Assembly (NCBI GenBank): GCA_017991555.1
Contig: JAGOQM010000008.1
Coordinates: forward strand, 124,001-188,000
Direction of reading: 5' to 3'
Length of the DNA stretch: 64,000 nt
Origin: Neisseriaceae bacterium
Lineage (GTDB): Bacteria > Pseudomonadota > Gammaproteobacteria > Burkholderiales > Neisseriaceae
Shown here: positions 1-64,000 of the stretch, piece after piece
Numbering within the stretch: position 1 is the first letter of the stretch
How the letters are laid out: every line of letters begins with the position of its first letter
Translations under genes and position numbers: made by a program
Notes under the pieces: model-generated
Told to the model about the DNA's origin: nothing
Seen by the model: only the letters and a program-made list of their open reading frames with translations
Database searches by the model: none

Positions 1-188
1 GACGCATCGCTAGAGCGATTGGCCTTGTCGTAGCTTGATTTATAAATAAACGGAATGCCCAACGCGTCGGTCAGCTCTTTCAATCGACCGGCCGTATCCA
101 AAGCCATTTGTTCGCTCTCGATCACGCATGGACCCGCAATCAAAAACAAGGGGTGGTCTAAACCCACCTCAAAGCCACATAACTTCAT
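1..188 (-). CDS. kdsA: 3-deoxy-8-phosphooctulonate synthase, N-terminal part (runs off the window)
   Basis: KdsA condenses arabinose 5-phosphate with phosphoenolpyruvate to give KDO 8-phosphate, the first committed step to the lipopolysaccharide inner core sugar. Only about 62 N-terminal residues lie in the window. They contain [12 protein letters not shown] and the strongly conserved [16 protein letters not shown] segment, as in beta- and gammaproteobacterial KdsA. The ATG ending at 188 is preferred over the one ending at 194, because a TAGGAG ribosome site lies 6 bases before the former and directly abuts the latter. It follows pyrG by about 20 bases on the same strand, so the two are probably cotranscribed. 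Confidence 0.93.
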
Positions 189-209
189 ACCCATCTCCTA
201 ACAAAACAA

Positions 210-1847
<1,638 letters not shown>

Positions 1848-2070
1848 CTATTAGAATTCGTAATTTTACCTTGAAACAGGGTAAATTTAAAGGCCTAGCA
1901 CCCATCCTGAGCAAATAAAAACCCACCATGCGTTTGCCATTGCGTTTTCTCACAAAAAACCACATTCTGGCCGATGGCTTAAATATAGGCCAAAACCGCT
2001 ACAAGCCACAGACCACAACACGAATACAACAATATAGCGGCGACAACCTGCAACTAAAAGCAAACAAAGC

Positions 2071-2100
2071 TTGAGTCCTAAGCTCATTTTATGGTATAAA
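2071..2100 (+). promoter_or_regulatory. predicted sigma-70 promoter of rpmB-rpmG
   Basis: TTGAGT (2071-2076) and TATAAA (2095-2100) are separated by 18 bases and lie 35 bases before the rpmB start. No other good pair was seen in the 1836-2134 gap. The remainder of that gap is A+T-rich and must also contain the pyrG promoter, which I could not place. Confidence 0.5.
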
Positions 2101-2134
2101 CTCTCTTTTCCTAATTGGTCTTTGGAGTCTAACA

Positions 2135-2368
2135 ATGGCACGAGTTTGTAAAGTGACTGGCAAGCGTCCTGTAGCAGGGAACAATGTGTCACATGCCAAC
2201 AACAAAACCAAACGTCGCTTTTTGCCTAACTTGCAATCACGTCGTTTTTGGGTAGAGAGTGAAAACCGCTGGGTTCGTCTACGCGTTTCTAACGCTGGTT
2301 TACGTACCATCGATAAAGTAGGCATTGATGTCGTATTGGCTGATTTGCGTGCTCGCGGCGAAGCTTAA
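2135..2368 (+). CDS. rpmB: 50S ribosomal protein L28
   Basis: This structural protein of the large ribosomal subunit is 77 residues long, the normal length. It begins [29 protein letters not shown], the typical L28 start, and is rich in Lys and Arg. It is followed 30 bases later by rpmG, the usual bacterial pairing, and the two share one promoter and one terminator. Confidence 0.98.
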
Positions 2369-2398
2369 TTTAAATCTTAATTAAGAAGGTAGTCGATA

Positions 2399-2554
2399 AT
2401 GCGCGATAAAATCAAACTAGAATCATCTGCTGGTACTGGTCACTTCTACACCACTACTAAAAATAAACGCACTATGCCCGGCAAGCTCGAAATCAAAAAA
2501 TTCGATCCTGTTGCACGCAAACATGTGATTTATAAAGAAACTAAATTAAAATAA
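2399..2554 (+). CDS. rpmG: 50S ribosomal protein L33
   Basis: This 51-residue large-subunit protein reads [20 protein letters not shown] and ends [11 protein letters not shown], matching L33. It contains no cysteine, so it is the zinc-independent form. The ribosome site AAGAAGG lies about 9 bases before the ATG. It is the second gene of the rpmB-rpmG unit. Confidence 0.97.
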
Positions 2555-2570
2555 ACTAATTTATTTCGAC

Positions 2571-2598
2571 AAACCCTTTGCCTCGGCGAAGGGTTTTT
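2571..2598 (+). terminator. rho-independent terminator after rpmG
   Basis: An 11-bp stem (2571-2581 with 2586-2596, one T-G pair) with a 4-base loop is followed by a T run. Confidence 0.85.
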
Positions 2599-2885
2599 AT
2601 TTGCCCACTCATCCCAAATTAAGCCACAAAACCACACTGCAGCGCCGCAACGCCACACCGCTTATCATCATGTCATTACTGTGTTAAAGTAATCCATTGG
2701 CCGCGCGCACTTTAAGACGACATCCACGCCTCACCTAAGCCACTGATCCATCAAAAAAAACAATAAAATAGCCAGAAAAACAATAAAATAACCTCATCAG
2801 CAGCACGACACATTCGGCAAACCCAACAGTCAGACAAAATGCGCGCCACAACCCGACCAACGCTCACAAAGGGGAACCTCGCACA

Positions 2886-3932
2886 ATGACCACAGCAAAA
2901 CAACGCAATGCTCTTCAGCCATCGCCACAAGCAACGGCCACGCACACAAGCCTGTTCATTTGCGGCACACCCTTTCAGCTGTTTCTCAGCCTCAACATCA
3001 TCACCGCAGAGCAGATCAACCCCGTCTCTATTTTATACCTTGGCGATCCTGATCACGAAAAAGCCCAACATTACCTCTCCTTATTCCCCCCTAAAACCCT
3101 CGTGACCACCTTCTGGATTGACCACGAGCTACAACACCTAAAAAAGAAGCAAATCAACCAAAAGGCACAACGGCTGGCCCAGCAACTAGGCCATCATCAC
3201 TCGGTCTTCATCGCCAACTACACCATCCTGTTTTATGCTTTTTTACTGTCCCACCTACCTCATGACAGCCTATACTCTTTTGACGATGGCGCCGACAACA
3301 TCAACCCCCTATCGCCCCTGTACCAATTTCATCACCAAAACCACACCCAAAAGCTAAGTTACGCGTTCAAATACGCCCTGCGCTACCGCATACAGCACCG
3401 GCTCCGACTCCACCCCAAAAAGATTTTAAACAAAATAAAATGGCATTACACCATTTTCCCACAGCATCAAAACATTATTCGGAACACGCGCACGCTTAAA
3501 CTACAGAGCCTAACCCAGCCACCGCAACCGACCGAATCAACACAACAGCGCCCCGTCATCAAGCTCTTCATTGGCGCCTACTTCAGCGACATGTTTACAC
3601 GCGCCGCCGACATGAACCAAATCATGGCCAAGCTTGAACAATTTAGCCAAAATCAACAAATAACCCACTACTTGCCCCACCCCCGCGAAAACGCCTATCA
3701 TCTACCTAACATAAAACACATCCACACACTCGCCGAAGAATACATTCTGGCCCAAGTAGCCGCCGGCTACAAAGTAGCACTATTTGGCTTTGGCAGCACG
3801 GCCCAGCTTAATCTGGCCAGCACCGAACACGTCACAAACCACCTGCTCACGGCCGCAGAACTACACCCTAAAATACGCTTTTTGTATCAGCACGTTTGCG
3901 ACGATGCCTTTGAAGTACTGAGCATTGACTAA
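2886..3932 (+). CDS. glycosyltransferase family 52 protein (LOS sialyltransferase-like)
   Basis: This is probably a transferase that adds a terminal sugar to lipooligosaccharide. Its 348 residues carry the order of motifs I recall from neisserial Lst, the CMP-Neu5Ac:LOS alpha-2,3-sialyltransferase. These are an opening LFICGTPFQLF strand near residue 23, FDDG near 137, HYTIF near 195, LFIGAYFSD near 230, PHPREN near 263 and AEEYILAQ near 284. FDDG and the HP of PHPR correspond to the acceptor-base and nucleotide-binding motifs of this family. The first 20 residues look unstructured, and a later start cannot be excluded. It lacks the obvious N-terminal membrane anchor of meningococcal Lst. The donor could be CMP-sialic acid or another sugar, because GT52 is not uniform. 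It is followed 71 bases later by a second glycosyltransferase. The 330 bases upstream (2555-2885) hold only the rpmG terminator and A+T-rich sequence. Confidence 0.8.
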   Translation: MTTAKQRNALQPSPQATATHTSLFICGTPFQLFLSLNIITAEQINPVSILYLGDPDHEKAQHYLSLFPPKTLVTTFWIDHELQHLKKKQINQKAQRLAQQLGHHHSVFIANYTILFYAFLLSHLPHDSLYSFDDGADNINPLSPLYQFHHQNHTQKLSYAFKYALRYRIQHRLRLHPKKILNKIKWHYTIFPQHQNIIRNTRTLKLQSLTQPPQPTESTQQRPVIKLFIGAYFSDMFTRAADMNQIMAKLEQFSQNQQITHYLPHPRENAYHLPNIKHIHTLAEEYILAQVAAGYKVALFGFGSTAQLNLASTEHVTNHLLTAAELHPKIRFLYQHVCDDAFEVLSID

Positions 3933-4003
3933 CAGACTGGCCAATACCGCAAAAGCACCCACAACAGAACCAGTCCACCTTAACCCAACACCAAGGAGCA
4001 AGC

Positions 4004-4909
4004 ATGAACGATGAAACCATCAGAGTATTTGTGGGCTGCGACCCCAACAACTGTGATTTAGAACAAATGATGGTATTAGAGTACAGCATCCGCAAACACA
4101 CTCGCGCTCAAGTAGACATCGTGTGGATGCAGCTGTCACGAGACCCCGACAGCTTTTGGTACGCCAACCCAGAAGCCAAAGAAGGCTGGAACAGCAGCAA
4201 GTGGGTCACCACATTTTCGGGCTTCCGCTGGGCCATTCCAGCCTATTGCGACTATTCAGGCAAGGCCATTTACATGGACGCCGACGTGCTGATTTTAAGC
4301 GACCTCAGCGACCTCTGGCACCACCCCATCGACGAGCACGCCATCGTGGCCGCCAAGGGTGCGCCGTTATTGAACCGCCTGTGCGTATCCCTGTGGGACT
4401 GCGAGAAAGCACGCGCCGTCATTCCGGACATGGCCACTTTTAAAGGCAACCCAGACAATCACTACAGCATGGTAGACAAGATCAAAGCCCAACCCAGCCT
4501 GATCACCCCCTTTAACGACAGCTACAACTGCCTAGACGGGGAAGACCTCAGCATCGAGCAGATCAAAATCCTGCACTACACCGACATTGACACCCAGTTC
4601 TCACACCCCTACTCAATCCCGCGCTTACAAAGCGAAGGCAGCCAGCACTGGTATGACGGCCAAACCAAAACCCACTGGCGGCAAGACCTAATCGACCTAT
4701 TCGACCAATACTATAAAGAAGCCTTAGCCGCTGGCTACACCCTAGACCAATATCGAGTCACGCCTTTCGGCACAGTGCCTAAGGAATCACTCACGGGCTA
4801 TCACGGCGATCGCTTTATTGACGTCAACAAAAGCCACAGAAAAAAAACCAGTAAGCTGCAAAAATGGCAAAACAGCATTCGCAAGCGCTGGCACAAGCTG
4901 TTTGGCTAA
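4004..4909 (+). CDS. glycosyltransferase, GT8-like, with DxD motif
   Basis: This protein of 301 residues is predicted to transfer a sugar from a nucleotide donor in the cytoplasm. It opens with IRVFVGCDPNN, has a WVTTFSGFRWAIPAYCDYSGKAIYMDADVL segment in which MDADV near residue 92 is the metal-binding DxD, and ends in a Lys/Arg-rich tail suited to membrane association. The start is supported by AAGGAGC 4 bases before the ATG. It probably acts with the GT52 gene just upstream on lipooligosaccharide. The acceptor and sugar are unknown. The GT8 assignment rests on fold-type motifs rather than a family match. Confidence 0.72.
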   Translation: MNDETIRVFVGCDPNNCDLEQMMVLEYSIRKHTRAQVDIVWMQLSRDPDSFWYANPEAKEGWNSSKWVTTFSGFRWAIPAYCDYSGKAIYMDADVLILSDLSDLWHHPIDEHAIVAAKGAPLLNRLCVSLWDCEKARAVIPDMATFKGNPDNHYSMVDKIKAQPSLITPFNDSYNCLDGEDLSIEQIKILHYTDIDTQFSHPYSIPRLQSEGSQHWYDGQTKTHWRQDLIDLFDQYYKEALAAGYTLDQYRVTPFGTVPKESLTGYHGDRFIDVNKSHRKKTSKLQKWQNSIRKRWHKLFG

Positions 4910-4934
4910 GTGCTGCGCGACGCACAGCAGACAC

Positions 4935-4974
4935 AAAAAAGCCGCTCCAGCTTAAACCAGGGCGGCTTTTTTTT
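4935..4974. terminator. bidirectional terminator between converging genes
   Basis: AAAAGCCGC (4937-4945) pairs with GCGGCTTTT (4962-4970), with A and T runs on both sides, so it can serve both the glycosyltransferase gene and the minus-strand gene ending at 4990. Confidence 0.8.
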
Positions 4975-4989
4975 CAGTAGCATCACACG

Positions 4990-5559
4990 CTAGGGCTCTA
5001 CCGCCTGCTGCATGGCCTCAACGTTCTCTACAATCACATTGGCGTCCAACACACCAATGCTGATTAAGGCCAGCATCAATACGGTTGACGCCACGACCAA
5101 AGTCACTACGTACAACACATAACCCAACAAAATCTTTAAGCCCGACAGCTGACTGAATCGGGCAAACCCGTGTATCTGCACCCACAGAGTCCAAAACTGC
5201 CACACCAGGCTCAGCACCACCGCAATGCCCGCAGGCAAATACGGAAACGCCATCGCGGGAATCATGAGCGCCTGGGTAAGCAACACAAAGTGCGCCAACG
5301 GCAAGTCTGGGGCGCCGCGCCAGCGAAAATACAGACGCATGGTTTGGCTAAACACCGCCCAGTTCAAGACCGTGAAGGCCAGAGAAACGGCCACAGTGCC
5401 ATTCTGATCCAAACCCAAAATGGGCATAAAGGCCTGAGCATTCACCACGCCCAATACCAGCAGAATCGCCACCACCACAAAACCTGGATAACGATACTCT
5501 GCTACAGGCTTGAGTCGTAAGCGCAGCAGCTGCCACGCATCGTTAAGAAAATTTAGCAT
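4990..5559 (-). CDS. Yip1-like inner membrane protein of unknown function
   Basis: This protein of 189 residues has about five hydrophobic membrane segments, including AILLVLGVVNAQAF and YVLYVVTLVVASTVLMLALI. The layout of the C-terminal half, with helices around WQFWTLWVQIHGFARFSQLSGLK, resembles bacterial Yip1-domain proteins. The function is unknown. I place the start at the ATG at 5559, which overlaps the purU stop as TGATG. A TTG one codon earlier is possible. The tight overlap suggests translational coupling with purU. Confidence 0.65.
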   Translation of the reverse strand: MLNFLNDAWQLLRLRLKPVAEYRYPGFVVVAILLVLGVVNAQAFMPILGLDQNGTVAVSLAFTVLNWAVFSQTMRLYFRWRGAPDLPLAHFVLLTQALMIPAMAFPYLPAGIAVVLSLVWQFWTLWVQIHGFARFSQLSGLKILLGYVLYVVTLVVASTVLMLALISIGVLDANVIVENVEAMQQAVEP

Positions 5560-6431
5560 CAATCAAACACCACCGTTCTATTACAATAAGACAATACTCG
5601 GTTATCGGCATGCCAGCGTACCGCACGACTCAAGACGACTTTTTCTAAGTCACGCCCTTTCGCCACCAGATCGCTCACTTCGTCTCGATGCGAGATGCGC
5701 ACCACTTCTTGCTCAATGATCGGCCCTTCATCTAACTCATTAGTCACGTAGTGACTGGTGGCACCGATCAGCTTCACCCCACGCGCATAGGCACGATGGT
5801 AAGGACGCGCGCCGTCAAATGCGGGCAAGAAACTATGATGAATATTGATGATTCGATCCGGGAACGCCGACACAAAATCAGGCGACAGCACCTGCATGTA
5901 GCGCGCCAACACCACGGTATCAACATTAGCCTCTCTCAATAGGCGCAACTGCTCTGCTTCTGCCTGAGCCTTGTTGTCTTTATTGACTTCAATCTTGTGA
6001 AAAGGAATGCCGTTAAACTCGACAATGTGACGGCAGGTATTGTGGTTAGAAATCACCAGCGGAATCTCACAACCCAACTCACCAATACGATAACGGTGCA
6101 GCAAATCCACCAGACAATGCTCGTACTGTGACACAAAAATCGCCATACGGGGCAACTCGTGCGACATAGACAAGCGATAGGTGAGACCGAACTGGGCCGC
6201 AATCGGGCCAAACGTTTCGTCAAACTGCGCCATCGGCAGCTCAAAGTCAGCCAAATCCCATTCTACACGCATGAGAAATAGCCCTTCCACAGCATCTTGG
6301 TGCTGATCCGCATGCACAATATTGGCATTATAGGTCAACAAAAAATGGGCGATGGCGTTAACCAAACCCTTTTGATCAGGTGCCGCCATAAATAATGTAG
6401 CGGTCTTTTTTTGTGTGTCTTGATTTGTCAT
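5559..6431 (-). CDS. purU: formyltetrahydrofolate deformylase
   Basis: PurU hydrolyses 10-formyl-tetrahydrofolate to formate and tetrahydrofolate, supplying formate for purine synthesis and balancing one-carbon pools. Its 290 residues form an N-terminal ACT regulatory domain (about 8-90, APDQKGLVNAIAHFL) and a formyltransferase-fold catalytic domain. The latter includes VISNHNT near 127, VVLARYMQVLSPDF near 172 and the INIHHSFLPAFDGARPYHRAYARGVKLIGAT core near 195. The catalytic Asn, His and Asp environment (SNH, HHSFLP, GPIIEQ) is present. folD, another folate enzyme, lies directly upstream on the same strand. Confidence 0.97.
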   Translation of the reverse strand: MTNQDTQKKTATLFMAAPDQKGLVNAIAHFLLTYNANIVHADQHQDAVEGLFLMRVEWDLADFELPMAQFDETFGPIAAQFGLTYRLSMSHELPRMAIFVSQYEHCLVDLLHRYRIGELGCEIPLVISNHNTCRHIVEFNGIPFHKIEVNKDNKAQAEAEQLRLLREANVDTVVLARYMQVLSPDFVSAFPDRIINIHHSFLPAFDGARPYHRAYARGVKLIGATSHYVTNELDEGPIIEQEVVRISHRDEVSDLVAKGRDLEKVVLSRAVRWHADNRVLSYCNRTVVFD

Positions 6432-6522
6432 TTTAGTACATCATCCACAAGAGGCTGCCTTAGCCAAACACCACCAAGACAGCCCCCAGCATACAAAAAG
6501 GCAAAGCCTTTGAGTCATTTAA

Positions 6523-7374
6523 TTAATCATGTAGCCTAGCGGCATCCAAAGTATTTTCCAACAGGGTCGCGATGGTCATCGGCCCCACCCCACCCGGTAC
6601 GGGCGTAATCCATGCAGCACGCTCTTTGGCCACGGAAAATTCAACGTCACCACACAGCTTACCATTTTCCAAGCGATTAATGCCCACATCGATGACCACA
6701 GCACCCGGCTTAATCCACTCACCCTTCACCATTTCAGGCACGCCCACGCCGGCCACCACGATGTCGGCCTGGCGAACTTCATGAGCCAAATCTTGAGTGG
6801 CACTGTGGCACACGGTCACGGTGGCACGCGCCAACAGCATTTCCAACGCTTGCGGACGACCCACAATGTTTGATGCCCCCACAATCACCACCTTTTTACC
6901 CTTAGGGTCAATTTGATAGTGATCCAAAAGCGTCATCACACCGCGAGGCGTACACGGACGCATCAAAGGCATTTTCACCGCCAAACGGCCCACGTTATAA
7001 GGGTGGAAGCCATCGACGTCTTTGTGCGGCAAAATACGCTCCAACACTTTTTGGCTGTCAATGTGCTTAGGCAAAGGCAGCTGCACCAAAATACCATCTA
7101 CTTCATTATTGTCGTTTAATTCATCAATCAGCTGCAACAGCGCGGCTTCCGTTAGGCTGGCGTCGTATTCATAAGACAAAGAACGCACGTTGGCTTTTTC
7201 ACAGGCCAGTTTTTTATTGCGTACGTACACGGCACTAGCAGGATCATCACCCACCAAAACCACCGCCAAAGTTGGCTGATGCAACCCCTGTTCAATCCGT
7301 TTTGCAACCTGTTCCTTGACCCATTCAACACGAGATTGAGAAACAGCCTTACCATCCATTATTTGAGCAGCCAT
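6523..7374 (-). CDS. folD: bifunctional methylenetetrahydrofolate dehydrogenase / methenyltetrahydrofolate cyclohydrolase
   Basis: FolD interconverts 5,10-methylene-, 5,10-methenyl- and 10-formyl-tetrahydrofolate with NADP, the substrate side of the PurU reaction. The protein is 283 residues. It shows the [12 protein letters not shown] motif with the catalytic Lys, [18 protein letters not shown], the nucleotide-binding GASNIVGRP and the C-terminal [11 protein letters not shown]. The open frame extends 18 codons further upstream, but the ATG at 7374 has AGGA 6 bases before it and gives the usual N-terminus. The 300 bases upstream to the tRNA promoter at 7639 are low in G and hold no gene that I can see. 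Confidence 0.97.
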
Positions 7375-7638
7375 GATTTTCCTAAAACTCACTTTAAATA
7401 AACAATATGAAGCCCAGCATTCTCTCATTTTTTAGCCATTAATGCACCTTAAAATCCCACTCTGTGACGTTTAAATGCCCACAACCACCCCCCTATAAAC
7501 AGCCCACACCCCTTGCCACTCCTAGCCCTCAGCCCCACCAAAGGCCCCTTAAAAATAAATCACTCGGCTCGCCCCAACTAAAAACAACGCAATAACAGCC
7601 GCTTAAACAATAAAGCCTTACTTAGGCTTAAATCGATG

Positions 7639-7667
7639 TTGACAGAAAAACGAAGGATCGGTATAGT
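7639..7667 (+). promoter_or_regulatory. strong sigma-70 promoter of tRNA cassette 1
   Basis: A perfect TTGACA (7639-7644), a 17-base spacer and TATAGT (7662-7667) lie 13 bases before the first tRNA. The same arrangement precedes the second cassette. Confidence 0.85.
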
Positions 7668-7679
7668 TCGTCACTCAGT

Positions 7680-7757
7680 CGGGGCGTAGCGCAGCCTGGT
7701 TAGCGCATCTGCTTTGGGAGCAGAGGGTCGTGAGTTCGAATCCCACCGCCCCGACCA
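7680..7757 (+). tRNA. tRNA-Pro (anticodon TGG), copy 1
   Basis: This is a full cloverleaf with 7-bp acceptor CGGGGCG/CGCCCCG, anticodon loop TTTGGGA, T loop TTCGAAT and encoded CCA. It is the first of three tRNAs in a short operon. The second cassette carries an identical gene at 9166. Confidence 0.97.
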
Positions 7758-7791
7758 CAATATCTAGTGTGACCGACAGTATTAGGTTTGA

Positions 7792-7868
7792 GTGCCCGTA
7801 GCTCAACCGGATAGAGCACCGGCCTTCTAAGCCGGGGGTTACAGGTTCGATTCCTGTCGGGTGCGCCA
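7792..7868 (+). tRNA. tRNA-Arg (anticodon TCT), copy 1
   Basis: The cloverleaf has anticodon stem CGGCC/GGCCG-type pairing around the loop CTTCTAA (anticodon TCT, reading AGA/AGG), T loop TTCGATT and encoded CCA. Two wobble pairs occur in the acceptor stem. It is repeated at 9278. Confidence 0.95.
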
Positions 7869-7878
7869 AAAGCTTTAT

Positions 7879-7955
7879 GGTGGATGTAGCTCAGTTGGTA
7901 GAGTCCTGGATTGTGATTCCAGTTGTCGTGGGTTCGAGCCCCATCATCCACCCCA
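7879..7955 (+). tRNA. tRNA-His (anticodon GTG), copy 1
   Basis: It closely matches the enterobacterial tRNA-His and has the extra 5' G at position -1 (7879) that marks histidine tRNAs. The anticodon loop is TTGTGAT, and CCA is encoded. It is repeated at 9365. Confidence 0.96.
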
Positions 7956-7961
7956 GTTTTT

Positions 7962-7988
7962 AAAGACTTGCTAAAAAGCAGGTCTTTT
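7962..7988 (+). terminator. terminator of tRNA cassette 1
   Basis: AAAGACTTGCT and AGCAGGTCTTT form an 11-bp stem with one wobble pair, followed by a T run, 7 bases after tRNA-His. Confidence 0.85.
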
Positions 7989-8163
7989 TTTATGCCTGTC
8001 GCTTTTACATCAGGCCTCATCACCCTACCCACACGCCTTTCATCATTTAAGAACCCCCCAGGCAATCAGCCCTCACCGACTACCCCCAAGCCTTCCTGCC
8101 TTATTCAAATAAAGGCGACGCAATGTGCACGCAACCCACTCTGGCATTTAAATCAAAGCCACA

Positions 8164-8333
8164 CCCCACCGCCAACCATGGTTTTTAGTGCTTCGTAGCG
8201 TGAATCGCGACCCACGTCCCCTTTGGTTTACATGATCTCAGGCATTAAAGTTGGTGGGTAGGCTTCGTTTTACCACACCCTACTGCTACGGCTATCCAAG
8301 CGGATTGAAGTCACACCAAACCATGGTTTGGTG
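8164..8333. repeat. palindrome-bounded intergenic repeat block
   Basis: The block runs from an AACCATGGTT palindrome (8174-8183, followed by TTTAGTG) to a perfect 20-bp palindrome CACCAAACCATGGTTTGGTG (8314-8333). Between them lies a hairpin-prone GGTGGGTAGGCTTCG...CCACACCCTAC segment. That segment resembles the GGTGGG-type repetitive sequences scattered in many proteobacterial genomes. No gene is visible here. Confidence 0.6.
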
Positions 8334-8363
8334 ATGGTCAAATTATTTAAACTCACCACCTTT

Positions 8364-8606
8364 CCCTTAGGTGAAGTACCGATCTCCCGCTAAAGCCGCC
8401 GAGCTGGGTTCTATCGGGCCGGATGAAGCTAGCAAATCGCTTGTGGCTGTCGACCACGCTTTGATAGGAGACAGAGCACTCTTGCTAGCGCCGGCCCGAT
8501 AGGTTCCAGGGAGGGCACCCGCTAGGGCGGATTGTCGGGTGGCCTTTTCTTTGCATACTTTCTTTTGGCCATGCAAAAGAAAGTTTGTCGCCCTACAGGG
8601 CGAAAC
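8364..8606 (+). repeat. dispersed repeat, left arm of a long inverted pair
   Basis: This arm starts CCCTTAGGTGAAGTACCG and continues through a CCGCCGAGCTGGGTTCTATCG block, CCACGCTTTGATAGGAG, a GTGGCCTTTTCTTTGC block and a TTCTTTTGGCC hairpin. An imperfect inverted copy lies at 8696-8933. Reading frames that appear in it (for example 8367-8621 on the minus strand) follow the repeat and are not taken as genes. Confidence 0.7.
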
Positions 8607-8695
8607 CCAACGACCAATCAATAGCGATATTGCCGAAGCATGAATGATTTTGAAATGCTGCTTTTAGTCAGGCATGACTTAAATTTGGGCGTTTG

Positions 8696-8933
8696 TTTCG
8701 CCGAAGGCGACGTCATTTCTTTTGCCTGGCCAAAAGAAACGAAGCAAAGAAAAGGCCACCCTGATCCCCGGTCACTTCGTGACTGCCCTCAGCAGAACCT
8801 ATTGAGCCAGCGCAGGCAAGAGTGCTCGCCCTCCTATCAAAGCGTGGTCGGGCGCCACAAGCTTTTTGCCTGCTTCATCTGGCTCAATAGAACCTACTTC
8901 GGCGGCTCTACGGGACGGTACTTCACCTAAGGG
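8696..8933 (-). repeat. dispersed repeat, right (inverted) arm
   Basis: This is the inverted, diverged copy of 8364-8606, ending CGGTACTTCACCTAAGGG on the plus strand. It continues outward into GAGACACCGTCAG...CACCAGTGAGAGACGTTTTACAG and the palindrome AAAAACCATGGTTTTT (8983-8998). The same outward module recurs at 15121-15185 and, inverted, at 31130-31214. Confidence 0.7.
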
Positions 8934-9124
8934 AGACACCGTCAGAGGATCGGCACCAGTGAGAGACGTTTTACAGCACACTAAAAACCATGGTTTTTTC
9001 ACCCCCCACTCCAGCCGCCCCAGGACAGATAAAGCACCTCACCACCAGCATGCCAACCAACAGCTATTTCCCCTGCCAATTCTGTCTGTTAGCCCATTAG
9101 CCTATTTATTTTACCGCTCAATGC

Positions 9125-9153
9125 TTGACAGAAAAAGCAGAGCTGGGTATAGT
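9125..9153 (+). promoter_or_regulatory. strong sigma-70 promoter of tRNA cassette 2
   Basis: TTGACA (9125-9130), a 17-base spacer and TATAGT (9148-9153). The hexamers and spacing are identical to those of cassette 1, while the spacer sequence has diverged. Confidence 0.85.
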
Positions 9154-9165
9154 TCGATTCTCAGT

Positions 9166-9243
9166 CGGGGCGTAGCGCAGCCTGGTTAGCGCATCTGCTT
9201 TGGGAGCAGAGGGTCGTGAGTTCGAATCCCACCGCCCCGACCA
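9166..9243 (+). tRNA. tRNA-Pro (anticodon TGG), copy 2
   Basis: The sequence is identical to the copy at 7680 and lies exactly 1486 bases downstream of it. CCA is encoded. Confidence 0.97.
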
Positions 9244-9277
9244 CAATATCTAGTGTGACCGACAGTATTAGGTTTGA

Positions 9278-9354
9278 GTGCCCGTAGCTCAACCGGATAG
9301 AGCACCGGCCTTCTAAGCCGGGGGTTACAGGTTCGATTCCTGTCGGGTGCGCCA
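9278..9354 (+). tRNA. tRNA-Arg (anticodon TCT), copy 2
   Basis: It is identical to the copy at 7792. The 34-base spacer from tRNA-Pro is also unchanged. Confidence 0.95.
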
Positions 9355-9364
9355 AAAAACTTAT

Positions 9365-9441
9365 GGTGGATGTAGCTCAGTTGGTAGAGTCCTGGATTGT
9401 GATTCCAGTTGTCGTGGGTTCGAGCCCCATCATCCACCCCA
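9365..9441 (+). tRNA. tRNA-His (anticodon GTG), copy 2
   Basis: It is identical to the copy at 7879, including the extra 5' G and encoded CCA. The short spacer before it differs slightly between the cassettes. Confidence 0.96.
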
Positions 9442-9447
9442 AATAAT

Positions 9448-9471
9448 GACTTGCTCAGCAAGTCTTTTTTT
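9448..9471 (+). terminator. terminator of tRNA cassette 2
   Basis: GACTTGC and GCAAGTC pair around a 3-base loop, followed by a T run. It resembles the cassette 1 terminator but has diverged. Confidence 0.8.
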
Positions 9472-9520
9472 ATGCCCATCGCTTCTGGGCCTACCCCATC
9501 AAAAACCACCCCGCCTAAAC

Positions 9521-9552
9521 ATAAAAAAGCCCTAAGACAATGCTTAGGGCTT
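9521..9552 (-). terminator. terminator of the universal stress protein gene
   Basis: AAGCCCTAAG (9527-9536) pairs with CTTAGGGCTT (9543-9552). On the minus strand it is followed by a run of six T, placing it about 40 bases after the stop at 9590. Confidence 0.82.
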
Positions 9553-9589
9553 ATGGGCTATGGCTCAATGCCTGGGTAAATCATTCGGC

Positions 9590-10039
9590 TTACTCGGCTT
9601 TTTTACGCACCAACATCACCGGCATGTCTACCTGACGCAATACGCCCTCGGCAACAGAACCCATCAACAGGTGCATCACCCCGGTCCAACCATGGGTACC
9701 CATGACAATTAGGTCACAGCCATTGTCTTTGGCATCAGTCGCCAACAAAGTGGCAATCTTATCGCCCACGCTCTCAAGAATTTCAACCTCAGCAGTCAAG
9801 CCGTGGCCAGCGATGATGGTGTTGGCGTGTGCCAATACTTTCTCGCCCACTTCTTTACTGGCTTGGTGAATTTCTGCCGATTGCAGGTAACCCGTGCCAC
9901 CCCAGCTAAACTGAGCCAAATCCACCACGTGTACGGCACGCAAAGCGGCTTTTGAAAACTCGGCGATTTTACAAGCTTCTTCCAAGGCTTTTAATGAGGC
10001 TGCGCTGTCATCGACAGGGACAAATATTTTCTTGTACAT
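9590..10039 (-). CDS. universal stress protein (UspA family)
   Basis: This is a cytosolic nucleotide-binding stress protein of 149 residues, one standard Usp domain. It starts MYKKIFVPVDDSAASLKALEEA, the usual first strand and helix. It carries the ATP-binding G-x2-G-x9-GS signature as MGTHGWTGVMHLLMGSVAEGVL, so it belongs to the ATP-binding branch. The start has AAAGGAG before it. It is transcribed alone, with its own terminator, divergent from the thioesterase operon. Confidence 0.93.
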   Translation of the reverse strand: MYKKIFVPVDDSAASLKALEEACKIAEFSKAALRAVHVVDLAQFSWGGTGYLQSAEIHQASKEVGEKVLAHANTIIAGHGLTAEVEILESVGDKIATLLATDAKDNGCDLIVMGTHGWTGVMHLLMGSVAEGVLRQVDMPVMLVRKKAE

Positions 10040-10173
10040 ACGAACTCCTTTGTTGTCTGGCTGATTGAAGAGTCACACTACGGTGCATACTAGCATACTC
10101 GCATGGTTGCGCACCCGTTGCAAAAATAATGTTAGAATCATTGACATCCGTTAATACAATCTTACCGCTTACT

Positions 10174-10614
10174 ATGACCAGAGTACACCTAAATTTACCA
10201 GAATCGTTCTTATTTGAAACCGCATTAACCATTCAAGTCAGCGACTTAAACTATGGCAACCATCTGGCCAATGATAAAATCTTAAGCCTCGCCCATGAAG
10301 CCCGCATTCGCTTCCTAAAACATCTAGGCTACACTGAGATGGACGTGGAAGGCGCAGGCTTAATCATGGCCGACGCCGCGATTCAATTCATTAGCCAAGG
10401 CTTTTACGGCGACGAACTAATCTTGAAAATTGCGGTCACTGACACTAGTCGCGCTGGATTTTCGCTGTTTACCCTAATCCAACACCAACACACTCAAAAA
10501 GAGCTGGCCCGCGTTAAAACCGGCATGGTCTTTTTCGATTACAATACGCAAAGCGTTCAAAAAATACCCGAAGGCTTTACGTCTCAATTAAGCAGAATAA
10601 AGGAATCATCATGA
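10174..10614 (+). CDS. acyl-CoA thioesterase-like hotdog protein
   Basis: This predicted cytosolic thioesterase of the hotdog fold has 146 residues from the chosen start. Its motif is VSDLNYGNHLANDKILSLAHEARIRFL, where the Asp-x-x-x-x-N-H-x-x-N stretch and the following helix resemble 4-hydroxybenzoyl-CoA thioesterase relatives. The frame is open from 10129, but the MTRVHLNLPESF start at 10174 matches the normal length of this group. Neither start has a strong ribosome site. The stop overlaps the next gene as ATGA, so translation is probably coupled. The substrate is unknown. Confidence 0.75.
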   Translation: MTRVHLNLPESFLFETALTIQVSDLNYGNHLANDKILSLAHEARIRFLKHLGYTEMDVEGAGLIMADAAIQFISQGFYGDELILKIAVTDTSRAGFSLFTLIQHQHTQKELARVKTGMVFFDYNTQSVQKIPEGFTSQLSRIKESS

Positions 10615-11024
10615 AAACATACCAACCCAATAGCCCTGAAGCCGTGGCCCACGTGATTGCCATGTGCCTATTGGCCGACAGCGATTTAGACACTTCTGAA
10701 TTTGACGCCATGGATGCGGTCAAACTATACGACGTACTGGGCCTGCAGCAAGCCGAGTTCGTGACCATTTTAAAAGATTACCTAGAAGACTTATCGAAAG
10801 AAGCCGGCACGGAAGATCGCGTGTCGCTGTTAAAACCAGAACGCGTTGACGCCATCCTGGCTCAGGTAACCGAACGCAAATACCGTCTGATCGCATTGGC
10901 CACCGCCCTAAACATCTGCAAAGGCGACCACGCCCTCAACAATGCCGAACTGGCCCTGTTCCAACACATCATGAACCAATGGCAAATCGACCTGACCGAT
11001 TTAGAAATTGCCGTTAGCCAATAA
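10611..11024 (+). CDS. TerB-like helical protein
   Basis: This small cytosolic, all-helical protein of 137 residues has acidic patches: LLADSDLDTSEFDAMDA near 22, and an ALNICKGDHALNNAELALFQHIMNQW helix pair near 103. Both resemble the TerB (tellurite resistance, DjlA N-terminal) fold. Its role is unknown; resistance to tellurite should not be assumed. It is the middle of three overlapping genes. Its ATG lies in the thioesterase stop, and its TAA overlaps the xerC ATG as TAATG. Confidence 0.68.
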   Translation: MKTYQPNSPEAVAHVIAMCLLADSDLDTSEFDAMDAVKLYDVLGLQQAEFVTILKDYLEDLSKEAGTEDRVSLLKPERVDAILAQVTERKYRLIALATALNICKGDHALNNAELALFQHIMNQWQIDLTDLEIAVSQ

Positions 11025-11956
11025 TGAAGTCGCTATTATTGAGTGAGTTACCGCAACACCTCAGCCGTTACCTCACCACCCTCACTCAAGCCAATAAATC
11101 ACCGCACACCCTCGCCGCCTATGAGCGCGACGTGCGGCGGTTATTTGAATTGCTACAACAGCAAAACCTCGCCGACGACACGGTGCCGATTAAGCGTCAC
11201 ATGATCGCCGCCCTAAAAAGCCTGTCGGGTAAAAACCAACACCCCCACACTCTGGCACGCGCCCTCAGCGCTTGGCGACAGTTTTTCGCTTACTTAGAAG
11301 CCGAAGGCCACATTGAGCTGAACCCTTGCTTGGGCTTAAAACCCCCCAAGGCACCGGCACGCTTACCCAAGGCCCTCACCCAAGAAAACATGCAGCAGCT
11401 CCTGGACGAACCCGAAACCAATGACGTCTTGAGCCTGCGCGACAAGGCCATGTTTGAACTGATGTACGCCTCGGGCCTACGCCTATCGGAACTGGCCGCA
11501 CTCAACCGCTACGACATTGACTTTGAACAACACTTATTAAGGGTGTTGGGCAAAGGCCACAACGAACGCATCGTGCCCTTTGGTCGCCAGGCTGAAGCAG
11601 CCCTTAGAAAGTACATCGACAGCACGCCCGTGGAGCACAGCAACCCTGAAGAGCAGGCCGTGTTTCTCAACAACAAGGGCCAGCGCCTAAGCATGCGGCA
11701 AATACAAAATCGCTTAAACCGCTGGGCCAACCAAAGCAGCAGCGACCAACACATCCACCCCCACATGCTGCGCCACAGCTTTGCCAGCCACATGCTGCAA
11801 AGCGCACAAGACGTACGCGTGGTTCAAGAGCTATTGGGCCACGCCAGCCTCAGCACCACCCAAATCTACACCCGGCTGGACTTTGAACACTTGGCCAGCG
11901 TCTACGATCAGGCACACCCTAGAGCCAAGAAAAAAAAGCCGACCGAGCCCGCCTAA
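11024..11956 (+). CDS. xerC: site-specific tyrosine recombinase
   Basis: XerC works with XerD at the dif site to resolve chromosome dimers. The protein is 310 residues. It has an N-terminal SAM-like DNA-binding domain (about 10-95, [18 protein letters not shown]) and a C-terminal catalytic domain. All six catalytic residues are visible: R153 (ASGLRLSEL), K177 ([10 protein letters not shown]), H247 and R250 ([12 protein letters not shown]), H273 ([10 protein letters not shown]) and the nucleophile Y282 (IYTRLD). No integrase-like neighbours or attachment repeats are present, so this is the housekeeping enzyme. Its end overlaps the end of gluQ by 4 bases, tail to tail. Confidence 0.93.
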
Positions 11957-12849
11957 GGCATCACCACAATATTCTGTTGCGCCACCCGTGCTGGCCGCCA
12001 CAGCGGCACGGCAGCGGCCAGCATGGTCTCTGCCGTCTCATAATCATCCACCAACACAATGCCCAAATAGCCCAACACCTCGCGCAGCTGCTGCAATATC
12101 GCGCCTCGATCCAAGGCTGGGGCCAAGGTTTGCTTGGACAGCTTTTGCCCCAGGCTATTGGTCAACAATGGCAAATGCGCGTAGGCAGGCTGCGGATAGC
12201 CCAGCAGCTGCTGCAAGTATTGCTGCCGCGGCGTACACACCAATAAATCACGCCCCCGCACAATGTGGTTCACCCCATGGTCGGCGTCATCCACCACCAC
12301 CGCCAGCTGATAGGCCCATTCGCCATCGGCGCGCTTGAGCACAAAGTCGCCAATGTCACGCGCCAGGTTTTGCTGGTAGCCACCCATCAACTCATCTTCA
12401 AAGCCCCAGACCTGATCCGGCACGCGCACGCGCCAGGCTGGGGCTTTATGAGCGTTACGCGGCGCAGTGGCCTCACGGCAATAACCGGCATACACTCGGC
12501 CATCCACCCCTTCAACGCCTTCTTCCATGACTTCTTTACGGCTACAGTAACAAGGATAAACCAAGCTTTCGGCCTGCAGCTGTGCCAGTGCCTCTTGATA
12601 CCGGCCGTGACGCTGACTTTGATACACCACGTCGCCATCCCACGCGAGGCCAAAGGCCGTGAGCGTGGTTAAAATATCGGCGGCGGCGCCAGGCTGTTCT
12701 CGCGGCTTGTCTAAATCTTCCATCCGCACCAGCCACTGGCCGCCCACCGAGCGAGCGGCCAGAAAGCTCGCCACGGCCGCCAACAGCGAACCCAAATGCA
12801 AACGCCCCGTGGGGCTAGGCGCAAAGCGCCCAATATAATCCGTGCTCAT
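11953..12849 (-). CDS. gluQ: glutamyl-Q tRNA(Asp) synthetase
   Basis: This stand-alone relative of the GluRS catalytic domain attaches glutamate to the queuosine base in the anticodon of tRNA-Asp. Its 298 residues contain the class I signature [14 protein letters not shown] near the N-terminus, a zinc-binding cluster (PCYCSRKE followed by GYCRE), [12 protein letters not shown] and a KMSKS-like GQKLSKQ. It lacks the anticodon-binding domain of GluRS, as expected. It converges with xerC and diverges from tsaB. Confidence 0.94.
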
Positions 12850-12920
12850 TTCTGAATCTCATCGTTGAATCAGTTATAATAAAGGCCTATTTTACGCGGT
12901 TATTGGAAGAGCACAAAAAC

Positions 12921-13601
12921 ATGGTTGCCCCCACCCCCTATCAACGCTGTTTGGCAATGGACACCGCCACTCAGTACCTTTCGGTTGCCGTTGGCAATGA
13001 AGCCAACGCAGCGCTGTATCACGAAAACGTGGGCGCCCAACAGTCGGCGCTGATTTTACCCACCATCCAAAACCTACTGGATGCCCAAGGGCATGACCTT
13101 GAGCAACTAGACCTCATTGTGTACGCCCAAGGCCCCGGCTCGTTTACCGGCTTACGCATTGGCGCTGGCGTGGCGCAAGGCCTGAGCATGGCCTTAGACG
13201 TCCCGCTAATGGGCATTCCCACCCTAGACGTGGTGGCCAGCATCGCGCCTAAGCATCCTTGCGTCTTGGCCGCCATTGATGCACGCATGGGCGAAGTATT
13301 CTACGCCTGGTACAACACCGAAAGCATGACCCGCTTATCCGATTATGGCGTCGCCAAACCGGCCGACATCACCCCCTTAGCCGACGAAGCCACCTGCATC
13401 GGCAACGCCTTAAGCCTATACGCCGACCTACTGCCCTCTGGCCACAGCGACATGCCTACAGCACAAGACTACATCAAGCTGGCGCTCAGCGGTCGCTATG
13501 AAGCCTCTGACGCCCAAGCGGCAGACCTATTATACGTGCGCAACAAAATCGCCCTGACCGCCAAAGAGCAGGCACAAAGAAAACAGCATGCCAGCAGCTA
13601 G
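12921..13601 (+). CDS. tsaB: tRNA threonylcarbamoyladenosine biosynthesis protein TsaB
   Basis: TsaB is the scaffold partner of TsaD in making t6A37 on ANN-decoding tRNAs. The protein is 226 residues with an ASKHA-like N-terminal half, including MDTATQYLSVAV, LIVYAQGPGSFTGLRIG and a following LSMALDVPLMGIPTLD. The frame begins at a TTG at 12903, but the ATG at 12921 is preceded by GGAAGAG at suitable spacing and starts where homologues start. A TATAAT at 12875-12880 may be its -10 box. Its end overlaps rimI by 14 bases, a common bacterial pairing. Confidence 0.93.
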   Translation: MVAPTPYQRCLAMDTATQYLSVAVGNEANAALYHENVGAQQSALILPTIQNLLDAQGHDLEQLDLIVYAQGPGSFTGLRIGAGVAQGLSMALDVPLMGIPTLDVVASIAPKHPCVLAAIDARMGEVFYAWYNTESMTRLSDYGVAKPADITPLADEATCIGNALSLYADLLPSGHSDMPTAQDYIKLALSGRYEASDAQAADLLYVRNKIALTAKEQAQRKQHASS

Positions 13602-14037
13602 CCTCATTCGCCCTGCCCGCTCAGGTGATTTGCTCAGCATTGTCGCCATCAATCAACAAGGGCAGGAGTCGGTTTGGTCTGAGCGCCAGCTGGCTCAAGC
13701 CATCGAAGGCCCTGAAACGCTGTGGGTCTGCGACATCGAAGGGCAGATTAATGCCTTTTTACTCTGGCACAGCGTTTTAGACGAGGCCGAAATCCACCAC
13801 TTTGGCGTGGCCCTAAGCGCCCGCCGCCAGGGCATGGCCAGCCAAATGCTGGACTACCTATTAAGCCACTGCCCACAACACGGCATCGCACGAATTTTCC
13901 TTGAGGTCAGAGACGGCAATGAAGCGGCAAAAGCGTTATACTTAAAGCACGGTTTTGTGATTAACGGCCGCCGCAAAGGCTATTACCAAACGGCTACAGG
14001 GCCAGAAGACGCCATTCTAATGGAAAAAACATGCTAG
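13588..14037 (+). CDS. rimI: ribosomal protein S18 alanine N-acetyltransferase
   Basis: This GNAT-fold enzyme acetylates the N-terminal alanine of S18. Its 149 residues contain the acetyl-CoA pyrophosphate loop RRQGMA near residue 73 and the RIFLEVRDGNEAAKALYLKHGF segment typical of RimI. It ends EDAILMEKTC. The start overlaps the tsaB end, and the stop overlaps the next gene, so all three are likely translated in a coupled manner. Confidence 0.93.
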   Translation: MPAASLIRPARSGDLLSIVAINQQGQESVWSERQLAQAIEGPETLWVCDIEGQINAFLLWHSVLDEAEIHHFGVALSARRQGMASQMLDYLLSHCPQHGIARIFLEVRDGNEAAKALYLKHGFVINGRRKGYYQTATGPEDAILMEKTC

Positions 14038-14951
14038 ACACGCGCTACGTTCATTTACATCAGGCCTTAGGGCTTGGCCCCTTGTGGGTCAACCAGGCCG
14101 CGACGCTGGTGCCCAATGCCGACGCGGGCGATACCCCTGCCGCAGCGCCTACCCAGCGCGCACAGGCAGCTGTCAACCCACAGCAGCGCCCCCATGCCAG
14201 TAGTCATCCTAGCCCTGTGCCTACGGCACCAGCCACACCGCCTGCTGCGCCTAGACACACACCGGCTGCATCTGGCCACGTGGCGGCATCGCGCGCGTCC
14301 TTATTTAAAACCTTGGACATCAAGCCACAGCCCAGCGAAGCCGAAACCGCGGCCGCCGCGGCCGCCGCGCTGGCCGCCGAACAGGCCAAGACCCCTACGG
14401 TTGAACCAATCATTTTGACCGACGGCTTAGACCTACAAAGCATCCACAAGCACATCAGCGTCTGCACCGCCTGCCCACTCCATCAAAGCCGTAAGCAGGC
14501 CTTACCCGGTCGCGGACAAGCCAACAGCCCAATCATGGTGGTGTCGCCGGCACCGTCTCAAGACGATGACTTGCACAACCAGCTCCTTCATGGCACCGTT
14601 GGCGCGCTACTCAATAATATGCTGGCCAGCATCGACCTATCCGTTGACCAAGTATTTTTAAGCAGCAGCATTAAATGCAGCCCCAGCCTCACCGTGCCGG
14701 TTCAGCCTGAGTATCAAAAAAACTGCCTCACCTATCTAAATGCGCAAATTCAGGCCAACCAGCCCAAAGCGCTGCTGTTTTTAGGTGAAAACCTCACCAA
14801 GCATTGCGCCATTACGCCGCAGGGGCTCACTTACCAAGACTTACCCACCTTTATTGTGCCGCATCCTGCCAAACTGTTGCGCCACACCGCCGACAAGCGC
14901 CGCGCTTGGCACACTCTGAGCGAGCTCAAGCGCTGGCTCAAGCAAGCCTAA
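14031..14951 (+). CDS. family 4-like uracil-DNA glycosylase with altered active-site motif
   Basis: This is a base-excision repair-type protein of 306 residues. The C-terminal 175 residues have the iron-sulfur UDG layout. Four cysteines sit at the expected places (C145, C148, C216, C232), followed by GTVGALLNNML, SIKCSP and a HPAKLLRHTADKRRAWHTL block near 278 that matches the HP-x-x-LLR motif. Two active-site elements differ. The usual GEAPG is VSPAPSQDD (171-179), and the Asn of the KCRPPxNR motif is absent. Residues 30-125 are a low-complexity Ala/Pro linker encoded by GCGGCCGCC-like repeats. It is the third gene of the tsaB-rimI unit, a familiar neighbourhood for this family. Whether it cleaves uracil is uncertain. 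Confidence 0.8.
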   Translation: MLDTRYVHLHQALGLGPLWVNQAATLVPNADAGDTPAAAPTQRAQAAVNPQQRPHASSHPSPVPTAPATPPAAPRHTPAASGHVAASRASLFKTLDIKPQPSEAETAAAAAAALAAEQAKTPTVEPIILTDGLDLQSIHKHISVCTACPLHQSRKQALPGRGQANSPIMVVSPAPSQDDDLHNQLLHGTVGALLNNMLASIDLSVDQVFLSSSIKCSPSLTVPVQPEYQKNCLTYLNAQIQANQPKALLFLGENLTKHCAITPQGLTYQDLPTFIVPHPAKLLRHTADKRRAWHTLSELKRWLKQA

Positions 14952-14953
14952 AA

Positions 14954-14980
14954 CAAAACCGTCCTGCTGGGCGGTTTTTT
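14954..14980 (+). terminator. terminator of the tsaB-rimI-UDG unit
   Basis: AACCGTCC pairs with GGGCGGTT (one wobble) around TGCT, followed by six T. Confidence 0.8.
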
Positions 14981-14996
14981 CTTAAGCAAATATGCA

Positions 14997-15290
14997 CTAA
15001 AAACCATGGTTTGGTGTTTGAATAAAACCTAGCTTGGCATTAAAACACTTTAAACTCACCACGCTTGCTCTTAGGTGAAGTATCGTTCCCCTTTTAGCCG
15101 CCGAAGTAGGTTCTACGGGACGGTACTTCACCTAAAGGAGACGCCGTCAGAGAATCGGCACCAGTGAAATACGTTTTACAAAACACACCAAACCATGGCT
15201 TGGTGATGGTCAGGTTATTTAAACTCACCACCTTTCCCTTAGGTGAAGTACCGACTTCCCGCTAAAGCCGCCGAGTTGGGTTCTATCGGG
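14997..15290. repeat. composite intergenic repeat with MITE-like core
   Basis: In order: the AAACCATGGTTT palindrome (15001-15012); TTTAAACTCACCAC (15049-15062); TTAGGTGAAGTATCG (15071-15085); an AGCCGCCGAAGTAGGTTCTACGGG core; and its inverted end CGGTACTTCACCTAA (15121-15135). Then come GGAGACGCCGTCAGAG...CACCAGTGA, the near-palindrome CACCAAACCATGGCTTGGTG (15186-15205), and a second TTAAACTCACCACC...TTAGGTGAAGTACCG copy (to 15253) with a truncated core. This fills most of the 480-base gap between genes. Confidence 0.7.
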
Positions 15291-15370
15291 GGCGGGGCTT
15301 TAAGGCAAAGTTGTTTGAGTATTTGGCCGAAGGCCCAAATATGAGTTTTGCCACCGGGCACGTGCGCCCC

Positions 15371-15413
15371 AAACAAAACGCCCCCACCCCGATGACGCAT
15401 CAGGGTGGGGGCG
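15371..15413 (-). terminator. terminator of the sspA-sspB unit
   Basis: CGCCCCCACCC (15379-15389) pairs with GGGTGGGGGCG (15403-15413) in a very stable 11-bp stem. On the minus strand it is followed by TTTTGTTT, 22 bases after the sspB stop. Confidence 0.85.
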
Positions 15414-15434
15414 CTGCCACAAACACGGCGATGT

Positions 15435-15833
15435 TTATTTGATGATTTTCAGATGGCTCGGCAACGTTGGCGCGGCTTCTTCTACGGCTGGTGCCTCCGG
15501 CTCAGTCTCTGCCTCTGGCACCGACTGCTCCAGCTCAAAGCCCATCCCCTCACCCGTTTCGCGGGCAAAAATGGTCAGCACATTGCCGGTGGGCAACCAC
15601 ACATCGTGGGCCACGCCACCGAAGCGGGCCGAAAAAGACACCCAATCGTTGGCAATGTTCAAGCCTTGGCAGGCATTAGGGCCAATATTCAATACAATTT
15701 CACCATCCTTGACAAACTGCATCGGCACTTTGGTTTGTTCATCGACCCATACGGCAATGTGCGGCGTTTGCTCACTATCCACACACCACTCATACAGGGC
15801 ACGAATCAAATAGGGTTTGGTACTGGTTTTCAT
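15435..15833 (-). CDS. sspB: ClpXP protease specificity-enhancing factor SspB
   Basis: SspB tethers ssrA-tagged proteins and other substrates to ClpXP. The protein is 132 residues. The substrate-binding domain has STKPYLIRALYEWCVDSEQTPHIAVWVD, FVKDGEIVLNIGPNA and NDWVSFSARFGGVAHDVWLPTGNVLTIFARE. A flexible acidic tail follows, ending LPSHLKIIK, which corresponds to the ClpX-binding peptide (compare LRVVK in E. coli). An ATG at 15845 would add four residues; I chose 15833 because family members start there. sspA lies 47 bases upstream in the same direction. Confidence 0.93.
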   Translation of the reverse strand: MKTSTKPYLIRALYEWCVDSEQTPHIAVWVDEQTKVPMQFVKDGEIVLNIGPNACQGLNIANDWVSFSARFGGVAHDVWLPTGNVLTIFARETGEGMGFELEQSVPEAETEPEAPAVEEAAPTLPSHLKIIK

Positions 15834-15880
15834 AAGGCTATCCATACAACAAAGCCACGCTCTGGGCGTGGCCTTTGGGT

Positions 15881-16486
15881 TTAACGACGCATTGCTTTTT
15901 CAGCAGCGGTCAATGAATCAATAAAGGCCTGACGTTGGAAAATACGCTCGGCGTATTTCAAGATCGGCGCAGCCGATTTACCCAACTCAATGCCGTAGTG
16001 GTCTAAGCGCCACAGCAACGGGGCAAGGGCCACGTCAATCATCGAGAACTCTTCGCCCAAAATGTATTTCTGCTTGGCGAATACCGGCGCAATTACGGTC
16101 AAGCCTTCGGTGATGGCTTCACGCGCTTTGTTCAACTCTTTGTTGGTGGCCGCTGGGTTTTCCAAGGTCACCACGTGCGAGAACAGCTCACGCTCAAAAC
16201 GGTACAAGAATAAACGGCCGCGGGCACGCATCACTGGATCGCCAGGCATCAACTGTGGGTGTGGGAACCGTTCGTCAATGTATTCATTGATGATGTTTGA
16301 TTCGTGCAACACCAATTCGCGCTCAACCAACACTGGCACTTGGTTGTATGGGTTCATAATGGCCAAGTCTTCAGGTTTATTAAAGATGTCCACATCCTTA
16401 ACCTCAAAATCCATGCCTTTTTCAAACAACACAAACCGGCAACGGTGACTAAAAGGGCAAGTAATCCCTGAATACAAAGTCATCAT
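15881..16486 (-). CDS. sspA: stringent starvation protein A
   Basis: This glutathione-S-transferase-fold protein binds RNA polymerase during starvation. The protein is 201 residues, starting MMTLYSGITCPFSHRCRFVLFEKGMDFE, and is very close to remembered neisserial SspA throughout, including NPYNQVPVLVERELVLHESNIINEYIDERFPHPQLMPGDP. The surface residues around PHP needed for RNA polymerase binding are present. The open frame runs 11 codons further upstream, but the ATG at 16486 has AGGA 8 bases before it. It is cotranscribed with sspB. Confidence 0.96.
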   Translation of the reverse strand: MMTLYSGITCPFSHRCRFVLFEKGMDFEVKDVDIFNKPEDLAIMNPYNQVPVLVERELVLHESNIINEYIDERFPHPQLMPGDPVMRARGRLFLYRFERELFSHVVTLENPAATNKELNKAREAITEGLTVIAPVFAKQKYILGEEFSMIDVALAPLLWRLDHYGIELGKSAAPILKYAERIFQRQAFIDSLTAAEKAMRR

Positions 16487-16595
16487 AATCAACATCCTAA
16501 GAATAATTTTCAGAAGCAACCATTATAACAAAAATGGCCTACCAAAGCCAGAAAAGCAAGGTAAGCCATTGTATACAAATAGAATTATGCCATTT

Positions 16596-17420
16596 TCACG
16601 GGCGCGGCAAAAACAAACCCACCAACACCAACACCCGTAACCGCTCTTTGCCACCCTGACGCGGCATGTGCTTAAGCACTGGCAAAATGGTTTTTAACCA
16701 GCCAGCGCCCTTTTCGGTCAGCGCCAGCACCTTGGGATTTGGCGCAGCCTGTTGATACAACATCAAAAGACCACGCAAGCGCTCGATTTGCGGGGCCACG
16801 TCGGCATCGGTTTTCACCTTCATCAATGAGCTAAAAAACATCAGCACGTCGATGGCCTGCAAGGCGCTTAAAGGCAACTCCCGATCAAGGTCTTCTTCAA
16901 AGTCAAAACGGTAAAAGCCGTCTGGCTGCTGGGTCACATTGCGAATTTGCGCCCCACCATGCCAACAACCGCGCTGATGAAACTGGGCCAGGTCCAGCGT
17001 CAGGGCTTCTAAGGTTTGCCAGCGTACCTCTGGTGCGGCCTCGGCCAATTGCTTTTCAATGGGTTCGCCCACGTGGCTCATGGCCACCCAGTCATCCCCC
17101 ACCCCAATCACGCACGGCACCTTAACGCCCGCAGCAGCTAACTGCAAGAGGCGATTCACCTCATGCGCTTGCTCGCTTCTGGGCGCGGGTGTGGGCGTTT
17201 CTGCCCTTGGGTCTAAACGTCGATAAATCCAGCGCGACAGCCACCGTCTGAGCCTTAGAAAACGCGTGCGCGATAGGCGCTTAATGATCAGCGTTTCCCC
17301 CTCATGGTCCAGCAAAAAAACGCGAGCATCCGTGTGCTCGCGTTTTGTGTGAACCTGAGTTTTTAAGGCTTCAGAAGCTGGCGGTGCCAAAAGCGGGCTT
17401 TTGTGCGACAACTCTTCCAT
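16596..17420 (-). CDS. kinase-like protein (LPS kinase / Bud32-type fold), function unknown
   Basis: This 274-residue protein has a reduced kinase fold. It shows a candidate ATP-binding Lys (LIIKRL, K48) after a DARVFLLDHEGE hairpin, a helix Glu (HEVNRLLQLAAAG, E87), HGGAQIRNV (154-162) in the catalytic-loop position and FDFEEDL (172-178) as the metal-binding motif. The catalytic loop of canonical members is HGD-x-x-x-x-N; here the Asp is replaced by Gly, though the Asn is kept. It could act on lipid or LPS, or be non-catalytic. It starts 18 bases after petC and precedes sspA, so it may be read with petABC. Confidence 0.6.
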   Translation of the reverse strand: MEELSHKSPLLAPPASEALKTQVHTKREHTDARVFLLDHEGETLIIKRLSRTRFLRLRRWLSRWIYRRLDPRAETPTPAPRSEQAHEVNRLLQLAAAGVKVPCVIGVGDDWVAMSHVGEPIEKQLAEAAPEVRWQTLEALTLDLAQFHQRGCWHGGAQIRNVTQQPDGFYRFDFEEDLDRELPLSALQAIDVLMFFSSLMKVKTDADVAPQIERLRGLLMLYQQAAPNPKVLALTEKGAGWLKTILPVLKHMPRQGGKERLRVLVLVGLFLPRP

Positions 17421-17438
17421 TTAAAACTCTTTATCTAA

Positions 17439-18224
17439 TTAGTGAACGTCTTTCCAGTATTCTTTCTTCAGGAAGTACGCCACAGGCAACATGATCACCA
17501 GTAAGAACATCAACACACCGTAACCGATCTGTTTGCGTTTCAACAACGCGGGCTCACCCATGTACACCATATAGTTCACCAAGTCAGTCACGTACTGATC
17601 GTACTCAGCCGTCACCACTCGCGTCTCATCGATGGCACGGCTGTGTAAGCCCGTACGCTCCCAGTATAGCTTAGGTTCCAACACGCCGTCTTGGTTCTTT
17701 TCCCAAACCGGCTGACCTTCACCATCTAGCTCAACGGCACGCACACCTTGCTGTTCCCACAGCACGTGTGGCATGCCCACTTTATCGAATGCGGTGTTAT
17801 TCCAGCCTGATGGACGCGATGGATCTTTATAGAAACCACGCATGTAGGCATACAAATAATCCGCACCGCGAGAACGCGCTATCAAAGACAAATCAGGGGG
17901 CACAGAGCCAAACCACTCTTTGGCATCATCTGGCGCCAAAGCCCCTTGCATGGTGTCACCAATCTTATCGGTGGTGAACATCAGGTTGTCTTTAATCTGG
18001 TCTTCAGTCAAGCCAAGGTCAGTCAAGCGGTTAAAACGCATGTTGCTGGCAGAGTGACAAGACAAACAGTAGTTGGTAAAGATTTGAGCGCCACGTTGCA
18101 AACCAGCCTGGTTGCCCAAATCAATGTTCACTTTCTCAGTAACGGCAGCACCGGCGGCACTTACCTGAGCAACAGGCAGTACCATGGCGGCGGCAACCAA
18201 TAAAGCTTTTAATTTATTTTTCAT
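17439..18224 (-). CDS. petC: ubiquinol-cytochrome c reductase, cytochrome c1
   Basis: This is the haem c1 subunit of the bc1 complex, which passes electrons from the Rieske protein to soluble cytochrome c. The protein is 261 residues. An N-terminal signal peptide (MKNKLKALLVAAAMVLPVAQVSA) is followed by the haem-attachment motif CLSCH at 53-57, a distal Met region near MPHVLW, and a C-terminal membrane anchor (IGYGVLMFLLVIMLPVAYFLK). The frame opens 15 codons earlier, inside petB, but the ATG at 18224 gives a proper signal peptide. It is the last gene of petABC. Confidence 0.96.
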   Translation of the reverse strand: MKNKLKALLVAAAMVLPVAQVSAAGAAVTEKVNIDLGNQAGLQRGAQIFTNYCLSCHSASNMRFNRLTDLGLTEDQIKDNLMFTTDKIGDTMQGALAPDDAKEWFGSVPPDLSLIARSRGADYLYAYMRGFYKDPSRPSGWNNTAFDKVGMPHVLWEQQGVRAVELDGEGQPVWEKNQDGVLEPKLYWERTGLHSRAIDETRVVTAEYDQYVTDLVNYMVYMGEPALLKRKQIGYGVLMFLLVIMLPVAYFLKKEYWKDVH

Positions 18225-18234
18225 TTGCCTACCC

Positions 18235-19581
18235 TTAAATAAACTGGCCGAACAAGACTGCACCCACAACGGTCAACACCACGTAAATCAAGAATTTGAT
18301 TTTATGACTGGTTGAACTCATGGTTACGCGTTCAGGTACTGGTTTCACTTTATCCATTTTGGTGTAAATAGGCATGCCCAAGAAGAACACAAAGTACACC
18401 ACTGATAGGATGCGTGACACAAGCGTACGCAAATCAGTTGCAGGAATCGCACCCAAAATACCCAAGCCGATAAACGAAATGACAAACAACACCAACATCG
18501 TTTTGAAGATCGGACCACGGTAGCGAACAGACTTAACCGGCGAACGGTCTAACCAAGGCAGTAAAGCAATCAATACCACGGCAGCGCCCATCCCTAACAC
18601 ACCCCAAACTTGGGTACCGAACAGCGATGGAATCGCACGCAGAATCGCGTAGAACGGCGTGAAGTACCAAACCGGTGCAATATGCGCAGGCGTTTTCATT
18701 GGGTCTGCTGGGTCAAAGTTAGGCTTCTCTAGGAAGTAACCACCACCCTCAGGCAAGAAGAACATGATGCCGGTAAAGATCACTAAGAACACCACCACGC
18801 CCACAATGTCTTTCACAGTGTAGTAAGGGTGGAATGGAATGCCGTCTTTAGGCAAGCCGTTTTCGTCTTTTTGCTCTTTAATTTCAATACCGTCAGGGTT
18901 GTTAGAACCCACTTCATGCAAAGCAATCAAGTGCGCCACAACCAGGCCAACCAAGATCAATGGAATGGCAATCACGTGTAAGGCAAAGAAACGGTTTAGG
19001 GTGACGTCTGACACGTTAAAGTCACCACGAATCCAAATAGACAGGTCAGGACCAATCACAGGAATCGCCGCAAACAGATTAATAATCACCTGTGCGCCCC
19101 AGAACGACATTTGCCCCCAAGGCAGCAAATACCCCATAAAGGCTTCGGCCATTAAGCACAAGAAGATCAATGAACCAAACACCCATACTAATTCACGGGG
19201 CTTTTTGAATGAACCGTAGATCAAGCCACGGAACATGTGTAGGTAAATCACCACGAAGAACATAGACGCGCCGGTTGAGTGCATGTAGCGAATCAACCAA
19301 CCGCCAGACACGTCACGCATGATGTATTCGACTGAGGCAAACGCCACTGGCAAGCCAGCGTTGTTTAAGGTGCCGTCAGGCTTGTAGTTCATGGTCAGAA
19401 AAATACCGCTGACAATCTGAATCACCAACACCAACATGGCCAATGAGCCAAAGAAATACCAAAAGTTAAAGTTTTTAGGCGCGTAATATTCGGTTACGTG
19501 CTCTTTCATCATTTTCGATAACGGAAAACGATCATCTACCCAACCGAGCAAAGATTGCAATTTACTGTTATTCGTACTCAT
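18235..19581 (-). CDS. petB: ubiquinol-cytochrome c reductase, cytochrome b
   Basis: This is the membrane core of the bc1 complex, carrying both b haems and both quinone sites. The 448-residue protein has about eight to nine membrane helices. The haem-ligand helices GWLIRYMHSTGASMFFVVIYLHMFRG and FALHVIAIPLILVGLVVAHLIALHEVG are clear, and the Qo-site PDW-like region appears as the FHPYYTVKDI and PVWYFTPFYAILRAIP segments. It lies between petA and petC with short gaps. Confidence 0.97.
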   Translation of the reverse strand: MSTNNSKLQSLLGWVDDRFPLSKMMKEHVTEYYAPKNFNFWYFFGSLAMLVLVIQIVSGIFLTMNYKPDGTLNNAGLPVAFASVEYIMRDVSGGWLIRYMHSTGASMFFVVIYLHMFRGLIYGSFKKPRELVWVFGSLIFLCLMAEAFMGYLLPWGQMSFWGAQVIINLFAAIPVIGPDLSIWIRGDFNVSDVTLNRFFALHVIAIPLILVGLVVAHLIALHEVGSNNPDGIEIKEQKDENGLPKDGIPFHPYYTVKDIVGVVVFLVIFTGIMFFLPEGGGYFLEKPNFDPADPMKTPAHIAPVWYFTPFYAILRAIPSLFGTQVWGVLGMGAAVVLIALLPWLDRSPVKSVRYRGPIFKTMLVLFVISFIGLGILGAIPATDLRTLVSRILSVVYFVFFLGMPIYTKMDKVKPVPERVTMSSTSHKIKFLIYVVLTVVGAVLFGQFI

Positions 19582-19596
19582 AGCTTATCCGTTCCC

Positions 19597-20184
19597 TTAT
19601 TCGTCTGAGCCCACTAATAGCATGGTGTCGTTAATATACTTGTAAGGTGGAATGACTAAGTTAGTTGGAGCAGGGACGCCTTTGAAGACGCGACCAGCCA
19701 AGTCAAACTTAGAACCGTGACAAGGACAGAAAAAGCCACCCTTCCAATCAGGACCTAAGTCGGCAGGCGCCAAATCAGGACGGAAGGTTGGCGAGCAGCC
19801 TAAGTGGGTACAAATACCGATGGCCACAAACAACTCTGGCTTGATGGAACGCAGTTCGTTTTTACAGTATTCAGGCTGATGCTCTACTTCTGACGCTGGG
19901 TCTGCCAACGTGCCGTTTAAAGTAGGCAGTTCTTTTTGCTGTTGTGCCGTGCGGTTAAGCACCCAAACAGGCTTACCTTGCCATTCCACTGTAATTAGTT
20001 GACCAGCTTCTACTTTACTAAAGTCTACTTCTACCGGTGCGCCAGCGGCTTTAGCACGTTCTGATGGAAACCAGCTTAGCACTAAAGGCGTTGCCACGCC
20101 TACGGCAGCTGCACCAGCAGCTGCGCCCGTCGCCAAGGTTAAAAACCGGCGACGGCCTTGATTTACTTGTTGTTGATCATTCAT
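19597..20184 (-). CDS. petA: ubiquinol-cytochrome c reductase, Rieske iron-sulfur subunit
   Basis: This 195-residue protein accepts electrons from ubiquinol at the Qo site. It has a twin-arginine-type N-terminus (GRRRFLTLATGAAAGAAAVG) that also serves as the membrane anchor. The two cluster-binding loops CTHLGCSP and CPCHGSKFD supply the two Cys and two His ligands of the 2Fe-2S centre. It is the first gene of petABC. Confidence 0.97.
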   Translation of the reverse strand: MNDQQQVNQGRRRFLTLATGAAAGAAAVGVATPLVLSWFPSERAKAAGAPVEVDFSKVEAGQLITVEWQGKPVWVLNRTAQQQKELPTLNGTLADPASEVEHQPEYCKNELRSIKPELFVAIGICTHLGCSPTFRPDLAPADLGPDWKGGFFCPCHGSKFDLAGRVFKGVPAPTNLVIPPYKYINDTMLLVGSDE

Positions 20185-20231
20185 TATCAGTCATCCTAAT
20201 TTTTGGAATACCGAGCCATTGAAACCAATGG

Positions 20232-20260
20232 ATTCTACATTATTTTACCCTATTGCTTAA
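20232..20260 (-). promoter_or_regulatory. possible promoter of petABC
   Basis: On the minus strand, TTAAGC and TAGAAT are separated by 17 bases, about 48 bases before the petA start. The -35 box is weak. A CCATTG/CAATGG hairpin (20216-20231) lies just downstream. Confidence 0.35.
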
Positions 20261-20304
20261 AGCCTTATTTTGATTAAAACCAGCTTAACCGTAAAATCTT
20301 GACT

Positions 20305-21051
20305 TTAAACAGGGTTTTGTTCATCGAAAAACTGGCAGGGAATGTCAAAGGTTCGATTAATTGCTTCGCCTAAGGCTTGCACCCCAAAACGCTCAGTGGC
20401 GTGATGACCCGCTGAAACAAAGGCTACATCACACTCTTGCGCTAAATGGTACTGCGCCTCAGACACTTCTCCAGTAATAAACGCATCCACACCCAAGTCA
20501 ATGGCTGTTTGGAAATACCCCTGCGCCCCACCCGTACACCATGCCAACTTATTAATGACCTTATCAGATCGTCCCAGCCCTAAAGGCCGACGCCCGAGGC
20601 TGGTTTCAAGCTGGTTTAAAAATACCGCTAAAGAACAGGCTTCTTTCGTGTTACCCAACATCAATAGGTTTTGATCACCCACCTGCGCTTCAACTTCCCA
20701 ACCACACACCCGTGCCAATTGAGCGTTATTACCCAACGTTTCATGCGCATCCAGCGGCAGATGAAAGCCCACCATATTGATGTCATGCACCAACAAGGCC
20801 GCAATTCGCTGCTTTTTCCAACCGATGATGGGCACTGGCTCACTTTTCCAAAATAAACCATGATGCACCAACAGCATGTCGGCACCTTCTTGGATCGCAT
20901 AGTCAATGGCCGCCTGGCTGGCGGTCACGGCCGTCACAATTTTATTGATCTGACTCGTGCCCTCAACTTGAAGGCCATTGGGTGCATAATCCTTGTAGGT
21001 ACTGACGCGCAACGTTTCTTCGCACCAGGACAACAGTTTTTGCCTATCCAT
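20305..21051 (-). CDS. Nif3-like dinuclear metal centre protein
   Basis: This cytosolic protein of 248 residues belongs to the Nif3/YbgI family. These form hexameric rings with two metal ions per subunit and have no settled physiological role. The expected metal ligands are visible: LLVHHGLFW with paired His near 65, an HLPLDAHETLGNN stretch near 98, and C-terminal SAGHHATERFGVQALGE. The N-terminal KDYAPNGLQVEG motif is typical. An ATG at 21063 is in frame, but the predicted transcript would start only about 8 bases before it, so 21051 is favoured. It lies downstream of groEL behind a terminator. Confidence 0.88.
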   Translation of the reverse strand: MDRQKLLSWCEETLRVSTYKDYAPNGLQVEGTSQINKIVTAVTASQAAIDYAIQEGADMLLVHHGLFWKSEPVPIIGWKKQRIAALLVHDINMVGFHLPLDAHETLGNNAQLARVCGWEVEAQVGDQNLLMLGNTKEACSLAVFLNQLETSLGRRPLGLGRSDKVINKLAWCTGGAQGYFQTAIDLGVDAFITGEVSEAQYHLAQECDVAFVSAGHHATERFGVQALGEAINRTFDIPCQFFDEQNPV

Positions 21052-21061
21052 AACAGATCCC

Positions 21062-21092
21062 ATAAAAAAACCCCACCATTATAGTGGGGTTT
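21062..21092 (-). terminator. terminator of groES-groEL
   Basis: AAAACCCCAC pairs with GTGGGGTTTT around a 7-base loop, followed on the minus strand by a T run, about 33 bases after the groEL stop. Its loop overlaps a predicted -10 box (see next feature). Confidence 0.85.
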
Positions 21093-21106
21093 TGCTTGCT
21101 TGATAA
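21078..21106 (-). promoter_or_regulatory. predicted promoter of the Nif3-like gene nested in the groEL terminator
   Basis: On the minus strand TTATCA (21106-21101), exactly 17 bases, then TATAAT (21083-21078). The -10 box coincides with the loop of the groEL terminator hairpin. Confidence 0.5.
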
Positions 21107-21124
21107 GCGTATTGGGCAAAAGAC

Positions 21125-22789
<1,665 letters not shown>

Positions 22790-22832
22790 TCATTTACAGT
22801 TAATCAGCTTGGTTGGCGTTAGCCAATGACCT

Positions 22833-23120
22833 TTAGGCCATCACGCCCATGATGTCTTCTTCACGCATCACCAAAACTTCTTCGCCTTCAACCTTAACGG
22901 CCTGGCCTGCATACTTACCGAAAATAACTTTGTCGCCGACTTTAACGTCTAAAGCACGGCGCTCACCGTTGTCTAGAATCTTACCATTACCTACGGCAAT
23001 GACTTCACCCATATCAGGCTTTTCTACTGCTGAACCTGCCAATACGATACCTGAAGCAGTGGTTTCTTCTGCTTCTAAACGTTTAATCACAACACGATCA
23101 TGTAAAGGACGGATAGACAT
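22833..23120 (-). CDS. groES: co-chaperonin GroES, 10 kDa
   Basis: This is the heptameric lid of the GroEL cavity, 95 residues. [31 protein letters not shown] includes the mobile loop ([10 protein letters not shown]) that contacts GroEL, and the C-terminus has [26 protein letters not shown]. The frame opens 17 codons earlier, but the ATG at 23120 has TTGGAG 6 bases before it. It is the first gene of the heat-shock pair. Confidence 0.98.
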
Positions 23121-23238
23121 TAATTTCTCCAAATTAAAAACAGTTAAGGAATACCACACCGTGGCTTTCACTCGTTAAAATCGACACGGCTTGGTGCTGT
23201 CGCCCCAAAACCCTGTCTAAAATTGAATCATGACGGTT

Positions 23239-23266
23239 ATATCAGGGGGAATCCCCAAAATTCAAG
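23239..23266 (-). promoter_or_regulatory. candidate sigma-32 (RpoH) heat-shock promoter of groES-groEL
   Basis: The minus strand reads CTTGAA (23266-23261), 13 bases, then CCCTGATAT (23247-23239). This is close to the RpoH consensus of CTTGAA and CCCCATnT. It lies about 120 bases before the groES start. No CIRCE inverted repeat (TTAGCACTC type) was seen. Confidence 0.55.
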
Positions 23267-23353
23267 TGGCTGGGTTTAATTTTTTTTACTTAAAAATCAG
23301 TCGGCCGACAAATAAAAGACTGGGGCTTGCCCACGCCCAAACGACAGGCAAAG

Positions 23354-23382
23354 AAAAAGCCACGCTGTTTAGCGTGGCTTTT
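23354..23382 (-). terminator. terminator of tRNA-Asn
   Basis: AAAGCCACGCT pairs with AGCGTGGCTTT around GTTT, with A and T runs on both sides. On the minus strand it lies 6 bases after the tRNA. Confidence 0.85.
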
Positions 23383-23387
23383 GAATT

Positions 23388-23463
23388 TGGCTCCCCGACC
23401 TGGGCTCGAACCAGGGACCTGCGGATTAACAGTCCGTCGCTCTACCGACTGAGCTATCAGGGA
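23388..23463 (-). tRNA. tRNA-Asn (anticodon GTT)
   Basis: This is a 76-base cloverleaf with acceptor TCCCTGA/TCGGGGA (one T-G pair), anticodon loop CTGTTAA, T loop TTCGAGC and encoded CCA. It lies between rne and groES and is followed by its own terminator. Confidence 0.96.
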
Positions 23464-23537
23464 ATAGGAGCGCATTATAGTAAGCCCTAAGCGACTCGTC
23501 AAGCGTTTTTATAAACTTTTTGACGAGTCAGGCCCAC

Positions 23538-26381
23538 TTATTCGCCCTTCTGCGTTTCAACCTGTTTTAAAACAACTGCTTGAGGCTGATCATCAGACAC
23601 AACTTTTTTTGCCGCCAATACGTCAGAACGGCGTTTTACCGGTGCTACTGGTGCGGCATCAACCACCGACGTGGCCGCCGATTTAGTCTCCACCATCACC
23701 AAATGACCCAAATCCATCGGCTCTGCTGGCTTAGCCGGCTTGGTTTCAACCGCAACGGGCGCAGGCTTGGCCACGACGGGCGTCGTCACTGGCTCTGGCT
23801 TGGCTTCTACCACCACAGGGGCCACCACTGCCTCGGCCACGGCGACTGGCGCCACTGGCACCGCCGCCACGGCTTCTGCCGCGATCGGCGCGATCACTGC
23901 CGCTTCTTTGGCCACAACGGCCTCAGGCGCTTGCTCAGCCACCACCACCAGCTTGCCTTGATAGATGTGATCCACGGCAGAGCGCACCTGATCACCAATA
24001 GCGTGAATGTCGATGCGACGAATCAAATAATTAGCCGTCGCAGGGCGACCACGGTTATTACGACGACGGCGATTGTGCCCGCCTTCGCGACGATTGCCCT
24101 TTTCCTGCTCTGGCGCACGTTTCTCTTCAACCTGTTTGTCATCGGCCTGCGCTTCCGCCAGGTTAATCACCAACGGTGCCTCTTGAGCGTTATCACCCTC
24201 TTGCCCTTGGGCCTGACGGTTTTGCTCATCTGGCTTACGGTCACGACGGTTATTACGACGACGGCGACGCTCGGTGCCCTGAGCCTGCTCTACCGCTTGC
24301 TCTGGCTGCTCGGCCACCACGTTTTGCGCTTTTTCAACCTTCTCTACTTTGTCGGCCTGACGCTGTTCGTCTTGCTGACGTTGGCCTTGCTGGCGCTTGT
24401 CGTTGTTGCGAGGGTTCTGACGCTTGTCGCCTTGACGCTCTTTGGCTTGACCTTGGCCCTGCTCTTGCTTTTGTGCTGCATTGCCTTGGTTGTTGCCGCT
24501 GTTACGGTCTTTACGTGGGGCGCGCTCTTGCTGCTTGTCGCCTTCGCTGCCTTTACTTTGACCATTTTGACGCTTGTCGTTGCCATTGCCTGACTCAGCC
24601 TTATCGCCTGAACGTTGGTTTTGGTTACGACGGTTGTTTTGACGTTTGCCATATGGGGTACGACGCTGAGGTTGCTTGCTGGTCTTCGGCTTTTCAACTT
24701 CGGCTTCTTTTTCGCCCAACAGGCCTTTAATCCAGGCACCAATCTTGGCAAATAGAGACACCGGCTTTTCTTCCGTCAACGGCGCAGGCTGCGCTGGGCG
24801 AATGCCCTTCACGGCAGGCTCTTGGCGCTCGGCTTTTTTGCCAGCACGCACCACGGTTTCGTCTTCTTCAGGCTTGTTCACGCGCTTGTAGCTTGGCAAT
24901 ACCGCCTCTTCAACGTCATCGGTACGTACACGGGTGATTTCGTAATGCGGGGTTTCTAAATGCGAATTAGGGATGAGCAACACGCCCACGTCCAAACGCT
25001 CTTCTAGGCTAAACAGCTCAGAACGCTTCTCATTCAGTAAGAAGGTGGCCACGTCTACCGGCACCTGTGCGTGCACTTCGCCGGTGTTGTCTTTCATGGC
25101 CTCTTCTTGAATGATGCGCAAGATGTGTAAGGCAGAAGACTCAATGCCGCGAATAAAGCCAATGCCATGACAGCGTGGGCATGGCATGTGACTGCTTTCC
25201 CCTAAAGAAGGCTGTAGGCGTTGACGCGACAGCTCCAATAGACCAAAGCGTGACAGCTTGCCCATTTGGACGCGGGCACGGTCATAGCGCAAGGCATCGC
25301 GTAAGGTTTGCTCTACTTCGCGCTGATTTTTTTGGTTTTCCATGTCGATGAAGTCGATCACGATCAGGCCACCCAAGTCACGCAAACGCAACTGACGGGC
25401 AATCTCTTCGGCCGCTTCCACGTTGGTTTTGAACGCCGTGTCTTCAATGTCGGCACCGCGCGTAGCGCGAGCAGAGTTGACGTCGATGGACACCAGGGCT
25501 TCCGTATGGTCAATCACGATGGCGCCGCCAGAAGGCAGGTTCACCGAGCGTGAAAACGCCGATTCAATCTGATGTTCAATCTGGAAACGGCTAAACAAAG
25601 GGGTATGGTCTTCGTACTGCTTGATGCGGTTGACGTTACTGGGCATCACGTACGACATGAACTGGCTAACTTCTTCGAACACTTCTGGGGTGTCGATCAG
25701 AATTTCGCCAATATCAGGTTGGAAGTAGTCGCGAATGGCGCGAATCACCAAGGCACTTTCTTGTAAAATCAAGAACGCACCGTTGCGGGCACTGGCGGCT
25801 TCTTCAATGGCACTCCAAAGCTGCAACAGGTAGTTTAAGTCCCACTCTAAGTCTTCTAAGCTACGGCCAATCCCGGCGGTACGGGCAATTAAGCTCATGC
25901 CCTTAGGAATGTCCAGCTGGCTCATCATTTCCTTGAGTTCTTGACGGTCTTCGCCTTCAATACGACGAGACACGCCACCGCCACGCGGGTTATTTGGCAT
26001 CAACACCAAATAACGGCCGGCTAGGCTCACAAACGTGGTTAAGGCTGCGCCTTTGTTGCCGCGTTCGTCTTTTTCAACTTGAACAATGACTTCCATGCCT
26101 TCACGCAAAACGTCCTGAATGCGGGCACGGCCGCCATCATAGTCTTGGAAATAAGCGCGAGACACTTCTTTGAATGGTAAAAAACCATGACGATCGGTGC
26201 CATAATCGACGAAGCACGCCTCTAGAGACGGTTCGATACGGGTAATCACACCTTTATAGATATTGCCTTTACGCTGTTCTTTACCCAGCGTTTCGATGTC
26301 TAGGTCAATTAAGTTTTGACCGTCGACAATCGCTACCCGAAGCTCTTCAGCTTGGGTAGCATTAAATAACATACGTTTCAT
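23538..26381 (-). CDS. rne: ribonuclease E
   Basis: This endoribonuclease initiates mRNA decay and processes rRNA and tRNA, at the inner membrane face. The protein is 947 residues. An S1 domain lies near 35-125 (RKGNIYKGVITRIEPSLEACFVDYG), then the RNase H/DNase I-like catalytic core. The core includes the metal-binding GGLIVIDFIDM and VSIDVNSARATRG, and the Zn-link MPCPRCHG near 400. The C-terminal 420 residues are non-catalytic. They are rich in Arg, Gln and Asn and probably bind RNA, followed by a YLIRRIDIHAIGDQVRSAVDHIYQGKLVVV microdomain and a long Ala/Val/Pro tail. The ATG at 26381 has GAGG 6 bases before it; an earlier in-frame ATG at 26399 is less likely. Confidence 0.96.
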   Translation of the reverse strand: MKRMLFNATQAEELRVAIVDGQNLIDLDIETLGKEQRKGNIYKGVITRIEPSLEACFVDYGTDRHGFLPFKEVSRAYFQDYDGGRARIQDVLREGMEVIVQVEKDERGNKGAALTTFVSLAGRYLVLMPNNPRGGGVSRRIEGEDRQELKEMMSQLDIPKGMSLIARTAGIGRSLEDLEWDLNYLLQLWSAIEEAASARNGAFLILQESALVIRAIRDYFQPDIGEILIDTPEVFEEVSQFMSYVMPSNVNRIKQYEDHTPLFSRFQIEHQIESAFSRSVNLPSGGAIVIDHTEALVSIDVNSARATRGADIEDTAFKTNVEAAEEIARQLRLRDLGGLIVIDFIDMENQKNQREVEQTLRDALRYDRARVQMGKLSRFGLLELSRQRLQPSLGESSHMPCPRCHGIGFIRGIESSALHILRIIQEEAMKDNTGEVHAQVPVDVATFLLNEKRSELFSLEERLDVGVLLIPNSHLETPHYEITRVRTDDVEEAVLPSYKRVNKPEEDETVVRAGKKAERQEPAVKGIRPAQPAPLTEEKPVSLFAKIGAWIKGLLGEKEAEVEKPKTSKQPQRRTPYGKRQNNRRNQNQRSGDKAESGNGNDKRQNGQSKGSEGDKQQERAPRKDRNSGNNQGNAAQKQEQGQGQAKERQGDKRQNPRNNDKRQQGQRQQDEQRQADKVEKVEKAQNVVAEQPEQAVEQAQGTERRRRRNNRRDRKPDEQNRQAQGQEGDNAQEAPLVINLAEAQADDKQVEEKRAPEQEKGNRREGGHNRRRRNNRGRPATANYLIRRIDIHAIGDQVRSAVDHIYQGKLVVVAEQAPEAVVAKEAAVIAPIAAEAVAAVPVAPVAVAEAVVAPVVVEAKPEPVTTPVVAKPAPVAVETKPAKPAEPMDLGHLVMVETKSAATSVVDAAPVAPVKRRSDVLAAKKVVSDDQPQAVVLKQVETQKGE

Positions 26382-26660
26382 TCTGACCTCGCAGGGCACT
26401 CGCGAGACAATAAATAACCAGTATTTGACGCTGCGACGTTGTCAGGGTCGCAGTCGGCCTAAGAAGTTGTCGTATAAAGAGCAGTGCAATCCCATGCCGT
26501 TCTATAGAGCACGGGCGCCTTGTAGTAAGGCATGCTTGAACGTTGTCAAACATGCAGATATTGGGTCAGCCATCTTCTTTTTTGCTTTAAGTCACCAGCG
26601 CCAAATGCCGCATCGGTATGTACTTCGACGTCTTACAACAGGGGGTGAGCATAAAGAGGG
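26382..26660 (-). promoter_or_regulatory. probable structured 5' leader of rne
   Basis: This stretch upstream of rne has no convincing gene. It holds hairpins such as CTGCGAC/GTCGCAG (26431-26453, 9-base loop) and GCATG...CATGC (26530-26555). In E. coli a long rne leader with hairpins mediates cleavage of rne mRNA by RNase E itself. A similar role here is inference only. The rest of the gap (26661-26908) is A+T-rich and should contain the rne and rluC promoters. Confidence 0.45.
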
Positions 26661-26908
26661 TCAAACTTAGTCATCGTCATCCTAAAGCTGGCTTATTGGG
26701 CTTCAGGGAAACTGCTTTTTGAGTGCGTTTTTTGTTTAAATGCTATAACATCACCACTTAAATGATGGATGATGAATCAGGTACAACACCTTAAATCTTC
26801 TATTGGCGTTTATTAGATTAATATATTTAGCAAGCCTATTTACACCTACCTAGACAGTGCGAAGCGTGCTAAGGTAATTCGCCTTAGGCTTCGGGGATTA
26901 TAAGCAAG

Positions 26909-27853
26909 ATGCACTCAATTAGCAAAGACTTAGTTAACTTTTTAACCATTACCGAAGAGGATGCGGCACAACGCTTGGATAACTTTTTAATTAAAGTTTT
27001 GAAAGGCGTACCCAAAAGCCATATCCACCGCATCATTCGCGCCGGCGAAGTGCGCATCAACAAGAAGCGCAGCGACGCCACCTACCGCTTACAAATAAAC
27101 GACATTGTGCGCGTACCGCCGGTTAAAATCGCCGCCAAAGCGCTGAATCCACAAAATGCCCCGGCCCCAGCGCGTGACTTTCCCATCGTCTATGAAGACG
27201 ATGTGCTGTTGGTCATCAACAAGCCCGCAGGGGTGGCCGTGCATGGCGGCAGCGGCATCAGCTTTGGCGTCATCGAACAGCTGCGCCAGGCGCGCCCAGA
27301 AGCACGCTACTTAGAATTAGTGCATCGCCTCGACAAAGAAACCTCTGGCCTATTGATGATTGCCAAAAAGCGCTCGGCCTTGGTCAAGCTGCACGAAATC
27401 ATTCGTCAAAACATTCCTCAGAAAAAATACTTTGCCCTCGGCCTGGGCCAATGGCCTGCAAACGTCAGCCACGTCAAATTGCCTTTATTAAAGTATCAGG
27501 GGGCCAACGGTGAAAAAATGGTGCGTGTCAACGACGACGGCCAATACGCCCACACCTTATTTACAGTTCAACAGCAATACCATCAGTTTGTGCTGGTCGA
27601 AGCCAACCTTAAAACCGGCCGCACCCACCAAATTAGGGTGCACATGCAGGCCAACGGCTGCCCCATTGCCGGCGATGAGCGCTATGGCGACTATGAGCGC
27701 AACAAACAGCTAACCAAACAGGGCCTGAAGCGCATGTTTTTACACGCGCACGAGCTGTCTTTGCCCCACCCGGTGAGCGGTGAGCCTTTGGTCATCAATG
27801 CCCCACTACCGAAAGAACTGACCCATTTCTTAAAGAATTTAAGCCATGATTAA
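26909..27853 (+). CDS. rluC: 23S rRNA pseudouridine synthase RluC
   Basis: RluC makes pseudouridines 955, 2504 and 2580 of 23S rRNA. The 314-residue protein has an N-terminal S4 RNA-binding domain (about 18-75, AQRLDNFLIKVLKGVPKSHIHRIIRAGEVRINKKR) and a catalytic RluA-family domain. HRLDKETSGLLMIAKK near 142 carries the catalytic Asp, and GRTHQIRVHMQANGCPIAGDERYG is the conserved C-terminal motif. The order and extended N-terminus fit RluC better than RluD. Divergence from rne is the usual arrangement. Its end overlaps the next gene by 8 bases. Confidence 0.93.
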   Translation: MHSISKDLVNFLTITEEDAAQRLDNFLIKVLKGVPKSHIHRIIRAGEVRINKKRSDATYRLQINDIVRVPPVKIAAKALNPQNAPAPARDFPIVYEDDVLLVINKPAGVAVHGGSGISFGVIEQLRQARPEARYLELVHRLDKETSGLLMIAKKRSALVKLHEIIRQNIPQKKYFALGLGQWPANVSHVKLPLLKYQGANGEKMVRVNDDGQYAHTLFTVQQQYHQFVLVEANLKTGRTHQIRVHMQANGCPIAGDERYGDYERNKQLTKQGLKRMFLHAHELSLPHPVSGEPLVINAPLPKELTHFLKNLSHD

Positions 27854-28508
27854 GCAATCCTTTAAAGCCCTTATTTTTGACTGGGATGGCACCTTAGCCA
27901 ACTCTACCGGCCAAATTGTCCACGCCATTCAGGCCGCCTGCGCCGAAGTGGGCCTGCCCATTCCGGATGAGCAAAGCGCCAACCACGTCATTGGCCTGAG
28001 CCTACCCAAGGCCATGCAAACCGTTAGTCCCAGCGCCAACGCCGATGAGGTCCATGCTTTAGTCTTGGCCTATCAAAAACATTACCTATCGGGCGAGCAA
28101 AAAACCACCCTATTCCAAGGCGTACACGACGCCCTTGCCCAGCTCAACCAACAGTATTTATTGACCGTGGCCACCGGTAAAGGCCGCCCAGGGCTGAACC
28201 GCGCCCTAGCCGACACCAACACGGGCGATTTTTTTATCAGTACCCGCACCGTCAATGAATGTGCCTCCAAACCCAATCCTGATATGATTTTGTCTTTGTG
28301 CGATGAGCTGGGCCTGTACCCAAAAGACGTATTGATGATTGGTGACACCACCCACGACCTATTGATGGCCCACAATGCGGGCGCTCAGGCCGTGGCCTTA
28401 AGCACCGGTGCCCATGACATCGCCACCTTAAAGACCGCGCCCTACTTAACCTTGCAGCACTCCTTCCAGGACTTTGTGCATTGGCTAGGCCAGCCGCCGC
28501 GCGCTTAA
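27846..28508 (+). CDS. HAD-family phosphatase (phosphoglycolate phosphatase-like)
   Basis: This 220-residue cytosolic hydrolase has the HAD motifs in order: motif I FDWDGTLANS (nucleophile Asp near 13), motif II VATGKGRPG, motif III KPNPDM and motif IV MIGDTTHDLLMA. A helical cap domain lies between I and II. In neisseriae and related bacteria a gene like this commonly follows rluC. The substrate is not determinable from sequence. Confidence 0.88.
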   Translation: MIKQSFKALIFDWDGTLANSTGQIVHAIQAACAEVGLPIPDEQSANHVIGLSLPKAMQTVSPSANADEVHALVLAYQKHYLSGEQKTTLFQGVHDALAQLNQQYLLTVATGKGRPGLNRALADTNTGDFFISTRTVNECASKPNPDMILSLCDELGLYPKDVLMIGDTTHDLLMAHNAGAQAVALSTGAHDIATLKTAPYLTLQHSFQDFVHWLGQPPRA

Positions 28509-28538
28509 CGCGTTAACCTTATCTAAATAGAGAACCCT

Positions 28539-29462
28539 ATGGATCAAAACAACAGCTGGGAACGCCAGACCATCGAAAAGCTTTTGCTCACTGTCTATAA
28601 AGAACAGCGCCGAGCCAAGTTTTGGCGCCTTTTTTGGCGCATTGCGGCCCTCATCGTAGTGGCCTTCATCGTCTTCAAAGCCGTCAATAGCCGCTCGGTA
28701 TTGGATACCCAAAAAAGCCACACTGCCGTCATCGACCTTGTGGGCAGCATCGACACCTATAACGACCAAGCCACAGTACTGCTTGAAGGCCTTGAAGCCG
28801 CCTACGCCAACAAAAACGTGAAAGGCGTGGTGATCCGCGCCAACAGCCCGGGCGGTTCACCGGTGATTTCCAGCGTGGCGTTTGACGAAATCACCCGCCT
28901 TAAAGCCTTACACAAAGACGTGCCCCTCTATGTGGTGGCCGAAGACGTGTGTGCCTCTGGCTGTTACTTCATTGCCAGTGCGGCCGACAAGATCTACGCC
29001 AACCCAGCCAGCCTGATGGGCAGCATCGGCGTCATTGCCGGTGGCTTTGGCTTTGACAAAGCCATCGACAAGCTGGGCATTGAGCGCCGTTTAAAAACCG
29101 CTGGAGACAACAAAGGCATGGGCGACCCATTTAGCCCAGAAACGCCCGAGCAAAACGCCATTTGGACCAGCATGCTGGACGACATCCACGGCCAGTTCAT
29201 TGCCGCAGTCAAGCAGGGCCGTAAAGGCAAGCTTAAAGACGACCCTGAACTGTTCAGTGGCCGCGTTTATACTGGTGCCCAGGCCAAGACGGTCGGCTTG
29301 GTGGATGAGTTTGGCAGCGTTTATTCTGTCGCCCGTGATGTCATTAAAGCGCCAGACTTGGTAAACTACACGCCACAGCCTAGTTTTTCACGCGCCCTAA
29401 GCCGTACTTTGGGCAGTGAAGTCAAACAGAGTTTTGACACCCTGAGCCAGCCCAGCTGGTAG
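28539..29462 (+). CDS. sppA: signal peptide peptidase SppA-type S49 protease
   Basis: This membrane-anchored peptidase degrades cleaved signal peptides in the periplasm. The short form is 307 residues. One N-terminal membrane segment (FWRLFWRIAALIVVAFIVFKAV, about 28-49) is followed by the S49 domain, with GVVIRANSPGGSP near 96 and LMGSIGVIAGGFGFDKAIDKLGI, in which S162 is the expected nucleophile. A Lys in the following RLKTAGDNKG segment is a candidate general base. The gene follows rluC and the HAD gene and has its own terminator. Confidence 0.9.
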   Translation: MDQNNSWERQTIEKLLLTVYKEQRRAKFWRLFWRIAALIVVAFIVFKAVNSRSVLDTQKSHTAVIDLVGSIDTYNDQATVLLEGLEAAYANKNVKGVVIRANSPGGSPVISSVAFDEITRLKALHKDVPLYVVAEDVCASGCYFIASAADKIYANPASLMGSIGVIAGGFGFDKAIDKLGIERRLKTAGDNKGMGDPFSPETPEQNAIWTSMLDDIHGQFIAAVKQGRKGKLKDDPELFSGRVYTGAQAKTVGLVDEFGSVYSVARDVIKAPDLVNYTPQPSFSRALSRTLGSEVKQSFDTLSQPSW

Positions 29463-29473
29463 CATCGACTTTT

Positions 29474-29502
29474 AAAGGTTGCCTTAATCGGCAACCTTTT
29501 TA
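29474..29502 (+). terminator. terminator after sppA
   Basis: AAAGGTTGCC and GGCAACCTTT form a perfect 10-bp stem with a 6-base loop and a T run. Confidence 0.85.
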
Positions 29503-29532
29503 TTGCCCATATTCTTTCATTGAGACCTAGCC

Positions 29533-30552
29533 ATGTACGATTTTTTACGCTCGACCTTATTCAAGATGGACGCTGAAAAAGCCCACCACCTCACCCTTAA
29601 CGCTTTAAAACAGGTGAATGCACTGGGCTTAGGCGGCCTGTTGCAAAAAAACACGCCCAGCCTACCCACCCAGCTCATGGGCTTAACCTTGCCCAACCCC
29701 GTTGGTTTGGCCGCAGGCCTAGATAAAAACGGCGCCTACGTGGATGCCTTAGCTAAGCTGGGCTTTGGCTTTATTGAAGTGGGCACCATCACCCCGCGCC
29801 CCCAGGAAGGCAATCCGAAGCCACGCCTGTTTCGCGTGCCCGAACACCAGGCCATCATCAACCGCATGGGCTTTAACAATGCCGGCGTCGATGTTTTAAT
29901 TAATAATTTAAAGAATACTCAATACAAAGGTATTTTGGGCATCAACATTGGTAAAAACGCCACCACGCCGATGGAAAACGCCGTCGACGACTATTTGATT
30001 TGCCTAGAAAAAACGTATCAATACGCTGATTACATCACCATTAACATCTCTTCGCCCAACACTAAAAACCTGCGGGCGCTGCAGGCGGAAGACGATTTAA
30101 CGGAACTTTTGAGCAAATTAAAGGACAAACAGCTACAGTTGCAAACCCAACAGGGTCGTTATGTGCCCTTGGCGGTTAAAATTGCACCCGATCTCAGCGA
30201 AACTGAGGTCCACAGCATTGCCGACGTCCTCTTAAAAACCGAAATAGATGGCGTCATCGCCACCAACACCACCATTGATAAATCCACCTTGGGCAACCAT
30301 CCGTTGGCCAATGAACAAGGGGGGCTGTCCGGTTTGCCGGTGCGTCAAAAAAGCAATGACGTTTTACACATTTTAAATAACTCATTACAAAAACGCTTGC
30401 CAATCATTGGCGTCGGTGGCATTGTTAATGGTGTTGATGCTGCACAGAAAATGGCACTTGGCGCGGATGCCGTTCAAATATACAGCGGCCTAATTTATCA
30501 AGGGCCTAAGCTGGTATTGGACTGCTTAACGGCTATTGCCCGTCGCGTTTGA
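29533..30552 (+). CDS. pyrD: dihydroorotate dehydrogenase (quinone), class 2
   Basis: This membrane-associated flavoenzyme oxidises dihydroorotate to orotate and passes electrons to quinone, in pyrimidine synthesis. The 339-residue protein has the class 2 N-terminal helix pair (MYDFLRSTLFKMDAEKAHHLTLNAL), PVGLAAGLDKNGAYVDALAKLGFGFIEVGTITPRPQ, the catalytic loop INISSPNTKNLR with the active Ser, and the FMN-binding IIGVGGIVNGVDA. It is full length and single copy in the window. Confidence 0.97.
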   Translation: MYDFLRSTLFKMDAEKAHHLTLNALKQVNALGLGGLLQKNTPSLPTQLMGLTLPNPVGLAAGLDKNGAYVDALAKLGFGFIEVGTITPRPQEGNPKPRLFRVPEHQAIINRMGFNNAGVDVLINNLKNTQYKGILGINIGKNATTPMENAVDDYLICLEKTYQYADYITINISSPNTKNLRALQAEDDLTELLSKLKDKQLQLQTQQGRYVPLAVKIAPDLSETEVHSIADVLLKTEIDGVIATNTTIDKSTLGNHPLANEQGGLSGLPVRQKSNDVLHILNNSLQKRLPIIGVGGIVNGVDAAQKMALGADAVQIYSGLIYQGPKLVLDCLTAIARRV

Positions 30553-30584
30553 ATATTTTTCTTTATAGATAGAAGGATGACCCT

Positions 30585-31043
30585 ATGTTTAAAACCACAA
30601 CTAAGTACGCCATGATCGGCCTATTGTCTATGGGTATTGCCGCTGGTTGTGCCAACAACTCAGCCACGACCTATGCTCCTGGCCAGGCTCAACAGGCACA
30701 AACCGTTCGCCTAGGCACCGTGGTGTCTGTTGCTTCGGTTAAAATTCAAGAAGAACACAAATTAGCCACGTTGGCTGGCGCGGCCTTAGGTGGCTTAGCC
30801 GGTAGTAACGTTGGCGGTGGTTCTGGCCGTTACGCTGGTGCCGTGGTTGGTGCCTTAGCCGGTGGTTACGCCACCGACGCCGCCACCAAAGCCATGGGCG
30901 GCCAAAATGGTTACGAAATCACCATTGAGCTAGACAACAAGAGCGTGATCTCTGTGGTGCAAAAAGCCGATGTGGCGATTGCCCCAGGCCAACGCGTGCG
31001 CGTGGTGACCGGCAACGGCGTGACCCGCGTGATGCCACAGTAA
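30585..31043 (+). CDS. glycine-zipper outer membrane lipoprotein (SlyB/Pcp-like)
   Basis: This 152-residue protein has a lipoprotein signal peptide ending GIAAGC (lipobox, Cys 22), a Gln/Ala linker and a glycine-zipper membrane hairpin (ATLAGAALGGLAGSNVGGG and AGAVVGALAGGYATDAA, about 62-105). The C-terminal beta-rich part is YEITIELDNKSVISVVQKADVAIAPGQRVRVVTG. This is the layout of the SlyB/Pcp 17-kDa family, a general envelope-integrity protein. AGAAGGA precedes the start. Confidence 0.88.
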   Translation: MFKTTTKYAMIGLLSMGIAAGCANNSATTYAPGQAQQAQTVRLGTVVSVASVKIQEEHKLATLAGAALGGLAGSNVGGGSGRYAGAVVGALAGGYATDAATKAMGGQNGYEITIELDNKSVISVVQKADVAIAPGQRVRVVTGNGVTRVMPQ

Positions 31044-31061
31044 GCTTTTTAGCTTGTCGTT

Positions 31062-31093
31062 AAAAAAACCTGCTCCAATGAGCAGGTTTTTTT
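31062..31093 (+). terminator. terminator of the slyB-like gene
   Basis: AAAAAACCTGCTC pairs with GAGCAGGTTTTTT around CAAT, followed by T. Confidence 0.88.
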
Positions 31094-31129
31094 GTGGGCG
31101 CGATTTGCTACAGTCGCCCCGTATAGACA

Positions 31130-31214
31130 AAAAACCATGGTTTTTAGTCTGCTGTAAAACGTCTCTCACTGGTGCCGATCCTCTGACGGTGTCTCCCTTA
31201 GGTGGTGAGTTTAA
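31130..31214 (-). repeat. dispersed repeat lacking its core
   Basis: Read on the minus strand: TTATTTAAACTCACCACC joins directly to TAAGGGAGACACCGTCAG, then GGATCGGCACCAGTGAGAG and ACGTTTTACAGCAG, ending in the palindrome AAAAACCATGGTTTTT (31130-31145). At 8.3 kb, 8.9 kb and 15.2 kb the same flanks surround a core with inverted TTAGGTGAAGTACCG ends, which is absent here. Confidence 0.65.
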
Positions 31215-31268
31215 ATAATCTGATATTCACCAAACCATCCTTCTCGATCACTTCAACCACCACGACAC

Positions 31269-32240
31269 TCATACCGGCCGAATGGCCCCACAGCGTTTAA
31301 ACGCTTGGTTAATCATGTTCATATTGATGCGGCTGATGCCCTCTAAGCCACCTAAGTCTTCACTCAAAAGCGGCCACAAATCAACATTGTCTTCACACAA
31401 AACGTGCCAAAACAGCTGCGAGCCGCCGCTGGTGCCAAACAGACAACGCGTATTCGGGTGCTTGCTCAAGGCCTGTGCCACCGTGGTCAAATGATTGGGG
31501 TTCACCGCCAAACACACGATGGCCTCGGCCGCATACCCCATCAGCTTAGGCTCGATGTCGACCCTAAAGCGCAGCACACCGCTGTCGGTTAAGGTTTGCA
31601 TCATGCGAAATGCCGTCGGCTCGCTGATGCCCAAACTGGTGGCCAACACATTAAGGTTGGCGCGGCCATCTGCCATCAATAGTTCTACCAACTGCCGCTC
31701 TTGTTCCGACAGCGTCACCTTCATTTTTTCTGGCAGCATCTCCGTCATTTGCCATTGGCTGGCGCGTTTAAACGATTGCAACACCATGCTCACATCAAAC
31801 TGCCGAATCCCCGCCACGTGCGGCAAAGTCGACACGGTCAAAGCCAATAACTGTTCGATGTCGTCAAAATAAAACTCGGCCATTAGGTCATACTCACCCG
31901 ACAAGGCGACCACTAAGCGACTGTCCGCAAAGGATGCTAACTGCAAAGCCACCGATGCCGTCATGCCTAATTCACATTCTAGCCACACATGCACCACGAC
32001 CCCTTTTTTCAGCATTAAAGGGTCACACTCGCCCACTACACGCAATACATGCTGATCCATTAGTTTCTTGATGCGGCGGGCCACCGTCTTCTCTGGCACC
32101 CCCGAATCTTTAGACAGCTGCCTCCAACTAGCTACAGGGTTTTTAGCCAAAGATTTAACGCAAGAAATGTCTATTTCTTCCAAATTAATAGAAATATTTG
32201 TCGATTTATTTCTATTTACTGTTTTTTCATTTTTTTCCAT
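31269..32240 (-). CDS. Lrp/AsnC-family regulator with two tandem units
   Basis: This DNA-binding regulator of 323 residues contains two Lrp-type helix-turn-helix regions. One is near 18-65 (LEEIDISCVKSLAKNPVASWRQLSKDSGVPEKTVARRIKKL) and one near 180-225 (SEQERQLVELLMADGRANLNVLATSLGISEPTAFRMMQTL). Each is followed by a ligand-sensing-like alpha/beta part. Standard Lrp proteins have one. The frame is open 81 codons further upstream, but the protein begins sensibly at the ATG at 32240. It diverges from the transporter and amidase genes over an 81-base A+T-rich gap. This strongly suggests that it controls them, with the amide or its product as ligand. Confidence 0.78.
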   Translation of the reverse strand: MEKNEKTVNRNKSTNISINLEEIDISCVKSLAKNPVASWRQLSKDSGVPEKTVARRIKKLMDQHVLRVVGECDPLMLKKGVVVHVWLECELGMTASVALQLASFADSRLVVALSGEYDLMAEFYFDDIEQLLALTVSTLPHVAGIRQFDVSMVLQSFKRASQWQMTEMLPEKMKVTLSEQERQLVELLMADGRANLNVLATSLGISEPTAFRMMQTLTDSGVLRFRVDIEPKLMGYAAEAIVCLAVNPNHLTTVAQALSKHPNTRCLFGTSGGSQLFWHVLCEDNVDLWPLLSEDLGGLEGISRINMNMINQAFKRCGAIRPV

Positions 32241-32321
32241 GATAGACTTCGCACATAATAAAAATAATATGACCATTCTAATTAAAGTCACTGCATTTGA
32301 CACGCTAAAGGAGCAATATAG

Positions 32322-33608
32322 ATGAAAACAACGCACACACAGGCTGCGCAACGGCCGCCCAGCAGCATTCAATATAAAAAAATCGTGGCCGGCAGCGTCG
32401 GCAATATGATTGAGTGGTTTGACTGGAGCATTTATGCTGCCTTCGCCATTTTCTTCAGCAGCCAATTCTTTCCTGCAGGCCACGACACCGCCGCTCTATT
32501 AGCCACTTTCGGTATTTTTGCCGTTGGCTTTTTCATGCGCCCCATTGGTGGCTGGCTCATCGGGGTATTCTCTGACCGCTACGGTCGCCGCTCCGCCCTT
32601 GGCTTAACCGTGGTGATGATGGCCGCTGGCTCATTAATCATTGCCATCACCCCCACGTTTGCCACCATCGGCATTTTAGCCCCCATCATGTTGACCATTG
32701 CACGCCTCATCCAAGGTTTGTCATTAGGCGGCGAATACGCTTCGGCCACCACTTACCTGACCGAAATGGCTCCTAACGACAAGCGTGGCCTGTACTCAAG
32801 CTTTATTTTCTTCAGCGCCGCCGTGGGCATTTTGTGTGCCTCAGGCCTAGGCTGGTTGTTAACCAGCACCATCAGCAAAGAAGCGATGGTGGAATGGGGC
32901 TGGCGCATTCCGTTCTTCATTGGCGCCCTAGGTGGCGTGGTCGGCATGTGGATTCGCCGTGCCGTGGCCGAGGACGAAGCCCCTCAAGACAAAAACAAAG
33001 CCGTAAAACAACCCCTACGCGCCTTGATTCGCGACTATCCGGTTGAAACCATGCGCATTGTCGGCTTCTCACTCTTGTCGACTTATGCTTTCTATGTGTT
33101 CATGGCCTTTTTGCCCACCTACGCCATTCGCCACGCCAATGCCCTACCCAGCACCGCATTTGCGGCCAACACCATCGGTATTTTTGTCTTCATGTGTTTG
33201 CAACCCCTGTTCGGGATGCTGTCGGACAAAATTGGCCGTCGCCCACAGTTGATTACGTTTGCCGCAGGCAACCTATTCTTCTTCTATTTGGTGATTAATT
33301 TTGTCAGCGACTCTTTCGTCACCTTATTGTTGATCGAGCTATTTGGCTTAACCTTATACGCCATGTACTCTTCAGTGGCCCCTGCCATCATGGCCGAGCA
33401 GTTTCCCAAAAACATTCGTGCCGTCGGCATTGGCGCACCGTATAACTTAATTGTGGCCATTTTGGGCGGCACCACCCCCTATATTTTAACCTGGCTACAA
33501 AGCAACCAAATGGAACACATTTTCTTTATTTTGGTGACGGTGGCCGCAGCCTTATCGCTGTTAACCTTCATCAAGATGCCTGAGTCAGCAGGCAAAGATT
33601 TAGAATAA
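32322..33608 (+). CDS. MFS transporter, metabolite:H+ symporter type
   Basis: This 428-residue inner membrane protein has about 12 helices. It shows the MHS-family opening AGSVGNMIEWFDWSIYAAFAIFFSSQFFP, the loop 2-3 motif GVFSDRYGRRSALG (81-94), and RLIQGLSLGGEYASATTYLTEMAP in helix 4-5. Relatives carry organic acids, shikimate, proline or betaine. With an amidase downstream, the substrate may be a small amide or acid. AAAGGAG lies 9 bases before the ATG. Confidence 0.88.
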   Translation: MKTTHTQAAQRPPSSIQYKKIVAGSVGNMIEWFDWSIYAAFAIFFSSQFFPAGHDTAALLATFGIFAVGFFMRPIGGWLIGVFSDRYGRRSALGLTVVMMAAGSLIIAITPTFATIGILAPIMLTIARLIQGLSLGGEYASATTYLTEMAPNDKRGLYSSFIFFSAAVGILCASGLGWLLTSTISKEAMVEWGWRIPFFIGALGGVVGMWIRRAVAEDEAPQDKNKAVKQPLRALIRDYPVETMRIVGFSLLSTYAFYVFMAFLPTYAIRHANALPSTAFAANTIGIFVFMCLQPLFGMLSDKIGRRPQLITFAAGNLFFFYLVINFVSDSFVTLLLIELFGLTLYAMYSSVAPAIMAEQFPKNIRAVGIGAPYNLIVAILGGTTPYILTWLQSNQMEHIFFILVTVAAALSLLTFIKMPESAGKDLE

Positions 33609-33643
33609 AACCACTGATACCGCATTACTTTAAAAGGGATCCT

Positions 33644-35071
33644 ATGTCGAATAGCTCAAGCACACGACCCATGTATTTACACAGCGCCATCGAGCTGGCG
33701 ACGCTGATTAAAACAGGCGTCACCACCTCACGCGCCGTGACCGAACTGTTTCTCGAACGCATCCACACACACACACACCTGAATGCGTTTACCTTAGTCT
33801 GCGCCGAACGCGCCTTGGCGCTGGCCGACAATGCCGACCGCCTACAGCAGGCCGGCATCCGCCTCAGCCCCTTGCATGGCGTGCCAGTGGCGCTTAAAGA
33901 ACATTTTCAATGGGCCGGCACCATCGCTCATTATGGCAGTAAGGCACGTGCTGACATGGTCAGCGACCACAACAGCGCCTTGGTCAATCAGCTCATGGGC
34001 CTAGGCATGGTCATTTTAGGCAAGACTTCAATGACGGAATTTGCCTTTGGCCTGTCGGGCCAAAATCCAAGCTTTGGCACCGCCAAAAACCCTTGGCATG
34101 CCACCGAGCATCGTGCGCCCGGCGGTTCGTCCAGCGGCGCCGGCGTGGCCGTCAGCATGGGTTTGGCGCCATTGGTTTTGGGCGGCGACACCGGCGGCTC
34201 GGTGCGCGCCCCAGCGGCGCTGAACCACACCGTCGGTTACAAACCCACGTCGGGTTTACTCAGTCGCAGCCACTGCATGCCACTGTGTGAAACCTTAGAC
34301 GTGCTCGGCCCCATCAGCCACACAGTGGCGGACGCCCGCCTCATCACTCAGCTTTTGGCTACGCCAGAGCTAGAAGATGAAGCCACTTTGGCAACCGCCG
34401 CCATGAGGACCCAAAAAGCCTTGCGCCAGAATGCCATCGCACCCAGCCAGTCACATTTATACTATTTAAGTGAAGCGGCTTGGCCAGCCACGCTGCAGCC
34501 TGCGGCCTACGCCAACTGGCTCGACACCCTCGCACTGCTACGCCAGAACGGCTGGACGCTGACGCCTTGGACGCCTCAGGACTTGGCCTTTTTTACCAAC
34601 TTAGGCAACCACAATTCAACCATTTTGGCCTACGAAGCCTATCAGGCTCAGGGACATTATGCTGAAGACCTTCAAGCCCCTATGTGGGCAGTGGTCAGAG
34701 CACGGATCATGAATGGCAAAGCCATCACCCAAACCGCACATCAAGACGCTCTGAACATTCGCCAACAGGTCATGGCCACTTTCAATCAAACCTTCCCACA
34801 AGGAGCGGTTTTGTTGATGCCTGCCATTGATCAGGGCGCCCAAGTACTAGACGCAGAAGACACTAACCACATTGGCCTTGGTCAATTACTGCGCCCGGCA
34901 AACTTCCTCGGGATACCCGCCATCAACCTACCCACCGGACTCGATCAAGACGGCATGCCGCTGGCGCTTCAGCTTTTGGCACACCAGCATCAAGACGTAC
35001 TGTTGTTGGCCATGGCTGAAGCGCTGGAACCCAGCCTGCCCGACACTAGGCTCGCCCCACCCTCAGCTTAA
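33644..35071 (+). CDS. amidase (amidase signature family)
   Basis: This 475-residue hydrolase converts an amide to the acid and ammonia. The Ser-cisSer-Lys triad is visible: K85 in GVPVALKEHF, the cis-Ser in PGGSSSGAGVAVSMGLAP (162-164) and nucleophile S186 in GGDTGGSVRAPAA. It lacks the tight neighbours of GatA (no gatB or gatC), so it is a catabolic amidase rather than a tRNA amidotransferase. A (CA)7 tract at codons 41-45 encodes HTHTH. It follows the MHS transporter by 35 bases and shares its promoter. Confidence 0.88.
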   Translation: MSNSSSTRPMYLHSAIELATLIKTGVTTSRAVTELFLERIHTHTHLNAFTLVCAERALALADNADRLQQAGIRLSPLHGVPVALKEHFQWAGTIAHYGSKARADMVSDHNSALVNQLMGLGMVILGKTSMTEFAFGLSGQNPSFGTAKNPWHATEHRAPGGSSSGAGVAVSMGLAPLVLGGDTGGSVRAPAALNHTVGYKPTSGLLSRSHCMPLCETLDVLGPISHTVADARLITQLLATPELEDEATLATAAMRTQKALRQNAIAPSQSHLYYLSEAAWPATLQPAAYANWLDTLALLRQNGWTLTPWTPQDLAFFTNLGNHNSTILAYEAYQAQGHYAEDLQAPMWAVVRARIMNGKAITQTAHQDALNIRQQVMATFNQTFPQGAVLLMPAIDQGAQVLDAEDTNHIGLGQLLRPANFLGIPAINLPTGLDQDGMPLALQLLAHQHQDVLLLAMAEALEPSLPDTRLAPPSA

Positions 35072-35087
35072 CCTTCTCATCCCGTTT

Positions 35088-35115
35088 AAGGCCTTAATCA
35101 CTTAAGGCCTTTTTT
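35088..35115 (+). terminator. terminator of the transporter-amidase unit
   Basis: AAGGCCTTAA and TTAAGGCCTT form a 10-bp stem around TCAC, followed by a T run. Confidence 0.82.
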
Positions 35116-35266
35116 GTTTCTGACTTAAGGTGTTGGATGTCGTCGCTGTTTGCGCTTAAGTTTGTTACAATCGACCAGACCCTTTTATTGAATTTCATCA
35201 TTCAAAGCCACACCGGCTTGATGATGCTTTTTAAACAGTTTTTTTGCTATTATCCTGAGACTTTCT

Positions 35267-36934
35267 ATGAGCCAATACGTATTTTCTATGCTTCGCGTGA
35301 GCAAAGTAGTGCCACCACAGAAGCAAATCATTAAAGACATTTCCCTGTCGTTTTTCCCCGGCGCCAAAATTGGCCTATTGGGCTTAAACGGCTCGGGTAA
35401 ATCCACCGTACTGCGCATTATGGCCGGCGTAGACAAAGAGTTTGAGGGCGAAGCCCTGCCTATGCCGGGCATCAAAATCGGCTATCTGCCACAGGAGCCT
35501 GAGCTAGACCCCAATAAAACCGTGCGTGAAGAAGTAGAATCGGGCATGGGCGAAGTCGTGGATGCCCAGAAAAAATTGGATGAAGTGTACAGTGCCTACG
35601 CCGACCCTGACGCCGACTTCGACGCTTTGGCCGAAGAGCAGGCTCGTCTAGAAGCCATTATTTCTGCCGGCGCTGGTGACAACGTGGAGCACCAGCTAGA
35701 AATTGCCGCCGATGCGCTGCGCCTACCCGATTGGGACGCCATGATTGGCAACCTATCCGGCGGTGAAAAACGCCGTGTGGCCCTGTGTAAACTGTTATTG
35801 TCTAAACCAGACATGCTGCTGTTAGACGAACCCACCAACCACTTGGACGCTGAATCGGTAGAGTGGCTAGAGCAATTCTTGGTGCGCTTCCCTGGCACCG
35901 TAGTGGCAGTGACGCATGACCGTTACTTCTTGGACAATGCCGCCGAATGGATTTTGGAACTGGACCGTGGCCATGGCATTCCTTGGCAAGGCAACTACAG
36001 CTCATGGTTGGAACAAAAAGAAGCCCGCTTAGCGACCGAATCCAAACAGGAAGCGGCCCGCATGAAGGCGATGCAAAAAGAATTAGAATGGGTGCGTCAA
36101 AACCCGAAAGGCCGTCAGGCTAAATCTAAGTCTCGCCTGGCCCGCTTTGAAGAATTGTCGAGCCAGGAATACCAAAAACGCAACGAAACCCAAGAAATCT
36201 TTATTCCCGTGGCCGAGCGCTTGGGTAACGAAGTCATCGAATTCACCAACGTGTCGAAAAGCTTTGGTGACCGCATGCTGATCGACGACCTGAGCTTCCG
36301 CGTGCCGGCGGGTGCCATTGTCGGCATCATCGGCCCGAACGGTGCCGGTAAGTCGACCTTGTTCAACATGATTGCGGGTAAAGAACAGCCAGACAGCGGT
36401 GAAGTCACCATCGGTCAAACCGTACAGATCGCCCACGTAGACCAAAGCCGTGGCGCTTTGGAAAACGAAAAAACCGTGTTTGATGAAATCGCTCAAGGCC
36501 GTGACATCCTACAGGTTGGCCGTTACGAAACGCCGGCGCGCGCCTATTTAGGCCGCTTTAACTTCAAGGGCGCCGACCAAGGCAAAATCGTCGGCAACCT
36601 ATCCGGCGGTGAACGCGGTCGTTTACACTTGGCCAAAACCTTGATCGCGGGCGGCAACGTGTTGCTATTAGACGAACCATCAAACGACCTGGACGTAGAA
36701 ACCCTACGCGCCTTGGAAGACGCCCTGTTGGAATTTGCCGGCAGCGTGATGGTGATTTCTCACGACCGTTGGTTCTTAGACCGTATTGCCACCCACATCT
36801 TGGCCTGTGAAGGCGATTCTAAATGGGTGTTCTTTGACGGTAACTATCAGGAATACGAAGCCGACAAGCGCAAGCGCTTGGGTGAAGAAGGCGCCAAGCC
36901 AAAACGCATCCGCTACAAGCCTGTCACGCGTTAA
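35267..36934 (+). CDS. ettA: energy-dependent translational throttle protein EttA (ABC-F)
   Basis: This ribosome-associated ABC-F ATPase gates the first elongation step according to ATP/ADP level. The 555-residue protein has two ATP-binding domains and no membrane part. Walker A motifs are LGLNGSGKST and IGPNGAGKST, signatures are NLSGGEKRRVALCKLLL and NLSGGERGRLHLAKTL, and Walker B motifs are LLLDEPTNHLDAESVEWLE and LLLDEPSNDLDVETL. The linker between them has the P-site tRNA-interaction region (KELEWVRQNPKGRQAKSKSRLARFEEL) typical of EttA. Confidence 0.96.
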   Translation: MSQYVFSMLRVSKVVPPQKQIIKDISLSFFPGAKIGLLGLNGSGKSTVLRIMAGVDKEFEGEALPMPGIKIGYLPQEPELDPNKTVREEVESGMGEVVDAQKKLDEVYSAYADPDADFDALAEEQARLEAIISAGAGDNVEHQLEIAADALRLPDWDAMIGNLSGGEKRRVALCKLLLSKPDMLLLDEPTNHLDAESVEWLEQFLVRFPGTVVAVTHDRYFLDNAAEWILELDRGHGIPWQGNYSSWLEQKEARLATESKQEAARMKAMQKELEWVRQNPKGRQAKSKSRLARFEELSSQEYQKRNETQEIFIPVAERLGNEVIEFTNVSKSFGDRMLIDDLSFRVPAGAIVGIIGPNGAGKSTLFNMIAGKEQPDSGEVTIGQTVQIAHVDQSRGALENEKTVFDEIAQGRDILQVGRYETPARAYLGRFNFKGADQGKIVGNLSGGERGRLHLAKTLIAGGNVLLLDEPSNDLDVETLRALEDALLEFAGSVMVISHDRWFLDRIATHILACEGDSKWVFFDGNYQEYEADKRKRLGEEGAKPKRIRYKPVTR

Positions 36935-36946
36935 GTCAGAAACGTT

Positions 36947-36972
36947 AAAAGCCACCCTCGGGTGGCTTTTTT
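36947..36972 (+). terminator. terminator after ettA
   Basis: AAAAGCCACC pairs with GGTGGCTTTT around a short loop, with a T run. Confidence 0.85.
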
Positions 36973-37017
36973 GTGGGCGCTGCATGGCCTCCTGATCTCA
37001 TGAACCGTTATTTAGGC

Positions 37018-37809
37018 TTATTTCTGGCACTCAGGGCACCAGTAAAACGGCCGTGACGTCAGCGTGGTTTTGCTGATCATGCCGCCACAGCGCACACACG
37101 GCTCCCCGCCGCGATGAAACACCTTGAAACGGAACAGCGCGCCATGATGACGGTTATCATCCACCGTACCACGGGTCGCATACGACAGCCGCGGCACCGC
37201 CAATAAGGCCTCTGCCAAACCCACCAGCTGCGACGCCGACAGATCCTGTGGCTTATGGCTCGGTGCTAAAGCCGCCGCCCACAGAATCTCCGCCCGTAGA
37301 TAATTACCCAAACCCGCCAGAAAACCCTGATCCAACAACAGCCCACCCAGCTGCCGCCGGCGGAACTGGGGACGGCTTAGCCGTTCGGCCACGTCGGTCA
37401 CGCTTAAGGCCTCATCTAAGACATCGGGACCGATGCGTAATAAGAACGGATGCTGGGCGATCTCTTCACTAGGGCCCACGGTGATGTCCGAGGCACTGTA
37501 CAACAAAATCGCCTGCTGCGCCGTTTCCAGCCGCACCCGCAGGTCGCGCTTGGTCTCGGGCGTCACGCCCGCAGCCACCACCTTCCACACGCCATACAGT
37601 TGGTTGTGACTGTACATGCTTAAGTGGTTACTGAAATGAATCAACAAGGCCTTGCCTCTGGCTTCGATGGCCACGATGCGGGCCCCCTGTAATTCAGCCT
37701 CATAGTGTTTCAGCTGTGGAAACGCAAACCACACCTCGGTGAGCGATTGCTGCAAAACAGCGGCCGCCAAAGCATCGGCGGCACGGCGTATTTCTGGCCC
37801 TTCTGGCAT
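37018..37809 (-). CDS. nei: endonuclease VIII, DNA glycosylase/AP lyase
   Basis: Nei removes oxidised pyrimidines in base-excision repair. The 263-residue protein has its mature N-terminus as [13 protein letters not shown]; the Pro is the catalytic nucleophile, so translation must start at the ATG at 37809, not three codons earlier. Also visible are the helix-two-turn-helix region ([23 protein letters not shown]) and a C-terminal zinc finger, C-x2-C-x16-C-x2-C, in CVRCGG...[17 protein letters not shown] separates it from Fpg (usually PELPEVE). Confidence 0.94.
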
Positions 37810-37916
37810 GAGAGGCATCCTTAAGTGAAAACGAATGAGGGCCTTTATTTTAACATGCCTACAGAAACAACCTACCCAACAAGCCTATGCCGCCACAAAA
37901 TAAACCCCGCCAACCC

Positions 37917-37945
37917 TTGCCTAAAAGCCCTATTTTCCTTATACT
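37917..37945 (+). promoter_or_regulatory. promoter of tRNA-Ser
   Basis: TTGCCT (37917-37922), a 17-base spacer and TATACT (37940-37945) lie 11 bases before the tRNA. Confidence 0.65.
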
Positions 37946-37955
37946 CTCGGCCTAT

Positions 37956-38046
37956 AGAAGGGTGGCCGAGTGGTTGAAGGCGCACGCCTGGAAAGCGTGT
38001 ATACGTTCATAGCGTATCGAGGGTTCGAATCCCTTTCCTTCTGCCA
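37956..38046 (+). tRNA. tRNA-Ser (anticodon GGA)
   Basis: This 91-base class II tRNA has a long variable arm (ATACGTTCATAGCGTAT). The anticodon stem-loop is CACGC-CTGGAAA-GCGTG, the T loop TTCGAAT, and CCA is encoded. Confidence 0.96.
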
Positions 38047-38054
38047 AAATTGTT

Positions 38055-38088
38055 AATCCCCGTTGATCATGCATCAACGGGGATTTTT
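38055..38088 (+). terminator. terminator of tRNA-Ser
   Basis: AATCCCCGTTGAT and ATCAACGGGGATT form a perfect 13-bp stem around CATGC, followed by T. Confidence 0.9.
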
Positions 38089-38191
38089 CATGTCTGACCC
38101 TATAGAGAACCAATAGGCCTAGGCCTTAACTCTGCGCAAAAAAACGCTGCCTAAGCCTATTCTCTAGGCCCTGCCACCAGCCCACACCACC

Positions 38192-40336
38192 CTACCAACG
38201 GTAAGACAGATTACCAAGCACGTTGCGGCCTTCGCCGTAATAGCAGTAGTTAAGCCCGGCGCAAGAGGCCACGTATTTTTTATCAAACACGTTGTTCACG
38301 CTGATGCTGCCGTGTAATCCTTTAAGCTGGCTCATTAATTTACCGAAATTATAACGTGCAGAAAGGTCTACTAAGGTATAGGCAGGGACTTTCAGCGAGT
38401 TTTCGTTGTCGGCCCAAATGCCATCAATGTACCGAACGCCGGCGCTGACGTCTAAGCCATTTTGCCAACGGTAGTTGGTCCATGCCGACGCCAATAGTCT
38501 GGGCGCCTGATAAGGCGTGTGCCCATCTAAACCGGTGGTGGTATTTTGATACTTGACGTCGTTATAGGTTAAAGCAAACTGAGTGAACCATTGTGGCGTC
38601 ACCTGTAGCTTGGCTTCAAACTCCACCCCTTTAGACTTCACGGAACCAGACGGAATGTAATAATTACCGTTCACCACGCGGTTGGCGACGCCTTCCTGTT
38701 TTAAATCATACAGGGCGAGGGAATACACATTTTCGGTGTTGGGCTGTTGATACTTTAAGCCCGCTTCAACCTGTTTGCTGGTGGTGGGCCCTAACAGCTT
38801 ACCCTCCTGGTCAGAATAGGTGTTGGGGTTAAAGCCTGTACTGTAAGACACAAAGGGCGACAGACCATTTTCAAAGGCATACAACACCGATGCCTGACCG
38901 GTGGTTTTGCTGCCTTTCCAATCAGAGGACGTTACCCCCGTCAGCAAGTCTTCAACCGACGTGTCGACACGGTCATGCCGCAAACCACCGGTCACCACCC
39001 AACGGCCGAGCTTCATTTGGTCTTTGGCGTAAACGCCCAGCTGTTTCAAACGGAAATTTTGCAGGCTCGGATAATCAGAAAAATCATAGTCAAAATTGCC
39101 ATACACGGGATGATTCACGTCTAAGGGCGGCACCGACGTCGCGTACACGCCCCCTGATTTGGTTTTTCGGTGCTGATAGTCACTGCCGGCAATCACCGTG
39201 TGTTGCACTGCGCCAGTTTGAAACACGCCTTCAACATAGTTATCAAAGGCAAATGACTTCAAGCGCTCATCCGCTTGGCTGGCGCCACGAGCCAACTGGT
39301 TGGTGCCCTCTATCCAACCTTGATGCCAGCTTTGCTGACTGCGCACCTTCACGTCCGCATAGCGCAGCTTAGAGCTGAAGCGCCAGTCGTCATTAAATGC
39401 ATGCTTGAACTGATAGCTGTAAATATTTTGGCGACGGTGAAAGTAATCGCTGGGTTCAGAGTCAGAAAAACCCCGTGAGAAAGTATAGCCGTCACGCGCA
39501 TTAATCATGCCTGCCGCAGGTAGGCCACTGTGGTAACCCGCCGCAGGGTCATTTTGAATGTAGGCCTGCAGCAAAAGATTGGTTTGTGGGCTGATGTGCC
39601 AGCTCAGCGATGGGGCAATCGCAAAGCGCTTGCTTTCGTGCCCTTCATTTTGTGAATCAGACAGCTTGGCCAATCCAGTTAGGCGGTAGGCAAGGTCGCC
39701 TGATTCGGTCAGGTTGTCGGTTAAGTCAAAGCTGGCGCCGCGCTGCTTGTCGCTGCCGCCAGACAGGTTCACTTCTCGATAGGTGTCATGCAACGGACGC
39801 TTGGTGGTGGCGTCCACCACCCCACCAGGCGCCGAGCGGCCATAGGTGGCGGAGGCGGGGCCTTTCACCATGTCGATGCGCTCAATAAAATAAGGATCTA
39901 TTTGCATGGAACTATAGGTGTTCGAATCACTGAGTAACTTTTGCCCATCAATCAACACATTGTCGGTCATGTTGTCATTAAAGCCACGCATGCCAATATA
40001 GTCATAGCGGGTGGCGGCGCCCACCAGGCCAGTGAACGCACCGGCAGAATAATTCATCGCTTGAGAAATGGTTTGAGGCCGCTGGTCTTCAAGTTGCTGA
40101 CGCGTCACCACCGACACCATCTGTGCCGTTTCGTTGAGCTTGGTTTTAATTTTGCTTGCGGCGTTACTGGTATTGCTGATGTAGCCATAGGTACGGCCGT
40201 TTAAGTCTTCATTGCTCATCCCGTTGACCACAACGGTTTCTAACTCTGCGCTGTCTTCGCTGGCCAATGCTGTGGTGGCCATGGGCATCATGGCTAAAAT
40301 TAAAACGAGCGGCTTTACCAACAGATGAGGATTCAT
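38192..40336 (-). CDS. TonB-dependent siderophore receptor
   Basis: This 714-residue outer membrane receptor imports a ferric siderophore using TonB energy. It has a signal peptide (to about residue 25), a TonB-box-like ETVVVNG, a plug domain (KLNETAQMVSVVTRQQLEDQRPQTISQAMNYSAGAFTG, then RGFNDNMTDNVLIDG and RIDMVKGPASATYGRSAPGGVVD), and a 22-strand-type barrel ending NVLGNLSYRW. The plug resembles receptors for hydroxamate or catecholate siderophores (FhuA, FpvA, FoxA relatives). The ligand is not clear. No siderophore synthesis or ABC uptake genes are adjacent, so it probably serves xenosiderophores. Confidence 0.9.
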   Translation of the reverse strand: MNPHLLVKPLVLILAMMPMATTALASEDSAELETVVVNGMSNEDLNGRTYGYISNTSNAASKIKTKLNETAQMVSVVTRQQLEDQRPQTISQAMNYSAGAFTGLVGAATRYDYIGMRGFNDNMTDNVLIDGQKLLSDSNTYSSMQIDPYFIERIDMVKGPASATYGRSAPGGVVDATTKRPLHDTYREVNLSGGSDKQRGASFDLTDNLTESGDLAYRLTGLAKLSDSQNEGHESKRFAIAPSLSWHISPQTNLLLQAYIQNDPAAGYHSGLPAAGMINARDGYTFSRGFSDSEPSDYFHRRQNIYSYQFKHAFNDDWRFSSKLRYADVKVRSQQSWHQGWIEGTNQLARGASQADERLKSFAFDNYVEGVFQTGAVQHTVIAGSDYQHRKTKSGGVYATSVPPLDVNHPVYGNFDYDFSDYPSLQNFRLKQLGVYAKDQMKLGRWVVTGGLRHDRVDTSVEDLLTGVTSSDWKGSKTTGQASVLYAFENGLSPFVSYSTGFNPNTYSDQEGKLLGPTTSKQVEAGLKYQQPNTENVYSLALYDLKQEGVANRVVNGNYYIPSGSVKSKGVEFEAKLQVTPQWFTQFALTYNDVKYQNTTTGLDGHTPYQAPRLLASAWTNYRWQNGLDVSAGVRYIDGIWADNENSLKVPAYTLVDLSARYNFGKLMSQLKGLHGSISVNNVFDKKYVASCAGLNYCYYGEGRNVLGNLSYRW

Positions 40337-40375
40337 GATGACTTTCTATCATTTAACTATTTAAAGAAGTTAAAA

Positions 40376-40403
40376 ATTATACCGCAAAGTCTCGAGATGT
40401 AAA
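40376..40403 (-). promoter_or_regulatory. predicted promoter of the siderophore receptor gene
   Basis: On the minus strand, TTTACA (40403-40398), 16 bases, then TATAAT (40381-40376), about 40 bases before the start. The region is A+T-rich. I could not identify a convincing Fur box, although iron control is expected. Confidence 0.5.
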
Positions 40404-40517
40404 TACAAATCATACGCATTACCCGAAGGATCTCTCAATCTGTTTTGATGGTGTCTCATCCTTTGTCTCTGATTTAAACATGGCGGCGAACGCTGGCCTA
40501 GCCCAATGTAACGCCCA

Positions 40518-40548
40518 TAAAAAAGCCCACTATTCGCTAGTGGGCTGA
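40518..40548 (-). terminator. terminator of the fimbrial operon
   Basis: AGCCCACTA pairs with TAGTGGGCT (9 bp). On the minus strand it is followed by six T, 22 bases after the last fimbrial gene. Confidence 0.82.
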
Positions 40549-40570
40549 CCAAGTAGTATAGGCTTACTGC

Positions 40571-41584
40571 TTATTTATAATTGATTCGGTAAATCAAGCT
40601 GGCGTTGAATGGGCCTACCTTTACCTCTCGTCCAGGTATTTTCGTCAGCTTGGCTTCAAAGGTTTTGTCCGCAAAATTATTGCCACTAAACGACACAAAA
40701 GGATAATACTTACCAAAATCCACGCGCTTACCCTGATCGTAAATCCCAATTTGGAGGCCATTATTGAGGTCTAAAAACTGATTATTGACGGTGGCCATCT
40801 TGGGGTCGAGGCGTAAATCAATGCTAAAGGTGTCGGCACAACCACGGCGCACGGCCCGAAGCGTAAAGTTGCGGGTTAGTTCGCCCTGGCTACTAAAATT
40901 GGCGAGGTGTTGCGACCCAAAGTCCACGTCTTGGTTTTCTGGTAAGACGGACACATCCGCCCCACAGGCCAAGAATTTAATGTTGCGCAGGTTGGTCAGG
41001 TCATAACGTAGGTTGGTGCCTTGGACGATGTTCACGCCCTTCACCCCATCAAACTGAAACGCCTGAAACACATTGGGGCCAGCGTAGTTGCCGGTAATAG
41101 GCCGCTCCGCATTGTTGGGCAGCCGGGTCGTTTTTAAATACAGTCGAAACGACACCGGCACGTCGATCCAAGTCGGGCCTTGTGAGGCAATACGGTAGAC
41201 GGTACGGCCGGTATCAAACCGCGCCGATGGGTTGTCTAAGTCTTGCTGAACGGGGCTAATCACTTCAAGACCAAAAGCCAAGCCTGAGGCAGAATCCAAG
41301 TTTGGCCCTCGCGGGTTAAAGTAGAAATAAACGTTTTCATACACCACGTTTTTTTGAACCCGACCACAGTGGGCGGTCACGTTGATGATTTCTGATTCCC
41401 ATATTTTGGTGCCGATGGGGGTGTCCGCAGGAATGCCCAAAGGGCTAATCATGATTTGTTCCAGCGCATTTTGTGCGCCCGAGGTGGCCCCGTTTTTATA
41501 ACAATCTAAGGCCCAGGCCGAAGGCACAGCGCCAAAAAATAAGGCTAGGAATAGGCCTCCGTACTGCTTTAGATAATGCATCAT
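40571..41584 (-). CDS. fimbrial tip adhesin, two-domain
   Basis: This 337-residue secreted protein is predicted to sit at the fimbrial tip and bind the host or surface ligand. A signal peptide ends GAVPSAWA. A unique N-terminal domain (about 25-195), with Cys in LDCYKNG and VTAHCGRV, would be the lectin part. The C-terminal half (FLACGADVSVLPENQDVDFG, then RRGCADTFSIDL and ASLIYRINYK) is a pilin domain with the disulfide pair and the penultimate Tyr expected for donor-strand exchange. The start at 41584 overlaps the upstream chaperone stop (ATGA), with GAGGA 6 bases before it. It is last in the operon, the usual adhesin place. Confidence 0.8.
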   Translation of the reverse strand: MMHYLKQYGGLFLALFFGAVPSAWALDCYKNGATSGAQNALEQIMISPLGIPADTPIGTKIWESEIINVTAHCGRVQKNVVYENVYFYFNPRGPNLDSASGLAFGLEVISPVQQDLDNPSARFDTGRTVYRIASQGPTWIDVPVSFRLYLKTTRLPNNAERPITGNYAGPNVFQAFQFDGVKGVNIVQGTNLRYDLTNLRNIKFLACGADVSVLPENQDVDFGSQHLANFSSQGELTRNFTLRAVRRGCADTFSIDLRLDPKMATVNNQFLDLNNGLQIGIYDQGKRVDFGKYYPFVSFSGNNFADKTFEAKLTKIPGREVKVGPFNASLIYRINYK

Positions 41585-42348
41585 TTCGTATCCTCTTCTG
41601 GTGTCATCAGCTGACAGGATGATTGCCGGCAATCATAGGTCAAGGGTCGAGCGCCACCAAAATCATCCATATAACGTAGGTAAACCTGCGCTTGCGTTGC
41701 TCTGGGTGCCTGATAGGTGGTGGATGAATAGGGTTTTAAAACCAACTCTGAAAATTCGGCAAACGGTGCCGCCTCGCTGTCTCCCAAAGTGGCAATCACG
41801 ATGTGGTAAGGCGTTGGGTTGTCAAACACCAGCTCAGGCCCCAAAACACGAATCGTCATTTGGCGCTGCCACGGCATTGAGGTACCTTTAGACAGGCCCT
41901 TGGGCCGATAAAACAGCTTTAAGCGTGATTGAAAAGCGATTTGCAACACATTGTCACGCTCGCTTTTGGGCGGTACTTCCAAGACGTTCAAATAAAACAA
42001 CGACTCTCGGTCTTGCACCAAGGTGCTTTCGGCGCCAATGCTGGTCACCTGGACCAACGCCATGCCGTTAGGCTCGATACGCTGCAAGGGTGGCAAGGCC
42101 AACAAGGGCCCAGACATTTTTTCGCCGCCTTCGGTTTCCACCCATGACTGCAATAAATAAGGCTTTGCTTGACCATTAACCGCCATAATGCTCACCGATC
42201 GCTCTGTGCCTTCTAAAATCATGCGCGTCCGGTCTAGGTTAACCGAGGCGCTGGCGGGCAAGGCCAGAATGCTCAACCACACACAGCCAAGGATGGTGCT
42301 TAAGGCTTGGCGGCACCAGCCCAGACGATGAGGTTTGTTTATGGTCAT
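41581..42348 (-). CDS. fimbrial periplasmic chaperone (second)
   Basis: This PapD-like chaperone of 255 residues carries fimbrial subunits to the usher. It has a signal peptide (WLSILALPASA) and the G1-strand-forming N-terminal immunoglobulin domain starting VNLDRTRMILEGTERSVSIMAVN. It also has the family signature DRESLFYLNVLEVPPKS and LPPLQRIEPNG (subunit-anchoring Arg region). Start codons are possible at 42363, 42351 or 42348; the last has GGGA 6 bases before it. Placed between a minor pilin and the adhesin, it may serve those two subunits specifically. Confidence 0.87.
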   Translation of the reverse strand: MTINKPHRLGWCRQALSTILGCVWLSILALPASASVNLDRTRMILEGTERSVSIMAVNGQAKPYLLQSWVETEGGEKMSGPLLALPPLQRIEPNGMALVQVTSIGAESTLVQDRESLFYLNVLEVPPKSERDNVLQIAFQSRLKLFYRPKGLSKGTSMPWQRQMTIRVLGPELVFDNPTPYHIVIATLGDSEAAPFAEFSELVLKPYSSTTYQAPRATQAQVYLRYMDDFGGARPLTYDCRQSSCQLMTPEEDTK

Positions 42349-42374
42349 CATTAATCCCAGCATGAATAATAGTC

Positions 42375-42998
42375 TTACAAATAGCTCAGTCGCACATTGA
42401 CGACGGCGCTAAATGCGCCCGCTCTGACTGCGGCCTGAGTGGACTCTAAATCGGCAAAAAACACCAGCGTTTGCGCACCGGGCGCCAGTACATACGCCCG
42501 ATTCGGCTCGTTCATGTTGAATGAGCGGCCAGCTTCGTCACTAAAATGCACCCCGACGCCGACGGCTTCACCAGACCCAGACACTTTTAATAACTTTAGG
42601 TTTCGCTCGTCAGGCTCTCCCACTAGGGTCATCACCACGGCTGACTGCCCGTTTAAAAATCGGTCCGTATTCACACCCTGTGCCAGCGTTTCCAATACTT
42701 GCAGCCGCTGTTTGGGGGGCTCTTGGTTATACGCCCCAATCAGGCAGCCCGTAAAATGCAATTGAAACGGTACTTTTTCGCTTCGAATGCCGGCCTTAGT
42801 CATGCTTTTGGCGCTGATGACTCCGAGGTCGACGCTTTGGGTGGCGGTGTTCATGCTTAACTGGCAGGTGCTGCCTAACAGCACGCCTTGTATCCGAATC
42901 TCCCCCATCGTGCCTGAGATCACCTCATTCGGTAGGGGCGCCGCTGTCGCAAAGCCAACCGACAACAGGGCAGAGATTAAACAACAGAGCTTACGCAT
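42375..42998 (-). CDS. minor fimbrial subunit
   Basis: This 207-residue secreted protein has a signal peptide (LISALLSVGFATA) and an N-terminal extension. A pilin fold follows, with the conserved disulfide Cys residues in VLLGSTCQLSM and LHFTGCLIG, and a C-terminal VNVRLSYL beta-strand with the penultimate Tyr. It probably works as a tip adaptor or initiator. The first in-frame codon is a GTG at 43001, but AAGGA is spaced properly for the ATG at 42998. Confidence 0.82.
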   Translation of the reverse strand: MRKLCCLISALLSVGFATAAPLPNEVISGTMGEIRIQGVLLGSTCQLSMNTATQSVDLGVISAKSMTKAGIRSEKVPFQLHFTGCLIGAYNQEPPKQRLQVLETLAQGVNTDRFLNGQSAVVMTLVGEPDERNLKLLKVSGSGEAVGVGVHFSDEAGRSFNMNEPNRAYVLAPGAQTLVFFADLESTQAAVRAGAFSAVVNVRLSYL

Positions 42999-43029
42999 CA
43001 CAATTCCTTCTCAAGAGGGTCACGCCTGA

Positions 43030-43782
43030 TCAATCCTGCGCGTCATCGGGCTTAGCCACACAACGTTCGCTGGCATCACACTCAAACTTAAGTTCGGGGT
43101 GGCCGCCATAGTCGTTGATGTAACTCAAGACGAATGAGCTGGGGACGTTGGTATTGAGCTTAATTTGCTCGCTGGCAAAAGGCGCCAGCATGAGGCCAGA
43201 AAACCCGGCTAGGTCTTTGCCATTGCGGGCTCGAAAATCACTCGCTAGGCCAGTCATCACAATGTGGAACGGGGTGGGGTTTTCAACCGTCAGCAGCTGG
43301 CCTGACTTTTGAAAGGTCAGCCGCTGTTGCCACACCACCCGTTTGTCTAACACGATGCTTTGGGGCCGATAAAACAGCTTAACCTTGGTGTGTAAGGCCA
43401 GCTGCAACACGTTGGCCTGCTGGCTTTTGGGTGGAATTTCACGCACGTTAAAATAGAACAGGCTTTCACGGTCTTGCGGCAGCAGGCTCACGTCAGGCAT
43501 CGCGCTCACGCGCACCACGCTTCTACTGCCAGGCTCTAAACGCTGTAGCGGCGGCAGCGCCACCAAAGGTGAGGTGATTTTTTGATACTGCTCGTCTTCC
43601 AACCATGACTGCGCCAAAAATGGCAGTTCCTTATTGTCATTGTTTAAGTTAACGCTCACAGACCTCATGTCACCCTCGTAAATCACTCGGGTGCGGTCGA
43701 TGGTGACCGCGGCTTGCGCCCATTGATTGGTGATGAGTAACAGCAGGGCTAGTGCCCCTAAATATTGCCAAAACTTTTGCAT
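43030..43782 (-). CDS. fimbrial periplasmic chaperone (first)
   Basis: This 250-residue PapD-like chaperone has a signal peptide ending WAQA, then AVTIDRTRVIYEGDMRSVSVNLNN, ALPPLQRLEPGSRSVVRVS and the chaperone signature DRESLFYFNVREIPPKS. Two C-terminal Cys (FECDASERCV) form a likely disulfide, as in PapD. It follows the usher and probably handles the main rod subunits. It is clearly related to, but distinct from, the second chaperone. Confidence 0.92.
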   Translation of the reverse strand: MQKFWQYLGALALLLLITNQWAQAAVTIDRTRVIYEGDMRSVSVNLNNDNKELPFLAQSWLEDEQYQKITSPLVALPPLQRLEPGSRSVVRVSAMPDVSLLPQDRESLFYFNVREIPPKSQQANVLQLALHTKVKLFYRPQSIVLDKRVVWQQRLTFQKSGQLLTVENPTPFHIVMTGLASDFRARNGKDLAGFSGLMLAPFASEQIKLNTNVPSSFVLSYINDYGGHPELKFECDASERCVAKPDDAQD

Positions 43783-43811
43783 GGTTGTTCCTAACTATGG
43801 TCGGTTACTGT

Positions 43812-46286
43812 TTATTGACAGGATAAAGTGGTGCTGGCAAAGGTCACGCTGGCCACCGGTACCGTAATTTGGCACTGTGGCTCGCCCCCCCATACCACAC
43901 TGAGCTGCTCGCCTTCTTCTACGCCAGACAAGTAGGCCAAGCCCGACTCGCCGACGATGGCAATGGTGCGGCCACTTTGATTGGTCACCACCGCCCCAAA
44001 CGGCGGCTGCGTTTGGCCATCATCAAGGTCGATGGTGGCCAATAGCTTCTGCCCTTTCACCACGGCCATTTTGCGATAGCCAATGGCTCCTTCGGTTAAG
44101 GTGCCGCTTAGCACGGCGCTGGGCGCATCCACATCATCCGCCAGGCGGTTAATGTCAATTTGGGTCACGCTGTCGGCATAGCTCACAACATTGGGGATGA
44201 CTGCTTTTCCAAAATAGTTGGTCCGTACGCTGCTGTTGCTAATGGGCACGCCCGCGACCTTACCGGTGTCTACCAACACTCGGGCGCCTCCGTTCACCCC
44301 ATCCGGATGCAACGCCACCCCTTTAAGCGTGGCCGTAATGCCGCCACGAATGTCTAAAGCCACACTCTTATAGCCTTTGTCCTGCCAATCGGCGTTAACG
44401 CCAATCGAAGCCAGGCTGGTGTCGCGGTTATAATAACCACGCAAATTGGCCTTTTTGTCCGAGTTCACCCCAGCAGCCACCTGCCAAGACGTGTGATCGC
44501 GGCCGCCGCTAAGGGTGGCACTGTGGTTCAGCTTGCCGTCACTGTTTTGGAGGCTATAACCCACGTTCATGCGCTGTGGCGTGTCCAGCGGCACGGACAC
44601 ATTCAACATAAAGCCTTTAAAGGTGTCGTCATACTGTTTGGTTTGATACGCATTCACGCTCACCGACACGCCCTTCACGCCACCCACGTCAAACATCTTG
44701 CTGGCCGATAGGCTAATGCGATCACGATCGTCATCATTCCAATAGGTCTGTTTGGTTAAGCTTAGGTAGGCCGTTAGGGCTTTTTTACGGTCCAGCGGCC
44801 AAAAGGTTTTACTCGCGGTGAGGGTGTACAGTTCTTTGTCTCGACGAAACGCATCACGCTCGCTGTTGTAGGCATCCAAGAACTGCGACACGGTCATGAA
44901 TTGGCGTTGAGAAAAGCGATAGCCGGCAAAGGTAATTTGCCCATGGAGCTCATCAAACCGTTTGGCGTAGTTCAGGCGAAAGGAATGGCCGCTCACTGAT
45001 TGGCCGTCTGGCAGCTTCGCCGTTGAACGGGTGACGTCGGCAGAAACAGCGCCAAACACCGCTAAGTCTCGGCCCACGCCCATCGCCACGGCTTGATAAT
45101 CTTGGCTGCCCACGGCACCACCAAATAAAGACCAGCTGTTGCTCACCCCCCAAGAGAAATCGGCGGTGGCAATCATGGGGCCTTCAATATGGTGGTCCAT
45201 ATTGGCGGGCCGCCCAAGCGAAACGTTGTAACGCAGCTGCCCCGGCCGGGTTAAATAAGGCACGTTGGCGGTGCCAATTTCGAAGGTTTCAATGCGGCCA
45301 TCGTCGCCTTCAACGGTGACCAACAGCTTACCGCGTACGGCACTGCTTAAATCTTGAATCAAGAAGGGGCCGGTGGGCACGGTGGTTTTGTAAATCACGC
45401 GCCCGTCTTGGCTAACCGTCACCGTCGAATTACTGGTGGCCACGCCCTGAACCTGAGGCGCATAGCCTTGTAGCGATGGCGGCAACATGCGCTCATCGGT
45501 ACGAATATTGGCCCCTAGGTAACGGTAGCCGTCAAACAGGTCAGACTCTAAGTATTGCTCACCCACGGTCAGCCGAGCGGCTATTTTAGGCAGCGCTCGA
45601 TAGGCATAGATCTGACTCCATTTGAAATCTCGTTCCGACTTGCCGCTGTAGCGATAGTCGCTCGCTTGATAGTCTGCGCGCAGGCGCCAGGGCCCTGCGT
45701 TCGCGCCTACGGTGCCATAAACGCTAAAGTCACGATTGGTCTCTCCGCCCTCCATCTTGCTGATGCGGGAGGTGAAATTGTAGTCAATTAAAACCCCGGG
45801 AATGCCTTCGTCCCATAGCTCCGGCGGCGTCCAGTCTGGGTCGTCATACTTTAACCAGGCCTGTGGCACGTTGATGCGTATCGCGGCATCATTAAGGCTG
45901 CCGATGACGGTCACGCCTTCAATATCGCTTAGGTCAACGCACTCGCCATCTTCTGATACTTTAACCTTGGCTTGCACCTCATCTTTAAGCAACATCTTGG
46001 GAATAATGCTTAAAGGTAAGCATGCTTGGCTCTGATTGGGTGCGCCCGCAACAGCACGGTATTCAATGCTCTGCTGTGGCAATACCCGCTTATTAATGTA
46101 CACGTCTAACACATAAGTGCCAGGCATCACGTAGCCGGCTTCTGAGAATCGGCTTAAATCAACGTCATTACGCTCATCTACGTCTAGAATGTCGGTATTA
46201 AATTCAACGGCATGCGCATAAGGCGCACCGAGCCCTATGGCCACGCAGGCGGAAAGCACGTTCATTCTGGGAATAAAATAAGCCAT
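43812..46286 (-). CDS. outer membrane usher protein of chaperone-usher fimbriae
   Basis: This 824-residue usher translocates and polymerises fimbrial subunits. It has a signal peptide (to AHA near residue 26) and an N-terminal periplasmic domain, VEFNTDILDVDERNDVDLSRFSEAGYVMPGTYVLDVYINK, which receives chaperone-subunit complexes. The 24-strand barrel contains a plug (RMLPPSLQGYAPQVQGVATSNSTVTVSQDGRVIYKTTVPTGPF). C-terminal domains follow, with a terminal Cys pair (EPQCQITV and TTLSCQ). The length is normal for the PapC type. All key parts are present, so the system looks functional. Confidence 0.95.
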   Translation of the reverse strand: MAYFIPRMNVLSACVAIGLGAPYAHAVEFNTDILDVDERNDVDLSRFSEAGYVMPGTYVLDVYINKRVLPQQSIEYRAVAGAPNQSQACLPLSIIPKMLLKDEVQAKVKVSEDGECVDLSDIEGVTVIGSLNDAAIRINVPQAWLKYDDPDWTPPELWDEGIPGVLIDYNFTSRISKMEGGETNRDFSVYGTVGANAGPWRLRADYQASDYRYSGKSERDFKWSQIYAYRALPKIAARLTVGEQYLESDLFDGYRYLGANIRTDERMLPPSLQGYAPQVQGVATSNSTVTVSQDGRVIYKTTVPTGPFLIQDLSSAVRGKLLVTVEGDDGRIETFEIGTANVPYLTRPGQLRYNVSLGRPANMDHHIEGPMIATADFSWGVSNSWSLFGGAVGSQDYQAVAMGVGRDLAVFGAVSADVTRSTAKLPDGQSVSGHSFRLNYAKRFDELHGQITFAGYRFSQRQFMTVSQFLDAYNSERDAFRRDKELYTLTASKTFWPLDRKKALTAYLSLTKQTYWNDDDRDRISLSASKMFDVGGVKGVSVSVNAYQTKQYDDTFKGFMLNVSVPLDTPQRMNVGYSLQNSDGKLNHSATLSGGRDHTSWQVAAGVNSDKKANLRGYYNRDTSLASIGVNADWQDKGYKSVALDIRGGITATLKGVALHPDGVNGGARVLVDTGKVAGVPISNSSVRTNYFGKAVIPNVVSYADSVTQIDINRLADDVDAPSAVLSGTLTEGAIGYRKMAVVKGQKLLATIDLDDGQTQPPFGAVVTNQSGRTIAIVGESGLAYLSGVEEGEQLSVVWGGEPQCQITVPVASVTFASTTLSCQ

Positions 46287-46337
46287 GGCTACACAAACCT
46301 ATCGTTAAAAAATACGTGAAAGTAATAAAATCGAAAT

Positions 46338-46862
46338 TTAAAAATATGACACTATAAACTGCAGCGTGGCGGCAAAATGGCCTGCACGCGCTTCGCGTTG
46401 ATTAATGCGCAGCTCAGTAAAAAAGCGTAGGGTGTTGTCGCCTTCGACGATTTCATAATCGCTTAAGGTTTTACCCAAACTGATTTTTTGGCGCTGCTGA
46501 TTAAGTAAAGAAAGATGAACCCCTTTGGCCTCGCCTTGTAGCCCAATCTGATCGGGATAGGTGGCGTCTCGCATGCCGTAAAAGGCGACCTGTGCCAGAG
46601 AAAAACCAGGCTGATCCTTGCGGGCCAGTTCACAATCAACCAGCTGAATTTTGACTTCACGTTGAGGCTGTGTCGTCGCGGTTGCATTGATGTCGCCTAA
46701 GTCAATCAGCTGATGCTGGCTTTCCATGGCCAAACCACACGGCACCACCACAATTTCACCACCAAAGTCGACTTTACCCCGCCCCATATTTTGGGCAGAC
46801 GCTTCGGTCGCTGCGACTAAAAACAGAAACAGGCTGAAATAAACCCTTATTTTGGTGCGCAT
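46338..46862 (-). CDS. fimbrial subunit (minor pilin, possible rod terminator)
   Basis: This 174-residue pilin has a signal peptide ending TEASA, then QNMGRGKVDFGGEIVVVPCGLAMES (donor-strand extension and first Cys) and VQIQLVDCELA-like KIQLVDCEL (second Cys). It ends AATLQFIVSYF. It is second in the operon, where PapH-like terminators or minor subunits are found. AGGAGG 4 bases before the ATG at 46862 is the strongest ribosome site in the operon and lies just behind a terminator-like hairpin. Confidence 0.85.
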   Translation of the reverse strand: MRTKIRVYFSLFLFLVAATEASAQNMGRGKVDFGGEIVVVPCGLAMESQHQLIDLGDINATATTQPQREVKIQLVDCELARKDQPGFSLAQVAFYGMRDATYPDQIGLQGEAKGVHLSLLNQQRQKISLGKTLSDYEIVEGDNTLRFFTELRINQREARAGHFAATLQFIVSYF

Positions 46863-46872
46863 GAGTCCTCCT

Positions 46873-46904
46873 AAAAAGCACGGTATGAATGGCTCATACC
46901 GTGC
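46873..46904 (-). terminator. terminator-like hairpin between the first two pilin genes
   Basis: GCACGGTATGA (46878-46888) pairs perfectly with TCATACCGTGC (46894-46904) around 5 bases. On the minus strand five T follow (46877-46873), directly before the AGGAGG of the next pilin. It should end or protect many transcripts after the major pilin gene, letting some read through. Confidence 0.8.
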
Positions 46905-46920
46905 CTGACAAACCAAGCGG

Positions 46921-47445
46921 TTATTTGTACTCTAAGGCGAAAGTAGAAACGGCGGTGAAGCTACCTGGCGTCACGTCAGAAGCGGCGTCAGAACCTTGTA
47001 GTTGTGCGAAGAAACGCAAAATGTTGCCATTGCCTTCTTGAAGGGTTTTGAAGGCTTCGGCTTGGCCAAGCTTAACCAGTTGGTTAGAGGCGTTGGTCAA
47101 ACGAATGCCGGCGCCTTTAGCCGAGCCGTTAATGGCCAATAGATCGGCGTTGGTGTCTGGCGCACCGTCAAAAGTAATCGACACTGTTTTCAGGGTTTCA
47201 GTGCTGCATTCTTTTAGCTCAATGTTAATCGGGTTTTGCGTATTGGCAATTTTGCCATTGTTCAATTCTTTATTGCTAACCTGGCCCATTTCAATGGTTT
47301 GGTTCGCATTTTGATAGTCCAAAGTACACGGCGCATCAATGATTTCGCCTTTAAAATTAATGGTGCCCGTACCTTGACCAGCAGCAAACGTCACGGTCGC
47401 AAAACCAGAGGCCAACAACAGTGCAACCAACTTATTGATTTTCAT
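46921..47445 (-). CDS. major fimbrial subunit (type 1-like pilin)
   Basis: This is the rod-forming subunit, 174 residues. A signal peptide ends TVTFA. Then come AGQGTGTINFKGEIIDAPCTLDY (donor strand and first Cys), NIELKECSTETLKTVSITFDG (second Cys) and a C-terminal TAVSTFALEYK with the penultimate Tyr. Composition is Thr, Asn and Ala-rich, as for exported rod pilins. The frame opens 9 codons earlier, but AAGGA is correctly spaced for the ATG at 47445. It is first in the seven-gene operon and followed by a hairpin, which fits high expression. Confidence 0.9.
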   Translation of the reverse strand: MKINKLVALLLASGFATVTFAAGQGTGTINFKGEIIDAPCTLDYQNANQTIEMGQVSNKELNNGKIANTQNPINIELKECSTETLKTVSITFDGAPDTNADLLAINGSAKGAGIRLTNASNQLVKLGQAEAFKTLQEGNGNILRFFAQLQGSDAASDVTPGSFTAVSTFALEYK

Positions 47446-47532
47446 AATCCATTCCTTATATTTAACAAACAAAAAAGTACTGCTCTACACTTACCAAGAT
47501 GCGACGACACCTCATTTAATGACATGGGCATT

Positions 47533-47590
47533 ATTTTATGGTGCAGTCACGCTTAATCACTTTTATTTAAATAATTTATTTAAAATATCG
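47533..47590 (-). promoter_or_regulatory. candidate fimbrial promoter with A+T-rich UP-like element
   Basis: On the minus strand, TAAAAT (47538-47533) is a possible -10 box. With a 17-base spacer the -35 position reads AGTGAT, which is poor. Immediately upstream (47561-47590) is a nearly pure A/T tract of about 28 bases, at the position where RNA polymerase alpha-CTD contacts UP elements. The leader to the pilin start would be about 80 bases. Confidence 0.4.
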
Positions 47591-47658
47591 ATTACTGATT
47601 GATTCTGCTTCAACCGACGAGACAACATGACCATACAAAGCCGTAGGCCGCGCCTGTT

Positions 47659-48009
47659 TTAAACGTCTAGGATAGACATATCCTCTGCCGCGAACACCTG
47701 TTTAATTTCGTAGATTGATTTATCTCCAATTGAGGGCAACGCCCTTAATGCAGACTCGCTCAAACCGGCTAACTGATGCACTTTATCAATGCCAGAACGC
47801 TTAAGTGCGCCCTTTGCTCGCCCTGAAATCGCCAGGTCAGCCACGCTGGTATTCATAAACGTCTTTTTTTCGCCATAGGCATCCTGAGCAGTAATACGGG
47901 GAAAGGGCTGCCAACACCCCTTCTGAAAATCCATTTTCCAGACGGTGCCGTCTTCACATAAAGCAGCCAGTAAACCGTTTACGCCAACAATGGAGATGAT
48001 CTTACCCAC
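47659..48009 (-). CDS. small protein with RNA polymerase alpha-CTD-like domain
   Basis: This 116-residue protein starts at GTG, with AAGGAG 6 bases before it. Residues 1-45 form a short beta-rich part (KIISIVGVNGLLAALCEDGTVWKMD) that I do not recognise. Residues 57-116 align without gaps to the C-terminal domain of RNA polymerase alpha. The DNA-contact residues of E. coli alpha have clear counterparts: R265 as R64, G296 as G95, K298 as K97, S299 as S98 and E302 as E101, while N268 is Gly. It has no alpha N-terminal domain, so it cannot assemble polymerase. It may bind A+T-rich promoter DNA or compete with alpha. It lies about 210 bases upstream of the fimbrial operon, in the same direction. 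Confidence 0.75.
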   Translation of the reverse strand: MGKIISIVGVNGLLAALCEDGTVWKMDFQKGCWQPFPRITAQDAYGEKKTFMNTSVADLAISGRAKGALKRSGIDKVHQLAGLSESALRALPSIGDKSIYEIKQVFAAEDMSILDV

Positions 48010-49196
48010 CCTCTACTCCTTGGAATGAAAGCCAAACTAAAAATAAACGCTTAACCTGTAAAGTAAAAATGAAACACTAATCATCATTTGAGCGCCATTC
48101 GTTCGTATTAATTTTAGGCGTCCAAAACTTTAGGGCAACCTAGCTTGGTCATTCACTAGGCTACTCAGGCAATGACACTGTGCTTAACGAAGGGCATTCT
48201 AAGCGCGAAAATAGTAAAATAACGTTAATTAATTGGGGTATTGTGTAAATTTTAGAAAAATAGAGATAAATAAAGTTAATGAATGATAATAATTGTTTAA
48301 ACGCTGCTTTTTCCATCAATGAATACTGGGTTTTGGTTAAGTTATATTAACCAGCAAAGCGTCCTTTAATGAGAAAATGGGTGGCAACATAGGTAAATAC
48401 TGGCTATTACGGTATTTCACAGCCTTTTTTTAGCACCCAAATAAATGACAATGACCTTATTTCTGTTTAAAAAAATAGCCTAAAGTGGCCCATAAATCGG
48501 CCCAAAAACCACCAAAATATGTCGTCAGGGTTTAGGTTTCTTAACAAAAATATCATTTGTAAAGCGGAAGTAATGGGAACTAATTCACAATCCCACAACA
48601 TAGAAATACACCAGTATAAAATTGGGCCGCTAGGCCAAGCACAAAAACCATGATATTGCCCCTCATCCTATGGATAGGCCGCCCGCTTGCAGGCCAAATG
48701 AATGGTGTCGGCACTCGGATTAAAGCCAGCATATTTGCTTCCGAACACGCAAAAAATAGGCCCGACCTTAAAAAAATCAAATCCATAAACGGCCACCCAG
48801 TAGCCTCCCTGACCATCGGCACCGCCCTAAAAACGTACCATTTATGGTCCAGTTGCCATTAGGCCTTTAATCCACTTTTTGGGCCTGCCCTAGAAGCGGC
48901 TGAAACCAAGGACAGCCCTAGATTGAACGCGGCTTGAAATAAAAAATCAGTCGGATAAATAAGCGGTTACACCCGTTTAAAAATCAAGCATCACCGCCTT
49001 TAATGATCAACTTATGTGGCCTTGAACGGTATAATAACAAGGTGACCAATCGCCAATCAGCCCCACTCACCCGAGCTTCAACCCTTGCGCTTATCCTAAG
49101 CTAGGCCCTCGTTTAGCCCTCAACCAACGCTAGAGTGACCCGCTATAAGGCCGCAATCGCAAGCACGCTGATTGGCCCTCGTATCAGGAAGTCAAT
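48010..49196. other. long A+T-rich non-coding stretch
   Basis: About 1.2 kb without a supportable gene. It includes A/T-rich DNA (48220-48350), a Fur-box-like AATGATAATAATTGTT (48282-48297) that is not in front of any gene, and two short opposing reading frames (48580-48862) with no recognisable motif. A TATAAT with an upstream GG (49030-49035) may be a -10 box for the carboxylesterase, leaving a leader of about 160 bases. Confidence 0.5.
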
Positions 49197-50804
49197 ATGT
49201 TAAAAAAAACCAACCGCGTCTCTCAATTATTCACCCTCGGCACCCTTCTTTACATGACGCTGACTCACGCCAGCCCTCTGGCCACCACGCCTGTCATCAA
49301 CACCAGCCAAGGCCCCATTCAGGGCATCGTGCAGGAGAGCATGCAGCAATATAAGGGGATTCCCTACGCCAAACCGCCGCTGGGGGCACAACGCTGGCAG
49401 CCGCCAATAGCCGCCGAGCCGTGGACCAGCACCCGTGCCACCACCGCCTTTGGCCCAACCTGTGCCACCAAGCTAGATTTGGCCGGCTTTGGCCCCACCA
49501 GCAACAGCGAAGACTGCCTGTACCTCAACGTGTACGCGCCCACTGCCACTGCTGAACAGGGCAAACGCCCGGTGATGGTGGTGATCCCCGGCGGCGGCTT
49601 AATTGCCGGCTCTGGTAATGAATACAATCCACAAAAACTGGTTGAGCAAGGCTTAATCGTGGTGTCGTTCAACTACCGCCTGGGCGTGTTTGGCTACTTT
49701 TCTCACCCGGCACTCAACGCCGAGGGCCATGCCGCCATTAACTACGGCACCCTTGACCAGCAGGCGGCCCTACGCTGGGTACGCGACAATATTGCGCAGT
49801 TTGGCGGCGACCCAGACAACGTCACCCTGTATGGCGAATCAGCTGGGGGCCAATCGGTGTTAACCCATCTGGCGGCGCCGGCCTCTGCTGGCTTATTCCA
49901 TAAGGGCATCGTGTCCAGTGGCGCTTATTTACTGCAACAACGCACCGTGGCCGAACACAACCTTGCGGGCGAAGCATTGGCCCAAAGCCTCGGCTGTACC
50001 GACGCCCAACCCAGCCAGGTGGCCGCTTGCCTACGGCGCCAAAGTACCGACACCCTGCTCGAGCACGGTCTCGCATTAGCCCCCAGCTTTGGGGTGAACT
50101 CTGATGCCGCCACCGTTGATGGCACGATCTTACCGATGTCGCTCGAAGCGGCCTTTAGCAGCGGTCAATACCACCAAGTGCCCGTGATCAATGGCTTCAA
50201 TGCCGATGAAGGCAGCTTCTTCGTGGGGCTGATGGCACTGGGGTCTGAACAGCCGCTTAACCTCGCCAGCTTTGCCCAAGCCATACCCGCTTTTTTTAAT
50301 GCTGAAAAAACGCAGAAGGTTATTAACCTATTGAAAAAACGGCCCAGCAGCGGCAATCTGGGCCAAGACTATGCCGAAGTCTTCGGCAAGGCTAAATTCA
50401 TCTGTAGCACGCCCACCACCAACGCACTGCTGGCACAGCGGGTACCGGTCTATGGTTACGAGTTTGCCGATGACACTTCGCCCACCCTGCTGCCACCGAC
50501 CACCTTCCCCTACGGTGCCGCCCACATCAACGACTTGCAGTATCTGTTTAAAGATTTTCATGGTGCCACCGGCCCCATTACCGAGTTAAACCCTGCCCAA
50601 AAGCAGCTGTCCAAACGAATGGTGGCCTACTTTAGCCACTTTGCCAAAACCGGCACGCCCAATGGCCCAGGGCTTCCTCAATGGCAAACCTATGCCCCGC
50701 AGTCAGATTCGGTCATGCGCCTGCACCCTGACCCAACCTTAACCGGCATGACGCCGGCAATGTCGGAACGCTATGGCTGTACGGCGTTCCAAAGCCTGAA
50801 TTAA
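49197..50804 (+). CDS. secreted type B carboxylesterase
   Basis: This 535-residue alpha/beta hydrolase cleaves carboxylic esters. It has an N-terminal signal peptide (LFTLGTLLYMTLTHA), YKGIPYAKPPLGAQRWQPP, the type B signature EDCLYLNVY (105-113), the oxyanion-hole segment VVIPGGGLIAGSG and the nucleophile elbow GESAGGQS with S215. A Glu/Asp region (NADEGSFF) and a catalytic His near GAAHINDLQYLF complete the triad. It is transcribed alone. The ester substrate is unknown, and the location is probably periplasm or outside. Confidence 0.9.
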   Translation: MLKKTNRVSQLFTLGTLLYMTLTHASPLATTPVINTSQGPIQGIVQESMQQYKGIPYAKPPLGAQRWQPPIAAEPWTSTRATTAFGPTCATKLDLAGFGPTSNSEDCLYLNVYAPTATAEQGKRPVMVVIPGGGLIAGSGNEYNPQKLVEQGLIVVSFNYRLGVFGYFSHPALNAEGHAAINYGTLDQQAALRWVRDNIAQFGGDPDNVTLYGESAGGQSVLTHLAAPASAGLFHKGIVSSGAYLLQQRTVAEHNLAGEALAQSLGCTDAQPSQVAACLRRQSTDTLLEHGLALAPSFGVNSDAATVDGTILPMSLEAAFSSGQYHQVPVINGFNADEGSFFVGLMALGSEQPLNLASFAQAIPAFFNAEKTQKVINLLKKRPSSGNLGQDYAEVFGKAKFICSTPTTNALLAQRVPVYGYEFADDTSPTLLPPTTFPYGAAHINDLQYLFKDFHGATGPITELNPAQKQLSKRMVAYFSHFAKTGTPNGPGLPQWQTYAPQSDSVMRLHPDPTLTGMTPAMSERYGCTAFQSLN

Positions 50805-50820
50805 CCTTTGTTGTGGCCAC

Positions 50821-50852
50821 AAAAAAGCCTCGCTGTAGCGAGGCTTTTTTTT
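50821..50852. terminator. bidirectional terminator
   Basis: AAAAAAGCCTCGCT and AGCGAGGCTTTTTT pair around GT, between the converging esterase and TPP-enzyme genes. Confidence 0.88.
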
Positions 50853-50860
50853 CATGCCGT

Positions 50861-52507
50861 TTAAGGCAACGACAAGCGTTGATCGGTGCGCACATGCAGC
50901 AATGCGGGCACCCGATCGCGCTCAATCGCCTCAAACGCCAAACGTACCGCCTCTTCAATTTGGGCGTCGTCGTCAATCCTCACCCCAAAGCCACCGTGGG
51001 CCTTAATCAAGGCGGCAAAATCAGGGTTGTGCAGCTGAGTGCCAGAAACGCGGTTAGGAAAATGATGCTCCTGATGGTCGCGAATGGTGCCGTATTGCTG
51101 GTTGTCCATCAAAATAATCAGCACTGGCGCGCCATAACGCACGGCGGTTGATAATTCGGCGTCATTCATCATGAATTCACCATCGCCGGTGACCACTACG
51201 GCTTGGCGCTTGGGCGCGGCCATGGCCGCCACAATGCCTGCCGGTAAGGCATAGCCCATGGCACCGTTACGGGTGCTGAGCTGGCTAGGGAAGACATTGG
51301 TGGGCAAATAGCGCTGCGCCCACAGGCAATGGTTGCCAGCGCCGAAGGTGTACACTGCGTCTTCCGGCAAGCGCGTTAATACTTCGGCCAACACCGCGCT
51401 CATGTGGGCGGTGCCAGCGGCCGTGGCGGGCAAAACATCAGGCAAACGGGCATCGGCCTGCTGAATCTGATGGCCGTGGGCACACCAGGCGCTACGGGCT
51501 TCGGAAGGCACTAGGCGCACGTCGCTGATCGCGGCGGCAAACGCTTTGGGGCTGGCGAGTATGTGCTGGGTCACGGCACCGCTGCGGCCACGCAGGCTGG
51601 TGTCAATGTTCACCAAGTAGTTAACCTGCTGCCACGATTGACGGGCGGTAAAGCCTTCGGTGGCGACGTCGGTGGGGACGGCCCCAATCGACACCACCAC
51701 ATCGGCGGCTTCGTATAGGGCCACGGCGTCATCACTGCGGCCATAGCCTAAGTAACCGGCGTGGCTAGGCGAATGAAACGGCACCCGATCGGCCGCGCGC
51801 CAGTCATGCAATACCGGTATCTGATTGGCCTCGGCAAAGGCGGTGATTTGTTGACACGCCGTTTCGTCCCAGCGCTGCCCGCCAATGAATAGCAATGGTT
51901 TGGCCGCGCCGTTCAAGGCCGTGACGATCTGTGCCAGTTCGGTGGCAGACACGCTGCCTTCGGCCACGGGGATCACTGGATGCAGTTCGCCTTCAAACGG
52001 CAGCTTGATCACGTCTTCTGGCAGCCCAACCACCACTGGGCCTGGGCGGCCTTCTTGGGCCGCAAAAAAAGCTTCGGCGACGATCTCTGAAGCGCGTTCG
52101 GGCTGATCCAACACCAGCACCCGTTTGCACTGGGTGCCAAACCAGGCGTGTGGGTCAAACTCTTGAAACGATTCACGGTTACGGTCGGCAATGGGGATTA
52201 AGCCCACGAACAGCACCAACGGCACCCCGTCTTGCCAGGCGGTGTGAATGCCGGTAAAGGCCTGAGCGGCGCCCGGCCCGCGGGTCACCATGGCCACGCC
52301 AGGCTGGCCGGTAAACTTACCGTGGGCATCGGCCATGTAGGCCGCAGCGGCTTCGTGGCGGGTGACCACCACGTCGATGCTGGGCACGTCATACAACCCA
52401 TCCAATAACGCCAGGTAGCTTTCTCCTGGCACCACATACGTGCGGTCTACGCCGTGTAGGGCCAAACTGTCGGCAATGGCCTTGCCTGCGTGTCGTAACT
52501 GCGTCAT
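50861..52507 (-). CDS. thiamine diphosphate-dependent enzyme, acetolactate synthase large-subunit-like
   Basis: This 548-residue ThDP enzyme has the three-domain PYR-central-PP layout. The cofactor-activating Glu is in TRHEAAAAYMADAHGKFTG (E52). The central domain starts near PVIPVAEG. The ThDP-magnesium motif GDGEFMMNDAELSTAVRYGAPVLIILMDNQQYG lies near 430. The catabolic neighbours (RidA, D-amino acid oxidase-like, transporter) and the lack of an ilvN regulatory-subunit gene argue against branched-chain biosynthesis. A decarboxylase or carboligase acting on a 2-oxo acid is more likely. AGGAG precedes the ATG at 52507; the frame opens 12 codons earlier. Confidence 0.82.
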   Translation of the reverse strand: MTQLRHAGKAIADSLALHGVDRTYVVPGESYLALLDGLYDVPSIDVVVTRHEAAAAYMADAHGKFTGQPGVAMVTRGPGAAQAFTGIHTAWQDGVPLVLFVGLIPIADRNRESFQEFDPHAWFGTQCKRVLVLDQPERASEIVAEAFFAAQEGRPGPVVVGLPEDVIKLPFEGELHPVIPVAEGSVSATELAQIVTALNGAAKPLLFIGGQRWDETACQQITAFAEANQIPVLHDWRAADRVPFHSPSHAGYLGYGRSDDAVALYEAADVVVSIGAVPTDVATEGFTARQSWQQVNYLVNIDTSLRGRSGAVTQHILASPKAFAAAISDVRLVPSEARSAWCAHGHQIQQADARLPDVLPATAAGTAHMSAVLAEVLTRLPEDAVYTFGAGNHCLWAQRYLPTNVFPSQLSTRNGAMGYALPAGIVAAMAAPKRQAVVVTGDGEFMMNDAELSTAVRYGAPVLIILMDNQQYGTIRDHQEHHFPNRVSGTQLHNPDFAALIKAHGGFGVRIDDDAQIEEAVRLAFEAIERDRVPALLHVRTDQRLSLP

Positions 52508-52629
52508 TTCTGTCTCCTGTTCTCTTGAAATGCTTTGGCTCATGCCAAAGCAATGCCCTCAGCCGCCATTTTGATCATGGCAGCCGCCCTCTGCCGGGGC
52601 GTCAACGGGGCCGATGGTATCGGGGTGGC

Positions 52630-52977
52630 TTAGGCAACTGCGGCGGTGATCATGATTTCCACCAACAGGGTGTCTAAGGCCAAAGCGCCTTGAACGCATG
52701 CCCGAGCCGGTGGTTGAATCGACGCCACCCACTCATCCCAAACCTCATTCATGGCGGCAAAGTCACTCATGTCGCGCAGCCAAATGGTGGCGCTGAGTAG
52801 CTGGGTTTTGTCGCTGCCGGCGGCGGCCAATAAAGCCTCGATCTTGGCCAAGGTTTCGCGGGTTTGGGCGCGAATGTCTGACTCTGGGTTGCCCACTTGG
52901 CCAGATAAATACACCACGTTTTGATGCACAACGGCCTGGCTCATGCGCGCGCCGCTGTCTATTTTTTGAATGCTCAT
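52630..52977 (-). CDS. RidA family imine/enamine deaminase
   Basis: This 115-residue protein of the YjgF/YER057c/UK114 family hydrolyses reactive 2-imino or 2-amino-acrylate intermediates to 2-oxo acids. The fold segments VVHQNVVYLSGQVGN and ATIWLRDMSDFAAMNEVWDEWV are present. The substrate-binding Arg (PPARACVQGALA) and the following LVEIMITA Glu are kept, so it should be a true deaminase. It lies between an amino-acid oxidase-like gene and a ThDP enzyme, where an imine is expected. Confidence 0.92.
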   Translation of the reverse strand: MSIQKIDSGARMSQAVVHQNVVYLSGQVGNPESDIRAQTRETLAKIEALLAAAGSDKTQLLSATIWLRDMSDFAAMNEVWDEWVASIQPPARACVQGALALDTLLVEIMITAAVA

Positions 52978-53013
52978 CTTGATTTCCTTAAGTTTAAACC
53001 ATCACGTTGTCTA

Positions 53014-54270
53014 TTAAGCTAAAAAGCGTTGGGCGCTGAACGGTTGCGGGTCGACCATGGGGGCGTCCCCATCCAGCATTTGCCCCAGCAGGCGCCCAGT
53101 CGCGGGCCCCAGCGTAAAACCTTGATGGCCATGACCAAAGGCCAACCACAGGCCCTCATGCTTTGGCGCCGGCCCAATAATGGGCTTCATGTCGGGCAAG
53201 CACGGGCGGGCACCAAACCAAGGCTCGTCCAATAGCCATTCGGTGAGCGGCAACACGGTTCTGGCCACGGCCTCATTGGCGGCCAGCTGCTCGAAGCGGG
53301 CGGCCCCCGTTAAGGTGGTCATTTCGGCCCCGGTGGTCATGCGGATGCCTTGCTGCATTGGGCTGAGAACAAAGCCCTTATCAAAATCCACAATGCTGTG
53401 GTTGAGCGTTTTGCCTGCAGCCAACCCATAATGCATGTGATAGCCACGCATGGGGAATAAGGGAAAGCGATAGCCCAAAGGCGCCAGCAAGTCCATACTC
53501 CACGGCCCCGCCGCCACCACCACTTTGGCAGCGCTTAAGCTACCGCGGTCGGTGTCCACCTGCCAGCCAGTATCCGCAGGTTGAATGCGGCTAACCCGAG
53601 CCACCATCAAGGTGCCGTCATTGGCCACAAAATCGTCTGCATACGCCTTCACTAAAGCCCCTGGGTTCACTACTTGCCAAGCATTCAGCCAATGGATCGC
53701 GCCACAAAACTCGCCGGGCGTGACGTCCGGTTCCAGCGCTTGCAGCTCGGCTGGGTTCAATACTCGATACGCCACGCCATGCTGCTTGGCGGCGTCGACG
53801 GCCAAGGCCACCTGTTCGCTTAGGCCGACGGGGTCTCGGTGTAGCTGTAACCAGCCCACCTGCCGTACCAAGGCCTGAGCCGAAGCACCGGCCGCCGTCA
53901 TCATCCGTTCGTGCTCGATGGTGCACTGTTCGATTAAGGTCGCCCATTGTTTTGAAATGGCCGCCACCCGCGTCGGGGTAGACTGGCGCCAGTACTGAAA
54001 CAACGGCCCAGCATAGGCGCTTAGGCCGGCCAAGCGATAGCGAATGTCCAAACGCTGATTCGGCAGCGTGTCGATGATTTCGGCCAGCTTACGGGGAAAC
54101 GGATGCGGCCAAATGGCCTCACGTTGAATGAGCCCGGCATTGCCATGCGAGGTTTCCATACCGGGCCCCTTGGCATCGATCAGCGTCACCGCATGGCCAC
54201 GCTGGCGTAAATGCCACGCCACGCCAACCCCCACCATGCCTGCGCCGATCACGATGATTTGCTCACCCAT
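53014..54270 (-). CDS. FAD-dependent D-amino acid dehydrogenase (DadA-like)
   Basis: This 418-residue flavoprotein oxidises an amino acid, probably of D-configuration, to the imino acid. The N-terminal FAD motif is IIVIGAGMVGVGVAWHLRQRGHAVTLID, followed by GPGMETSHGNAGLIQ. The middle holds AAKVVVAAGPWSMDLLAPLGYRFPLFPMRGYHMHY, and the C-terminus has RPCLPDMKPIIGPAPKHEGLWLAFGHGHQGFTLGPATGRLL. All are hallmarks of the DadA group. It lies 36 bases upstream of the ridA-like gene. Substrate preference cannot be read from sequence. Confidence 0.9.
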   Translation of the reverse strand: MGEQIIVIGAGMVGVGVAWHLRQRGHAVTLIDAKGPGMETSHGNAGLIQREAIWPHPFPRKLAEIIDTLPNQRLDIRYRLAGLSAYAGPLFQYWRQSTPTRVAAISKQWATLIEQCTIEHERMMTAAGASAQALVRQVGWLQLHRDPVGLSEQVALAVDAAKQHGVAYRVLNPAELQALEPDVTPGEFCGAIHWLNAWQVVNPGALVKAYADDFVANDGTLMVARVSRIQPADTGWQVDTDRGSLSAAKVVVAAGPWSMDLLAPLGYRFPLFPMRGYHMHYGLAAGKTLNHSIVDFDKGFVLSPMQQGIRMTTGAEMTTLTGAARFEQLAANEAVARTVLPLTEWLLDEPWFGARPCLPDMKPIIGPAPKHEGLWLAFGHGHQGFTLGPATGRLLGQMLDGDAPMVDPQPFSAQRFLA

Positions 54271-54355
54271 CTTAGCTCTTCCTTATCTTGACTGTTTGTT
54301 TAATAGGCACAAACTGTTTCATGAAATGAGGTGCCCTGCAACCCTAATGGGCAGA

Positions 54356-55489
54356 TTAAATTCGACTGTTCTTGGCCGTTGAAGCCACCCCTGCCGACCC
54401 TTTGCGCTCGGTGGCGGGGCCAAACACCTGACCGGTAAACGTTTTGTACAAGGCACACACCATCACAAACAGGCCCAACACCCCCAGAATCGGATACAGC
54501 ACCCCCACCAACTTGCTAAACGGCACCATCGAGGCCAATAAAGCCAACACCACGGTCACGCTCACAATGCGTTTGAAACCAGGGGTGCCTGAGGGGTGAA
54601 AGCGCACCGCCAAACCATAAAGGTTAGACACCGCCGTGGTGTACACCGCAATCAACAGAATCAGGCTAAACAAGAGGCCAGCGGTGTAGCTCAGCTGACG
54701 CGCCAGCTCTAAAAAGGGAATCTCATACTGGGCCACTTGGGCCAAATCAGAAAACAGCGCCATCGAGATGAAAATGATGCACACGCCCAAGGCCACGCCA
54801 CCCAGAATACCGCCGTTGCGCACAATCCAAACGTTTTTCTCGGTGTGGCCAATGGCAGCAAAAATAGACGTGCCGGTGATGACGTTGTAAGACACATAAA
54901 TAATCGCCGACAGCCACCAGTAAGACGTTGCCTTTTCGGGCTTAACGGCCTCAATGACGGTGCTGACGTGAGCCAGTTGGTCATAATTTTTACTAATGGT
55001 GATCACCGACACCACAATGACGCCAATGATCATAATCGGCGACAGCACCCCCAAGGCGCGCAGGGCCGAAGAAAAGCCCAGATACACGGTGGCGAAGGTG
55101 GCCACGGCGATCAACAACTTGCCCACCAGCGGCGACCAGCCATAATATTGATGCATGGCCGCGCCGCCGCCAGAAATCATGATGCTGACAAAACCAAACA
55201 TAAAGAACAGCAGCACATAGTCGGCAATAAAGCCGATTTTAGGGCCGCACAAATAGTTCATGACCACCTTATGGCTGCTGGTTTGCAAGCGATGGCCTAA
55301 CTCCATGAAGACGGTGCCGTACCACGCTAAAAACAACATCACCACGACGGCACCCAAAATGCCCACGTACCCATAGCTCACAAAAAACTGTAATACCTCT
55401 TGGCCGCTGGCATAGCCAGCGCCAATCACGGCGCCAATGTACACGCCCGCATTGGTCATCACCTTGGTCAGGCTGCTCAATTTCTGCAT
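54356..55489 (-). CDS. YkvI-type membrane transporter
   Basis: This 377-residue inner membrane protein has about ten helices. It starts TNAGVYIGAVIGAGYASGQEVLQFFVSYG, whose small-residue-rich first helix resembles LeuT-fold transporters and the YkvI family. The substrate is unreported as far as I recall. As the first gene of the cluster with DadA-like, RidA and ThDP enzymes it most likely imports the amino acid that they consume. GAGGAAGAT precedes the ATG. Confidence 0.8.
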   Translation of the reverse strand: MQKLSSLTKVMTNAGVYIGAVIGAGYASGQEVLQFFVSYGYVGILGAVVVMLFLAWYGTVFMELGHRLQTSSHKVVMNYLCGPKIGFIADYVLLFFMFGFVSIMISGGGAAMHQYYGWSPLVGKLLIAVATFATVYLGFSSALRALGVLSPIMIIGVIVVSVITISKNYDQLAHVSTVIEAVKPEKATSYWWLSAIIYVSYNVITGTSIFAAIGHTEKNVWIVRNGGILGGVALGVCIIFISMALFSDLAQVAQYEIPFLELARQLSYTAGLLFSLILLIAVYTTAVSNLYGLAVRFHPSGTPGFKRIVSVTVVLALLASMVPFSKLVGVLYPILGVLGLFVMVCALYKTFTGQVFGPATERKGSAGVASTAKNSRI

Positions 55490-55676
55490 GATTTATCTTC
55501 CTCTATTCACTCGTTATGTAGACTTCTTTTGGTTCAGCCCATTCATAGATGTGGGCATTTAGAGTCTCCAGACTAACCAATAAAATTTAATAAACCAAAC
55601 GATAATATTTAATAATGAACATTAGCCCAAGTTATACTAACGGCCATGCCTCGCCTTGAGCGCCCCGCAGCAAGGC

Positions 55677-55712
55677 TTAAAAAAAACCGCCACAACCCAC
55701 GTTGTGACGGCC
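55677..55712 (-). terminator. terminator of the MFS gene
   Basis: CCGCCACAAC pairs with GTTGTGACGG (one mismatch). On the minus strand eight T follow, about 20 bases after the stop at 55732. Confidence 0.78.
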
Positions 55713-55731
55713 TCATGCCCCTGCGCCTTAT

Positions 55732-56949
55732 TTAACCCTCCGCCGGATCAACCTGCCGACACAGCCAGCGGCTGGTGGCCAGGCCCAATAAGGCCCACAG
55801 CCCGGTGAGGTACCATAGGCTGCCCCAGCCATAGGCATTCACCACAATGGCCGCCAGCAGCGGGCCCAAAAACTGGCCCAGGCTGATCCACTGCTGCTGC
55901 AGGCCAATCACCATCGGTAAAGCGCTTAAGGTCGGCGCCACCTTTACCGCCAGATTAAACAGCGTCGCTGGCACCAAACCACCCACGGCCGAAAACACAC
56001 AAATGGCGACAAACTGTACCCACGGGCCCAGATTCAAGCCAAACCCCACAAACGCCATCAGCAACATGGTCACAAAAGCCACCACAAACAACCGCTGTGG
56101 CGCCACCTGCCGTTGCAATAGGCGCCCAGCCATCAGGTTGCCACTGAGGTTGGCCCCGGCGGTCAGCGCCGTCAACACCCCCATCAGCCCGCCGGACACG
56201 CCGGCCTCATGGTAAATCAAGGGCAAAAAGCTGATGATGGCCACCCATTGGCTGCTGTATAAGGTAAAGGTGAGCGACAGCAGCCACGGGGCTTTGGCGC
56301 TCAAGGTTTGCTTAATGGCGCGCCTGGCCTCTGACCAAGGCTGTGGCTGCAGGCCGGCCCCTAATAACTCTGGGCTTAACTGTCGCCACAGCAGCAGCGC
56401 CATCAGCAAGGACAGCGCGCCACACAGCCGCCACAGGCTCGGCCAATCCAAATACTGCAACAGCACGCTGCCGCCCAGAAGCGCCAACATCGAGGCCAAT
56501 GGAATGTATGAACTCCATAGCGCCATTAAAAAGCTTTGTTGGCCCTCGGGTGCCAGTTGGCGCATGAGGCTGGGCGCCGCCATGGTCACCAGCAATAAGG
56601 CAAAGCCTTCGATGATGCGTAAGGCCAATAGCCCCAACAGGCTGTCCATGAACGCGCCCACAAACGAGGCCACCGCCAGCAACAGCAGCCCCCACAACAG
56701 GCTGGGCTTGAGGCCCAGCCTTTGCACAAACAGGCCAAACAAAAGGCCCAACAGCATGCCCGCCAGCTGAAACACCCCAATCAACCAGCCGGCCTCGGTG
56801 AGGCTTAAGCCCAGACTAATCTGTAGTGCAGGCAAGGCCGGTGGCAGCTTCCAAATGTGTAAGGCGGCGCTGACGCCGCCGCCAAACACCAATAAAGCCG
56901 GCAGCCGCGTGGTGGGCGGCGATGCGGGGGCCGTAGACAACGTGGTCAT
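55732..56949 (-). CDS. MFS transporter, CynX/NimT-like
   Basis: This 405-residue inner membrane protein has about 12 helices. The N-terminus is LPALLVFGGGVSAALHIWKLPPALPALQISLGLSLTEAGWLIGVFQLAGMLLGLLFGLFVQRLGLKPSLL, which matches the cyanate/nitroimidazole-type MFS group in layout (helix 2 then a basic loop). The substrate is unknown. It is transcribed alone, with terminators on both sides. Confidence 0.82.
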   Translation of the reverse strand: MTTLSTAPASPPTTRLPALLVFGGGVSAALHIWKLPPALPALQISLGLSLTEAGWLIGVFQLAGMLLGLLFGLFVQRLGLKPSLLWGLLLLAVASFVGAFMDSLLGLLALRIIEGFALLLVTMAAPSLMRQLAPEGQQSFLMALWSSYIPLASMLALLGGSVLLQYLDWPSLWRLCGALSLLMALLLWRQLSPELLGAGLQPQPWSEARRAIKQTLSAKAPWLLSLTFTLYSSQWVAIISFLPLIYHEAGVSGGLMGVLTALTAGANLSGNLMAGRLLQRQVAPQRLFVVAFVTMLLMAFVGFGLNLGPWVQFVAICVFSAVGGLVPATLFNLAVKVAPTLSALPMVIGLQQQWISLGQFLGPLLAAIVVNAYGWGSLWYLTGLWALLGLATSRWLCRQVDPAEG

Positions 56950-57111
56950 AAATACTCCTGTAGTGGTCCCTAACCATGAGGGTTATGATTTTTTTAGCGG
57001 CCAGGCAGCCGATCAGCATCGAGGCCCGAACCCACTTTACCCGCTTATCCTACTCTGTTTTTAGGCCAGAGACACCCTTATCCACCTTTATTAAACCACT
57101 GTTTAAGATAC

Positions 57112-57147
57112 AAAAAAGGGTTTAACCCTAAAGTTAAACCCTTTTTT
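57112..57147. terminator. strong terminator downstream of the efflux operon
   Basis: AAAAAAGGGTTTAAC and GTTAAACCCTTTTTT form a perfect 15-bp stem with a 6-base loop. On the minus strand it ends the ABC transporter operon, 20 bases after its last gene. Confidence 0.9.
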
Positions 57148-57167
57148 AACCGTCAACTAAGACCAGT

Positions 57168-58295
57168 CTAGGCCATTTGATTAATGGTGTTTCTAAAGCG
57201 GCGCAGCGCCAGAATAAACAGCACCGACCCAATCACAAACAAAGCCAAAAATGGCTTCCACACCACGTCAATCCCTGCCCCACGATACAAAATGGCCTGA
57301 CCCAAATTCACAAAATGGGTCGTGGGCGCCGCCAGCATCACGTTCTGGACAAAATCGGGCATGCTTTCGCGCGGGGTAGAGCCGCCGGACAGCATTTGCA
57401 AAGGCAGCAAGGTCAGCATTAACAACAGGCCAAACTGCGGCATGCTGCGCGCCAGCGTCGCCATGTAAATGCCCATCGAGGTGGTGGCAAACAGGCTCAA
57501 GCCCGCGCCCAACAGGAACAGCGCCACCGAGCCTTCAATCGGCACATTTAACAAACCCTGTACCACGAACTGGAGCGACAGCGCCGCCGCCACCAGCACC
57601 ACCAGGCCCATCGACCACACTTTGGCCAACATGATCTCGGTCACCGTCACCGGCATCACCAGCAGGTGCTCCACCGTGCCGTGCTCGCGCTCTCGAATCA
57701 AGGCCGCACCGGTCAAAATAATCGACAGCATGGTGACGTTGTTGATGATTTGCATCAGCGCCCCAAACCAGGCTTTATTTAAGGTGGGGTTAAAGCGGGC
57801 GCGCAACGCTAAGTCGACGGGCAAAGCCGCGGTTTGGCGATTACGGGCCACAAACTCATTCACTTCGGCCATCACAATTTGTTGAATGTAGCCATTGCCG
57901 GTAAAGGCCTGGCTCATCCGCGTGGCGTCCACGTTCAGCTGAATCTCCACGTGCTTGCCGGCCAATAAATCACGCTGAAAGTTGGGGGGAATGTTCAACA
58001 CAAACGTGTATTGACCAGCGTCCATGCTGGGGTCTACCTGATTAGGGGTCAAAATGGCCGGCGGCATAAACTGCGGCGGATAAAAAGCCGACACGATTCG
58101 CTCCGACAGCGGCGAATTGTCTTCGTTCACAATGGCGATCGGCGCCTTATGCAAGGTTTCAGGCATGGCGGTGGCCGCGGTGTACACCGACATGCTGAAG
58201 GTGTACACGATCAAAATCAGCATCATTGGGTCACGTAACAGGCTCCACAGCTCCTTCACCCCAAGGCGATAAATATTGGCAAGGTTACGCATCAT
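57168..58295 (-). CDS. yhhJ: ABC-2 type permease (YhhJ-like)
   Basis: This 375-residue inner membrane permease has one N-terminal helix (MMLILIVYTFSMSVYTAA), a large periplasmic domain (about 45-175) and five C-terminal helices, including NNVTMLSIILTGAALIREREHGTVEHLLVMPVT, the ABC-2 signature. It starts 2 bases after the rbbA-like gene. In E. coli yhiI-rbbA-yhhJ has the same order. It probably pairs with the permease half of the fused protein to form the export channel. Confidence 0.9.
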   Translation of the reverse strand: MMRNLANIYRLGVKELWSLLRDPMMLILIVYTFSMSVYTAATAMPETLHKAPIAIVNEDNSPLSERIVSAFYPPQFMPPAILTPNQVDPSMDAGQYTFVLNIPPNFQRDLLAGKHVEIQLNVDATRMSQAFTGNGYIQQIVMAEVNEFVARNRQTAALPVDLALRARFNPTLNKAWFGALMQIINNVTMLSIILTGAALIREREHGTVEHLLVMPVTVTEIMLAKVWSMGLVVLVAAALSLQFVVQGLLNVPIEGSVALFLLGAGLSLFATTSMGIYMATLARSMPQFGLLLMLTLLPLQMLSGGSTPRESMPDFVQNVMLAAPTTHFVNLGQAILYRGAGIDVVWKPFLALFVIGSVLFILALRRFRNTINQMA

Positions 58296-58297
58296 AT

Positions 58298-61051
58298 TTA
58301 GCTTTCCTGTTTCTTGAGTAAGGCCACGGCCGCGCCCAGAATCACAGGCACTGCAACCAATAGCGGCCAGATTGATGCGTATAAATCACCCAATCCCAAG
58401 GCCTTATTAAACACGCCGCGACTGATGGTAAACATATGGGTGGCCGGATAAATCTTGCCAATCCAATAGCCCGCACCTTCTAGCGACGACACTGGATCCA
58501 GCAGCCCAGCAAATTGCGTGGCCGGAATCAATGTACCGATCATGGCAAAGAACATCGCCGCAATTTGACTGTTGGTAATGGTCGAGGCCACCAGGCCCAT
58601 GCCGGTAGAAATCAAGCAGAACAAGAAGGCCGCCAGGCTCAGGGTTAAAAAGCTGCCGGTCATGGGCACGTCAAACAGCGTGACCGCCAGCAGGCACATC
58701 AATAAGAAGTTCACCATCGCCAGCACCACATAAGGCAGCTGCTTGCCCAATAAAAACTCGAGCTTGGTCACCGGCGTCACATATAGATTCACAATCGAGC
58801 CCATCTCTTTTTCGCGCACCACCGCCAAGGCCGTCAGCATCGCTGGCAACATCAGCAATAGCAGCGGCATCACCGCCGGCACCATGGCAGGCAAACTCTT
58901 CACGTCGGGGTTGTAGCGGTAGCGGGTTTCAACCGCAACGTTGCCACTTGGGTTGAGGCCGGTACGCGCTTGCACCTGTTCGGCCAACCATGATTGGTGC
59001 ATGCCTTGCACATAGCCTTGCACCGTTTCAGCCCGAGACGGCATGGCGCCATCAATCCAAGCGCCAATCTGAGCGGTGTTGCCACGCAGAACGTCGCGCC
59101 CAAAGCCGGGCGGAATTTCAATCGCCAACGACAGCTCACCGCTGCGCATGCGCTGATCTAGTTCGTCATAGCTGCGTAACGGCGCTTTTTCAATAAAATA
59201 ACGCGAGCCGGCCAGGTTTAAAGCGTAGTTTTGGCTAAACACCGACTGGTCGTTGTCAAGGATGGCGTAGGTCAAATCTTCCACGTCCATGCTGATGCCG
59301 AAGCCCATCACAAACATCAAAATAATCGACCCCAACAGCGCCATCACCGCCCGCACTGGGTCGCGCTGTAATTCTAAAGATTCACGCCAAGAATAGCTGA
59401 GCAAACGTTGCAGGCTAAAACGCTTAGACGGCGGCTCGGGTTCGTGCGCCAAGCCCATGTCGGCGTGCGCATCCTCCTCCGCTGGCGGGGCGTCTTCGGT
59501 GCCGGCGCCGGCTTCGATAAGGTAGCCAATAAAGGCTTCTTCGAGGCTGGCTGCCCCACGCTTGTCCACCAACGCCTGCGGCGTGTCGCTGTCCAACACT
59601 TCGCCCGCATGCATCATCGACATGCGGTCGCAGCGTAAGGCTTCGTTCATAAAGTGGGTGGAAATAAAAATCGTGACCTTATCGGTGCGCGACAGGTCGA
59701 TCAGCAACCGCCAAAAGTTATCGCGCGCCACCGGGTCTACCCCAGAGGTCGGCTCGTCCAAAATCAAAATCTCGGGGCGGTGCACCATCGCCACCGCCAA
59801 AGACAAGCGTTGGCGCATGCCCAGTGGAATGCTTTCGGGCAGGCTGTCCAACACGCCCCCCAGCTCAAAGCGATCCACCATTTCGGCAATGCGGTCAGCC
59901 TGCTCGGCTTCAGGCACGTGAAACAGGCGCGCATGCAGCACTAGGTTTTGCTCAACCGTCAGCTCGCCATACAGCGAAAACGCCTGCGACATATAGCCCA
60001 CGCGTCGACGCGTGTCTAAGTCATGGGAGTCGACTTCTTTACCAAACAGCCATGCTCGGCCTTCGCTGGCCGGCAATAGGCCGGTCAACACCTTCATGGT
60101 GGTGGATTTACCACAGCCGTTAGAGCCCAAAAAGCCGAAGATTTCGCCGCGCTTAATCTTGAAGTTCACCTGATTCACGGCGGTAAAGGTACCAAAGCGC
60201 ACGGTGAGGTTTTCGGCCTCAATGGCAATGTCTTCATCGGCCACGCCGGTTAACGGCGGAATGACCACTTCTTCATAGCCCCGTTTTTTCTCTTCTGGCA
60301 GCAGCTTAATAAACGCCGTCTCTAAAGACTCGCTTTCGGTTTGCGCCAGCAGGCCTGCGGGCGTGTCGGTGGCCAACACTTGGCCATCGTCCATCACGAT
60401 CAGCCAGTCAAAGCGCTGGGCTTCATCCATGTAGGCCGTGGCCACCACCACGCTCATGCTGCTGCGCTGACGGCGAATACGGGCAATCAAATCCCAAAAC
60501 TGGGCCCGTGCCAACGGGTCGACCCCGGTGGTGGGCTCGTCCAAAATCAACAGGTCTGGGTCATGAATCAGGGCACAACACAGGCTCAGCTTTTGCTTCA
60601 TGCCGCCAGACAGTTTGCCGGCCGGGCGATCCAAGAACGCGTGCAGGCCAGTGCTGTAGGTTAAGTCATCGATGCGGGCACGGCGTTCGGCTTCATCATG
60701 CCCGAACAGGCGACCAAAAAACTGGAGGTTTTCTTCTACCGACAGCGTCGGGTACAGGTTTTTACCCAAACCCTGTGGCATGTAGGCAATTTTAGGACAC
60801 ACTTGATCGCGGTGTGCTTTAGAGGCAATGTCGCCCCCAAGCACCCACACCTCACCCGACTGTACCGCACGGGCACCGGCCACCAACGACAGCAGGCTCG
60901 ACTTACCCACCCCATCGGGACCAATGAGGCCCACCATACACTGAGCAGGAATGTCTAAGCTGATCTCATTGAGCGCACGCGTGTCACCGTAATACAGGCT
61001 AACCTGGCTTAACTGGGTCACCGCTTTAGGCGTCTGGGTTACGGCCGTCAT
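58298..61051 (-). CDS. rbbA: fused ABC transporter: two ATPase domains and an ABC-2 permease (RbbA-like)
   Basis: This 917-residue protein has two nucleotide-binding domains. Walker A motifs are GPDGVGKSS near 44 and GSNGCGKST near 313, signatures are [11 protein letters not shown] and [13 protein letters not shown], and Walker B motifs are [13 protein letters not shown] and [13 protein letters not shown]. From about 560 there is an ABC-2 permease with a periplasmic domain and helices such as [31 protein letters not shown]. The second signature has lost the usual SGG, so the sites may be unequal. E. coli RbbA (YhiH) has this layout and length. The ATG overlaps the HlyD stop as TAATG. Confidence 0.92.
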
Positions 61052-62121
61052 TATTTAACCTTATTGTCTAATTTGGCCGGCCAAGCTTTACTGTCGTCTA
61101 GGCGAATCCAAGCCACGCCCGGCAGGCCGGTTTTAACCTGATCCAAATAACGGCCCAATAATTCTTTCGGAATGTGCGCCTTCACGCGGAACATCAGCTT
61201 TTGGCGTTCGCTTTCGGTCTCCACCGTTTTGGGCGTAAACTGGGCGGCGCTGGCCACAAACGACACCTTGGCCGGAATCACCATGTCGGGTGCCGCATCT
61301 AACACCAAACGTACGTCGGTGCCGATGGCCACTTTACCGGCGGCGGTTTCGGGCAAGAAAAAGCTCATGTACACGTCAGAAACGTCGATCATGTTCAGCA
61401 CATTGCCACCGCTGCCCAAGATTTCACCCGGCTGCGCCACTTTGTACTGAACGCGCCCATCGCGTGGGGCTTTTAGCTGGCTGTCGGCAAGGTCTGACTC
61501 AATCCGCTCAATGGTGGCGGCGGCCGCATCCACGGCCGAACGCGCGCCCACTTCTTGGGCTTTGGCGGCATTAATCGAGGCTTCTGCCGTGGCGACCTGC
61601 GCCTTAGCCGCGGCCACCGCCGCGACGGTGCTTTGCATGCCCGCACGGTCGTCATCGTATTGCTGCTTCGAAGTGGCGCCTTCTTTAGACAGAATGGCAG
61701 AACGGCCTAAGCGGTGTTCTGCTGCCTGCCGTTCGGCTTCGCGCTGCACCACCATGGCCTGCATTGCGGCCTTGTCGCTTTGGCGCATTTGCACCTGTGC
61801 CTGCGCACTGGCCACGGCATGCTGAGCCTGTTTAAACTGAGCCTGTGCTTCACTCAACTGCGCTTCTAGCGACGTCACCTGCATGGTGGCTAAGAGCTGG
61901 CCTGCTTTCACAAACTCGCCCTCATTCACCAAAATATCCACCACCTGACCGGGGGCCTTAGTGGCGATGTTGATGTCGGTGGCCTCAATACGACCATTAC
62001 CGCTGACGAAGCCGTCCATTTCGTGGGCGTTCATGTAAGACACCACCCCGTAAATCCCACCGGCAATGACGAGTGCGGCAATGCTCAGGGCGATTTTGGC
62101 TTTTTTACTGATTTTTTTCAT
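61051..62121 (-). CDS. yhiI: HlyD-type periplasmic adaptor (YhiI-like)
   Basis: This 356-residue membrane fusion protein links the ABC exporter to the outer membrane channel. An N-terminal anchor ([23 protein letters not shown], about 8-30) is followed by the biotinyl-lipoyl strand [39 protein letters not shown] long Ala/Gln-rich coiled coil (about 78-210) comes next, then the second lipoyl half [43 protein letters not shown]. It lies between the outer-membrane factor and the fused ABC protein, all cotranscribed. Confidence 0.93.
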
Positions 62122-62166
62122 AGTGTTCGACCATAAGTAAAGATAAAGGGATTGGCTGGCACGGGT

Positions 62167-63552
62167 TTAACCACCGCCCAAAGCCATATACAGGGAAATT
62201 TTTGCCGACATCAGGCCACGCTTCACCTGAACCAGCTGCTGCTCTGCAGACAGCAAGTTACGCTGGGCATCCAAAACCGACAGGAAGTTAACCGCACCGT
62301 AGTCATAACTCATCTGCGCCAGACGAGCCGTCTCGGCCTGAGCCGCGAGCGATTGCCCTTGAATGGTGATTTGGTTGCTGAGCCACTTAATGTTGTTCAA
62401 ACCATCAGACACTTCTCTAAACGCTTGCTGAATGGTTTTTTCATACTCGGCCACCGCCATGTCTTTACGCACCTCGGCTAAATCCACGTTGGCACGCAGG
62501 CGCCCACCATGAAAAATCGGGATCGACAGCGACGGCATAAACGACCAGGCCTGACTGCCAGAATCAAACAGGCCGTTCAGGTCGGCGCTGGCGCTGCCAA
62601 ACTGTCCGGTCAGGGCCAAGCGCGGAAAGAATGCGGCCCGCGCAGCGCCAATGTTGGCATTGGCGCCCTGCAAGCGATACTCAGCCGCAATGATGTCGGG
62701 GCGTCGGGTCAACAAATTAGACGGCAATCCAACCGGGACGCTGTTGGGCAAGCCCGTCATGGCAAAGCGTGCCTGAGTGGGCAAGGGCGTTTCCACCCCC
62801 ACTAAAACCTGCAGCGCATGGATTTGCATGTCGCGCTCTTGTTGGAGCTGGCTGTGTAGCCCTTGCGCCTGAGCCAACAAGGTTTGCACCTGAGTTAAAT
62901 CCATTTTCGAGCCAGAACCCACCTGATAACGGCGGGTAAAGATGCGCACCGATTCTTGGTGCGTGGTGATGGCCTTAGCGGCCAGATCAATGCGCTCGTT
63001 CAGTGCCAATAGGCCGTAATAGCCATCGGCCACCTGCGCGATCAAACTGTTGGTGACGGCTTGCTGGTTGGCTTCAGAAGCCAAGTACTGCGCTAGGGCG
63101 GCCTGATTGAGGCTGCGAATCCGGCCCCAAAAATCCACTTCCCAGCTACTCAAACCCACGCCTGCATTGTATTGGCTGCTGTACTGAGTGTCGCCAGTGA
63201 GGTTTAAATCACCCGGAACGCGCTGACGATTGCCGCCGCCGGCGAGGTCAAACTGCGGCAATGATTCTGCCCGCTGAATGCCGTAGGCCGCACGGGCTTC
63301 CGCCACCCGCAGCACCGCCAAGCGTAAATCGCGGTTATGGTTGAGGCCAGCTTGGATCAATGGCTGTAAAGCGGGGTCAGTAAAATAGTTTTGCCAAGCC
63401 ATGAGTTGGGGATCAATCTCAGAGGCGGCCGCGCCGGTGCCAGCATAATGGTCTGGAACGGGCAGTTCTGGCGCGCGGTAGTCCGGCGCCATCGACGCAC
63501 AGCCGACCAGCAACAATGTCATGGCAATGACACCTGTGTCCTTAAGTCGCAT
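62167..63552 (-). CDS. outer membrane efflux lipoprotein (NodT/OprM family)
   Basis: This 461-residue protein is the channel of the tripartite exporter. A lipoprotein signal peptide ends LLLVGC (lipid-modified Cys). Two repeated halves follow, with the usual motifs: NHNRDLRLAVLRVAEARAAYGIQRAESLPQFDLAGGG and the second-half equivalent RPDIIAAEYRLQGANANIGAARAAFFPRLALTGQFG. The frame opens 20 codons earlier, but the ATG at 63552 gives a correct lipobox. It is first in the operon. The cargo is unknown; no regulator gene lies next to it inside the window. Confidence 0.94.
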   Translation of the reverse strand: MRLKDTGVIAMTLLLVGCASMAPDYRAPELPVPDHYAGTGAAASEIDPQLMAWQNYFTDPALQPLIQAGLNHNRDLRLAVLRVAEARAAYGIQRAESLPQFDLAGGGNRQRVPGDLNLTGDTQYSSQYNAGVGLSSWEVDFWGRIRSLNQAALAQYLASEANQQAVTNSLIAQVADGYYGLLALNERIDLAAKAITTHQESVRIFTRRYQVGSGSKMDLTQVQTLLAQAQGLHSQLQQERDMQIHALQVLVGVETPLPTQARFAMTGLPNSVPVGLPSNLLTRRPDIIAAEYRLQGANANIGAARAAFFPRLALTGQFGSASADLNGLFDSGSQAWSFMPSLSIPIFHGGRLRANVDLAEVRKDMAVAEYEKTIQQAFREVSDGLNNIKWLSNQITIQGQSLAAQAETARLAQMSYDYGAVNFLSVLDAQRNLLSAEQQLVQVKRGLMSAKISLYMALGGG

Positions 63553-64000
63553 AAATGGGCTCTTTATAAATAATGATTCAATAATCAAAACGTGTCTTAC
63601 CGCAGCATTCACTGGCTCTGTCGATCGACCTTATGTTTGGCGCCAACCGAATACGCCATCCGCATTCAACAAACCGTAACACGACTGTTTTTTAAAGTAA
63701 ATATTTAAAATACGGCGACAACAGCAAAACCAATCAGTCCATTATCCTGGTACTGATTAAATGAATGCACCCCTGATAGGGTATGACTTTGTGCTGCAAA
63801 TCTAACACTGTTAGTCTGGCCCAAAAATACGACATAGTCAATCGCTGCCCCCAGCCTCTTTGTGTTAACGCAAAACTCGGTGGGTTTAGAGTTTACACAT
63901 TAACCCTTTTTATGATCTGTGCCACTTTAGATCACCCGTTAGGGTCATTAAATGATTATAAATAAAATAAATCCGGGCCCGCGTAACCCATCATTGTCTG
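63553..64000. other. non-coding stretch upstream of the efflux operon
   Basis: I see no convincing gene here. It is A+T-rich in parts (63680-63730, 63895-63975) and should contain the efflux operon promoter, which I could not place with confidence. A short plus-strand frame at 63783-63965 has no recognisable features. Confidence 0.5.

Follow-up and report, generated by a model that had tools for sequence, protein, structure and literature searches.

We describe a small protein, encoded beside a fimbrial operon in a member of the Neisseriaceae, that is a genuine RNA polymerase alpha C-terminal domain (alpha-CTD) without the alpha N-terminal domain, preceded by a short module that is modelled as a beta-propeller blade. 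From its sequence, its relatives and their gene neighbourhoods we suggest, with moderate confidence, that it acts locally as a DNA-binding regulator dedicated to the fimbrial operon to which its gene belongs. The gene lies in a stretch of 64,000 nucleotides, called the window here, to which all coordinates given without a locus name refer. The analysis adds three things to the initial annotation of this DNA: the genome contains paralogues of the gene, sister loci have promoters with inverted sites, and the N-terminal module has phage-type relatives.

Domain composition of the alpha-CTD protein

The gene and its parts are as follows.

47659..48009, minus strand: free-standing alpha-CTD-like protein, 116 aa, GTG start (open reading frame, Pfam, alignment, AlphaFold2 model)
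47695..47871, minus strand: alpha-CTD domain, residues 47-105 (PF03118, 44.1 bits; Z 13.0 to 1z3e_B)
47890..48009, minus strand: N-terminal module, residues 1-40, modelled as a four-stranded propeller-blade-like meander (AlphaFold2 pLDDT 92; structural matches; viral relatives)

An AAGGAG-like ribosome site stands directly 5' of the GTG start. The Pfam match of residues 47-105 to RNA_pol_A_CTD (PF03118) has an E-value of 1.7e-11, and its 44.1 bits compare with a curated cut-off of 23.8 bits. The initial annotation had described a gap-free alignment to alpha-CTD in which the UP-element contacts are kept, and both observations hold. The alignment with the E. coli alpha-CTD runs over 58 columns without a gap and has 20 identities, compared with 60 in 72 for the genome's own RpoA, and E. 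coli R265, G296, K298, S299 and E302 correspond to R64, G95, K97, S98 and E101. Five of the seven residues of the 265 determinant for DNA are kept, the two changes being N268 to G and N294 to S. The fold is that of the RpoA domain as well: in the AlphaFold2 model of the full protein (pLDDT 87.6), residues 48-114 superpose on the B. subtilis alpha-CTD 1z3e_B over 67 residues with a Z of 13.0 and an rmsd of 0.9 Å. A generic helix-hairpin-helix protein without the R64/K97/E101 surface, which had been named as the outcome that would speak against an alpha-CTD, can be ruled out, HHH_5 reaching 13.7 bits against the 44.1 bits of PF03118. Pfam gives no match to a LuxR-type HTH in the protein at E-values up to 1.

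The alpha N-terminal assembly domain is absent, as had also been claimed. The model shows a beta meander in residues 1-40, and the NCBIfam RpoA profiles, whose cut-offs are 227 bits or higher, cover the CTD alone and score no more than 41.5 bits. Compared with its orthologue at L041 the protein is 59% identical, with a pN of 0.26 and a pS of 0.75, and a pN so far below pS indicates that the protein is under selection. It nevertheless evolves faster than the operon beside it, in which the usher is 89% and the pilin 94% identical between the same two loci.

The model bears out the proposal of a separate beta-rich N-terminal module, with four antiparallel strands in residues 1-40. Pfam has no match to this module. 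Among the 50 VIA-align matches listed, its structural matches are mostly beta-propeller proteins with weak Z scores of 4.0-4.7, which can be explained by the piece being only 40 residues long. The module also resembles one repeat of an RCC1-like protein encoded at L055. Stand-alone relatives of 48-74 aa are found on the viral contigs L076, L078 and L079 (phrog_16915, E 7e-7 to 4e-6), and a comparable short open frame is seen at L077; in our family, unlike these viral proteins, the module is fused to an alpha-CTD. In another genome of the phylum a blade-like module is joined to a different short N-terminal domain (L083:1216-1596). The occurrence of the module alone on viral contigs and in this other fusion suggests that it is mobile and probably phage-derived. 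Judged by the model, it resembles a single propeller blade, through which several copies might oligomerise and perhaps close a ring. According to PMC6805158, WD40 pieces of one to six blades can build oligomeric propellers.

Association with fimbrial operons

Pfam matches of the neighbouring genes confirm that the chaperone-usher operon reported beside the gene is real. Its genes are listed in the order in which they follow the alpha-CTD gene.

46921..47445, minus strand: major pilin (PF00419), next gene downstream of the alpha-CTD gene (open reading frame, Pfam)
46338..46916, minus strand: second pilin-like subunit (PF00419) (Pfam)
43812..46286, minus strand: outer-membrane usher (PF00577, PF13954, PF13953) (Pfam)
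43030..43782, minus strand: PapD-type chaperone (Pfam)
42375..43001, minus strand: fimbrial subunit (PF00419) (Pfam)
41581..42363, minus strand: second PapD-type chaperone (Pfam)
40571..41632, minus strand: probable tip subunit (L041 counterpart matches PF00419)

The link proposed from this single locus is found again in the gene neighbourhoods of the homologues. Chaperone-usher genes adjoin the alpha-CTD gene in 15 of the 16 copies in the genus, and in 13 of the 16 it is the first gene, directly 5' of the major pilin. At L043 and L047 it comes after the last chaperone, at the operon end, and the L051 copy sits between purC-like and cytochrome-oxidase-like genes and not at a chaperone-usher locus. 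Two unrelated operon types carry the gene, the P-type, marked by PF00419, PF00345 and PF00577, and the ECP/Mat-type, marked by MatB, EcpB_C and CooC_C, of which one locus was scanned and the others are alike by gene order and CooC_C. All five ECP-type loci have the gene, in the place held by ecpR in E. coli (PMC5962669). A census of usher loci finds it at four of eight in genome G000, seven of ten in G002 (a split usher counted once) and four of seven in G003, so that each genome also has some chaperone-usher loci without it. Ten usher loci of about 12 kb in 3.3 Mb would place about 4% of a genome near one by chance, against 11 of the 12 distinct members observed there, and we therefore conclude that the link is not due to chance.

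The split usher belongs to L043 (G002:C1:956109-957781), whose operon ends in the alpha-CTD gene. It is spread over two frames in G002 and is in one frame in its G003 counterpart, and is either a broken gene or a sequencing error.

Taxonomic distribution of the family

The window's genome has six PF03118 genes, namely rpoA and five short ones, and two congeners carry seven and four short alpha-CTD genes. A fourth congener (81% complete) has no family member and a single usher. Searches of 79 other genomes of the taxonomic family, and of the genomes sampled from the order and phylum, gave no protein of the same build. In most genomes searched from the order there is a single PF03118 match, six being found only in the window's genome. 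When the full model was run against the phylum, the matches outside the window's genome looked like alpha subunits by their length and matched part. A free-standing alpha-CTD-like protein without the blade module does occur in another genome of the order (L075:7535-7885 in G028), with no recognisable fimbrial genes adjoining.

Matches in the collections of plasmids and phages are mostly limited to the alpha-CTD part. Two candidate matches from Listeria cover 95% of the query at 33% identity (E 2e-3). Tailed phages encode free-standing alpha-CTD proteins, several of them of about 98-149 aa in BFVD, that share the lack of an alpha N-terminal domain with our protein. They differ in that mainly the alpha-CTD part is matched, that no blade fusion was seen among them and that their setting is a phage and not a fimbrial operon. 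By the sequences sampled, the fusion of a blade-like module to a free-standing alpha-CTD is thus a genus-specific family. In the titles and abstract openings of the literature on alpha-CTD, fimbrial regulation and fimbrial phase variation we found no such protein, and the same is true of the titles and abstract openings on propeller blades.

The 12 distinct members align over their full length, with M1, I4, W24, W33, L80, G95 and K97 invariant. The ECP-associated members cluster together in the tree with a support of 92/95, and therefore each copy of the putative regulator seems to have diverged alongside its operon type.

Conservation of contact surfaces

Positions 265, 296, 298, 299 and 302 are R, G, K, S or T, and E in 11 of the 12 members; the L051 member lacks the R265 equivalent. 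Position 268 varies (G, R, N, K, C or D), as does position 294 (S, R, G or A). The positions that contact sigma (257-261, the 261 determinant) and CRP (285-288, the 287 determinant) in RpoA are mostly replaced, also in the protein of the window. Keeping the DNA determinant while mostly losing the sigma and CRP determinants favours DNA binding over an imitation of alpha's protein contacts, and mimicry of alpha, one of the roles first considered for this protein, is weakened accordingly. An isolated alpha-CTD is a weak DNA binder.

The same pattern bears on the question whether the protein competes with RNA polymerase alpha, occupying the A/T-rich upstream DNA used by the polymerase alpha-CTDs and thereby repressing fimbrial or other promoters. 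A conserved DNA determinant combined with mostly lost sigma and CRP contacts and no alpha N-terminal domain would suit such a competitor, but a general one would not need a dedicated copy per fimbrial operon, and the changed positions 268 and 294 suggest an altered site preference. We consider this role unlikely. Less probable again is an adaptor that does not bind DNA, whose alpha-CTD part would bind an activator or the polymerase and whose blade would bind another partner. Propeller blades often bind proteins. The alpha-CTD is also a protein-contact domain, for example with Spx (1z3e), but in this family the DNA-contact residues are among the best-kept parts of the domain and the known protein-contact determinants are not.

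Upstream DNA and inverted sites

Upstream of the alpha-CTD gene one non-coding region stands out.

48166..48245, minus strand: conserved non-coding block, candidate promoter/operator with a TAGAAT -10-like hexamer (identity to L041)

The block lies about 155-235 bp 5' of the start of the gene. In 40-column windows the identity to L041 is 70-75% at about 48166-48245 and about 35% from there to the gene start, and the conservation of the block beats 200 of 200 shuffles. The initial annotation had pointed to an A/T tract at 47.5 kb as the DNA target. Across species, little of this A/T-rich gap is conserved beyond the part that adjoins the start of the pilin gene, and the block at about 48166-48245 appears to be the better candidate site. 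No motif or operator common to all alpha-CTD loci was found. A shared operator of the form TTAACA-N15-TTTACA-N10/11-TATAAT is present in the three ECP promoters that defined it and elsewhere not above chance, and was rejected. Counter-silencing of H-NS was put aside because the three genomes have no PF00816 protein.

At five of the 12 distinct loci, not including that of the window, a segment of about 300 bp with inverted sites lies upstream of the alpha-CTD gene. These loci are L037/L045, L044/L050, L049, L042 and L038b, and the cores of the sites are AAACGRYCGTTT-like. The inverted-site pairs are located as follows.

L037:8569-8905
L050:13945-14284
L042:8470-8819
L049:4997-5323
L038, upstream of 19106

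A pattern search for inverted pairs in three genomes gave matches at alpha-CTD promoters only and none in the reversed control; the pairs at L042 and L049 have deviating cores and escape the pattern. Four of the five loci have a serine recombinase nearby, and therefore these promoters are probably invertible. These genomes have eight serine recombinase genes, of which seven are located by alpha-CTD fimbrial operons. The arrangement resembles Hin/Gin-type inversion systems and the fimS element of E. coli type 1 fimbriae in the inverted-site pair that precedes the operon, and the L037 recombinase has a resolvase HTH as in the Hin/Gin type. E. coli fim uses tyrosine recombinases. The likeness to these systems is limited to the sister loci, and the inverted orientation was not observed there, both orthologous pairs (L044/L050 and L037/L045, n=2) having the same orientation.

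The region upstream of the gene in the window has no inverted site pair, and at this locus and six other distinct ones neither a site pair nor a recombinase is present in the surrounding sequence examined. Since these seven loci have the protein all the same, it is very improbable that it assists the serine recombinase as an accessory factor, in synapsis or in biasing the orientation at inverted sites, even though site pairs at alpha-CTD promoters and recombinase genes by the same operons would agree with it.

Two further repeats were noted. The palindrome AAACCATGGTTT has four copies in the window, at 8318, 8985, 15001 and 31132, away from the region upstream of the alpha-CTD gene; for the broader pattern AAACSNNSGTTT, 0.51 matches are expected by chance. 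Tandem repeats at L037:13640-14649 and L045:247-1564, which translate as VHRRIGGLE / SPPHRRLRK, are probably a CRISPR array.

Proposed role in fimbrial regulation

A fusion of blade and alpha-CTD that comes first in many fimbria operons, some of them with a flippable-looking promoter, is probably a dedicated fimbria switch. As a local regulator, the protein would be the product made first from the fimbrial transcription unit. Its alpha-CTD would bind A/T-rich DNA at its own promoter region, and the blade would hold several copies together or bind a partner. The regulator would in this way set fimbrial transcription, as EcpR does in E. coli, and would be likelier to raise than to lower it, the direction being a guess. 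Its production at the sister loci would depend on the inverted-site promoter segment facing the operon, which would add feedback to an on/off switch. Several points speak against a local regulator, namely the changes of N268 and N294, the weak DNA binding of an isolated alpha-CTD, the positions of the L051, L043 and L047 copies, the usher loci without the gene and the lack of a common operator.

All local regulators known to us from fimbrial operons belong to the HTH, PilZ or recombinase proteins. EcpR is a LuxR-like HTH protein, whereas our protein has no HTH match in Pfam. What the two share is the first-gene position in an ECP-type operon, which ecpR holds in the E. coli operon ecpRABCDE, and PMC5962669 reports that EcpR/MatA acts through a positive autoregulatory circuit. 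In Klebsiella, alpha R265 and an A/T-rich UP element are both required for the activation of a fimbrial promoter, according to PMC3828302. This lends plausibility to alpha-CTD-type control at such a promoter and has no direct bearing on the protein described here.

A bolder form of this idea is that the family is a new class of transcription factor, in which the blades close into a homo-oligomeric ring whose several alpha-CTDs clamp A/T-rich promoter DNA, each copy being tuned to its own fimbrial operon by the changes at 268 and 294 and several being switched by promoter inversion. We put this forward tentatively and think it rather unlikely in this form. If the protein is indeed a local regulator, a core transcription domain would have been reused as a gene-specific switch dedicated to two unrelated types of fimbrial operon, and the family would offer a dozen natural variants for asking what an alpha-CTD needs to choose DNA alone.
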